A DNA stretch of 42,456 nucleotides from Okeania sp. SIO2B3 (GTDB taxonomy: Bacteria; Cyanobacteriota; Cyanobacteriia; Cyanobacteriales; Microcoleaceae), in NCBI RefSeq assembly GCF_010672525.1, contig NZ_JAAHGH010000015.1, forward strand, positions 54,097 through 96,552, read 5' to 3'. Under the pieces are notes generated by a model that had not been told where the DNA came from, ran no database searches, and was given only the letters and a program-made list of their open reading frames with translations. The first letter of the stretch is position 1. The number at the start of each line of letters is the position of its first letter. The position numbers were made by a program, and so were the translations under genes. This document shows, piece by piece, positions 1-42,456 of this stretch.

Positions 1-418
1 TTACCAACCAAACTTCAACAATATTATTCTCAGCATATAAAGGAATTTTTACTTCTTGGTCATATTTAACTGTTGTATCTGACACTTCTATAAGGAGAAA
101 TACATCTTCTGGTTGAGGATGTTGAGTCCTATAAAAATCTGGTCGTCGTTGCAGCAAAGCGATATCTGGTTCAGGTTCAGAATTATCATTCAATCTCACA
201 GGATTTTGAATTCTCACAGTAACAGTTTTTGCTAAACGCAAAAAGAATAGTTCGTTAATACGGTCCACACAAGCTGCGTGATGAATACCAATAGGGGACA
301 TTTTGACAATTTCTCCTCGGATTAGTTCTACTCGTTCATTTTCTTTTAATACTCCTGCTTCCAGCATTTTATAATATTGGTCTACAGTAAATAGTCGTCG
401 CAATAATTGTACAGACAT
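1..418 (-). CDS. Uma2 family endonuclease (DUF820), 3' end outside window
   Basis: The visible 139 codons begin MSVQLLRRLFTVDQYYKM and contain the Uma2/DUF820 landmarks: ERVELIRGEIVKMSPIG, then a PEPDIALL stretch, then LLIEVSDTTVKYDQEVKIP followed by LYAENNIVEVWLV. The acidic residues and the D-x-E-x-K series belong to the PD-(D/E)xK nuclease fold of this family, which is hugely expanded in cyanobacteria and whose biological role is unclear. The start is supported by an AAGGAG Shine-Dalgarno at 425-430. The gene lies downstream of, and on the same strand as, the ATP-grasp gene. It is probably unrelated, because Uma2 genes are scattered everywhere in these genomes. The C-terminus is cut by the window edge. 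Confidence 0.85.
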   Translation of the reverse strand, partial: MSVQLLRRLFTVDQYYKMLEAGVLKENERVELIRGEIVKMSPIGIHHAACVDRINELFFLRLAKTVTVRIQNPVRLNDNSEPEPDIALLQRRPDFYRTQHPQPEDVFLLIEVSDTTVKYDQEVKIPLYAENNIVEVWLV

Positions 419-496
419 TTTCAACTCCTTGAAAATAATTATATGAATTTGTTTATGTATAACAATTATATTTATTATAAATATTCTTGCCTAACT

Positions 497-1402
497 TTAA
501 CTTGTTAATAATTCTATCAAGTCTTCAGTTATCGGACAACCTGTTTCTCTTTCAAAATGAAGAAACATCGGACTAAAATTCGCCTCCAGGAAAACAAAAT
601 CTCCATTAGGTTTAAATCGCCAGTCAATACCAGTCCATTTTAATCCAAATGCTTTAGTAATAGTTAAACATTGTTGTTTCATATCCTCTGGTGTTTCTAA
701 ATAGATTAATTTTGCTCGTTTATCTTCCCGAAAATCTAGAGAACTACTCCTAATTTCAGCAGAATAAACTTTTTCGCCAATCACATAACTACGAATATTT
801 GTACCGGGAATAAATTCTTGGATAGTTACGGGAGAAATGCTTAATGCTAATTTCATCCGATTAATTTCTAAATGTTCTTTGGTTAAAAATTGAGTATGAG
901 AACCTCCATAAACAGGTTTAAAAATTACATCTTTAAATACTTGAGAAAATTCTAAAATTTCATCAGCATTATTAGTAATAAGAGTCGCTGGAATAGTCAC
1001 ACCTATTTTATTAGCTAAACTTAATTGCAAAGGTTTTTCTTTATGAAATTCATAAGCCTCCCAACCATTCACCCATTTTTCAGGTTTAGACCGCATAAAA
1101 GAACGTAATAAACCCATCGAATCATTAACTGCTATTCTCTCCTGATATAAATCAGTTAATTTCGGAACATTAACCCCGGCAAAAGTCCGCCAAAAAATTT
1201 TATTTATATCTGCTAAATTCCATTTTCTGCCATCTGGAAATATTAAACATCCCGTGTGAGTAATAGGTTGCCAAGAGATTTTTAACTTAGTGGGAAATAA
1301 ACGAGTATCTAAATAATCAACTGTTATTCCTTTTTCTGTGAGAGACTTTTTGAGATGGGCAGCATGAATATCTTCTTCACTGCCCAGGATTAAAATATTC
1401 AT
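497..1402 (-). CDS. ATP-grasp ligase, MvdD/PsnB-like graspetide macrocyclase candidate
   Basis: This 301-residue protein is an ATP-grasp ligase of the graspetide (omega-ester peptide) type. The family uses ATP to join Glu/Asp side-chain carboxyls to Thr/Ser hydroxyls (esters) or Lys amines (amides) of a precursor. Visible parts are an N-terminal pre-ATP-grasp domain with the DTRLFPTKLKI pattern (about residues 32-42), the nucleotide-binding FKPVYGG (161-167), QEFIPG (195-200), a basic/acidic strand R204...E216-R218, and the metal-binding series D260, E273 and N275 in GIDWRFKPNGDF and FLEANFSPMF. The tail GCPITEDLIELL resembles that of microviridin ligases. It lies 742 bp downstream of, and on the same strand as, a multi-core precursor with the TTxxxxEE motif, which is its likely substrate. 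No second ligase or acetyltransferase is visible, so simple ester-only chemistry is inferred. A general RimK-like role is the alternative. Confidence 0.82.
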   Translation of the reverse strand: MNILILGSEEDIHAAHLKKSLTEKGITVDYLDTRLFPTKLKISWQPITHTGCLIFPDGRKWNLADINKIFWRTFAGVNVPKLTDLYQERIAVNDSMGLLRSFMRSKPEKWVNGWEAYEFHKEKPLQLSLANKIGVTIPATLITNNADEILEFSQVFKDVIFKPVYGGSHTQFLTKEHLEINRMKLALSISPVTIQEFIPGTNIRSYVIGEKVYSAEIRSSSLDFREDKRAKLIYLETPEDMKQQCLTITKAFGLKWTGIDWRFKPNGDFVFLEANFSPMFLHFERETGCPITEDLIELLTS

Positions 1403-2144
1403 TAAAGTTATATGAAATACTAAAATTTTTGCTACAAATAGTTAGGCTGTTTCAAGGAGTCAGTCCTCAGGAGTCAGGAGGCACGGAAGGAATAGAATAA
1501 TACAATTTATCAAAAATTTTTCTACGTTTTATTGAGTAGGGGAGTAGGGGATAATTAAATAATTAATAATTTAGAATTAAGAATTTAGAATTACCTCTCC
1601 TTTAAAACGGAATTGATTGACTCAAAGGAAATTTTTTCTTTTTATCCCCTTAAAAAGGGAGGCTTTATACCACAATTTTTCGGTAAACATAAGAATAATT
1701 AATTATAGCTATGGCGCTAATTATCAAAAAGGTGACTCTTTATGTGTTAATGACTTAATAATTGAAGTGCTGCTCAGGAAGAAAAGGAAGACTTGAGAGA
1801 AAAAAAGCGTAGATATTATGAATTTGAATATATTTCTGCTTACAAGTTCGCTTTCTCCCTTTGTCTACTTTGTCTGAATTAACTAGATTAACTAAATTAG
1901 GACTTACCTAATAATGAATAATTAATAATTAATAATTAATAATTAATAATTAAACAATTCAGCTTTATTAGCCTCCCCTTTCAAAGGGAAAAAAGATTTT
2001 TTTCCTTGAGATTCAATCCTCTTCCTAAAAGGGATAGGTAATTATTAATTGTTAATTTTTAATTGCTGAAGCACTGACAATATATAGGATTTTGTGCGTT
2101 ACGCTATGGCTAACACACCTACCAATAGCTTTCCCGTTTATTAA
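1403..2144. other. Repeat-rich spacer between ligase and precursor genes
   Basis: I see no convincing gene in these 742 bp. The spacer holds two members of a dispersed element (about 1590-1690 and, inverted, 1970-2045), a heptanucleotide AATAATT-type tandem tract at about 1915-1955, and a segment at 1708-1765 that recurs around 9290-9350. The spacing is large for an operon, so the ligase may have its own promoter or be separated by later repeat insertion. Confidence 0.7.
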
Positions 2145-3416
2145 CTAAATAAAATTCAGGTTTAAATTGTCTAGAGATGAAACACCTTCTACGATCGCAA
2201 TCAAATCTCCTGATAGAGTAGATATATTAACTGAATTATTAACTATTTCAAAACTATAATCATTCAAAGTTCCTGATAACTGAATTCGATCTAAAGGAGT
2301 ATCAAAATTTTGAATTAAAGCAAAGTCTGAATCACCAAAACCAAGATAAAAAGGCGACCCTGGGGAAGAACCAAGTATAAATTGATCTACTCCTTCTGTT
2401 CCGGAAGTACCAACTAATATATCAATTTCTCCCGTTCCCGAATCACTAGGTATAATTCGGTCATTGATGATGTCATATCCAATAACGCTAACACCAACAA
2501 TTCTGGTATTGTTGCCGAAAGCATTAATAATATCATTACTATCATTGTCAGTAAAAAAACCAATGCGTTGAATTTCAAATTGTCCAAACTGAATGTAATG
2601 TTCTAAACCAGAACTAAATACTCCTGTGTTGATAGCAACATCAATATCAGGATAAGATTGCCGATAAATTTCTTCATTAAAATCTCCACCTTCTTCTCCT
2701 ATTGCCAAAGTAGTGACATCACCTTCTTCCGAACCTACTTGAGTGATAATTTCATTATTAATAGGAGGAGGAAAACCACCTTCCTCTCCTATTGCCAAAG
2801 TAGTGACACCACCTTCTTCTCCTAGTGCTAGAGTTGTTGCTATCCCTTCTTCAGAGCTTGGTTGAGTAATAGTTTCATTACTGATAGGAGTAGCACCACC
2901 TTCTTCTCCTACTGCTCTAGTTGTCGGTTCTACGGGTGGCACTCCTATTGGAGTCATACCACCTTCTTCTCCTATTGCTTGAGTGGTTGCGAAACCTTCT
3001 TCAGAGCTTGGTTGAGTAATAATTTCATTATTAATAGGAGTAGCACCACCTTCTTCTCCTATTACTTCAGTTGTCGGTTCTCGGGGTGGCACTCCTATTG
3101 GATCGATACCACCTTCTTCTCCCAGTGCTAAAGTCGTTGGTACAGGAAGATTACCACCTTCTTCTCCGATGGCTAAAGTTGTTGGTATAGGTTCACTGGA
3201 ACCACCTTCTTCTCCGATGGCTAGAGTTGTTGCTATCAGTTCGCCACCATTTTCTAAATCATCAAACGCTGTTGTTATAGCACCACCTTCTTCTCCGATG
3301 GCTAAAGTTGTTGCTATCAGTTGAGATGGGTCATTAAAAGTATTAGGGTTAGGTTCAACTTGAATTTTTTGTAAAGACTCAAGAACATTTAGGTCATAGT
3401 CAAATGGATGTGTCAT
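2145..3416 (-). CDS. Multi-core graspetide precursor fused to an RTX-like secretion domain
   Basis: The 423-residue product has three parts. Residues 1-35 look like a leader (MTHPFDYDLNVLESLQ...). Residues 36-244 hold ten cores with the pattern T-T-x-x-x-x-E-E-G-G, at 36, 63, 79, 94, 115, 144, 165, 194, 205 and 235. TTLAIGEEGG is commonest; variants are LAL, EVI, QAI and RAV. Four degenerate cores lie at 48, 133, 183 and 224. Residues 104-153 and 154-203 form a duplicated 50-residue block. TTxxxxEE is the known core motif of plesiocin-type graspetides, where two esters form per core. Residues 246-290 match the YPDIDVAINTGVFSSGLEHY module of secreted cyanobacterial proteins, and 330-423 resemble the terminal domain of RTX/haemolysin-type proteins, suggesting type I export. 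An AAGGA Shine-Dalgarno precedes the ATG. The ATP-grasp gene lies downstream. The modification and the export route are inferred. Confidence 0.85.
   Translation of the reverse strand: MTHPFDYDLNVLESLQKIQVEPNPNTFNDPSQLIATTLAIGEEGGAITTAFDDLENGGELIATTLAIGEEGGSSEPIPTTLAIGEEGGNLPVPTTLALGEEGGIDPIGVPPREPTTEVIGEEGGATPINNEIITQPSSEEGFATTQAIGEEGGMTPIGVPPVEPTTRAVGEEGGATPISNETITQPSSEEGIATTLALGEEGGVTTLAIGEEGGFPPPINNEIITQVGSEEGDVTTLAIGEEGGDFNEEIYRQSYPDIDVAINTGVFSSGLEHYIQFGQFEIQRIGFFTDNDSNDIINAFGNNTRIVGVSVIGYDIINDRIIPSDSGTGEIDILVGTSGTEGVDQFILGSSPGSPFYLGFGDSDFALIQNFDTPLDRIQLSGTLNDYSFEIVNNSVNISTLSGDLIAIVEGVSSLDNLNLNFI
2685..3311 (-). repeat. In-gene tandem core repeats (TTxxxxEEGG x10)
   Basis: This span encodes the ten canonical and four degenerate cores of the precursor. 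At DNA level it shows as recurring CCACCTTCTTCTCC blocks on the plus strand. A roughly 150-bp block encoding residues 104-153 is repeated immediately as residues 154-203, so the array grew by unequal duplication as well as by single-core copying. Confidence 0.85.
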
Positions 3417-3520
3417 ATTTTCCTTTTGTTCAACTTTTATTTATGATGGAAAGTACTGAAGATTGTTGAATATCTTCTATCAATTACAGTATAGTTGAGA
3501 AATATCGATCGCTATTATAG

Positions 3521-4285
3521 ATGAATAAACTACCCAATGACATAGATGAGGCACTCACTCAAGCCATAGAAGCTACTAAAGCAGCTCTCCAAGATGGTTA
3601 CAGTAGAATCCAAATCGAAATAGTTATTCCAGAAATTGAACTTCAAGCTCAATCTCTAGCAGCACAATTTATTCCTGCTTTACTAGAAGAAGGCATTCAA
3701 CCAAAAGTATTCTTTCCTGATACTGGTGCTGCAGCATTGGCAAGACGAGATTGGCAAGAAGCACCCTTTAAAGTAAAAGTAGAAGATATTGGTACAAGTA
3801 GGTCTCCAGTTGACAGCAAAATTGCACCGGAAGACGAATTTTTTCTGTTAATTGCCCTTTCTTCTGTAGAAGTGGCCCAGGCTGAAAAATTGTGTAATTT
3901 GGCAGGCGATCGCCCAGTTGTGATGTTAATTCCCAGATTAGAGGATGTATCTATTGTGGGAATTGGTTATGCAGCACGTCAACTCCGGGAAAGATTTCTG
4001 ACAACTATTGAATCTTGCTACTATATCAAGTCTTTTGGTGAGGCTGCATTGTATCGTTGTTATCCTTCTCCCTGGCAAATTTGGCTTGAGTCAAATGGCC
4101 AATATAAATTAATTGCAGAGCGACCTGAGAAACCGATGGGAGATGCAGTGGAAATAATTTTAGCTGAAGCTACTGCTACAGTTAAAACAGATAGCTCTAC
4201 TTCTGTTAATCAAACTCCTGCTACACCAAAACGGAAAGGATTTTTAGCTGAAATTCAAAAATTCCTGCGTGCTTTAAGTAACTAA
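3521..4285 (+). CDS. DUF1995 family protein
   Basis: This is a soluble 254-residue protein of the DUF1995 family, conserved in cyanobacteria and plastids (plant relatives include the LPA3 photosystem II assembly factor). Characteristic stretches are LPNDIDEALTQAIEATKAAL at the N-terminus, RIQIEIVIPE, the VFFPDTGAAALARRDW segment (about residues 63-78), and the C-terminal YRCYPSPWQIWLE and GQYKLIAERPEKP. The last 35 residues are a low-complexity linker plus a basic helix. It is divergent from the graspetide precursor across a 104-bp gap that must hold both promoters. The biochemical function is unknown; a role linked to photosynthetic assembly is only a family-level guess. Confidence 0.8.
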   Translation: MNKLPNDIDEALTQAIEATKAALQDGYSRIQIEIVIPEIELQAQSLAAQFIPALLEEGIQPKVFFPDTGAAALARRDWQEAPFKVKVEDIGTSRSPVDSKIAPEDEFFLLIALSSVEVAQAEKLCNLAGDRPVVMLIPRLEDVSIVGIGYAARQLRERFLTTIESCYYIKSFGEAALYRCYPSPWQIWLESNGQYKLIAERPEKPMGDAVEIILAEATATVKTDSSTSVNQTPATPKRKGFLAEIQKFLRALSN

Positions 4286-4510
4286 GTTTTCCGCAGACAT
4301 GAACTTATACCGTTTCACGGAAGTCATAAGTCATAAGTTAGAAGTTGGAAGTGAAAATTGATAGACTTAAAGTTATTGACTATAGCAATTCCCAAAAAGC
4401 GCGAGGTACAAAATTCCTTGGTTTTAGGGAGTAGGGAGTAGGGAGTAGTAATTCTGGTTCCGTAGGAATCGATAAATAGGGTTTGCGCTTCACTAGTCTT
4501 TTAGTCGGGG

Positions 4511-4568
<58 letters not shown>

Positions 4569-4930
4569 ACCCACCCCTCGCCCCTCCCCCGACCGTGGAG
4601 GGGAGAAATGGCTCGGGAGCGAGGAGGTAGGAGTAACAATTGTCAATTTGGGATTTTTCTGCCCAACTATGAGCCTAAAATACGCTCCATGCATGAGCGT
4701 TTTAGACTGAAACAGGCGTACTTTTTAAAGGCCCCAAAAAGGCACTTGTCTTTATATGTCAATGCTTTTAGATTTAATCAGCAAGCCCTAAATCAGAAAA
4801 ACAACTGTACCTCATTAGCTTGGGAAATTCTATATACAATAATTTCAGCCTATTATTCCACATCATCAGTTGCTGACTATTTGTGACATTCTTAGAGTGA
4901 ATTAGTATTACTAAAAGTATTTTTGTCTAA

Positions 4931-5019
4931 GGTGAGCCGACCCCAATTTTGATCGAAGCTACAATTTATTTCAAATTAGCTACATTCTGGATTTACCTGA
5001 AAATTAGGGTCGGTTGACC
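4931..5019. repeat. Imperfect inverted repeat, MITE- or hairpin-like
   Basis: The arm GGTGAGCCGACCCCAATTTT (4931-4950) is matched at 17 of 20 positions by the complement of 5000-5019. The enclosed 49 bp have no coding content. It could be a small non-autonomous element or a structured RNA region upstream of the phosphatase gene. Confidence 0.5.
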
Positions 5020-5200
5020 TCAGAAACTATGTGTTATTATAGATATAAATAAAATGAATAATATATTAGATGTTTTAATTAAATTTTATGACATTAAAAT
5101 CACATTAAATTTTGACAAAAAAAAGTCGATTTCGCCTAACTTAATGCAATTAAGTAGATAGAGTAAAACTAGATATTATAGGAAATCTTGAGAAGTAAAA

Positions 5201-5998
5201 ATGAAGCAGAGACGTATTATAATTGGCGATGTACATGGGCATTATGATGGTCTGATGATTTTGCTAGAGGCGATCGCCCCTGGAAAAGATGAAAAGGTGT
5301 ACTTTTTAGGGGACTTAATAGACCGAGGCCCGAAAAGTTCTCAAGTAATAGAATTTGTCAGAAATAACTCCTATCAGTGTCTCCTAGGAAATCACGAACA
5401 AATGATGATTCAAGCTCTTTCAGATAAAGGAGGCAAAAAAGGAGCATGGGAAGCTTGGTTTTACAGTGGAGGGAATGAAACGGTAGAAAGTTATAGAGAT
5501 ACAGGAATTATGCCTTATGAGGATGTAGAATGGATTCGATCGCTACCTCTATATCTAGATTTAGGAGATATTTGGTTAGTTCATGCAGGGGTAAATCCAG
5601 AACTACCTATTCAAAAGCAAACTTATCATGAATATTGTTGGATTCGCAAAGAATTTCATTCTATTGAAAAACCTTACTTTTCCAATAAGTTAATGATTAT
5701 AGGTCATACTATTACTTTTACTTTTAATAATGTTGAACCTGGAGAGTTGGTTTGTGGGGCAGGTTGGTTGGATATTGACACGAGTGCCTATCATCCTCGT
5801 AGTGGATGGCTAACAGGATTAGATGTTGATAATAATATTGTTTATCAAGTTAATGTGAATAATAATGAAATTAGGAAAATGGCTTTAGAAGAACTTGTAA
5901 AACCTTATACTCCCAAGCCAACTTTAAAAGAAATAATGCAAGAACGTTTATTAGCTAAAAAAAAGTACAAAGAGAAACTCAAGGTTAAGATAAATTGA
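5201..5998 (+). CDS. PPP-type metallophosphoesterase (Ser/Thr phosphatase / ApaH-like)
   Basis: The 265-residue protein carries the full PPP phosphatase signature: GDVHGH (9-14), GDLIDRGP (37-44), GNHE (63-66), a late HAGVNP (128-133) and GHT (168-170). These supply the Asp/His/Asn ligands of the dinuclear metal centre. Bacterial members dephosphorylate Ser/Thr/Tyr phosphoproteins or cleave diadenosine tetraphosphate; the sequence alone does not separate the two. The last 40 residues are a lysine-rich helical tail. The ATG is close behind a GAGAAG sequence. The gene stands alone between repeat-rich spacers. Confidence 0.88.
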   Translation: MKQRRIIIGDVHGHYDGLMILLEAIAPGKDEKVYFLGDLIDRGPKSSQVIEFVRNNSYQCLLGNHEQMMIQALSDKGGKKGAWEAWFYSGGNETVESYRDTGIMPYEDVEWIRSLPLYLDLGDIWLVHAGVNPELPIQKQTYHEYCWIRKEFHSIEKPYFSNKLMIIGHTITFTFNNVEPGELVCGAGWLDIDTSAYHPRSGWLTGLDVDNNIVYQVNVNNNEIRKMALEELVKPYTPKPTLKEIMQERLLAKKKYKEKLKVKIN

Positions 5999-6386
5999 TG
6001 AAAATAGCAGCTTCTCTTTCAACAATTAACAATTAATAATTAATAATTGCCTATTCTTGTAAATTAAGAGGGTTAGCTAAAAGGATTTTTTTGATTTTTT
6101 CTCTATGAATGGAGAGGCTTTATACCAAATTGATAAATTTTTGCTACAAATCAGCTAGGATATTTCTGAGTAGTCAACCCACCCCCGCCCCTCCCAGGAG
6201 GGGAACTCAGGAGGACCGATTCAGAATGAATGGCTTTAATACCAGTTTTTAGGTCGGAATTTATCTTTTTAGTCCAAGAGACATATCCGATAAAGTATTT
6301 TAATTGCCCTGATTATTCGTAACATTCTTTTTCCAAATCAGTATTATACCTTAATTTTTCGGTAAATATAAATAGATTAATGATGA
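5999..6386. other. 388-bp spacer with dispersed-repeat fragments
   Basis: No gene is seen. About 6025-6130 carries a degenerate member of the dispersed element ending in GGAGAGGCTTTATACC, and 6340-6370 another end fragment with TTTTTCGGTAAA. A C-rich box lies at 6178-6205. Confidence 0.6.
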
Positions 6387-7076
6387 ATGCAACTAGAAGA
6401 AAAACAACAATTAATTAGTTATTTAGGTCAATTTGTTACCCATGCTCGTTGGGAAAAAATAATATCTGTTTTGCAGCAAAGAACCCGTCATATTACTGTT
6501 ATTTTAGAAGATATTTATCAACCCCACAATGCTAGTGCAGTACTCCGAAGTTGTGACAGTTTTGGGGTACAAGATGTACATATTATAGAGAATAAAAATA
6601 TATTCACAATTACTCAAGGTGTTAGTGTTGGTTCAGACCGCTGGTTAACATTATATCGTTATAACCAACAAGGCATAAATAATACTCAAGAATGTTTAAA
6701 AAGATTAAGAAGTGAGGGTTATATCATAGCAGCAACAACCCCCCATACGAAGCAAATAACTATTGAAAAATTATCTGTAAATACAAAAGTAGCGTTAATG
6801 TTTGGTTCAGAAATTAATGGGTTGTCAGAATATGCTCAAAACAATGCAGATGTATCGGTAAAAATTCCAATGCAGGGATTTAGTGAAAGTTTTAATATTT
6901 CAGTGAGTGTTGCTTTATGTTTATACGATCTGACAAATCGTTTGCGCCGACAGCATAATAATTGGGAATTAACTGAAACAGAAAAATTAGATTTGGAATT
7001 AAATTGGCTGCGGAAATCTATTAAAGCTGGAGAACTTATTGAGAAGAAATTTTTCAGAGATATTTTTCAACAATGA
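6387..7076 (+). CDS. trmH: tRNA (guanosine(18)-2'-O)-methyltransferase TrmH
   Basis: This SPOUT-class methyltransferase (229 residues, usual length for TrmH) methylates the 2'-hydroxyl of G18 in the tRNA D-loop using S-adenosylmethionine. The three SpoU motifs are present: motif 1 N48-ASAVLR54, motif 2 ALMFGSEINGLS (136-147), and motif 3 IPMQGFSESFNISVS (160-174), which together form the deep trefoil knot. A TrmH-type N-terminal helix (HARWEKIISVLQQRTRHI) and C-terminal extension are also present, favouring TrmH over the shorter TrmL or the rRNA enzyme RlmB. No strong Shine-Dalgarno is visible before the ATG. Confidence 0.88.
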   Translation: MQLEEKQQLISYLGQFVTHARWEKIISVLQQRTRHITVILEDIYQPHNASAVLRSCDSFGVQDVHIIENKNIFTITQGVSVGSDRWLTLYRYNQQGINNTQECLKRLRSEGYIIAATTPHTKQITIEKLSVNTKVALMFGSEINGLSEYAQNNADVSVKIPMQGFSESFNISVSVALCLYDLTNRLRRQHNNWELTETEKLDLELNWLRKSIKAGELIEKKFFRDIFQQ

Positions 7077-7148
7077 ATAATGAATAATTAATAATTAATA
7101 ATTACCTCTCCTTGAAAAGAAGAGGATTGACTAATGAAGATCGACAGT

Positions 7149-7265
7149 GAAGATCGACAAATTTTTGACCAAATCAAAATTCTACTAAAATTTAGTCATA
7201 GCAATGTATTCAACATGATATGGATCTAAAATCGACAAGAATATTTTTAAAACTTGTCGATCTTC
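7149..7265. repeat. Inverted repeat with GAAGATCGACAA arms
   Basis: The arm GAAGATCGACAA (7149-7160) is exactly complementary to TTGTCGATCTTC (7254-7265). The same GATCGACA word also occurs just outside at 7139-7146. The 93-bp interior is AT-rich and non-coding. This suggests a small MITE or a long hairpin between two convergent genes (trmH and the acetyltransferase). Confidence 0.6.
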
Positions 7266-7309
7266 GACAATATTATTTAGCTGACCGCTGATTGCTGAAG
7301 TGCTGAATG

Positions 7310-8491
7310 CTAAGAATTACTCTGACTAAAAGGTAAATCTTCATTAATTCTCTCCATTTCTAACTGTTCCATTTCATTCACTTGCCCAATGTAAGACAAG
7401 AAGATTTTTGACAAACGATTATGATAAAATTTATGCAAACTATGATTAGGTGTTGCTGGAAAACCACGCCGTTTTTTATGACGCCCACCAGCACCAGGGT
7501 CAAAAGTATTAATACCATGGTCGATCGCCCATTCTATCGGAGCATAATAACAAGCATCAAAATGTAAACAATCTATTTCATAGGTGCTGCCCCAGTAACG
7601 ACCGTAAAGGCGATCGCCCTTAGTAATACAAAACGACATTCCCACAGGTAAGCGGTCGTCCTCCTCACTGTAACCTGCCACAAATAATACTCGATGGCGA
7701 AAGTCGTGATGTAATTGTTCAAAAAATCGCTTCGTCAAATATTTACTACCCCACCAACCAAATTTATCGCAGGTACTCTCGTAAAAACTGTACATCTTAG
7801 AAAACAGAGCTTTTGGTATTTCATCTCCAGTAAAAGTCTGCATTTGTAAACCAGCTTTTCCTACTGCTTTGCGTTCCCGCTTAATATTACGACGTTGATT
7901 AGCATTAAATACTTTGAGATAGTCATCAAAAGTCTGATAACCTTGATTTTGCCAAATGTAACTATGGTGTACCCAACTGCTAAAACTATTACGTTGCAGT
8001 ATAGGATGCCATTCTGGATCGACATAGAGAAAATGACATCCAGAAATATTATGGCGATCGCAAAAACGATCAATTTCACTGACCATCAAGGCTGTCATTT
8101 CATCCTCATCCTCCCCAGGCGCGATTAAAAATCTATACCCCTCAGCAGGAGTAAAAGGAGACATTCCCAATAACTTTGGGTAATATTCAATACCTAAGCG
8201 GTAAGCTATATCGGCCCATTGATGGTCAAAAACAAATTCACCTTGACTGTGCCCCTTGATATAAAGTGGAGCTGCTGCTATCAATTGTCTATCTCGCCAT
8301 ACCGTTAAATGTTGGGGTAGCCATCCACTTCTACCACCCACACTACCAGAAGTTTCCATATTATGCAGCCAGTCCCATTCTAGGAAGGGAGTTTTTAAAG
8401 GTTGGGCTAGAGCATCCCACTCTGGTTTAGGGACTTCAGAAATTTTGCCAATCCAGGCTAGAGAATATTGGGGTTTAGGCTGTTGAATCAT
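7310..8491 (-). CDS. FemAB-like GNAT acyltransferase (PF04339/COG3146 family)
   Basis: This is a 393-residue protein of the COG3146/PF04339 family, predicted N-acyltransferases with a doubled GNAT-like fold. Family stretches seen are PFLEWDWLHNMETSGSVGG near the N-terminus (conserved F-L-x-W-x-W-L plus S-G-S), LPQHLTVWRDRQLIAAAPLY, a central FNANQRRNIKRERK, and the C-terminal block GRYWGSTYEIDCLHFDACYY with FDPGAGGRHKKRRGF. I place the start at the ATG at 8491, with GAGAG a few bases upstream, rather than the GTG six bases earlier. The substrate is not known. Confidence 0.8.
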   Translation of the reverse strand: MIQQPKPQYSLAWIGKISEVPKPEWDALAQPLKTPFLEWDWLHNMETSGSVGGRSGWLPQHLTVWRDRQLIAAAPLYIKGHSQGEFVFDHQWADIAYRLGIEYYPKLLGMSPFTPAEGYRFLIAPGEDEDEMTALMVSEIDRFCDRHNISGCHFLYVDPEWHPILQRNSFSSWVHHSYIWQNQGYQTFDDYLKVFNANQRRNIKRERKAVGKAGLQMQTFTGDEIPKALFSKMYSFYESTCDKFGWWGSKYLTKRFFEQLHHDFRHRVLFVAGYSEEDDRLPVGMSFCITKGDRLYGRYWGSTYEIDCLHFDACYYAPIEWAIDHGINTFDPGAGGRHKKRRGFPATPNHSLHKFYHNRLSKIFLSYIGQVNEMEQLEMERINEDLPFSQSNS

Positions 8492-8797
8492 TTTCACTCT
8501 CTTTGGCGTGTCCGATATCTAAGTTAATCTATTTGTGCATTTGTTGGGTGTGCTTGAAAAAGTAGTCAGGTAGGGGAGCCGTCGGATTGGCGACGTACAG
8601 CAGTTATAGCAATGAGCGCTGGTATATTTACAAATTGCAGGAGAGGCCAAATAGCTAAAAGTCTTATATTATCAGCAATTTATTTCCCCTTCCGGAGCTG
8701 TTGCCTGCGCACAGCGCTATATATCAAATCCAGTAGCATCGGGGGATGGGGAGATAGAGAAATATTGGTTCATTAATTGATAATTGATAATGGATAA

Positions 8798-9060
8798 TTG
8801 ATAATTACCTCGGGTTTTAACCGCTACGGAATTGAATATAAGGAAATATTATTTCTTTTCTTGGTCTCATGGATATGGCGAGGAGACCTCGCCATCCCAC
8901 CCAACGGGGAAGCTCCGAAGATAGAACTCCGTTCCGCTGTCGCGTTTCGCGTCAGCGTTGCGAAGCAAACGACCGCTGTCTTGGTCGATTGGATATGGCG
9001 AGGGGACCTCGCCATCCCTCGACCGCTTTTTTCCCCTTAAAAGGGGAGGCTTCAAGGCGC
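8798..9060 (+). repeat. Dispersed MITE-like repeat, copy 1
   Basis: The left end AATTACCTCGGGTTTTAACC is followed by GCTACGGAATTGAATATAAG, then two copies of a GATATGGCGAGG...CCTCGCCATCC palindromic module, and the right end CCTTAAAAGGGGAGGCTT. The same order of modules recurs at 39013-39147 and, inverted, at 40845-41035 and 18430-18553. No transposase is present. Confidence 0.75.
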
Positions 9061-9074
9061 GAATTATTTAATTT

Positions 9075-9163
9075 AGGACTTAGGCAGATACGCTATATAT
9101 AGTACTCATAACTATTGTCCAATAGTTACTTGACTCTATACACAGTGTCTTTGCGTAAGTCCT
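9075..9163. repeat. 89-bp inverted-repeat element (GGACTTACGC ends), copy 1
   Basis: It is bounded by AGGACTTAGGCA and TGCGTAAGTCCT, near-perfect inverted ends. It has the same length as the copy at 9530-9618. Confidence 0.75.
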
Positions 9164-9529
9164 GTAATTATTAATTATTAATTATTAATTATTAATTATT
9201 TGGTAATGGTTGAAAATGGAACATTTTTTTATATCGAATTAAATGGATTTGATATTATTCAACAGCTATCTTGACTTTTAGCTTGATGAGCGCAAGCCCT
9301 AATTAGCAAAAAGGTTATTCGACCTGTGTTGATTACTTAATAACTGAAGTGTTACCTAAGCATAGCATTAATGCATGGGAATTGGTATAATATATGTTGA
9401 TAATTCTATAATTACTTCAATCCCCCCATCCCCCCATCCCCCCATCTCCCCATCTCCCCCAACCATATAATAAGTATTCAAGCGAACATGATATGACTCG
9501 GTCTTCCTGACTACTAAATTGAAATGAAC

Positions 9530-9618
9530 AGGACTTACGCAGAGACTCTACATATAGCTAGGGCGAATACCATTCGCCCCTACAAATGGTGCTTTAAAAG
9601 TCAATTTGCGTAAGTCCT
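9530..9618. repeat. 89-bp inverted-repeat element (GGACTTACGC ends), copy 2
   Basis: It is bounded by AGGACTTACGCA and its complement TGCGTAAGTCCT, a perfect 12-bp match. It contains an internal GGGCGAATACCATTCGCCCC palindrome that also occurs, slightly varied, near 32633-32653. Confidence 0.85.
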
Positions 9619-9645
9619 GATGAAGTTATTCAACCGGATTTGATA

Positions 9646-10959
9646 TTATTCGTACCAAGCTTGTAATACCATTTTCTGTATTTCCATCAAAGGAATATTC
9701 TGCTGTCTGGCTAATGTGGCACAATCTTCATATTCAGGTTGCACATTCACAATTTGATTCCCCATCTTTGCCACTTTTAACCGTACTGCTCCATAGTCTG
9801 TCTGCACCTGATTAATTGTTCGCTCCAAAATAGCCCGTTTTTGAGTAGAGCGACGAATACCCAGAGTTGTAGTCTCTCGAAATATTACCTCCTCACAAGC
9901 AGACAACTTTTCCGGTAGACAAACAACAGTAAGTAGCACTCCTAACCTAGATTTTTTCATTGTCACAGGTTGGGTAAAAACATCTAATGCACCTACTGCA
10001 AATAAAGCATCAAAAGTATAAGCGATCGCTTGAGGAGTACAATCATCTATTTGAGTTTCCAACACCATTACAGTTTCCAGGTGTGGATGTGGGGAACTAG
10101 AAGAATCATATTCTGTAAGTTGAGAATGTGGAGTATTAACCTCCCCTGCTCCGATCCACAAACGTAGAATATTAGGAATAGCTAAATCCCGGGAACCCGC
10201 ACCCAAACCCACACATTGTAGAGACATTGACGGTGGCGAGCCAAAACTACTGGCCAGAGTACAAGCGATCGCGCTACCTGTAGGAGTACATAATTCTTTT
10301 TCAATGCCATTACTATAAATCGGAACCTGATGCAACTCCCAAAGTTTTAGCACTGCTGGTACAGGTACAGGTAACCGACCATGAGCCGCCCTCACAGTAC
10401 CCCCACCAGTGGGCAAAGGCGAACAATATAATTGGTCAATATTCAACCAATCGAATCCTAAACAAGTCCCCACTATATCAACAATGGCATCAGTTGCCCC
10501 TACTTCGTGAAAATGTACCTTCTCTGGGGCAATACCATGTACAGCACCTTCAGCTTCGGCCAATTTGTGAAATACAGCCAAACTCCAAGTTTCAGCACGT
10601 TGGGGCAATCCTGCTTTTTTGATTAATGCTTCAATTTCTGGCAAATGACGGTTGTGAGAATGATTGTGTTTTTCTGTACTTTGGTCATTTTCTGAATGGT
10701 GAGAATGATGATGGTGGTGGTCAAAAGTCAGAGGTTCACCTTTTTCAGGATTTGCAGAAGTTAGATTGACATGAAATTTCGTAGCTAGTAAACCATTACG
10801 ATGCACTTTTTCAGTGCTTAACTGATATTCCTGGGAAATGCCGAGAAGATTGAGTTTTTCTATCAGATATTCTAGGGGAACACCCGCATGAACTAAAGCA
10901 CCCAGACACATATCGCCCGCAATGCCAGTGGGACATTCAAGGTAAGCTATTTTTTTCAT
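9646..10959 (-). CDS. larC: Nickel pincer cofactor biosynthesis protein LarC (DUF111)
   Basis: LarC is the CTP-dependent cyclometallase that inserts nickel into the pyridinium-3,5-bisthiocarboxylate pincer used by lactate racemase and related enzymes. The 437-residue ORF opens with the family signature [16 protein letters not shown] (8-23) and contains the [16 protein letters not shown] motif, the [18 protein letters not shown] segment, CTPTGSAI, and the C-terminal [20 protein letters not shown] part. A His-rich loop (about residues 79-104) is typical for a nickel-handling protein. Unlike in lactobacilli, LarC1 and LarC2 are fused here in one frame with no programmed shift. larB and larE are not in the window, so they must lie elsewhere if the pathway is complete. 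Confidence 0.9.
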
Positions 10960-11328
10960 AAATTGAGTTAGGTGGTGGGTGGTATAGCACTACATCAATA
11001 GGTTACGACATTGATAAACCTTCAAACTCAGTCAGAGATTACTTCTGACTTCTGACTTGCGCTATAGGTGGTAGGTCTTAGGTGGTATAGCAGCAAATAG
11101 GTTAGGACATTAATTAGGTATAAAAAAATTGTCTAATATCCATAATTGAATTGCCAAATCTCGACCTTAGAAGATCGGATTTAATATGACCTATGGCGTA
11201 TAGCCTAAGTGGTAAAAGTTGAAATGGCAAGCCATCCCATAAAAAGCCTTCCTCCGCTACGCTAAAGGACGGGTCTTTGAACCCCATTTTTTGGCCAATT
11301 TTTCTATCTAAAATCTAAAATAAAAATT
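10960..11328. other. 369-bp divergent spacer
   Basis: The region lies between two divergently transcribed genes, so promoters are expected. It contains an imperfect direct repeat, GGTGGTATAGCA...TAGGTTA[C/G]GACATT, at about 10977-11015 and 11081-11114. A related TATAGCAG...GGTTAGGACA segment sits in the tandem repeat at the right end of the window. No gene is seen. Confidence 0.55.
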
Positions 11329-11985
11329 ATGGCAATATTCTATGAACTTCATCCTGATACACCCCAGCAAAGACGCGTAGAACAAATTATTAGCGATCTG
11401 AAAAATGGGGCAGTGATGCTTTATCCCACGGATACCGTTTACGCAATAGGTTGCGACCTTTATGCTAAATCCGCTGTGGAGCGAGTTAGACAAATTAAAC
11501 AACTGTCTAATGATAAACCTCTGACATTCCTCTGTTCCTCTCTGTCCAATATCGCCAATTATGCTATTGTGAGTGACTCAGCCTACCGAATCATCAAACG
11601 TTTAATTCCTGGCCCTTACACATTTGTGTTGCCTGCCACAAAGTTAGTCCCACGACTGGTGATGAGTCCTAAGCGAAAAACAACGGGTATTCGGGTTCCA
11701 GACAATCAATCTTGTTTGTCTTTGTTGGAAACTTTGGGCAATCCCATCATTTCAACATCAGCTCACATTACCAGTGATGCGGAAGGAATGGCCCCAGTAG
11801 ATGTAGGAGCAGTTACTGGTAAAGCAGAATTATTTGATTGTCTAGAAAATTTAGTGGACATTATTGTTGATGACGGTTCTGACCCTGGATATCAAGTATC
11901 TACTATCCTGGAATTAACTGGCCAAGAGCCAAATCTAATTAGGCAAGGTCTTGGAGTTGAAACTGTAACAGCTCTGATTGGTTAA
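11329..11985 (+). CDS. Sua5/YciO/YwlC-type threonylcarbamoyl-AMP synthase family protein
   Basis: The 218-residue protein has the YrdC-like fold signatures GAVMLYPTDTVYAIGCD (about 28-44), LSNDKPLTFLCSS (lysine contacting ATP/bicarbonate), PGPYTFVLPAT, TTGIRVPDN and PIISTSAH. The family makes L-threonylcarbamoyl-adenylate from threonine, bicarbonate and ATP for the tRNA t6A37 modification. It lacks the C-terminal Sua5 domain. Its start and the GCDLYAKSAVERV stretch look closer to the YciO branch, so the in vivo t6A role is likely but not certain. Confidence 0.82.
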   Translation: MAIFYELHPDTPQQRRVEQIISDLKNGAVMLYPTDTVYAIGCDLYAKSAVERVRQIKQLSNDKPLTFLCSSLSNIANYAIVSDSAYRIIKRLIPGPYTFVLPATKLVPRLVMSPKRKTTGIRVPDNQSCLSLLETLGNPIISTSAHITSDAEGMAPVDVGAVTGKAELFDCLENLVDIIVDDGSDPGYQVSTILELTGQEPNLIRQGLGVETVTALIG

Positions 11986-12542
11986 TATAGCAGGAGGCAG
12001 AAGGCAAAATCTGGCTCTGTACGGAGGTTCCATGCAACTTCCCTACTCCTTGCTCCCTACTTCCTACTCCCTAATATTTAAAGAGACATGATATTAGGTA
12101 GTAGGTCCTAAGATTTTCCCTTCTTCCCTCTCTCTTCCTTCTTCCTTCTTCCCTCTACCCTCTTCCTTCTTCCATAAAACCTACGACTGTGCCACTTGTG
12201 TTTTTGTTACACGGGTGGCACTGCCAATTTGAATATTGTCACAGTCTCTTTGAGTTGGATAATTCTGTTAAGTAAAGTTCTGATTTTCAACGTATATATA
12301 GCTTTCGTTCGTTTTAGACCTAAATCCGGAAAATATACTTTTGATAGTGAACTCCAGAATTGGTTAGTAACAGAAAAACCACATCATAAAAGTGTAACCT
12401 TCCTCCACAAATAGTTGGGTGAACTTTCCTATAGTCGTAAGTGTAGAGGAAAGAAAGGAATCACACAGATTTCAACCAACACTTAATCACTCTACATGAT
12501 TACTTCGTACACCTACTGTGCATTATCCAAAGGTAAAATCAA
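11986..12542. other. 557-bp leader region upstream of the hetZ-family gene
   Basis: Pyrimidine-rich short repeats related to the TTCTTCC heptamer occupy about 12040-12075 and 12117-12172. The 370 bp nearest the gene (12173-12542) are ordinary AT-rich sequence and probably carry its promoter and a long leader. A 72-codon frame at 12196-12414 has no recognisable features and I do not call it. Confidence 0.5.
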
Positions 12543-13784
12543 ATGACTGTTAAGATTGCTCACTCCCCCAACTCCCTGAACACAAACACTGCTATCGCTC
12601 CAGAAGTTAACAACAGCAAAGTTGAAGATCGCACTACAGCGAATACTGTACTAGAAATGAATACTGAAACTTTAGCTGCTGTAGTTTTGCAAGAATTACA
12701 AGATACTTTGAAAACTAAGCCAGCAAAAGTTGAAACTGTCACCTTTCGCATCGCCCAAGAAGTAGAGCGTATTTGCCAAAAGAGTAATCGGATTCAAAAT
12801 TCTGGTGAAGTTCAATCTTGGCAACTTAGTTTGGCTCGTCATCGCTGGCAAAAGTGCGTACAATACTACAAACTTGGTTCTAAGCAAGGTCGGGTAGAAT
12901 TACACTCTCTACTTGCTTCTATGATTTATCGTCATATTGCTTCTTTTAGAGCACAGTTAAGTTTCCAAGGTCGCTATAACTTAATTGAGGATTTTCTGCA
13001 AGGTTTTTATATTGAGTCTCTACGAGCTTTCCGTCGGGAACACTCCCTCGATCAAGACTATACTCCTAGAGTGAAATTAGAATTAGCAGAATATATGGCA
13101 TTTACTGAACAGTACGCCAAGCGTCAAATAGGTTTGCCTGGCCGAAATCGTCAAAGATTGATTGTACTCCGCGCTCAAAGTTTTGCTAAGGGTCAACCCC
13201 CTGAAACTTCTCTTGATATTGAAATGGCAGTTGAGTCTCCCAAAGGTGAAGATGCAGAAGCTTTTAGTCGGTCTTCTGCTGTGCAACAGGTACGGGAGCA
13301 AATGGTTTCTGAAGCTGTTGACCCTGCTGAAGCTGTATTACGCGATCGCGTAGTTTCTGAATTAATCAATTACTTTGAAGCTCAAGGTCAAGACCAATGT
13401 ATTGATTATCTGCGTCTCAAATTGCAAGATTATCAAGCATCTGATATTGATAAGGAGCTAGGTTTAACTTCTCGTCAACGGGATTATTTACAACAACGTT
13501 TTAAGTATCATGTTGAAAAATTTGCTTGTTCTAAAAATTGGAAGTTAGTGCATCAATGGTTAGGTGCTGATATTGACCAAAAATTAGGTATGACTTCTGA
13601 TAAATGGGAAGCTTTCCAAGCAACTCTTTCTCCTGAACAACAGCAAATTTTACAACTCAAGCGCAATGGTGAAGATGAACAAGCGATCGCGAAGACTATT
13701 AAATGTACTCCGAAACAGTTACAAAAACGTTGGGCAAAATTGTTGGATATGGCTTGGGTATTTCGCAATAACGACCAAAGTTAG
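12543..13784 (+). CDS. hetZ: HetZ family protein
   Basis: The 413-residue protein matches what I know of HetZ, a DNA-binding regulator needed early in heterocyst commitment in Anabaena and present also in filamentous cyanobacteria without heterocysts. Recognisable conserved stretches are SWQLSLARHRWQKCVQYYKL, GRYNLIEDFLQGFYIESLRA, LELAEYMAFTEQYAKRQI, LPGRNRQRLIVLRAQSF, LTSRQRDYLQQRFKYHVEKF and a C-terminal sigma-region-4-like helix-turn-helix (PEQQQILQLKRNGEDEQAIA followed by KTIKCTPKQLQKRWAKLLDM). The first 45 residues are a variable linker. The patU3 gene that follows hetZ in Anabaena is not present; the next gene encodes a PHP protein. A GCGATCGC site lies inside the coding region. Whether this organism differentiates cells cannot be told from the window. 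Confidence 0.75.
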   Translation: MTVKIAHSPNSLNTNTAIAPEVNNSKVEDRTTANTVLEMNTETLAAVVLQELQDTLKTKPAKVETVTFRIAQEVERICQKSNRIQNSGEVQSWQLSLARHRWQKCVQYYKLGSKQGRVELHSLLASMIYRHIASFRAQLSFQGRYNLIEDFLQGFYIESLRAFRREHSLDQDYTPRVKLELAEYMAFTEQYAKRQIGLPGRNRQRLIVLRAQSFAKGQPPETSLDIEMAVESPKGEDAEAFSRSSAVQQVREQMVSEAVDPAEAVLRDRVVSELINYFEAQGQDQCIDYLRLKLQDYQASDIDKELGLTSRQRDYLQQRFKYHVEKFACSKNWKLVHQWLGADIDQKLGMTSDKWEAFQATLSPEQQQILQLKRNGEDEQAIAKTIKCTPKQLQKRWAKLLDMAWVFRNNDQS

Positions 13785-14393
13785 TATGGTATTAAAAATG
13801 AAACAGATTCTTTTTACTCATCCATCAATTAAAGTTTGCGATATGGGTCATCCTGCTTCTGTCTAGGGTGGGCATTGCCCACCTTACGGAAGTCAGAAGT
13901 TAGAAGTTAGAAGTGAAATTAGTATTACATTCAGTCTGTTGAGGATTTTTATGTTATTTAAAATACAAATAAATTGGGACTAATATAGTGTTCATATCGG
14001 CAATTATTATTAGATTTAGTAGCCAGTAACCAGTTAGAGGAGTTGTTTGATTAGCGACGTACAGTAGTCATTAACTATTTTGAATTTAGCATTACCACTC
14101 CATCAAATAATGAAGATGTTTTAACTATAGCCAATTACCAATTATCAGTTATAAATTACCAATTACTTACTTTTACAGATACAATCAGTATTTAACCACA
14201 CATAATTTAATAAGTATAAATACTCTCTTATTTTCCGATAAAATTTTTCCCATCATTACCATAAAATTAATACTATTTAATCAATTAGATATTTTTAAAT
14301 ATAAAATTTTAATATATTAGTTAGCTAGAGCTAATTAGCAGTTTTGGATAAAAATTAGATATATTGGATTAAAGTAACGATTTATTAAAATAT
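13785..14393. other. 609-bp AT-rich spacer with a hairpin
   Basis: No gene is seen. A perfect hairpin GGTGGGCA/TGCCCACC lies at 13867-13883, just after the hetZ-family gene, but it has no T-run. The remainder is AT-rich, with a short segment (GCGACGTACAGTAGT, around 14054) that also occurs near 8590. Confidence 0.55.
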
Positions 14394-15107
14394 ATGTCTA
14401 TCAATATAGCCTTGGCTCCTGATTGGACTAACCGAGTGGCCAAGAACTACTCTCAAATTAAGCAAATCTTTGAAACTATTGATGCTCATAGCTGTCCATA
14501 CTCTTATAACTTTCATCTGCATACAATTTACTCGGATGGACAGTTAAAACCTGAGAGTTTGATAGAACAAGCAATTGCGATCGGCCTTAAAGGTTTGGCC
14601 ATTACCGATCATCATACTGTTGCTGGTTATCAAGTAGCTAAAAGTTGGTTAGAAAATTGGAAATCTACTAATGAAGACTGCGAGCATTTAACACCGACTT
14701 TGTGGAGTGGAGTAGAAATTAACGCCAACTTAATTAATATTGAGGTACATATTCTAGGATATGGCTTTAACCCAGAACACTCATGTCTGCAGCCTTATTT
14801 GACAGGAAAAGCTGCTCAAGGTCAAGAATATCAAGCAGATAATGTTATTGCTGCTATTCAACAAGCTGGTGGTTTGGCCGTACTTGCTCATCCCTGTCGT
14901 TATAAGCGTTCTGCTACCGATCTAATCAAAGCAGCAGCTAAGTTAGGTATTGATGGTGTAGAAACTTACTACGGTTATACTCACACTAAACCCTGGTATC
15001 CTAGCCCAAAACAAACAGAACAAGTGAAACAACTCAGTGCTACTTATGGTCTACTTAATACCTGTGGTACTGATACTCATGGAAAAAATCTTTTAGTACG
15101 TTTATAG
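14394..15107 (+). CDS. PHP-domain metal-dependent phosphoesterase
   Basis: The 237-residue protein has the PHP fold signature of the RNase AM / TrpH (COG0613) type. It has a FHLHTIYSDG motif (about 41-50; two His and an Asp for the metal site), GLKGLAITDHHTVAGY (second His pair), a conserved WSGVEINAN, a VEVHILGY-like IEVHILGYGF, VLAHPCRY, and the C-terminal CGTDTHGKN (Asp-x-His). Such proteins hydrolyse phosphoesters such as nucleoside bisphosphates or short RNA ends with a tri-metal centre. It is close to the usual length. It stands alone 609 bp after the hetZ-family gene, so linkage to it is uncertain. Confidence 0.85.
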   Translation: MSINIALAPDWTNRVAKNYSQIKQIFETIDAHSCPYSYNFHLHTIYSDGQLKPESLIEQAIAIGLKGLAITDHHTVAGYQVAKSWLENWKSTNEDCEHLTPTLWSGVEINANLINIEVHILGYGFNPEHSCLQPYLTGKAAQGQEYQADNVIAAIQQAGGLAVLAHPCRYKRSATDLIKAAAKLGIDGVETYYGYTHTKPWYPSPKQTEQVKQLSATYGLLNTCGTDTHGKNLLVRL

Positions 15108-15317
15108 GGTGGGAATACCTCTACCCCACCCCAATAGTTAATTAAAGCTGTATTGACATACTCCTGACTTTGTACTTAGGCAAAACTGTAGAATTTAATC
15201 CGCGTGCGGAGTCACTGTTTATACACCAGGGTCTTCTACCTGTATTTTTGTTAGACTTGTTGCTTATTCTATTATGAACTTCCTTTACTAGAGTTCACGG
15301 AAATTATTACTGTTTCT

Positions 15318-15372
15318 GTTGACATACTCCCGACGTTGCGCATAGCGCGACAACGCGGGATTCTTCAGTCAT
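15318..15372 (-). mobile_element. Relic right end of an IS200/IS605-type element
   Basis: Read on the minus strand, GAATCCCGC, a stem-loop and GTCGGGAGTATGTCAA parallel GAATCCCGCATCATAATC...GCCGGGAGTATGTCAA at 26219-26262, the right end of the tnpB element inside xisH. No transposase ORF remains beside it, so it is a remnant or a mini-element. The left limit is unknown. Confidence 0.55.
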
Positions 15373-16032
15373 AAAAAAAAATGACCGCTGTTTTAACAGA
15401 GGTGATGTCCTCCCCCTGTGTTGACGTTGATAATAACATGCATACCTCCTAGCTTGTCAAGGATATAGGAAGGTTTTATTTGTGGAGGTATCCGACTATT
15501 GGCCCTGGCTTTCCCATACGACGATCCCCTTCGGGAGAGCGCGGGACTTCCCGCCAGGGAAGTTAAATTGAATTGCCAGGCCTCTTTATTTTAGTTAAAG
15601 GGGTCTGCTGTTTTTTTAGCTTCCATTTGCTATCATGATTGTTGTCACAAGCATTACCCCAAAGCTCATTAGCAACAAAACAATTCCTAGAGATATTGAT
15701 TGGCCAAGATGTAATGATGATTTTGATACTCTCATAATTTTTGTAAAAGTTTTTTAAATTGATGTATTTAGGATAACAAGTGTTGTAAGAATTCGAGGCA
15801 AATGTTAATATTTTGTGATTAAACGTATATTTTCTTTATATTAATCTCACCAATTTTTCATCTTGATTTCCACTATTCAACTAGAAAACTAAGAAGAGCG
15901 AGTGAGATCAAATCTATTTATAGCAGTTTTGGAGTTGATGAGATACAAAGTTTTACGAGTTTAGGAAATAGGGAATTAGAGTTTTCCTAACTTATGCAAG
16001 AAATCTAATTATTTTGGCCAAGGACAAAAGTA

Positions 16033-16053
16033 GTGGGAGCATCTTGCTCCCAC
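16033..16053. repeat. Perfect hairpin GTGGGAGCA-TCT-TGCTCCCAC
   Basis: A 9-bp perfect stem with a 3-nt loop lies 52 bp past the end of the minus-strand response regulator gene. The same word, with one end altered, recurs at 32403-32421. It could help terminate transcription but has no T-run, so a dispersed repeat is equally likely. Confidence 0.5.
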
Positions 16054-16104
16054 GAAGCGCCGTTGTTCATCCTCTTCTACCATTACACGAGCAGGACTAT
16101 CATA

Positions 16105-16797
16105 TTATTTAGTTAACCCATGTTCTAGAGCATAACGAACTAATTCTGTGCGGCTGTTTGTACCAGTTTTAGTAAATAGTCTACTCACATATTTTTCTAC
16201 ATTGCGGACACTGGTGTTTAGGTCTCTAGCTATTTCTTTATTCATTAGTCCTCTGGCTACTAAATCTAAAACACTTTGTTCTCTTGGGGTTAAATCTATT
16301 TTAATTGGTGATGGGGTTTGAGCGATCGTATTTTTACCCATCAACATGGCTTTAATTTCGGCAATTTGACTTGCTAAAACAGCTATATCTGAAGTATTTT
16401 CACCTTCATTGGTGGTTTTCGCTACCATTCTACGTTCTAACAAATTTTCGACTATAGCTACTAACTCTTCAGGATCGAAGGGTTTAGAGAGGTAAGCATC
16501 ACAACCTGCTTGATAACCTTGAATGCGGTCTGTAGTCATTCCTTTGGCTGTCAAAAATACTACTGGTAAAGCTTTAAATCTTGGATCTTCTCGTAATTTT
16601 TGCAGAAATTGATAGCCATCTATTTGAGGCATCATAATATCTGTAATTACTAAGTCCGGTAAATATGATTGTAGGATATCCCATCCTTCATTGGCATTAC
16701 TAGCAACGTCTACATTAAATCCACTATCTTCTAAATAAGCTTGTACGGCTTCCCGTAATCCTGGTTCATCATCCACTAATAATATTTTTCCTGACAT
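16105..16797 (-). CDS. NarL/LuxR-type response regulator, Rre1/Ycf29-like
   Basis: This is a 230-residue response regulator. The receiver domain has the acidic pair D9-D10 (LVDDEPG), the phospho-accepting D53 in DLVITDIMMPQIDGYQF, T83 and K105 in YLSKPFDPEEL. A linker is followed by a LuxR helix-turn-helix (about 168-230) with LTPREQSVLDLVARGLMNKE and NVEKYVSRLFTKTGTNSRTE. The receiver and linker wording is that of the Ycf29/Rre1 group shared by cyanobacteria and red-lineage plastids, a stress-response regulator paired with Hik2/Hik34 in Synechocystis. I choose the ATG at 16797, preceded by GAGGA 11 bases upstream. An in-frame ATG 51 bp earlier lacks a ribosome site and adds a non-conserved tail. 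Confidence 0.88.
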   Translation of the reverse strand: MSGKILLVDDEPGLREAVQAYLEDSGFNVDVASNANEGWDILQSYLPDLVITDIMMPQIDGYQFLQKLREDPRFKALPVVFLTAKGMTTDRIQGYQAGCDAYLSKPFDPEELVAIVENLLERRMVAKTTNEGENTSDIAVLASQIAEIKAMLMGKNTIAQTPSPIKIDLTPREQSVLDLVARGLMNKEIARDLNTSVRNVEKYVSRLFTKTGTNSRTELVRYALEHGLTK

Positions 16798-16977
16798 TTT
16801 TAATTTTTCCTCTAGCACATTTTCGGCTTGAATTGTTTGAGATATCATAATTTATTTTAGTTTTACTACTTTTTTATAATTTAGCTAATTTTCATTATTA
16901 AAGGGGTGAAAATAATATAAGGTTAACAATACTTGATTAAAATTTGTTTTTGTGGTATTGTGCTGTGCGCAGGCAAC

Positions 16978-17090
16978 AGCGGTGCGACCCCGCGACGACG
17001 CCAGTCGCAAGCGGTCGGACCCCGCGACGACGCCAGTCGCAAGGGAACGCTGACCAAGAGAGGGAACGCCGACCAAGAGAGGGAATGCGC
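16978..17090. repeat. GC-rich repeat, two tandem units
   Basis: The word GACCCCGCGACGACGCCAGT followed by CGCAAG appears twice, and is followed by two GACCAAGAGAGGGAA words. The same module in single copy is inserted inside tnpB at 25202-25252. Base composition is far from the AT-rich surroundings. Confidence 0.8.
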
Positions 17091-17221
17091 ACTCCTGTGA
17101 GGCAACAGCTCATCTGGGGGAATAAAAAACCGATAATATGAGGCTTTTAGCTATTGAACAGTTCTTGTAATTTGTACATAAGCCAGCGCATATTGCTATG
17201 TCTAGTTATCTTTGTTGGTTT

Positions 17222-17283
17222 GGTTGAGGAAGAAAACCCATTACTTATAAAAGTCTTTGGGTTTCACTCCGTCTAACTCAACC
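17222..17283 (-). terminator. Nested hairpin downstream of map
   Basis: Outer arms GGTTGAG (17222-17228) and CTCAACC (17277-17283) enclose inner arms AAACCCA (17234-17240) and TGGGTTT (17258-17264). It lies 33 bp past the map stop codon. The inner stem followed by TCTT on the minus strand is terminator-like but weak. Confidence 0.4.
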
Positions 17284-17315
17284 TACCTGCTAATTAGCTG
17301 AAAACTGTTTTACAC

Positions 17316-18173
17316 CTAACATCTAACTTGGGAGCGATCAGTCAAAATTTCATAACCAGTATTTGTTACTAATACTGTATGCTCAAACTGAGCTGAAAGA
17401 GAATTATCAACAGTAACAGCAGTCCATTTATCGGATAAAATTCGTGTAAACCTAGAACCAGCATTCAGAATTGGTTCAATAGCTAAAGTCATACCTGCTC
17501 TTAGTTTTACATTTGGCAAACTGTTAGTTCTAGAGTTAAAAACTGAAGGTTCTTCGTGTAAATTTCTTCCCACACCGTGACCTGTAAATTCTTCGACTAT
17601 ACGAAAACCATTTGCTTCTACATGATCTTGAATAGCTCCTGCAAGATCGAGTAGATAAGCACCAGCTTTTACTTGTTCGATACCTTTATACATTGCTTCT
17701 TCTGCTACACGAATTAGTTTGGCTGCTTCCGGAGCAACTTCCACTACGCCAATAGTAATACAAGAGTCTCCATGAAATTCTTGATAGTAAGCTCCTGTAT
17801 CTACTTTTAAAACATCGCCAACTCTAATAACTTTTTTCTTACTGGGAATGCCGTGGACAACTTCGTTATTTATGCAAGCACAAATAGAGCCAGGAAAACC
17901 ATGATAACCTTTAAAACTTGGTGTTGCTCCCATTTCTCGAATGCGTTTTTCTGCATAAGCATCTAGGTCAGCAGTTGTCATTCCTGGTTTAACAATCAGA
18001 GAAATTTCTTTGAGTACTGTTGCGACTATTTTACAGGATTGTCGCATAATTTCTATTTCTCGTTGAGATTTTATTTCTATTCCTCGACGTTGTTTTTTCT
18101 TAACAGTAGGACGTGGTTTAGGTTTTGCTGGAGCTGCAAGTATATTACTAAAAATGTTCATGTTTTCTGACAA
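17316..18173 (-). CDS. map: Type I methionine aminopeptidase
   Basis: This enzyme removes the initiator methionine from nascent proteins using a dinuclear metal site. The five ligands are visible in the 285-residue protein: D125 (VDTGAYY), D136 (HGDSC), H199 ([13 protein letters not shown]), E233 (LAIEPIL) and E264 (FEHTVLV). H107 in NEVVHGIPS is the conserved substrate-binding histidine. The first 32 residues form a basic, proline-rich extension not needed for catalysis. Cyanobacteria commonly carry several map paralogues, and this N-terminally extended form resembles the longer ones. It is monocistronic. Confidence 0.93.
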
Positions 18174-18825
18174 GTTGTTAAATATTATCTTTAATATCTT
18201 AAAGTTTAGGTATAACTAAAGTCAAATGTCAAATATATACCTGAACCGAGACAAGATAAATTGAGAATATTTGAACCAAACTTGGAATTGATAGATTGAG
18301 TTTTTTTTGGCTACAATATTATGAAATTATTGGTTTACTTACTTTTTTTTGATGATATAGTGTTTTCCAATGAGATGTAAATCTAGATAGAGTTTTTTCT
18401 AAGAAAAAAAGCTAGCCGACTGATTACCGAATAATTAAGGTTTAAAGCCTCTCCTTTGAAGGAGAAAAGCGGTCGATATTCTGAGCTTCCCGTAGGGTGG
18501 GATGGCGAGGTATCCTCGCCATCCCACCATCGACTTGAAAAGAAGAGGTAATTATTAATTATTAATTATTAATTGTTGAATTTATATCCTGATATTTTCT
18601 ACTATTTAATGCTGTTTTATCTCCTCTACTATTCCCTATTTCCTTTTTAATCGTACTTGTTTTCCACATCTTAGATCAAAACACTATAGCGTTTCTCAGT
18701 AAGCGTGAGGTGCACTCTTGTCTTTACTTCACTATTGCCTTCCGGAGCTGTTGCCTAAAGCCTAGAGTTTTGTACCTCACTCTTTTTGGGAATTGCTATA
18801 TATCTACTCTTAATTTTTAATAATT
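18174..18825. other. 652-bp spacer with an inverted dispersed repeat
   Basis: No gene is seen. The stretch 18430-18580 is an inverted copy of the dispersed element plus an ATTAATT heptamer tract. Near 18736-18750 the word TCCGGAGCTGTTGCCT also found at 8694-8706 recurs. Confidence 0.65.
18430..18553 (-). repeat. Dispersed MITE-like repeat, copy 2 (inverted)
   Basis: It begins CCGAATAATTAAGGTTTAAA, then GCCTCTCCTTTGAAGGAGAA and AAGCGGTCG, the palindrome GGGTGGGATGGCGAGG...CCTCGCCATCCCACC, and ends GAAGAGGTAATTATTAATT. The module order matches copy 1 in reverse. Confidence 0.75.
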
Positions 18826-19140
18826 CTATGATTCTACTGTAGTTGTTTTTGATTCTGTATTTTGCTTGGGTTTCTTTTGATTAAATAAGCCACTCATAAT
18901 AATACCTGTTACTAACATCCAGATTAATCCGATACCATTTAGGAGTACATAAAAAGGTTTAATGTCTTCTCCAAGAAATCCAGCTTCGTGAATTACCATT
19001 AAAATGTGTGCCTGGTCTTTGGATAAACCAAACCAATTTCTACCAAGTCGGTAAGCTATTCCTGTAATGGTAGTGACAAATAATGGTAGAAAAACTATTG
19101 GAGCGAGTATTTTATGTAATTTACGGAATGTTTGTTTCAT
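18826..19140 (-). CDS. Small PepSY-like membrane protein
   Basis: The 104-residue protein opens MKQTFRKLHKILAPIVFLPL, as in PepSY-associated membrane proteins, and has two clear membrane helices (about 12-33 and 63-86). Between them lies a short outside loop with LSKDQAHILMVIHEAGFLGE. The tail is basic then Ser/Thr-rich. Similar two-helix PepSY-type proteins are common in cyanobacteria and have no established function. An AAGGAAATT Shine-Dalgarno stands just before the ATG. Confidence 0.72.
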   Translation of the reverse strand: MKQTFRKLHKILAPIVFLPLFVTTITGIAYRLGRNWFGLSKDQAHILMVIHEAGFLGEDIKPFYVLLNGIGLIWMLVTGIIMSGLFNQKKPKQNTESKTTTVES

Positions 19141-19289
19141 AATTTCCTTTAAAGTTTAAAATTACCAGAAATGAAGTAAAGTATGTGACCCTTTGCTTTG
19201 TGGTATTTTTTTCTAGAAGCAATACTGTCACATACAACAATAATTGAATTCTGCATTTTTAAAACCTTTAGAGCATTTTGCAATGTATT

Positions 19290-19727
19290 CTAAGGATTTA
19301 ACTTTCTAATAAATTCTAGAGGTAAACCATCACAGTCAGCAATAAAAGCAACTTCATAAACATTATTTCCAATCATTTGTTGAGTAGGTTCTAAAAGAAT
19401 TTTCAATGGCTGAAACATTTCTGGTTGTGCTGCAGAAGTCGCATCAAATTGCTGTTTTAAATCATTTAACCAACCAGGTAAATCTGTAGTATTTTGAGTC
19501 AAATCAAACGATAAATGATAATATCCAACATAATGCTCGTCCCCAAAAGCATCAGGAGCAGGTTTTGGTTGGGGAATTTCAATCAGTTCAATTCTGCCAT
19601 GTAATCCCTCCATCCAACAAGCTAAAGTATAGCCTGTACTAAAGCGTTCGCAGACTGTAAAACCTAGTTGTTCATAGAAAGCGATCGCCCGATGAATATT
19701 GGCTGTCCGAATCGAGGCATGGTGCAT
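19290..19727 (-). CDS. VOC (glyoxalase/bleomycin resistance/dioxygenase) superfamily protein
   Basis: The 145-residue protein consists of two beta-alpha-beta-beta-beta modules. The first is MHHASIRTANIHRAIAFYEQ with LGFTVCERF; the second includes YYHLSFDLT and ends VYEVAFIADCDGLPLEFIRK. Candidate metal ligands are H3, E53 (RIELIE), H71 (YYHLSF) and the E of PLEFI. The substrate cannot be told. A GCGATCGC site sits near the 5' end. The gene has no obvious operon partner. Confidence 0.82.
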   Translation of the reverse strand: MHHASIRTANIHRAIAFYEQLGFTVCERFSTGYTLACWMEGLHGRIELIEIPQPKPAPDAFGDEHYVGYYHLSFDLTQNTTDLPGWLNDLKQQFDATSAAQPEMFQPLKILLEPTQQMIGNNVYEVAFIADCDGLPLEFIRKLNP

Positions 19728-20061
19728 TCTAGTTTAATATTTTTAACCTGATTTTCAGTATTAATTTTACACCAAATAGAACCAAGCTAATACCCATTTA
19801 TTTTGGCAATAAAAAAGATAACTTTTAAACAGAAAAGGGAAATACTTTTCAACTATCAACCATATTCAATCAATCAATATTTATCTTTTCTTTTGCGGGT
19901 TTAATACCCCACCGTCTACACAGTGCTGAAAATTGTTTGGGGTTTGTAGACACAAAGTGGCCTGTCGAAGACTATCCATAAGCAAAGCAGTTTTCCCTTA
20001 AGCATAGCTGCCTTCAGCATAGCTGCCTTCTTCAAGGTATCCAATGTAAATGCTGAATAGC
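19728..20061. other. 334-bp spacer
   Basis: No gene is seen. About 19897-19980 (GGGTTTAATACCCCACCGTC...) recurs in slightly different form at 41624-41710. Confidence 0.6.
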
Positions 20062-20586
20062 TTATTCAAACAATCGAAAATAGGGATATCGAACGGGTAC
20101 TCCTGCTTCTTGATCCAATTGAAAATTGATTACTTCCCAGCAAGGTTCATCCTTGGGGTCGGGACTAAATTCTACAGGTAAACCATAAAGTTTGGGCTGA
20201 CAGGAAGAGTCTGAATTAGAACGCCAGGGGGTGCTACGTTCCAAATAGGTACTAACTAAGTCCTGATATCTTTGAGCAATAATCACACGAGTAGCTCTAT
20301 ATCCTTGAGTATAAAGTCGATCCAGAGCTTCATGGATTTCAAACCTAATACCGTCGGGATGAGTATGTTGCCGATACCACTCATCATTCCATAAACGCCA
20401 GTGACGGCCAGACTGAAGATGATACAACTCACCAGTATTTGGGTCAACCTCAAAAGCTCCATGACGAGGACATAAATAAGTATCTGTCAAGGTGAGAGCT
20501 GGTATGGCCTGGCGACAGTGAGGACACTGAATTTCAGGGCCAAACATGGGATATTGGAGGGCAGGATTAATAGAGAATTGGGTCAT
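20062..20586 (-). CDS. TIGR02652 family protein (cyanobacterial, zinc-ribbon-like)
   Basis: The 174-residue protein belongs to a family found in cyanobacteria (TIGR02652). It has a CPHC pair (C21, C24) and CPRH (C39...H42) that could bind one zinc, followed by PNTGELYHLQSGRHWRLWND, an ALDRLYTQGYRATRVIIAQR helix and a conserved C-terminal VPVRYPYFRLFE. The function is unknown. The cysteines suggest a nucleic-acid or protein-binding ribbon. Confidence 0.8.
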   Translation of the reverse strand: MTQFSINPALQYPMFGPEIQCPHCRQAIPALTLTDTYLCPRHGAFEVDPNTGELYHLQSGRHWRLWNDEWYRQHTHPDGIRFEIHEALDRLYTQGYRATRVIIAQRYQDLVSTYLERSTPWRSNSDSSCQPKLYGLPVEFSPDPKDEPCWEVINFQLDQEAGVPVRYPYFRLFE

Positions 20587-20910
20587 AGTTTCTAGAGAAC
20601 TGTGGTGACTTAATTATAGTTAGCTTGGTCAAAGAATCTGAGCAAAATAGCTACAGGATAGTTACTAAAGTACTACATCAAACTCTTAACCTACTACTAT
20701 GGGGTAGAGAGTTTGTGATGTTTCAACCAGGACTCAGGAGTTAAAAATTTTTTAGCCGATAGCAAGGAACCAGTTGGTTAGGATATGGACTAATGATCAA
20801 TCTTAGATTAGGTAATGTTTTTCCCACTGTTGCCTGTTGCCTGTTGCCTGTTGCCTGTTGCCTGCTATAAAATTCCAATCAAGCAAACATCACTAATATT
20901 AACGAAGATC
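20587..20910. other. 324-bp divergent spacer with CTGTTGC repeat
   Basis: Promoters for the flanking divergent genes are expected here. Five exact CTGTTGC heptamers lie at 20827-20861. Nothing else is recognised. Confidence 0.65.
20827..20861. repeat. Heptanucleotide tandem repeat, CTGTTGC x5
   Basis: Five exact 7-bp copies lie immediately upstream of the gamma-carbonic-anhydrase-like gene. The repeat is open in that gene's frame, which artificially lengthens the ORF. Confidence 0.95.
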
Positions 20911-21438
20911 ATGTCAAATCAGCCCTCTTTTTGGCCTCCTCCAGATTTGTCCCAAGCTGCTTTTGTGGCAGATAACGCTGTAGTTATGGGTGTTGTTGAA
21001 GTAGGAGTGGGAGCTAGTATTTGGTATGGAGCTGTTGTCCGGGGTGATGTAGAAGGGATTATGATTGGAGACCATAGTAATGTCCAGGATGGGGCAGTGC
21101 TTCATGGAGACCCTGGTTTAGTAACTGTTTTGGAAGATCATGTGACAATTGGACATCGAGCTGTGATTCACTCAGCTCATATAGAAAAAGGTTGTTTGAT
21201 TGGTATTGGAGCTGTAATTTTGGATGGCGTGCGGGTAGGAGCAGGTAGTATTGTGGGAGCTGGGTCTATTGTCACTAAGGATATACCGCCATTGTCTCTG
21301 GTAGTAGGAGTACCTGCAAAAAAAGTTAGGGATATTTCAGAGTCAGAGGCTGCTAATTTAATTGAACACGCTCAACGTTATGAAAAGTTAGCTTTAGTCC
21401 ACGCTGGCAAGGGAGCTGATGTTGGATTTACCAAGTAA
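20911..21438 (+). CDS. Gamma-carbonic-anhydrase-like hexapeptide protein
   Basis: This is a 175-residue left-handed beta-helix protein. Hexapeptide turns run through most of the chain (VMGVVEVGVGASIWYGAVVR, GDVEGIMIGDHSNVQDGAVLH, VTIGHRAVIHSAHIEKGCLI, GAGSIVGAGSIVTKDIPP). The metal-site histidines of the gamma-CA/PaaY/YrdA group are visible in VLHGD, IGHRAVIH. A C-terminal helix carries YEKLALVHAGKG. I start at the ATG beginning MSNQPSFWPPPD. The in-frame ATG 96 bp earlier translates a heptamer repeat into a Cys/Leu-rich stretch. CcmM-type function is possible, but there is no RbcS-like domain. Confidence 0.85.
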   Translation: MSNQPSFWPPPDLSQAAFVADNAVVMGVVEVGVGASIWYGAVVRGDVEGIMIGDHSNVQDGAVLHGDPGLVTVLEDHVTIGHRAVIHSAHIEKGCLIGIGAVILDGVRVGAGSIVGAGSIVTKDIPPLSLVVGVPAKKVRDISESEAANLIEHAQRYEKLALVHAGKGADVGFTK

Positions 21439-21657
21439 AGTCAAAAGTCAAAAGTCAAAAGTCAAAAGTGAGTTTGAAGATCATATTATTGAAGCAAGAT
21501 AATCAACCTTTTTCCTCTTTCCTTGTTGGTTCTTCCTTTCTTGGTAAATGCTGCGCAAACCAGTGAAAAGAGTTAAAAATTTTGCTCAAAAAACTTAATT
21601 TTAGATTAAGATTATAAGACAATGATAAATCTTTAAAAATCTTCAGGAGGGGAGTAA

Positions 21658-21783
21658 ATGGAATTTGACTTTCGTTTGTTAATCGTTCTATTACCTATAA
21701 TTGCTGCTGGTGGCTGGGCGGTATACAATATTGGAGCTTTAGCCATTCAACAAGTGCAAAAGTTCTTAAACAAAGAAACTTAG
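21658..21783 (+). CDS. psbY: Photosystem II protein Y
   Basis: This is a 41-residue single-helix thylakoid protein, [20 protein letters not shown] followed by [19 protein letters not shown]. The acidic N-terminus, the LPxxAAxGWAVxNI helix and the amphipathic QQVQKFL tail are those of PsbY, a peripheral low-mass subunit of photosystem II near cytochrome b559. An AGGAGG ribosome site lies at 21645-21650, seven bases before the ATG. A strong terminator follows 27 bp after the stop codon. It is short and easily missed. Confidence 0.88.
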
Positions 21784-21810
21784 ATTCAATCTCAACTCTT
21801 TGCTAAAAAG

Positions 21811-21850
21811 CCGACTGTTTCTTACACTCAGACAACAGTCGGTATTTTAT
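21811..21850 (+). terminator. Rho-independent terminator after psbY
   Basis: The perfect stem CCGACTGTT / AACAGTCGG (21811-21819 / 21834-21842) has a 14-nt loop and is followed by TATTTTAT. Confidence 0.85.
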
Positions 21851-21883
21851 TGATTAATTTTATACAAAATTTAGGAGTAATAT

Positions 21884-23455
21884 ATGGCTTTAGAAACTGC
21901 CGTAAATGAAACAGTTATTGAGCAAAATATAGAACAATTTCTGTTAGTTCTTTCTGTTTCTCTGAGCGTAGCAACTCTCTCACGAGTTTTTAGTTGGCTC
22001 CGTCGAATTCCCTTTACATTATTATTAGTAATTGTTGGATTAGTTCTGGCATTCATTGATGTGAGATTAGTCAATTTATCTCCTGAATTAATCCTCGAAA
22101 TTTTCTTGCCTCCCCTATTATTTGAGGCTGCTTGGAATTTGAATTGGCGAGACTTAAAACGAGATTTAGTTCCAGTGGGATTTTTTGCAATTATCGGTGT
22201 AATTATTTCGGTAGTTGGCATTGCTTATGGTTTAAATTTTTTCACCGGAATTCCTTTAGCGATCGCCTTTCTAGTCGGAGCTAGTTTATCAGCAACAGAC
22301 CCTATTTCTGTAGTAGCTTTATTAAAAGAATTAGGAGCAAGTAAACGCCTACGCACCTTAATGGAAGGAGAAAGTTTATTTAATGATGGGGTGGCGGTTG
22401 TTGCCTTTACTTTGCTAGTAGGAATTCCATTAGGAACAGTGGATAAATTTTCTATTTCAAATTCTCTATCCACTTTTCTCAGTTTTGTTGGCATCGGTGT
22501 CGGTATAGGTTGCTTAATTGGTTTTGGTATTTCTTACCTCACCCAACGTTTTGATTTACCTTTGGTGGAACAGTCACTAACTTTAGTTTCTGCTTATGGC
22601 ACTTATATAATAGTAGAAAAATTAGGGGGTTCGGGAGTTATTGGGGTTGTCACTGTTGGGTTAATTTTAGGTAACTTCGGTTCCCGCATTGGGATGAACC
22701 CCCGCACTCGGTTAATAGTTAGTGAGTTTTGGGAGTTTGTGGCATTTTTTGTCAACTCCATAGTGTTTCTGTTAATAGGCGATCAAATTCAATATTCGAT
22801 TCTGGCAGATAATATAGTATTGATAGCAGTAGCTATTGGAGCAGTTCTTGTTACGCGAGCAATTTCCGTTTATAGTTTGAGTGCTTTGAGTAATTTGGTA
22901 GCAAAGTCAAATATTGGTTTAAAAGAACAAACTTTACTTTGGTGGGGAGGTTTGCGGGGGTCTGTTTCTATTGCTCTAGTGTTAAGTGTACCTGTGGTTT
23001 TGCCTGGACGAGATGAAATTACGGCAGTTGTATTTGGGGTGGTATTATTTACATTGTTGGTACAAGGTTTAACAACTCAGTCAATGTTGCAAGTATTGGG
23101 TTTAATAGGTGACCAACCGCTGCGTCAGGAATATATGGAAACTATCGCTCGTCGTGTAGCTTTAAAGCGGGTGCTTAATTATGTGTCTGAGTTGGTCAGG
23201 TTGCAAGAAATTGACCCAGAATATTATCGCTATCAGGCAGAATTTTTGCAAAACGAATTGAAACAGTTGCAGGAGAAAATTGATAAGATGCAGGCGGAAC
23301 ATTCTCAGTTAGTGGCGATGGATATGGAATTATTGCGGAAAGAGTTGGTGGATATCGAAGCAGAAACTTACGCTGAATTTATTCGAGCAGGTAAGTTGAA
23401 TAGTAATGTATCGCCATTGTTGGCAGAAGTATTTGAGGAACAGGAACATGAATAA
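21884..23455 (+). CDS. CPA1 family Na+/H+ antiporter (NhaP-type)
   Basis: The 523-residue integral membrane protein has about 12-13 hydrophobic helices up to residue 410, followed by a cytoplasmic coiled-coil tail (about 440-510, rich in Q/E/K). CPA1 landmarks are FLPPLLFEAAWNLNW (74-88), SATDPISVVALLKELG (136-151) and the ion-binding Asn-Asp of GESLFNDGVAVV (162-173, N167-D168), plus WWGGLRGSVSIALVLSVP. It exchanges cytoplasmic Na+ (or K+) for protons at the plasma or thylakoid membrane in pH and salt homeostasis. An AGGAG ribosome site precedes the ATG. It has its own promoter after the psbY terminator. Confidence 0.9.
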   Translation: MALETAVNETVIEQNIEQFLLVLSVSLSVATLSRVFSWLRRIPFTLLLVIVGLVLAFIDVRLVNLSPELILEIFLPPLLFEAAWNLNWRDLKRDLVPVGFFAIIGVIISVVGIAYGLNFFTGIPLAIAFLVGASLSATDPISVVALLKELGASKRLRTLMEGESLFNDGVAVVAFTLLVGIPLGTVDKFSISNSLSTFLSFVGIGVGIGCLIGFGISYLTQRFDLPLVEQSLTLVSAYGTYIIVEKLGGSGVIGVVTVGLILGNFGSRIGMNPRTRLIVSEFWEFVAFFVNSIVFLLIGDQIQYSILADNIVLIAVAIGAVLVTRAISVYSLSALSNLVAKSNIGLKEQTLLWWGGLRGSVSIALVLSVPVVLPGRDEITAVVFGVVLFTLLVQGLTTQSMLQVLGLIGDQPLRQEYMETIARRVALKRVLNYVSELVRLQEIDPEYYRYQAEFLQNELKQLQEKIDKMQAEHSQLVAMDMELLRKELVDIEAETYAEFIRAGKLNSNVSPLLAEVFEEQEHE

Positions 23456-23492
23456 TATCATGTCCGGTTGAATACTTATAAATAAACGATGG

Positions 23493-23528
<36 letters not shown>

Positions 23529-23674
23529 AGAAAGAAGCAAGAAAAAAGAGGAGGAAAAGGAGAAAGTTTTTTTATCACTATGATTTTGGGTTAGGAAGTA
23601 GGATAATGCTTTGTTCACAATAGTCTATCTATGTAAAAACTGCGATAAAAAGCGATCGCGAAATCTATTTTATT

Positions 23675-23740
23675 AGGACTTACGCATACTTCGTAACGCC
23701 CCTACAGGTGATGTATAATTTGATATTTTGTGTAAGTCCT
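23675..23740. repeat. 66-bp inverted-repeat element (GGACTTACGC ends), copy 3
   Basis: It has the same terminal words as the two 89-bp copies at 9075 and 9530 but a shorter interior. Confidence 0.7.
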
Positions 23741-23878
23741 GTTTATATCAAATCTGCTTAATTCGCTAAAAATTTTCTATCTGAGCGCCATTGCCATGCC
23801 GTTTCACGGAAGTCAGAAGTTAGATTGGATAGGCTAAAAACTTTGACAATACAATAGTTTCAGACAATTATTTGACAT

Positions 23879-24118
23879 TTAAAGGAGCGAAACTATTACC
23901 CCTAGTTTGGCATCTGCCATTAATACTTTACACCCTTTACCCTGCAGATGAATTTTTAAAGCTGTTGCCAAATTAAGAGCAATCTCATTATGAGGAATAG
24001 TTCCCCCAGTCATAGCAAAAATTCGACCGTTTATATATTCATATTTAATTGGTTGTTTTTCCTCCCAGTCGAAGTATTCTTGGGGGGTCATTTTTTCGGG
24101 TTTGGGAACTGCTATCAT
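23879..24118 (-). pseudogene. Truncated Uma2 family endonuclease
   Basis: The 79 codons match the N-terminal half of Uma2 proteins: MTPQEYFDWEEKQPIKYEYI, NGRIFAMTGGTIPHNEIALN and KGCKVLMADAKLGV, then a stop after five unrelated residues. The PD-(D/E)xK catalytic core, which follows this point in intact members (compare the gene at the left edge), is missing. The break lies where intergenic repeat-like sequence (ACGGAAGTCAGAAGTTAGA) begins, so the 3' half was lost by deletion or insertion. Confidence 0.8.
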
Positions 24119-24317
24119 TGTTTTTCTCCTGGCGGTCTAGGTTCGATATAATTTTAACATATTGGGGTTGCCTCTTGCTTTCTGTATGGGGATCGCCGTG
24201 TTTTCTAGTAAATAGATAAAGCGATCGCTTATTTCTCAAAACTGTTGACAATCTGGGGAAGAAGAGGTAAAATATAGAAATTGTTATGTTCAAAAATCGT
24301 TAAATAGGTGAAGTCTT

Positions 24318-24593
24318 ATGTCAGCAACGACCAATACTAAGAAAACAACCATAACTTTAACTCTAGAACCAGAACAAAAACAACTTTTAGAGCAGGCGGC
24401 TGCTTTGAGACGTTTGACTGTCAGCGAATATTTGCTACAACTTGCTTTAGATACTGCGACTAAGGAAACAGCAGAACCAGAAGTTATTGTAGCGAGCGAT
24501 CGCGACTGGGAAATAATAGAATCGGCAATTTTGAATCTACCCCCTGCTAAGGAAGCTTTGAAGGCAGCAATTAACGAGAATCAGCAAGAGTAA
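24318..24593 (+). CDS. DUF1778 (TacA-type) antitoxin, orphan
   Basis: The 91-residue protein has a ribbon-helix-helix N-terminus (TTITLTLEPEQKQLLEQAAA, LRRLTVSEYLLQLALDTA) and the acidic tail of DUF1778 antitoxins (DRDWEIIESAILNLPPAKEA followed by LKAA). In TacA-TacT systems the antitoxin binds DNA and neutralises a GNAT toxin that acetylates aminoacyl-tRNA. The toxin gene normally overlaps or follows directly. Here a fragment of the dispersed repeat begins right after the stop codon and no GNAT ORF follows, so it appears orphaned. Confidence 0.8.
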   Translation: MSATTNTKKTTITLTLEPEQKQLLEQAAALRRLTVSEYLLQLALDTATKETAEPEVIVASDRDWEIIESAILNLPPAKEALKAAINENQQE

Positions 24594-24910
24594 GGAGAGG
24601 CTTTAAACCTTAATTATTCGGTAAACTATAAGAGCTGTTTTATTTTATTGTTGGCACTTTTCATTAATGTCTAGACAGGATGATTTACATTTGCCACTAC
24701 GTCATACTTTAGAAAAAGACGAGTGGATTATTACCTAGAATCACCAGAAGGCTAGCACTATAATCTTTGATGAGCTTGCCTAGATGAATGGTGAGTATAT
24801 AATTATTATTCTATGTCATAATTATATACAAATATTAATAGTTTATCCAGTATAAATTTTAGGTAAATTTAGTTATAATAATAAATGTAGTCAGGGAATT
24901 AACAACAGCT

Positions 24911-26233
24911 TTGCTAGTAATTGAGGCCAAATTAAAAGGCAGTCAAAATCAGTACAAAGTTTTAGATGAAATTATTCTCACAGGTCAATTCATCAGGAAC
25001 AGTTGTTTGCGCTATTGGATGGATAATAAAAACGTCAAGCGCAACGACTTACAAAAACTTTGTTCTGTACTAGCAAAGGATAGTAATTTTCCTTGGGTGA
25101 AAAAGTTAAACTCTCAAGCAAGACAAGCATCAGCCGACAGGACATGGCAATCAATACAACGATTCTACAAAAATTGTAGACAGAAATTACCAGGTAAAAA
25201 GGCGGTGCGACCCCGCGACGACGACAGTCGCAAGGGAACGCGTACCAAGAGAGGCTATCCAAAATTCAAGAAGTTCACTCGTTCAGTAGAGTACAAATCG
25301 ACAGGTTATAAACTATCTGCAGACAGAAAGAAAATTGAGTTTAAAGATGGTTTTAAAGCTGGTGTATTTGAGTTGTGGACAAGTCGTGATTTAGTTTGGT
25401 ATTCAGAACAACAAATAAATCGTGTAAGAATTGTTAGACGTGCTGATGGTTATTATTGTCAATTTTTAGTAAATTCTCAGAGAAAAGAAACTCATAATTT
25501 TGAAGGCAATGTAGTAGGAATAGACTTAGGTTTAAATGCTTTTTATACTGATAGTAATGGTAAAGCGGTAGATAATCCTAAATATTTGAGAAAGTCACAA
25601 AGGCGGTTGAAAAAGCTACAGAGGATAGTATCGCGTCGCCATGAGAACGGTAAGAAACCTCAGTCAAATAACTACCACAAAGCCAGAAAGCAATTAGCTA
25701 GGCAGCACCTCAAAATCAGTAGACAGCGTAAAGACCATGCAGTAAAGACGGCACAGGCGCTAATCCAATCTAACGATTTGGTAGTATACGAAGATTTGAA
25801 GGTTAGTAACCTAGTGAAAAATCATCATTTAGCTAAGTCAATATCTGATGCAAGTTGGTATCAGTTCACGGAATGGCTAGAATATTATGCTAAGTTGCAT
25901 GGAATTGTTTGTGTAGCAGTGCCTCCACATTTCACAAGCCAAAATTGTTCAAATTGTGGTCAAACTGTTAAAAAATTGTTGTCTGTTAGGACTCACAAAT
26001 GTCCTCACTGTGGTTATATAGCAGACCGTGACCATAACGCTGCAAGGAACATTTTAGCTAAAGGTGTAGAAATGTTAGGAGCAATAGTCAACAGTACCGA
26101 GGGGCACTCGGAATCTGGGGGAAACCCAAAAGCTACGGGAGAGTCAGACCTCTGGATTAGTAATAGCAATATTTCTAATTTAAGTTGTCTCTATGAGCGT
26201 AGAATCATCAATGATGAGAATCCCGCATCATAA
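24911..26233 (+). CDS. tnpB: TnpB RNA-guided nuclease-type protein of IS200/IS605 element
   Basis: The 440-residue TnpB has a full N-terminal domain (IEAKLKGSQNQY, FIRNSCLRYWMDN), a RuvC-like core with D205 (VVGIDLGLNAFYT), E294 (LVVYEDLKVSNLV) and the final Asp in ADRDHNAARNI (372-374), and a zinc ribbon CSNCG...CPHCG (C346, C349, C364, C367). TnpB proteins are guide-RNA-directed DNA nucleases that help the element persist after excision. The best start is a TTG at 24911, because no in-frame ATG lies upstream and the family begins near M-x-V-x-E. Seventeen extra residues (98-114, AVRPRDDDSRKGTRTKR) interrupt the usual PGKKGYPKFKKF motif; they derive from a GC-rich repeat inserted in frame. 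Confidence 0.9.
   Translation: MLVIEAKLKGSQNQYKVLDEIILTGQFIRNSCLRYWMDNKNVKRNDLQKLCSVLAKDSNFPWVKKLNSQARQASADRTWQSIQRFYKNCRQKLPGKKAVRPRDDDSRKGTRTKRGYPKFKKFTRSVEYKSTGYKLSADRKKIEFKDGFKAGVFELWTSRDLVWYSEQQINRVRIVRRADGYYCQFLVNSQRKETHNFEGNVVGIDLGLNAFYTDSNGKAVDNPKYLRKSQRRLKKLQRIVSRRHENGKKPQSNNYHKARKQLARQHLKISRQRKDHAVKTAQALIQSNDLVVYEDLKVSNLVKNHHLAKSISDASWYQFTEWLEYYAKLHGIVCVAVPPHFTSQNCSNCGQTVKKLLSVRTHKCPHCGYIADRDHNAARNILAKGVEMLGAIVNSTEGHSESGGNPKATGESDLWISNSNISNLSCLYERRIINDENPAS
25202..25252 (+). repeat. 51-bp GC-rich repeat inserted in frame in tnpB
   Basis: The insert contains GCGGTGCGACCCCGCGACGA...AGTCGCAAGGGAACGC...ACCAAGAGAG, which matches the intergenic GC-rich block at 16978-17090. Its length is a multiple of three and it reads without a stop as 17 residues. 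Removing it gives the canonical PGKK-GYPKFKKF sequence of TnpB. Confidence 0.85.
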
Positions 26234-26598
26234 TCTCTGATTTGATGCCGGGAGTATGTCAAAAAAGACCCATTAATCTTAGTGTTAGAACAAACAGCAT
26301 TAAAAGTAGATTTAGGAGCTGAAAAGTTTTTTGCAGCAGAAAAAGAAGGACGGAAAATTGCTGTGGAAATAAAAGACTTTGATTCTCCTTCACCTATTAG
26401 CGAATTGGAAAAAACAATAGGAAAGCTTCAGCTTTACCAATTAGCTCTCGAGGTTCAAGAACCAGAAAGACAGCTATTCCTAGCTATTAGTCAAGCCAAA
26501 TACCTTGAACATTTCCAAAAACCAATTTTTCAGCTAGTTGTCCGAGGTAATAGAATTAATTTATTAATTTATGAACCAGAACAGGAGATTATTGTTCG

Positions 26599-26928
26599 AT
26601 GGATTCCTCACTAAATTATCTAGATATCCTCAAAAAAACTGTGCAAGAAGCAACTCGCGACCAACCGAGTTTACAACAGATAAAGCTATATCCTATCTGC
26701 GATTTTGATTCTGGTCACTTCCTTGTAGTGGCGACAGGTTTAGATAAGCAAGGATGGAACGACTTCATTCTCTTTCATGCTCGTGTGGTCGATCGCCAAG
26801 TCATCATTGAAATGGATAACTTTGAAGATGGGTTAACTTCTTCTCTGATTGACGCTGGTATCCGAGCGGAGGATATTATCTCTGGTTTTAATTATCACAG
26901 AAGGAAAGAGGTTCTAAACTTCAACTGA
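26599..26928 (+). CDS. xisI: XisI family protein (fdxN element excision controlling factor)
   Basis: The 109-residue protein starts inside the end of xisH (16-bp overlap) and shows the XisI family pattern: LDILKKTVQEATRDQPSLQQ, IKLYPICDFDSGHFLVVATG, GWNDFILFHARVVDRQVIIE and MDNFEDGLTSSLIDAGI. It is full length. Cyanobacterial genomes carry many xisH-xisI pairs. The pairing and overlap resemble a toxin-antitoxin-like module, but that function is not established. Because the upstream xisH is interrupted, xisI may now be unexpressed or an orphan. Confidence 0.88.
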   Translation: MDSSLNYLDILKKTVQEATRDQPSLQQIKLYPICDFDSGHFLVVATGLDKQGWNDFILFHARVVDRQVIIEMDNFEDGLTSSLIDAGIRAEDIISGFNYHRRKEVLNFN

Positions 26929-27010
26929 TATCATGTTCGGTTGAATACTTACAGTTTGAAAAAGTGTTTTGTCACAAGAGAAATTATGGAAACTATTCGG
27001 AAAGTAGTCT

Positions 27011-27277
27011 ATGTCGGGAGCGATCGCCAATCCGACTCAAGATATAGAAGCTTTAGGGTGGGAGAAAATTCGTTCAAATATAATGTTAAGTACAGCTCAA
27101 GGGATGGCATATTTTGATATTTATGAGGGTCGGATGATAATGGACGAGCAAGAATTTACAATTCCAGTTCATGCAGGGGATAATTTACCAGAAATATTGA
27201 TAGGTGTTCTTTGGTTAGATGTAGTACGAATAGTTATAGATAAAGTAGAAGGAATTTTAACTATGGAAGTTAAATAA
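27011..27277 (+). pseudogene. N-terminally truncated clan AA aspartic protease remnant
   Basis: The 88-codon frame reads QDIEALGWEKIRSNIMLSTA, then YEGRMIMDEQEFTIPVH and LPEILIGVLWLDVVRIVIDK...GILTMEV. This matches my recollection of the second half of retropepsin-like cyanobacterial proteases, with the hydrophobic ILIGVLWL strand and the closing EGILTME. The DTG/DSG catalytic motif that should precede it is missing, and a stop codon lies just upstream in frame. MSGAIANP looks like the degraded remains of the residues after that motif. It is most likely a decayed gene. An independent small protein is possible. Confidence 0.55.
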
Positions 27278-27307
27278 TTAGATGATTTGAGATTCACTGA
27301 AAATTGA

Positions 27308-30235
27308 TCAAAATAATTGTGAGATAATCTGCAAACTCATTTCATCAGATAACTCCCCTTGCCGATTTTCCCTGGCGACTTTTTGCAAAAAACATCGATA
27401 ATTCCGCCAAACAGTCTTAGTATTCGGATGCTCTTTTCCTAGTTGTGAAAACAAAATAAGTAAAGCTTGCACATACAAAGGTTCAGCTTCGGTGTATCGC
27501 CCTTGGGAGTAGTAGAGATTTGCCAAGCCGTTGAGACTGGAGGCAATATTTGGATGTGCTGACTTTAGTAGTTGTTTATACATCTCTAATGCTTCTATTA
27601 ACAGGGGTTCAGCTTCGGTGTATCGCTCTTGGGAGTAGTAGAGATTTGCCAAGCCGTTGAGAGTGTAGGCAATATCTGGATGTGCTGACTTTAGTAGTTG
27701 TTTATACATCTTCAACGCTTCTTTATACAAAGGTTCAGCTTCGGTGTATCGCCCTTGGGATTTGTAGAGACTTGCCAGGTTGTGGAAACTGATGGCAATA
27801 TCTGGATGTGCAGACCCTAGCAGTTGCTTTCTCATCTCCAATGCTTCTATTAACAGGGGTTCAGCTTCGGTGTATCGCTCTTGGGAGTAGTAGAGATTTG
27901 CCAAGCCGTTGAGAGTGTAGGCAATATCTGGATGTGCTGACTTTAGTAGTTGTTTATACATCTTCAACGCTTCTTTATACAAAGGTTCAGCTTCGGTGTA
28001 TCGCCCTTGGGATTTGTAGAGACTTGCCAGGTTGTGGAAACTGATGGCAATATCTGGATGTGCAGACCCTAGCAGTTGCTTTCTCATCTCCAATGCTTCT
28101 ATTAACAGGGGTTCAGCTTCGGTGTATCGCTCTTGGGAGTAGTAGAGATTTGCCAAGCCGTTGAGAGTGTAGGCAATATCTGGATGTGCTGACCCTAGCA
28201 GTTGCTTTCTCATCTCCAATGCTTCTATTAACAGGGGTTCAGCTTCGGTGTATCGCTCTTGGGAGTAGTAGAGATTTGCCAAGCCGTTGAGAGTGTAGGC
28301 AATATCTGGATGTGCTGACCCTTGTAGTTGTTTATACATCTTCAACGCTTCTTTATACAAAGGTTCAGCTTCGGTGTATCGCCCTTGGGATTTGTAGAGA
28401 CTTGCCAGGTTGTGGAGACTGATGACAATATATGGATGTGCAGACCCTAGCAGTTGCTTTCTCATCTCCAATGCTCCTATTAACAGGGGTTCAGCTTCGG
28501 TGTATCGTCCTTGATCATAGTAGAGAAGTGCCCAGCCATTGAGACTTTGGGCAATATCTGGATGTACCGATCCTAGCAATTGCTTTCTCATTTCCAATCC
28601 TTCTTTATACAAAGGTTCAGCTTCGGTGTATCGCCCTTGAGCAGAGTAGAGATTTGCCAGGTTGTTGAGACTTTGGGCAATATCTGGATGTGCCGACTCT
28701 AGCAGTTGCTTTCTCATTGCCAATGCTTCTAAACACAAAGATTCTGCTTCCGTATATCGTCCTTGGAAGCGGTAGAGAACTGCTAGGTTGTTGAGGCTGG
28801 AGGCAATAGATGAATGTGCCGGCCCTAGCAGTTGCTTTCTCATTTCCAATGCTTCTATTAACAAGGGTTCAGCTTCGGTGTATCGCCCTTGATAATAGTA
28901 GAGAAATGCCAGCTTGTGGAGACTGGTGGCAATAGATGGATGTGCTTTGCCAAACCGACTTTTAGTAATATCCAAGCATTTTTCATGCCAAGATTGAGCT
29001 GACTGATAAAATCCCTGACCTTCATAGAATCTGCCCAAACCAAGAAAAGGCGAGATTAAATCTTTATCAGTTAACCAGTCGGTCAAATTTTCTGCTACTT
29101 CCTCAAGATGGCGAATAGCAGGTTCAACCGCTAAAATCTCCTCCCTAACAGGTTTATCAGGAATTTCCTTCGCCTCTGCCACCATCACCCGACAAATACC
29201 CCGTTTCATTTCCTCAACGGAGTCAGACTCAGACAACTTCCCTCTGAAAAATTCTCGAATCAGTGGATGCAACTCATAACTCCCCTCACCCACTCGTTGC
29301 AGCAGACTTAAATTCACCAACCCATAATCTCGCCTATCCTCCAAATCTTCCTCATCTACCTCTGGCAAACACCCTGCCACCAAAGACCAAGGAATAGCTG
29401 CCGGAGCAAACAGACTCAACAACCGCCCCAACTCCCGCTCATCCTCATCCAATTCTTGCCAACTCAACTCAAAAGCAGCCGCAACTCCCCGCTTCGCAGT
29501 CATATCCTGAGAATATATTTCCATAGATTTATGCTCTAACCGTTTTGACTCCAACCGTTTTCGTGCTTTTGCCAAAGACAAATCTGATTTTCGCTCCAAA
29601 TAACGCGCCACCAACTCCAACCCCAAGGGCAAAAATCCCAAATCTGCACACAACACCTTTGCCTCTTCCATCTCCCGTTGTATCCGCGTCTCCCCAACAA
29701 AGGAAACCAACAATTCCAAAGCCGCATCCTCATCCAACACCTCTAACTCCAACCTGTGGAAAGATTGCGTCAAGTATTTTTGACGGGTAGTTATCAACAC
29801 CTTAAACCGAGCTTCCCCAGGAGGTAGAAAATCCGAAATCTCCTCATATTCAACCACATCATCAAAAATTACCAGAACATCACCCTGCAACCAATTACGC
29901 CAACAGTAAGCCACTTGAGTCTTCAAGTCATCATCTTTTGAAGGATTTAAGTTTAGTTGCGACTTAGCAAAATTAACAATCTGAATTCCTACATCCACAC
30001 CACGCCCCTCCAACCAACAAACCCCGCCGGGATAAGTCTTTTGCTGGAGGTGATCACGAGCATATTGGAGAGCAAGTTCAGTTTTACCGATACCACCCAT
30101 ACCAGTAATAGAAGTAATTGCTACTCGTTCAGTTGTTTGTAACTGTTGGTGTAGGGTATCCATTACCTCATCCCGACCAACAAAATTCTTAGCGCCACTC
30201 CGGCGACTAAAATTTTCAGGAATGCCTTTTGGCAC
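27308..30235 (-). CDS. STAND NTPase: NB-ARC domain plus kinesin-light-chain-type TPR array
   Basis: The 975-residue protein has NB-ARC motifs at 45-52 (GMGGIGKT, Walker A), 121-126 (LVIFDD, Walker B), 147-151 (LITTR, sensor) and 200-207 (GFLPLGLE). These are followed by a winged-helix region and, from about 393, one divergent and twelve 42-residue TPR units of the type ...LANLYYSQ[E/G]RYTEAEPL... . STAND proteins are signal-triggered oligomerising switches; several are antiviral sensors, but the role here is unknown. The start used is GTG. The frame continues upstream without a shift through 14 sense codons to a TGA that ends the preceding ORF, so the two are probably one gene split by a nonsense codon. 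Confidence 0.88.
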   Translation of the reverse strand: MPKGIPENFSRRSGAKNFVGRDEVMDTLHQQLQTTERVAITSITGMGGIGKTELALQYARDHLQQKTYPGGVCWLEGRGVDVGIQIVNFAKSQLNLNPSKDDDLKTQVAYCWRNWLQGDVLVIFDDVVEYEEISDFLPPGEARFKVLITTRQKYLTQSFHRLELEVLDEDAALELLVSFVGETRIQREMEEAKVLCADLGFLPLGLELVARYLERKSDLSLAKARKRLESKRLEHKSMEIYSQDMTAKRGVAAAFELSWQELDEDERELGRLLSLFAPAAIPWSLVAGCLPEVDEEDLEDRRDYGLVNLSLLQRVGEGSYELHPLIREFFRGKLSESDSVEEMKRGICRVMVAEAKEIPDKPVREEILAVEPAIRHLEEVAENLTDWLTDKDLISPFLGLGRFYEGQGFYQSAQSWHEKCLDITKSRFGKAHPSIATSLHKLAFLYYYQGRYTEAEPLLIEALEMRKQLLGPAHSSIASSLNNLAVLYRFQGRYTEAESLCLEALAMRKQLLESAHPDIAQSLNNLANLYSAQGRYTEAEPLYKEGLEMRKQLLGSVHPDIAQSLNGWALLYYDQGRYTEAEPLLIGALEMRKQLLGSAHPYIVISLHNLASLYKSQGRYTEAEPLYKEALKMYKQLQGSAHPDIAYTLNGLANLYYSQERYTEAEPLLIEALEMRKQLLGSAHPDIAYTLNGLANLYYSQERYTEAEPLLIEALEMRKQLLGSAHPDIAISFHNLASLYKSQGRYTEAEPLYKEALKMYKQLLKSAHPDIAYTLNGLANLYYSQERYTEAEPLLIEALEMRKQLLGSAHPDIAISFHNLASLYKSQGRYTEAEPLYKEALKMYKQLLKSAHPDIAYTLNGLANLYYSQERYTEAEPLLIEALEMYKQLLKSAHPNIASSLNGLANLYYSQGRYTEAEPLYVQALLILFSQLGKEHPNTKTVWRNYRCFLQKVARENRQGELSDEMSLQIISQLF
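27422..28933 (-). repeat. Twelve 126-bp TPR-coding tandem repeats
   Basis: The units encode residues 435-938. Two adjacent units (protein copies 7 and 8) are identical, and units 9-10 and 11-12 are nearly identical as pairs. At DNA level this is a roughly 252-bp segment repeated around 27718-27969 and 27970-28221. This indicates recent unequal exchange or gene conversion. Confidence 0.88.
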
Positions 30236-30277
30236 TTGGGTACTTTTCTTTGTCGGTGCCTCTCCCGACGACCCCAG

Positions 30278-30775
30278 TCAAAAGATTACGTCACCACTAA
30301 TGGTATTACCTTTAAACGCTTCTGGACTACCTACAATAGCCGCAGTATCAACAATATTTCCACTCTCAACAATATTACCCCCACTCATAGTGCTTCCCTG
30401 AAACAAAGCATTAATTTTCTCAGCAGTTACTCCTTGAGACTTAATTTTTTCAATCTCAGCCTCAATATTTTTCACATATTCTGGACTTTCCTGTTTTGCC
30501 ACTTCAACCACATCAATAACAGCTTGCTTAACTTCCCGGTCTTCATTAGCAGCAGCTTCCAACTCTTTTATGGCCTGATTAAAATCTACAGGAAAAGCTT
30601 CTGTTTCAGCAGATTTCAAGACTGGCAAAGTTCCCACAGGCTTTCGTTGTATGAGTTGCCAAAACTTATCCACCTGCTCCAAAGTCTTTTCCCCTAAACC
30701 TTCTCCTGTCTTTTCCACATATTTAGTTAAAAAAGAATAGGCGATCGCTGCTAGGCCCAATTCTATAGGTTCCAT
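30278..30775 (-). CDS. Helical N-terminal module of the STAND protein (split ORF)
   Basis: The 165-residue ORF MEPIELGLAAIAYSFLTKYV... is helical in its first 120 residues (KTGEGLGEKTLEQVDKFWQL; EVKQAVIDVVEVAKQ). It ends with a polar beta-like tail, MSGGNIVESGNIVDTAAIVG...GNTISGDVIF. Proteins with this architecture usually continue straight into an NB-ARC or GUN4-like domain. The TGA at 30278-30280 is in the same frame as the NB-ARC ORF and the intervening codons (LGSSGEAPTKKSTQ) look like ordinary linker, so one nonsense change from TGG or CGA would explain the split. The alternative is a separate partner subunit. Confidence 0.75.
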   Translation of the reverse strand: MEPIELGLAAIAYSFLTKYVEKTGEGLGEKTLEQVDKFWQLIQRKPVGTLPVLKSAETEAFPVDFNQAIKELEAAANEDREVKQAVIDVVEVAKQESPEYVKNIEAEIEKIKSQGVTAEKINALFQGSTMSGGNIVESGNIVDTAAIVGSPEAFKGNTISGDVIF

Positions 30776-31133
30776 TTTCTATACTCCTTGTTGAAATATT
30801 GATAATTATAAATAATATTTATCTGGACTGCTACTTTCAAGTGTGGGGAGTAGGAGAGATTGAAGTAATTATAGAATTATCAACATATATCAGGGAACAG
30901 GGAACAGTAGGAAAAACATTTCCCTGTCTTACGGTTTATCATCCGCATAAGTCAAACACCAACTCGTTTTTTGCTATCTGGTCAAGCCCCCGCGCATCCC
31001 CCACCCATTGGGGGACTTTTAGAGTTTTATTCCCCCCGCGCATTGGCTTGCTCGGGTAGCTCTGCATCATACCCATAATCAGCAACGCCTAATTTCTAAC
31101 TTCTTCCTTCTTCCTTCTTCTCTCTTCCTTCTA
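30776..31133. other. 358-bp spacer
   Basis: No gene is supported. It contains a C-rich palindromic stretch (CCCCCACCCATTGGGGG near 30990-31010) and a TTCTTCC heptamer tract at 31100-31130. The 86-codon frame crossing it has no family features. Confidence 0.6.
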
Positions 31134-32222
31134 CTACACAAATAAACTTTCAACAGCTTGAAGCAACTGACTTTGACTCCAATCTTGATATAAATGAGCC
31201 GCGATCGCACATCCTCCACAACCCACACCTTCTTTAACATATCCCTGTTCATAAGCTCGTAGTTGAGGATAACAAGACTCAGCAAAACTAAGTTGTGTTG
31301 CCATCAAAGGCACAAAACCAATTTCTCTAGCCAACCCCACAGTATCTCCCGTCAGGTCTTCAGCAACCCATCTAGTTGTTCCCACCACAATATTCTCAGG
31401 CAACCAAGATAAAGAATATTTTGCAGCTAATGCTTGCATCAAAGCATAAACAGCTAACATTTGTGTACCACCAGCTAACATCACCCCTACTTTGAGACTT
31501 GCTGTCATTGCCATTCCTGCTACTACTATTTGCATCGGGTCTCCCACCGCAGCGACCAATTTTAGAGGTTGTGCAAGCGGAGGTACAGAATTAAAACCAG
31601 AAATTTGTAAACCCTGGCGCACCACAGCCAACTTTTGAGCATGATTACATTGAGGATGACTGCTATTAACTTTACCCGCAGCCGCAATACCTAAACCTAA
31701 CAAAATTGCTAAAGCAGTAGTTGTACCTCCAACCACACATTCTCCTAATATTAAATAGCTATCTTTTGCTTCCGCAGCTAACTTATATCCCCAACTCTTG
31801 CCAACTTCTAGTAAATGTTCAACAGTTGCTATATCTAAAGCACGACCAGAAGTTAAACAACGAGCTGGAGTACCACCCAAATCAATTGTTGGTACAGTAG
31901 GTTGATGAGTTAAACCAGCATTAAATAAGTAGAGAGGAATATTGAGAGCATCAATAATTGCTTTTGTGATTAAAACTGGTGAAGCACCTGCATCAAGAGG
32001 TGGTAATGGATATTTGGGTTGTGGTTGAAAACCATTATATAAAAATTCTACATCTGCCAAACAAGTATATTGGCGGTCTTTTGGAGTCGCCCCTGCTGCA
32101 GAAATTCCTGGTATTAGACCTGTATCTGTAAATCCTAATATACAGCCAAAAATTGGTTGGCGTCTCCGATACCTTTGCAGCCAATTTTTTCCCTGTTGCA
32201 CCTGAGTATAAACACGAATCAT
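31134..32222 (-). CDS. CobT-like nicotinate-nucleotide-dependent phosphoribosyltransferase (TIGR00303)
   Basis: The 362-residue protein is of the archaeal/cyanobacterial CobT-like family. It is proposed to activate the lower-ligand base of cobamides (adenine for pseudocobalamin in cyanobacteria) by phosphoribosyl transfer from nicotinate mononucleotide. Family stretches are FTDTGLIPGISAAGATPKDR (31-50), ADVEFLYNG, PLDAGASPVLITKA, LGECVVGGTTTALAILLGLG, VAAVGDPMQIVVAGMA, VGVMLAGGTQMLAVYAL and the late KEGVGCGGCAIAAHLY. It lies 459 bp downstream of a DUF2232 membrane protein on the same strand, an arrangement I recognise from other cyanobacteria. Confidence 0.87.
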   Translation of the reverse strand: MIRVYTQVQQGKNWLQRYRRRQPIFGCILGFTDTGLIPGISAAGATPKDRQYTCLADVEFLYNGFQPQPKYPLPPLDAGASPVLITKAIIDALNIPLYLFNAGLTHQPTVPTIDLGGTPARCLTSGRALDIATVEHLLEVGKSWGYKLAAEAKDSYLILGECVVGGTTTALAILLGLGIAAAGKVNSSHPQCNHAQKLAVVRQGLQISGFNSVPPLAQPLKLVAAVGDPMQIVVAGMAMTASLKVGVMLAGGTQMLAVYALMQALAAKYSLSWLPENIVVGTTRWVAEDLTGDTVGLAREIGFVPLMATQLSFAESCYPQLRAYEQGYVKEGVGCGGCAIAAHLYQDWSQSQLLQAVESLFV

Positions 32223-32681
32223 TATTATTATTGAGTAAATGTAGGTAATAGATTATTTAGATATCTTCAGAAAAGAGGGAATAGGGAATAGGGAACAGGG
32301 AGAAATATTAAAATATTTATGGATAACAATTGATTTGATTTTGGAGTGGTGGTGCATTGTCATAATCGTACATTGTAATTATTTTTGTTACCAGAGACGG
32401 TAGTGGGAGCATCTTGCTCCCTCGCTTTGAGGATGCCCACGCTAGGACAGGATGCCCGCACTAGAAATTGTTCATTGTTCATCTGGATATATCATTATTA
32501 TTCAGAACTACCTATTTTTGATTTTTGGAGATGTCTATATGGAGAGGAGAAAAGTTTACCTACAACCTAATACCTAAACCTACAGAAGAGTTTGCTCAGT
32601 TACGCTACCGCTAACACACCCTACCACTTTTGAGGGCGAATGCCATTCGCCCCTACGACTTTTGACTTCCGCATAGCGGCA
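32223..32681. other. 459-bp spacer
   Basis: No gene is seen. It contains the hairpin word GTGGGAGCATCTTGCTCCC (32403-32421, shared with 16033-16053) and GGCGAATGCCATTCGCCCC at about 32634-32652, which resembles the centre of the 9530-9618 element. Confidence 0.6.
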
Positions 32682-33341
32682 CTACTCATAATCAAGCAAC
32701 ACACTTACCCATTTAGGAGGTCTAGGAATAGAGTTACCGATGCGGTCTAGTAATAATAAAGCTACCAAATGTACAACAAATAAATACACAACATTATTCA
32801 CAAATACCATGACTAAAGCAAGTACTTGAATTAAAGGCAAACTAGGTTGAGCTAATAATCCCAATTTGATAAATACCCATTCTAGGAATTCTGTAACTTG
32901 TGTAGTTAAATATATCCAGAGGTCTTGTCCCAACAAAAGTGAAAGTAACCAAAATCGAAAAAAGAAACCAAAAGAGCCGAGTATAGAACCTAAACCAATA
33001 GAAGTGAACCAATTTCCTCCTCGTTTCCACACCCCTCCTAACATTACTCCCATCAAACCAAAAGGAATAACAAATAAAATACTACGAGTTGGCCCCATAA
33101 GCACAGATAAAAGTAATCCTGATACTGTTGCGCCCATCCAAGCTGCACGGTTTCCCCATCGTAAATATAGTAAGGCAATTGGTACTGGAAAGAAAACTCT
33201 TAATAAGGGTCCCAAGGGAAAATAATAATTGATAAACCAAATTAAACTAGCTGTACTGGCCAGAAAGGCTGTTTCTACCAGAACTATTGGTTTATCTTCT
33301 TTACTGGTGGATGATGGTATTCGATCTGAAGTTGTTTTCAC
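32682..33341 (-). CDS. DUF2232 membrane protein
   Basis: The 219-residue integral membrane protein has about six helices (starting near residues 20, 42, 67, 88, 115 and 166). The segment FFPVPIALLYLRWGNRAAWM matches the conserved F-P-x-P-x-x-x-x-x-x-R-x-G block of DUF2232 (relatives include YybS). Short polar loops and a PRPPKWVSVLLDYE tail complete it. DUF2232 proteins have no firm function; some resemble energy-coupling-factor S-components. Its place next to the CobT-like gene hints at a link with cobamides, which is only inference. Confidence 0.85.
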   Translation of the reverse strand: MKTTSDRIPSSTSKEDKPIVLVETAFLASTASLIWFINYYFPLGPLLRVFFPVPIALLYLRWGNRAAWMGATVSGLLLSVLMGPTRSILFVIPFGLMGVMLGGVWKRGGNWFTSIGLGSILGSFGFFFRFWLLSLLLGQDLWIYLTTQVTEFLEWVFIKLGLLAQPSLPLIQVLALVMVFVNNVVYLFVVHLVALLLLDRIGNSIPRPPKWVSVLLDYE

Positions 33342-33840
33342 AGAATTGGTTTGGCCTTATAAATTTTGGCTAGTGCCGCTACGCGGAAGTTAAAAATCAA
33401 AAATCAAAAGTCAAAAGTATTTATTGGTAAGGCTTTTAGGATTTTGTAACTGGTTAGTTATTTCTGCCATCCTGCACTAGTGAACTTTAATAGACTTTTA
33501 ATTTACTTCTTGATTAAACGGCATTGCTGATTTGATGTATGAAATTCAATTAGTGGTAAATTTTCACCCAAAACAATAGTGGGAATTATATCTATATTCT
33601 GACTCTAAAGTCACCGAAAAACTCTTTTCTGACTCCTGTCTCCTGTATCCTGACTTATGAGCAAAAAATAAGGTCCATAGCCTCCCCTTGGCTGCGCCGC
33701 GAGCTATCGCTCTACAAGGGGATGAAAAAAAATAAGGTTCAATATTTCAATTCACTTTACTTTCCTAGGTCATGCTGCGCAAACAGGCAAAGGTACTGAT
33801 AACTGATAACTGATAACTGATAACTGATAAGCAACCCCGA
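33342..33840. other. 499-bp spacer with CTGATAA repeat
   Basis: The spacer contains five exact CTGATAA heptamers (33796-33830), a degenerate CTCCTGT tract at about 33637-33652 and short palindromes around 33685-33705. No gene is seen. Confidence 0.65.
33796..33830. repeat. Heptanucleotide tandem repeat, CTGATAA x5
   Basis: Five exact 7-bp copies end 10 bp before the stop codon of the Crp/Fnr gene. Confidence 0.95.
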
Positions 33841-34545
33841 TTAAACAAGTGTACGTTCCAATGCGTGTATATCAGGAATACATAATGTATCGCGATCGCG
33901 CTTGATTAATGACTTTTTTTCTAACTTACTTAAGACTCTAGTTACTGTCTCTCTGGCCAACCCACTTAAACTACTTAGTTCTCTATGAGGTAAATTAGGA
34001 ATTTCTTTTCCTTGTTGAGAATCTATTCCTTGTCCCTCTGCTAAAAATAGTAAAATATCTGCTACCCTAGCCTGAGCATCTGCTTCTCGTAGTCTGAGTC
34101 GTCGATTCACTTGTCGTAAACGTCTGGCCATTAATTGGGCTAATCGAATTCCCGCTGTGGGTTCAGTATGAATTAGATGAGCAAAATCTTGAGCTGGCAT
34201 ATTACCAATTAATGTGGGGGCTAAGGTAATTACATCAGTAGAGCGAGGTACTTCATCTAAAGCAGCCATTTCTCCAAATAATTCGCCTTTACCCAAAATA
34301 TTCAGGGTTACTTCTTTACCATCCAAATTATAGGTGCGAATTTTTACCCACCCATCCAGAATGAAGTATACAGATGTCCCCCAATCATTTTCCAGCAAGA
34401 TTACCTGGTTTGGTGGATGTTGACGACTGACCACATGAATGACTGCTTTTTCTAATGCTTCTTGTGGTAAACCTTCAAAAAATGAGGTAGAAAGCATTAA
34501 TTCTTTAATATTTAATTGGGGGTCGCGATTATACCTTTCTTCCAT
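33841..34545 (-). CDS. Crp/Fnr family transcriptional regulator
   Basis: The 234-residue protein has an N-terminal cyclic-nucleotide-binding beta-barrel and a winged helix-turn-helix. The phosphate-binding cassette reads GELFGEMAALDEVPRSTDV (87-105), with the Glu92 and Arg101-Ser102 expected for true cNMP binding, so cAMP sensing is plausible. The recognition helix GLARETVTRVLSKLEKKSL (195-213) contains R-E-T-V-x-R, which in CRP contacts TGTGA half-sites. No cysteine cluster for an Fnr-type iron-sulphur centre is present. It is not NtcA by the sequence I see. The gene has a GCGATCGC site near its 3' end. Confidence 0.87.
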   Translation of the reverse strand: MEERYNRDPQLNIKELMLSTSFFEGLPQEALEKAVIHVVSRQHPPNQVILLENDWGTSVYFILDGWVKIRTYNLDGKEVTLNILGKGELFGEMAALDEVPRSTDVITLAPTLIGNMPAQDFAHLIHTEPTAGIRLAQLMARRLRQVNRRLRLREADAQARVADILLFLAEGQGIDSQQGKEIPNLPHRELSSLSGLARETVTRVLSKLEKKSLIKRDRDTLCIPDIHALERTLV

Positions 34546-35132
34546 AAAGTTATTTTTTCAAAATCTAAGAGGGCAGTATATTTAGCCCAAAGAGCAACTA
34601 TAAGTTAATAATTAAAATTAATATATATATTATATTATTAGCCAATTGGCCGACTTTAAATATCCTGAAAGTCAACAACTTTGTGGAAGTTATGACAGGG
34701 CTTTTACAGTATGGTAGTAAACAGATATCAGTACAGGATTTGTCAAAAATTCAAAATATCAATCATAAATTCAGAAACTTTTACTACTACTTCCAGTAAA
34801 GTGCTCCTTGATGGGTTAAACATCCACAGGGTCATCATACTGTTTCCTAGTCCTAAAAAATTTTCTAAACAGCTCAATTTTAGGACTATTATAGTTAATA
34901 AATATTATTATGTATGTAGTAGGTATAGAAAGCAAAACTCTTTAAATTATTAATTTAATAATATCCTGCTATTGCTACATCAGGCTGTACATTAGACTAA
35001 AGAGTCTGAAAAAAATCTTAACACTTTTAATTCAATTCATCCCCAATTTGTACATCTAGTATGAAAGACTAATTTTACAGTCAGTTATGCTCTCATCAGT
35101 TTTATAATTCTTAATGAAGGTGAGCGACAGAG
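34546..35132. other. 587-bp AT-rich divergent spacer
   Basis: Promoters for the Crp/Fnr gene and for the acidic-protein gene should lie here. An alternating TA tract is seen at 34620-34640. An 80-codon frame at 34711-34953 lacks recognisable features and I reject it. Nothing else stands out. Confidence 0.5.
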
Positions 35133-36917
35133 GTGAAACTCTTGAATTTCCAGAATAAGCAAATCAAATCAATAATCAGGGAAATAGATCAGGTGCTAAA
35201 TCAGTCTAGCACTGAAAATTCTCCTAAAGTCCTAGAAAAAACACTCAGAAAATCTCAAAAGATACTAAAGCAGGTTTTGAACTACCTGAGTCAGAATGTG
35301 GATACAATCTCCAGTCTACAGCTACTCTCTGTTGACCCACCTTCAAATTCGGAAAATATTATTGACCAGACGACAAAGCAACATCCAGAAAAGCTAGAAG
35401 AGTTTTTGACTCCTATTAATCACTATCTACAAGAAGATTTTCAAGTTCTTAAAGAACAACGTCAAGCTTTGCAAGAAGAAATTAGGCAACTGGAGAAGCA
35501 AAGACAAGATAATTATTCTCTAGCTCAACAATATGCTAAACAGGAGCAAATTATCTCTGAGTTTTCTCAAGCTTTACTTGGCCCTGTACAAGAAACATTG
35601 GTGGAACATTTGTCTCAGTTAACTAACCAGCATCCATATCCAAGTCAAAGTCAGACTGCTTTATCTCTTAACCAAAATCTCGATCCACAAACTTCTAAAA
35701 ATATTGAATCTTCTGAAATGGTGGCAAGTTCAGAGGATAGGTTTAGAGAAGATTATAACTTCGATCGGCCATTTGTTGATGACTTTAATACAGAGGATAG
35801 TGAAGAAACACAGCAAGAGCCAGAAAATTTTATAGTATCCTCCAATGTTAGTCCTGAAAATATTCAAAATCAAAAACTATCTCCTCAAATAAATGAATTA
35901 TATGAGCTTACCGATAAAGATGTATTACCTTATCCAGGATATGAGTTTGTGGCTAAAGTAAATACAGAATCAAAAACAACTGAAGCAGATAACTCAAACC
36001 CTCAAGAATCATCTATTCAAAATCAATTTAATCTTGATAAACAGCAAGATTTAGAATTTGTTAACAGTCAAAACCAGCAAAATCAAACTTTTGCTCAATT
36101 AGAAGCTCCCAGTTTTGAAGAGAATGAAACAGATTGGCAAAAATATCAAAATTATACTGCTAAAATAGAAGATTCAGAAATAGCAAATACGATGGAATCA
36201 TCACTAAATTCAGAGTCAAATTTAGACAACTCAGAAAATGTAGAAAGCTCTGAAATTATCGAATCTCTAAGTAATCTATTCGGTGAACTAGAGATAAATG
36301 AGGCAGAAACTCAGCAATTAATTGCTTCTTTAGAATCTAAACAAGAACAAACAAATTGCAGCAATAAATCAGAAGAAAAAGAAGAGTATCTTCACGCATC
36401 GGCTAAAGAAAGTCTCTTGCCAATACAAGAATCAGATGAAAAACAAGATATAGAATTATTATTAGATACTAATCTACTCAATAATTTGCGTTCTGATTTA
36501 GAACATTTAGAAGAATTTGACGTAGATGAATTAGCAGAAGATTCACAACAAACTGAGCTTCAATTAGGAGAATATTCACCTGAATCTTTAGCAGAAAGTA
36601 ATCTTGAATCGACTAATGATTCTGTTACTTCGACTTCAGAAGCAGAAATTACTAACTTAGAGGGTTTATTTATAGATATTGATGATGTTTCCGGAAAATC
36701 AAATCTAATGAACCAAGAAAATACTCACAATTCAGCAGAAAATACAGAAAATGAACAAAGTTTAGAAGATATTTTAGATAGCTTAACATCTTCAACAGAA
36801 GTGGAATCAACAGACACAGACGACCGAGAATTTTTACCGCTAGAAACCCTACTTCAAGACACTCCAGAGACAGAAAAAAAAAATTTAATTCCTCACAAGA
36901 GACAGATAGAAAACTAG
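35133..36917 (+). CDS. Acidic coiled-coil protein, probable N-terminal part of an Hsp70-like protein
   Basis: The 594 residues start at a GTG. Residues 1-150 are helical with a coiled coil (about 100-140, LKEQRQALQEEIRQLEKQ). The rest is a long Glu/Ser/Asn-rich, probably disordered region without cysteine-rich or catalytic motifs. The ORF closes with PETEKKNLIPHKRQIEN after a run of ten A residues (36874-36883). At that point the -1 frame reads KKKFNSSQETDRKLEETASL and continues into an Hsp70-like ATPase, so the real product may be a 1266-residue fusion. I do not recognise the N-terminal region as a named family. Confidence 0.7.
   Translation: MKLLNFQNKQIKSIIREIDQVLNQSSTENSPKVLEKTLRKSQKILKQVLNYLSQNVDTISSLQLLSVDPPSNSENIIDQTTKQHPEKLEEFLTPINHYLQEDFQVLKEQRQALQEEIRQLEKQRQDNYSLAQQYAKQEQIISEFSQALLGPVQETLVEHLSQLTNQHPYPSQSQTALSLNQNLDPQTSKNIESSEMVASSEDRFREDYNFDRPFVDDFNTEDSEETQQEPENFIVSSNVSPENIQNQKLSPQINELYELTDKDVLPYPGYEFVAKVNTESKTTEADNSNPQESSIQNQFNLDKQQDLEFVNSQNQQNQTFAQLEAPSFEENETDWQKYQNYTAKIEDSEIANTMESSLNSESNLDNSENVESSEIIESLSNLFGELEINEAETQQLIASLESKQEQTNCSNKSEEKEEYLHASAKESLLPIQESDEKQDIELLLDTNLLNNLRSDLEHLEEFDVDELAEDSQQTELQLGEYSPESLAESNLESTNDSVTSTSEAEITNLEGLFIDIDDVSGKSNLMNQENTHNSAENTENEQSLEDILDSLTSSTEVESTDTDDREFLPLETLLQDTPETEKKNLIPHKRQIEN
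36874..36883 (+). promoter_or_regulatory. Poly-A slippage / -1 frameshift candidate site
   Basis: Ten consecutive A residues contain the heptamer A-AAA-AAA in the frame of the upstream ORF (36875-36881). A -1 shift or one extra A joins the two ORFs. The downstream frame is open from 36782 but has no ATG, GTG or TTG before 37271, which is past the ATPase phosphate-1 motif. Confidence 0.55.
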
Positions 36918-38932
36918 AGGAAACAGCTTCACTATGGTATTTAGGAATTGACTTTGGTACTACAGGTATTTCTGCAGCATTATTTAATCGTAGCAGCTGT
37001 GAAATTTATCCTATATATTGGGAGAAAGTAGCAACTAAACAAGAGTTAGATATTACTGAAACAAATCAACAATTTACCCTCTCAACAAAAATAGACCAAA
37101 GAACTTTCAGCGCTACCAAAAAAATATATCACTTACCATCAACTTTATACATACATCACAAATCATCTCAAGAGAAAACTATACAAGAAAAACCCTTTTT
37201 ACTACACAACTTTAAAACTGATCTAAAAGTTACTATTCCTTACCTTTCAATTAAATTTGAAAAACAAAAATTGCAGGAAAAGCTAGACGAATCTTTTCTT
37301 CTAGATTCTAACTTTGTTGCTACAACTGCCCATGAACCAATTTTACAGTTGTCTGAACATCAACAAATTCCTCTAAAATTAGTTCATCAAGGATTAGTAA
37401 CTTTATTGACAACTCTTCAGACCCAAGCTTTTGTCCAAGACTCCATTTCTCTAACTGATGGAGAAACTCACACAATAATTACTTTACCTAATGATTATAT
37501 TTGTGGCGCAGTAGGATTAGACCAAGAAACATTTGTTTCCGCTTTGGCACAATTAAAATCTGTGTTGATGGGTAGTCCAACTAATTGGCCAGAAGCTTAT
37601 CGCTTCAATCTCAGAGAAGCAGTTTTAGAAGCAGGTCTTGTCAAAAATGTCAATCAAGTAATTGTGGTTGAGGAGGCGATCGCTACTGCCTTATCAGAAT
37701 TAACCTCACTAACAGAAGATCCAAAAACATCTACTATCTCAGAATTTAGAAAGGGCAAAATTTTAATTGTAAATGTGGGAGCAACCACAACAGAAATGGC
37801 TTTAGTTAATTTCCCTGATGATGGCCAAAATTTAACTTACTCTCACTTCCATTGTCATAGTTTTGCTTATGGGGGTCATGCTCTAGATCAAGATATTGTT
37901 TGTCAACTATTACTAAAAAACGAAAATATTTCGCCCCAGACCCAGAAAGAAAATAATCAAGAACAATCTACTCAATTATGGCCACGGCCAGGCTACCCAG
38001 ATTTATCAATTAGGTATCAACTACAGCAATGGTTACAAAGTTCATCCTACAGACAAGAATTATTAGCAGCAGCTCGTAATTTAAAAGTAATTCTGCCATC
38101 TGAAAAAGAATTTATTTTGAATATAGGCGATCGCCAATGGCATTTACAGCAACAAGATTTAGAAAAGAAAGTATTAGAACCTTTTATACAACAATTAAAT
38201 CAGGAGTTAAATAATTTTTTGAGTAGGGTGGGAATATCTCCGGTGGGAATTAACCGCGCTTTATGTACTGGAGGTAATGGGAGTTGGAGCAGGATATCTC
38301 GTTGGTTACGTCAAAAATTGCCTAATGCAATTATTGTTCAAGATCCAAAAGTTAATTCTGAAAATGTAGAGTTAGGGGAGGAAGAGCTACAGGGAGCGGA
38401 TAATTGTTTATCTGAGATTGAAGATATTAAGCTAACTATAGGTAGGGTCGCTTATGGTTTAGCTATTTTACCTCTTTATCCACAAATTATAGATATACCT
38501 CAGCAACAGTACAACGACTATTTTTTACTTTGGGAAATACTGCGAGTTTTTCCAGATCGTGCTTTATCCCTCAGAAAAGTTTATCAATTATTAGAGGAAC
38601 AAGGAATAAATACTCGTGTTTGTCAGGAGAACATTAAGACTATTTTAGAAAGTAAACTACCTCCTGGTTTGATACCTTTGGAGGAAGATATAATGTTATT
38701 GAGTGAAGTTTCTCGACAAAATTCTGACTATCAAAGTTTGAGAGCAAAGCCACTTTTTTGCCAAGAAACTGATGGTAGTGGATATCGTTTGAGTAACGAA
38801 CAAGCAGAATATGTAAAAGAATACTTACATAAGCTAGTGGCTAATACTAGGCAAAAATTTGAGGAACCTTTGCTTAAGTCTCTTGATACTTTCGCGATCG
38901 CGGAGCGCGGTGTCAACCATATCGCTTTCTGA
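36881..38932 (+). CDS. Hsp70-like / actin-fold ATPase domain protein
   Basis: The frame, read from the slip site, gives 683 residues with actin-fold ATPase motifs. These are phosphate-1 WYLGIDFGTTGISAALFN (36935-36988), phosphate-2-like ILIVNVGATTTEMALVNF (about 37762-37815), and an adenosine-type motif RALCTGGNGSWSRIS near 38257-38301. The first usable start codon in this frame is a TTG at 37271, which would remove phosphate-1 and 118 residues after it; a protein begun there could not bind ATP normally. It is therefore probably translated by frameshift or slippage from the acidic ORF, or the gene carries a one-base deletion. DnaK-type chaperones have a different C-terminal half, so client and role are unknown. 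Confidence 0.72.
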   Translation, partial: KFNSSQETDRKLEETASLWYLGIDFGTTGISAALFNRSSCEIYPIYWEKVATKQELDITETNQQFTLSTKIDQRTFSATKKIYHLPSTLYIHHKSSQEKTIQEKPFLLHNFKTDLKVTIPYLSIKFEKQKLQEKLDESFLLDSNFVATTAHEPILQLSEHQQIPLKLVHQGLVTLLTTLQTQAFVQDSISLTDGETHTIITLPNDYICGAVGLDQETFVSALAQLKSVLMGSPTNWPEAYRFNLREAVLEAGLVKNVNQVIVVEEAIATALSELTSLTEDPKTSTISEFRKGKILIVNVGATTTEMALVNFPDDGQNLTYSHFHCHSFAYGGHALDQDIVCQLLLKNENISPQTQKENNQEQSTQLWPRPGYPDLSIRYQLQQWLQSSSYRQELLAAARNLKVILPSEKEFILNIGDRQWHLQQQDLEKKVLEPFIQQLNQELNNFLSRVGISPVGINRALCTGGNGSWSRISRWLRQKLPNAIIVQDPKVNSENVELGEEELQGADNCLSEIEDIKLTIGRVAYGLAILPLYPQIIDIPQQQYNDYFLLWEILRVFPDRALSLRKVYQLLEEQGINTRVCQENIKTILESKLPPGLIPLEEDIMLLSEVSRQNSDYQSLRAKPLFCQETDGSGYRLSNEQAEYVKEYLHKLVANTRQKFEEPLLKSLDTFAIAERGVNHIAF

Positions 38933-39012
38933 TTTTTTTCACTATTATATCTTGTTAATTTGTATTAAGCGCAGCTTCATGGACAATTGGTATTTTCATT
39001 AATTGATAATGG

Positions 39013-39147
39013 ATAATTACCTCTGGTTAAAACCGCTACGGAATTGAATATAAGGAAATCTGATTTCTTCTCTTGGTCTGATGGATATGGCTCTGAGACC
39101 TCGCCATCCGGAGACCGCTTTTTTCTCCTTAAAAGGAGAGGCAATAA
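39013..39147 (+). repeat. Dispersed MITE-like repeat, copy 3
   Basis: The left end AATTACCTCTGGTTAAAACC is followed by GCTACGGAATTGAATATAAG, GGATATGGC...CCTCGCCATCC, and the right end CTCCTTAAAAGGAGAGGC. It is flanked by TTGATAATGGATAATT and TCAATTATCCATTATCC, which together form an outer inverted repeat. Confidence 0.75.
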
Positions 39148-39228
39148 AGCCGAATGGATCAATTATCAATTATCCATTATCCATTGGTAAAGAATTATTT
39201 CTTACTTCTGAATTTTGAGTTATCAAAT

Positions 39229-40755
39229 ATGAACTTTAAAAATTATCTATGGACTTTTGTGAATTTATTATTTCCAATTCAGCCCCTATTTCTAACTTCT
39301 TCTCTCTTACTTTTTCCTTCTACAGCAATTGTTTTAATGCAACCTGCTGCTCAAGCTTTAATGGCAGATGAAATTAATCAAATTGCTACAGAATTTACAG
39401 TATTAATTGACTCAATAAATCCAGCTTCTGGGGTAATAATTTCTCAAAACAAAAATACTTATTATGTTTTAACTGCCAAGCACGTTGTAGAAACCCAAGA
39501 TGAATATGCAGTTATTACTAAAGATGGGGAAAGACATAAAATTGATTATCAAAGAATAATTAAATTACCAGGAGTAGATTTAGCACTTTTAGAATTTCGG
39601 AGTCAGAAAAAGTATCAAATAGCTAGTTTAGCTGATTATGATTATCAAGCAGAATTTCGTCATATTTTTGTGTCTGGTTGGCCTGCATCGAGATTACCTT
39701 TTGCCGAAAGAGAACGTTTATTTAGTCCGGGATTATTAATTAATCAAGATTATGAATTAGCTTTTATCAAAGACCCGGTTTCTAATGGTTATGAACTTTT
39801 TTATAACAATATTACTGAGTTAGGTTTAAGTGGCGCACCTATTTTAGATACTCAAGGAAGAGTGATTGGAATTCATGGTGCTTCTGAAGGTACAAAAATT
39901 TATGATGAAAAGTCTAATTCAGTGGAGAGAGTCAGTATTGGTTTTAGTTATGGAATTCCTATTAATACCTTTTTACAGTTAGCAGATAAGTTCAATATGA
40001 GATTAAATTTTCAGTTGGAAAATTTCCCACCACTACCACTAACTCAAAAAGAAGCTTTTTCTATAGAAGCTTATTTAAAAGTTCCAGAAACAACAGATAT
40101 TTCTAGTGCAGCAGCATGGGCAAACCGTGGGAATCATTTGTATAGATTGGAGAAATTTGAAGAAGCATTAATAGCTTTTGAACGTGCAATAAAAATCAGA
40201 GAAAATTTTTATCCTGCTTGGTATGGAAAAGGAAATGTATTGTCAGCTTTAGGTAGACATGATAGAGCAATTGATGCCTATCAAAAAACAGTAAAAATCA
40301 AACCAGATTTTTATTTAGCTTGGCGAGACAAAGGCGCTTTATTAACTTATTTAGACCGACCCCACGACGCATTAATATCTTTTAATCAAGTAATTAGATA
40401 TAAACCAGATGATTTTGTAGTTTGGTATCTGAGAGGAAATATTTTAACCATACATTTTCGGGAATATAAACAAGCGATCGCTGCTTATGATAAGGCAATT
40501 CAATTAAAGTCTGATTTTGTTGATGCTTGGTTGGGAAAAGGAGAAGTTCTTTATCGTTTAGAGCGGTATCAAGAAGCTAGAGAAGTAGCTCAACAAGCGT
40601 TGAAACTTAAGCCTAACGACCCAGAAATTTCGAGTCTTTTAAATGCTCTAGATGAAAGAAATTTACCACCAGACTCTGTTGAATGGAGACCAAATCAAAA
40701 CCAAGTAGAAAGAAGAAATTATCCTCCCAGAAGACCACCTAATTTATTATGGTAA
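39229..40755 (+). CDS. Secreted or membrane-anchored trypsin-like protease with TPR repeats
   Basis: From the ATG at 39229 the product has 508 residues. An N-terminal hydrophobic segment (about 8-38) is a signal or anchor. A trypsin-like domain follows with H85 (VLTAKHVV), D117 (PGVDLALLEF) and S201 in the GLSGAPIL nucleophile motif, so the triad is complete. From about 285 onward lie roughly five 34-residue TPRs (AAAWANRGNHLYRLEKFEEA; PAWYGKGNVLSALGRHDRAI; ...). The end is proline/arginine-rich. Such protease-TPR proteins are common in filamentous cyanobacteria; the substrate is unknown. The in-frame ATG at 39154 translates the repeat TCAATTATCCATTATCC, so I reject it. Confidence 0.85.
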   Translation: MNFKNYLWTFVNLLFPIQPLFLTSSLLLFPSTAIVLMQPAAQALMADEINQIATEFTVLIDSINPASGVIISQNKNTYYVLTAKHVVETQDEYAVITKDGERHKIDYQRIIKLPGVDLALLEFRSQKKYQIASLADYDYQAEFRHIFVSGWPASRLPFAERERLFSPGLLINQDYELAFIKDPVSNGYELFYNNITELGLSGAPILDTQGRVIGIHGASEGTKIYDEKSNSVERVSIGFSYGIPINTFLQLADKFNMRLNFQLENFPPLPLTQKEAFSIEAYLKVPETTDISSAAAWANRGNHLYRLEKFEEALIAFERAIKIRENFYPAWYGKGNVLSALGRHDRAIDAYQKTVKIKPDFYLAWRDKGALLTYLDRPHDALISFNQVIRYKPDDFVVWYLRGNILTIHFREYKQAIAAYDKAIQLKSDFVDAWLGKGEVLYRLERYQEAREVAQQALKLKPNDPEISSLLNALDERNLPPDSVEWRPNQNQVERRNYPPRRPPNLLW

Positions 40756-40844
40756 TCAATTATATATAGTAGGGAATAGGAAGCAGGGAGTAGGGATTAG
40801 GGAATAGAAAATATCAAGCTTGAAAAAAGAATGTTACCGAATAA

Positions 40845-41035
40845 TTAATCATTAAATAATTCTGGTTTAAAGCCGACTTTTTAAGGAGAAAAAAAGCGGT
40901 CGTTTTGCTACCCAACATGTAAAGCGCAGCTTCCCGTAGAGTAGGATGGCGAGGTCTCCTCACCATATCCAATCGACCAAGAGAAGAATAATATTTCCTT
41001 ATATTCAATTCCGAAACGGTTAAAACCAGAGGTAA
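40845..41035 (-). repeat. Dispersed MITE-like repeat, copy 4 (inverted)
   Basis: In reverse orientation it contains CTCACCATATCC, ATATTTCCTTATATTCAATT and GGTTAAAACCAGAGGTAATT. It corresponds to copies 1 and 3 and is flanked by ATTATCCATTATCAATTATC words. Confidence 0.75.
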
Positions 41036-41726
41036 TTATCAATTATCCATTATCAATTATCCATTAATGAAGGATAATTAGAGTAATTTCTAAACTTTAC
41101 CTATAGTGTTTCTTTGATTAAAAATCAATCTGATCCCTAATACCAATTTGAAAAAAGAATGCTACAAAAAGGTAGACCTTGCTCGAATATGCTTAAAAAT
41201 AGCTAGTCCAGTTTATTTTAGATAGTTATTTATATCGTTTTTCCCTTTTTTTCAAAATTTATCCCTTCTTCCTTCTTTCCTCTTCCTTCTTTCGTACGGA
41301 CTATGCAACGTTCCTACCATTTGTAACAAACATTTATCACGCTTGGTATAATAGATATCTCCAGAAAAGAGGGAGGAGGCAGTAGGGAACCCACCCCTAA
41401 CCCCTCCCAGGAGGGGAAATAATTGATAATTTCTGTGTGATAATTGATTTTATTTTTGATTTTTGGAGATGTCTAATAAATGCCGATAAACCCTTCCTTC
41501 TATACATCGTCAATTCGACATTTTTACTACCTAAATCTTAGTAATAACTTTGCTATTTATAGCAACTATTTATCAAACTGCTAGAACAGGAAATAGGGAA
41601 AGATAAAGTGATCTTTTTCTTTTGGGTTTAATACTCCGCCGTCTACACGGTGTTTACAATTGGTTGGGGTGATAAGACATAGAAATGGCAGGTCGTTGAC
41701 TGTCTCCATCCACTTTTCCTTTTTGT

Positions 41727-41760
41727 TTCTTCCTTCTTCCTTCTTCCTTCTTCCTTCTTC
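41727..41760. repeat. Heptanucleotide tandem repeat, TTCTTCC type
   Basis: About four to five copies of the 7-bp unit occur here. Similar tracts lie at 12117-12172, 31100-31125, 41260-41292 and inside each unit of the terminal duplication. Confidence 0.85.
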
Positions 41761-41825
41761 CATCTTTTAAGTCATAGGACAAAAAGATTATCAATCTAGC
41801 AATCTTAATTAATTTGATAAAAAAT

Positions 41826-42456
41826 ATCTCTAGCATTTACCATTCGACTGATGTAATAGGTTTACCTGAAAAAGCCCGGAACATTATTACGTATTTTTGA
41901 TTCTATAAAATCAACAATCATATCTCAATCATCAAGTTTTAATATCCTATAGATTAACCCACAAATATCAAGGATATTATGACAAACTTCTCATGGCTTT
42001 TTCAAATTATTAACCTACCACCTACAACTTTCTTCAAAGTTTATTTAGGTATAGCAGTCGAAGCAAAGGTTAGGACAGATCAAAAGCTTAAAACTCAGAT
42101 AACGTAAGATTTTTCCTTCTTATTTCTTCCTTCTTCCTTCTTCCTTATATCTAGCATTTATCATCCGATTTATATAGTAGGTTTACCTGAAAAAGCCCGG
42201 AACATTATTACGTATTTTTGATTCTATAAAATCAACAATCATATCTCAATCATCAAGTTTTAATATCCTATAGATTAACCCACAAATATCAAGGATATTA
42301 TGACAAACTTCTCATGGCTTTTTCAAATTATTAACCTACCACCTACAACTTTCTTCAAAGTTTATTTAGGTATAGCAGTCGAAGCAAAGGTTAGGACAGA
42401 TCAAAAGCTTAAAACTCAGATAACGTAAGATTTTTCCTTCTTATTTCTTCCTTCTT
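41826..42456. repeat. 321-bp tandem duplication, second copy cut by window edge
   Basis: Sequence from 41861 onward recurs from 42182 onward with offset 321 and no difference that I can find up to the end of the window (275 bp). The edges near 41827 and 42147 (CTAGCATTTA[C/T]CAT) are similar but diverged. Each copy holds a small palindrome, TTGATT...AATCAA, and ends in a TTCTTCC tract. Confidence 0.88.

Follow-up and report, generated by a model that had tools for sequence, protein, structure and literature searches.

The locus at positions 497 to 3416 of the window, the 42,456-nucleotide stretch of Okeania sp. SIO2B3 DNA that we analyzed, pairs a multi-core precursor protein with an ATP-grasp ligase. 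Judged from its sequence, the product is probably a secreted, plesiocin-like multi-headed protein that would inhibit proteases, with specificity residing at core position 3, a reading to which we assign a rough probability of 0.55. Plesiocin (PsnA/PsnB) belongs to group 2 of the graspetides and is built on the core TTxxxxEE. A sequence-only reading of the same DNA had described a 423-residue ORF with ten TTxxxxEEGG cores and an ATP-grasp ligase downstream on the same strand; exactly ten cores were counted in the precursor ORF (423 aa, 2145 to 3416, minus strand), and the ligase ORF (301 aa) was located at 497 to 1402, also on the minus strand. Along this strand, the precursor is followed by a 742-bp interval without a credible ORF (1403 to 2144), whose longest ORF, on the opposite strand, has 59 aa, and then by the ligase. 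The Okeania loci also have in common a Uma2 array, a DUF1995 gene, and metallophosphatase-like and rRNA-methyltransferase-like genes, the last two named by eye. Considered as pathway members, these shared neighbours appear unrelated.

The precursor starts with an N-terminal leader region (residues 1-35, 3312 to 3416; this and the following features are all on the minus strand) carrying a family-conserved HPF motif, and the leader motif M-x(0-7)-PF is present in 39 of 43 family precursors. Graspetide leaders have a conserved Pro-containing motif, given as Phhx(1,2)h (PMC8939145) or RPFG (PMC13003496); in the family leaders, PF is mostly followed by D, E, N or G, which departs from Phhx(1,2)h in its strict form. 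A double-glycine site was not found ahead of core 1 in the leader of the window precursor. The sequence TTLAIGEEGG forms core 1 (3282 to 3311), core 2 (3201 to 3230), core 3 (3153 to 3182), core 9 (2775 to 2804) and core 10 (2685 to 2714), and TTLALGEEGG forms core 4 (3108 to 3137) and core 8 (2808 to 2837), while core 5 is TTEVIGEEGG (3045 to 3074), core 6 TTQAIGEEGG (2958 to 2987) and core 7 TTRAVGEEGG (2895 to 2924). The earlier count of ten full cores was right, although it overlooked a degenerate unit, TTAFDDLENGG (3243 to 3275), and three half cores of the form ITQ[PV][SG]SEE in which the first Thr is missing, ITQPSSEE at 2997 to 3020 and 2847 to 2870 and ITQVGSEE at 2724 to 2747. The non-core part, residues 245-423 or about 42% of the protein, consists of a YxxxYPDV-type repeat (residues 245-292, 2541 to 2684), which recurs in further large proteins encoded by this genome, and a C-terminal domain (residues 293-423, 2148 to 2540).

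To see how far the repeat could arise by chance, the precursor was shuffled 20,000 times, which gave a mean of 0.0008 motifs and a maximum of one compared with the ten observed, ruling out a chance repeat. A simple-repeat artefact was likewise rejected, because all four Thr codons are used at core position 1 while the residue stays Thr, and because the linkers between cores differ in length (1-20 residues); codon use at the remaining fixed positions is uniform or almost uniform. The TTxxxxEEGG description was correct but missed a constraint on the loop, as the core is tighter, T-T-x-A-[L/I/V]-G-E-E-G-G, and has no fixed residue at position 3. Our first core statistic used 185 motifs picked by [TS][TS]x4[ED][ED], a set that by itself cannot show constraint at the T/T/E/E positions because it was selected on them. 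We repeated the statistic using only A4, G6, G9 and G10 as anchors, with T and E unfiltered, in 43 precursors. The 163 motifs found in this way had T, T, E and E at positions 1, 2, 7 and 8 in 156, 161, 162 and 163 cases, respectively, in precursors that had been chosen for at least one TTxxxxEE and with counts that, having close relatives among them, are not independent. Position 3 in the same motifs was L in 105, Q in 18, E in 13, M in 12 and R in 7, together with other residues. In the long forms, the entropy of position 5 was 1.74 bits versus 1.73 bits for position 3; position 5 is mainly L, I or V, and position 3 alone among the core positions is chemically diverse.

The 301-aa ORF resembles an ATP-grasp ligase of the graspetide (MvdC/MvdD/PsnB) type in its profile matches and its matches among solved structures. 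In a search of solved structures, the best match was 7drm (111 bits, E 6e-31), with the others at 73 bits or less; the available text of PMC10452190 identifies 7drm as PsnB, the plesiocin ligase. The six best solved matches outscored the two glutamate ligases listed, and five of the six are the RiPP ligases PsnB, MdnC, MdnB, CdnC and AMdnB. The best NCBIfam matches were TIGR04187, MvdD and MvdC at 140, 107 and 90 bits against curated cut-offs of 350, 475 and 425, such that the kinship anticipated by the earlier reading holds in rank and in the nearest solved structure, but below every curated cut-off. In the tree, 50 rows of the ligase family form a single clade (SH-aLRT 100), PsnB stands at an open fork with other rows and is not resolved as sister to the family, and the MdnB and MdnC rows lie in another part of a tree that does not include AMdnC. 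AlphaFold2 models of the ligase and the C-terminal domain were set aside, with mean pLDDT of 39 and 38 from 7 and 6 aligned sequences, respectively.

Co-occurrence of precursor and ligase, which the earlier reading had anticipated, was strict at the genome level. Every genome with the core DNA pattern also contained the ligase family, both among 118 relatives (20/20, counting G034, where the ligase is only a contig-end piece) and among 388 genomes of the class (25/25, Fisher 2e-33 with relatedness ignored). Of the 52 loci whose ligase reaches 50% identity or more, 43 have an adjacent TTxxxxEE ORF, and in 11 of these the two genes are 10-29 bp apart. Precursor and ligase are on different contigs in G127 and G173, and an additional short precursor is distant from the ligase in G034 and G021; all four genomes contain the ligase. 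At three further loci (L061, L062 and L158) an HPF-leader ORF without cores adjoins the ligase, and six loci at 44.7-47.8% ligase identity have no linked core ORF, two of the genomes concerned holding an unlinked precursor. A precursor with a repeated Thr/Glu pattern occurs together with the ligase, as expected from sequence for a graspetide, and the locus has the tandem TTxxxxEE cores and the single ligase of a plesiocin-type system. We considered whether the ligase has another activity, for example forming lactams, closing one ester per core or adding glutamate, or does not act on the precursor. Its scores below the curated thresholds, the 742-bp gap in the window and the two genomes in which the genes are unlinked would fit such an activity, but the strict co-occurrence, the frequent adjacency, the conserved T/T/E/E residues, the lack of Lys in the ten window cores and PsnB as nearest solved enzyme make it very improbable.

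In most relatives, the precursor is an ordinary peptide of about 100 aa with 1-4 cores and usually a double-glycine leader, a GG-type site preceding the first core in 23 of 29, and C39, HlyD or PpiC genes lie near 12 of 30 short-precursor loci. Within one phylum, the same ligase family pairs both with precursors of this size and with carrier-domain proteins of 320-586 aa. These short relatives bear on the possibility that the modified chain is cut between cores into about ten separate bicyclic peptides, with the C-terminal domain merely exporting the precursor. Such a polyprotein is in keeping with the GG leaders and neighbouring genes of the short forms, and the Gly residues that end most cores (183/185 at position 9 and 176/185 at position 10) could be a cutting site. 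However, C39, HlyD and PpiC matches were absent from the window and from the retrieved flanks (0-12 kb on either side) of the 11 Okeania-type stretches, the second TTxxxxEE system has Pro at position 10 in 31 of 39 motifs, and the window linkers showed no common cutting motif by eye, so we regard cutting between cores as unlikely. A search of the window with exporter genes from a short-type locus likewise gave no match.

Export of the whole protein is suggested by its C-terminal end, where about 130 aa resemble the ends of cyanobacterial RTX proteins in homology searches. Among 12 hand-picked ORFs homologous to this domain, nine have at least three GGxGxDxx repeats, and a plasmid homologue (E 9e-3) is annotated as a 'type I secretion target repeat protein' and matches PF00353. 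The window protein shares the C-terminal domain of RTX proteins and type I substrates but differs in having no tandem GGxGxDxxx nonapeptide repeats, and it gave no Pfam match at E up to 1. An HlyB-like exporter ORF elsewhere in the genome scored 722.3 bits against a curated cut-off of 725.55, in a family search that had matches in 14 of 14 control genomes and exceeded the cut-off in one. Owing to the RTX-protein resemblance, secretion of the precursor through a type I system is likely, with the C-terminal domain as the proposed signal. In the freely accessible literature that we searched, we found no report of a graspetide precursor carrying a domain for type I secretion. The plesiocin-type interpretation of the sequence-only reading was partly supported, namely in ligase kinship and co-occurrence. 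It had overlooked the RTX-like end, the loop constraint and the existence of small-peptide relatives whose leaders have a double glycine.

The carriers differ among the long forms. Complete Okeania-type precursors have 8-12 cores (9, 12, 11 and 9 in close relatives versus 10 in the window), L060 contains two to three Calx-beta stretches, and L070, L071 and L074 have another N-terminal domain as carrier and a separate ligase. The long form may be derived from the short form. When the tree was rooted with PsnB, the long-precursor state needed at least three changes, but a single origin was not rejected by the AU test (p 0.233), and without PsnB the Calx-beta locus grouped with the Okeania clade (support 97/75.6); we therefore do not claim independent origins. 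These carriers raise the question of whether the esters are staples of an extracellular, protease-resistant spacer or matrix protein, in which the cores stiffen a stalk and the carrier domains do the work. The Calx-beta stretches, the YPDV repeats shared with large proteins of the same genome and the RTX-like end look adhesin- or matrix-like, and core number varies among close relatives as in spacer arrays. A spacer, however, has no obvious need for A4 and G6 in combination with a chemically diverse position 3, and the same core and ligase family occur in peptides of about 100 aa, mostly with a GG-type site, pointing to a further role of the core in an active small molecule. We consider the structural role a serious but less probable alternative, though a better one than cutting between cores.

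For the secreted multi-headed inhibitor, the HPF leader would be the binding site of the ligase, which would form a nested pair of Thr-Glu esters per T-T-x-A-[LIV]-G-E-E core, with up to 20 esters in ten cores and possibly one in each half core. The RTX-like domain would then export the whole protein through a type I system encoded elsewhere, so that the product would be the full protein and not a small peptide. Outside the cell, the rigid hairpin array may inhibit serine proteases through its many heads, the specificity of each being set by core position 3. Since the same enzyme family pairs with small peptides in related cyanobacteria, a peptide-stapling chemistry seems to be applied to whole proteins too. 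More tentatively, and at somewhat less than even odds, a RiPP modification may have turned into a protein-decorating module, in which the TTxAxGEE cassette and its ATP-grasp ligase were placed on unrelated carriers (the RTX-like end, Calx-beta, the N-terminal domain of L070, L071 and L074) to give secreted proteins bearing as many as 12-13 stapled, protease-reactive heads that each have a specificity residue of their own. Export in the Okeania lineage would also have switched from the double-glycine/C39 route to type I.

Compared with known systems, the locus is like plesiocin in its TTxxxxEE core, in its tandem cores and in its single ligase, for which PsnB is the closest solved relative. The Okeania type differs in its ten (8-12) cores, fixed loop xA[LIV]G, EEGG end and HPF leader, and the window protein in its 179-aa C-terminal carrier with the RTX-like end and in its cyanobacterial host. 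According to the sections of PMC12291112 consulted, plesiocin itself is tetravalent and each of its repeats carries two esters. AMdnA/AMdnC of Anabaena PCC 7120 also has several cores on one precursor, cyclized distributively by one ATP-grasp ligase, but these are three microviridin cores of another motif, and the excerpted account mentions no carrier protein (PMC5934393). The cyanobacterial bacteriocin clusters with a C39 exporter, HlyD and SurA (groups I, II and VI), as outlined in the excerpt of PMC3140520, are similar to the 12 short-precursor loci with C39, HlyD or PpiC genes, in contrast with the Okeania-type loci, whose fetched flanks lack such matches. That the locus is a new graspetide is only partly true, because the literature already contains long precursors with repeated motifs: as summarized in part of PMC13097080, they are frequent in graspetide groups 34 and 35, which we compared by their published description, and group 35 loci consist of synthetase and precursor only.

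Graspetides are mostly treated as small peptides that are released from a leader by cleavage, and the same ligase family is found here also with full-size carrier-domain proteins. The family makes it possible to test how a single ligase copes with ten or more cores, whether hairpins stapled by esters function within full-size secreted proteins, and whether protease specificity is set by a single residue of the loop. Ester-stapling of proteins has already been achieved as engineering with ThfB, according to the portion of PMC12291112 consulted, and the family would offer natural templates for multi-specific inhibitors and for protein ester-stapling.

The 423-aa precursor ORF (2145-3416, minus strand), which lies in a genome of 10 Mb, contains exactly ten TT-x4-EE-GG cores, against at most one in 20,000 shuffles, and an ATP-grasp ligase ORF (301 aa, 497-1402, minus strand) follows 742 bp downstream, so that the core number and gene order of the sequence-only reading were both confirmed. 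Three further units, ITQ[PV][SG]SEE, lack the first Thr, and one more is degenerate. All four Thr codons are in use at core position 1, and the remaining fixed positions use a single codon or nearly so. Tandem Uma2-like genes, one of them checked against Pfam, lie 3' of the ligase (window 2-424; L041:6345-8521 in a related stretch), with relatives at six Okeania/Trichodesmium-type loci. Elsewhere the window carries an IS605 OrfB/TnpB-type transposase gene (24911-26233; PF01385, PF07282) and a gene for an NB-ARC protein whose TPR repeats, very similar to one another, form a long array (27308-30235).

Ligase relatives with 95-97% identity are found in records that bear the name of the cyanobacterium Okeania. 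The expected affinity to MvdC/MvdD-type profiles was borne out in rank and not in score, since the top NCBIfam matches were of that type and all fell under the curated cut-offs (TIGR04187, 140 bits against 350; MvdD, 107 against 475; MvdC, 90 against 425). In Pfam, only the RimK-type ATP-grasp exceeded its cut-off, and the MvdD pre-ATP-grasp domain matched at a sub-threshold score. Among solved proteins, 7drm came first (111 bits, E 6e-31), followed by 5ig9 (73 bits) and 9bou (58 bits); an excerpt of PMC10452190 gives 7drm as the plesiocin ligase PsnB and 5ig9/5ig8 as MdnC/MdnB. In a quick tree, with the root placed by choice on three more distant cyanobacterial ATP-grasp-like ORFs, the 50 rows of the ligase family formed one clade (SH-aLRT 100) separate from the rows grouping with MdnB/MdnC, and PsnB stood at an open fork, compatible with a sister or a non-sister placement; several of the tree's branches are long. 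The window's own genome also holds a second graspetide-like ATP-grasp (L077:6032-6961; TIGR04187, 158.6 bits, under the cut-off), close to a DUF1350 gene, where no precursor was recognised.

Ligase and cores occur together across genomes, as had been anticipated. Among 118 relatives, 28 had a ligase of the family (50% identity or more), one of them (G034) counted only by a 30-residue piece at a contig end, with short remnants in G010 and G043 left out. The DNA pattern TTLA[aliphatic]GEEGG was present in 20 of the 118, all 20 within these 28, and the reversed pattern in none. Among 388 genomes of the class, a sample sharing some genomes with the first, the ligase (E up to 1e-30) was found in 32 and the pattern in 25, again all within the ligase genomes; the reversed pattern occurred in one, and Fisher's test gave 2e-33 with relatedness ignored. 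In two of the 25 (G127, G173), ligase and precursor are on separate contigs, both precursors being short, with the family's HPF leader motif and a double-glycine (GG) type site. Additional short GG-leader precursors lie remote from the ligase in G034 (L072:825-1205) and G021 (L073:3100-3465). Since these genomes also hold a long precursor, a single ligase may act there on substrates of both kinds.

We examined 61 loci, with ligases at least 50% identical (52), 44.7-47.8% identical (six) or about 33% identical (three). A TTxxxxEE ORF adjoins the ligase at 43 of the 52, at a distance of 10-29 bp in 11, and 39 of the 43 precursors start with M-x(0-7)-PF. The other nine comprise four that stop at a contig edge or close to it (L048, L049, L067, L149), a broken ligase (L064), a ligase fragment (L167), and three with a core-less HPF-leader ORF (L061:8543-8692, L062:9794-9955, L158:7819-8031), where the substrate may have been lost or be of another kind. 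L048 and L068 each end a contig of the same genome and are probably one locus. Upstream of the L158 ligase, the gene at 5874-6974 encodes a protein that matches the RTX repeat family PF00353. No TTxxxxEE ORF was found near the six ligases at 44.7-47.8%.

Precursors were short at 30 of the 43 loci (75-135 aa, 1-4 cores), and a simple pattern placed a GG-type site ahead of the first core in 23 of 29 scanned. C39-exporter, HlyD or PpiC matches were present in the fetched flanks of 12 of the 30, an association that an excerpt of PMC3140520 also describes for groups I, II and VI of cyanobacterial bacteriocins, and were confirmed by Pfam at L058; the fetched flanks of the other 18, some of them short, gave no such match. 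The 13 long precursors comprise nine of the Okeania type (405-488 aa and 8-12 cores when complete; L047, from a Trichodesmium record, is cut by a contig end), together with L054 (456 aa), L060 (586 aa, in which Calx-beta matches two to three stretches), L152 (374 aa) and L153 (320 aa). No exporter-module match was found in the fetched flanks of the 11 Okeania-type stretches (10 genomes), L054, L060 or L153, and those of L152 gave a single HlyD-like match. The tree requires a minimum of three state changes for the origin of the long form, and a single origin was not rejected on testing. We infer that the short precursor came first.

Residues 293-423 of the window precursor match parts of many cyanobacterial proteins, with at least one match in 42 of 59 genomes. 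Of 12 matching ORFs, chosen by length, nine had at least three GGxGxDxx repeats, and most, not all, ended in a similar tail as judged by eye. A homologue on a plasmid (E 9e-3) carries the annotation of a type I secretion target and matches PF00353; a Pfam search found no RTX repeats in the window protein. An HlyB-like ORF elsewhere in the genome reached 722.3 bits, just short of the cut-off (725.55), in a search that matched all 14 control genomes and exceeded the cut-off in one. Together, these results make type I secretion a likely prediction for the window protein.

The cores are constrained. In 185 motifs retrieved with a pattern that fixed positions 1, 2, 7 and 8, the unfixed positions carried A in 169 (position 4), L/I/V in 173 (5), G in 179 (6), G in 183 (9) and G in 176 (10). 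When only positions 4, 6, 9 and 10 served as anchors (163 motifs), positions 1, 2, 7 and 8 were T in 156, T in 161, E in 162 and E in 163. Position 3 accepts various residues, among them L, Q, E, M, R, A, K and V, with up to five residue types within one long protein, and reads LLLLEQRLLL in window cores 1-10. A constant frame with one chemically free position would fit an inhibitor of proteases in which that position acts like P1.

A second TTxxxxEE system, with the ligase of about 33% identity downstream of a multi-core protein, was found in G002, G003 and G028 (L070:7793-9543, L071, L074); G002 and G003 have the first system too. Its precursor, of about 285 aa, bears 10-13 cores on an N-terminal domain, with Ala fixed at position 4 and Gly at 6, and lacks the HPF leader. 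At L070, the two genes overlap by 10 bp, the multi-core protein has no Pfam match, and PsnB is again first among solved proteins for the ligase.

According to PMC13097080, plesiocin inhibits serine proteases, the more potently the more motifs it has, groups 34 and 35 have long precursors with repeated motifs, and those of groups 15 and 41 are unusually large; a title in its reference list reports bifunctionality conferred on plesiocin. Parts of PMC12291112 credit the ligase ThfB with the ability to cyclize segments as long as 258 aa. Makarova et al. (PMC8939145) describe a cluster 13 with repeated cores and, separately, association with C39/HlyD; the parts consulted mention no RTX-type carriers. 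Because long repeated-motif precursors are already in print, the window's system is a variant of the existing graspetide theme. What appears new is putative plesiocin-like chemistry, as predicted from sequence, applied to a protein that bears a secretion-type domain, and one cyanobacterial family shows both states, peptide and protein.
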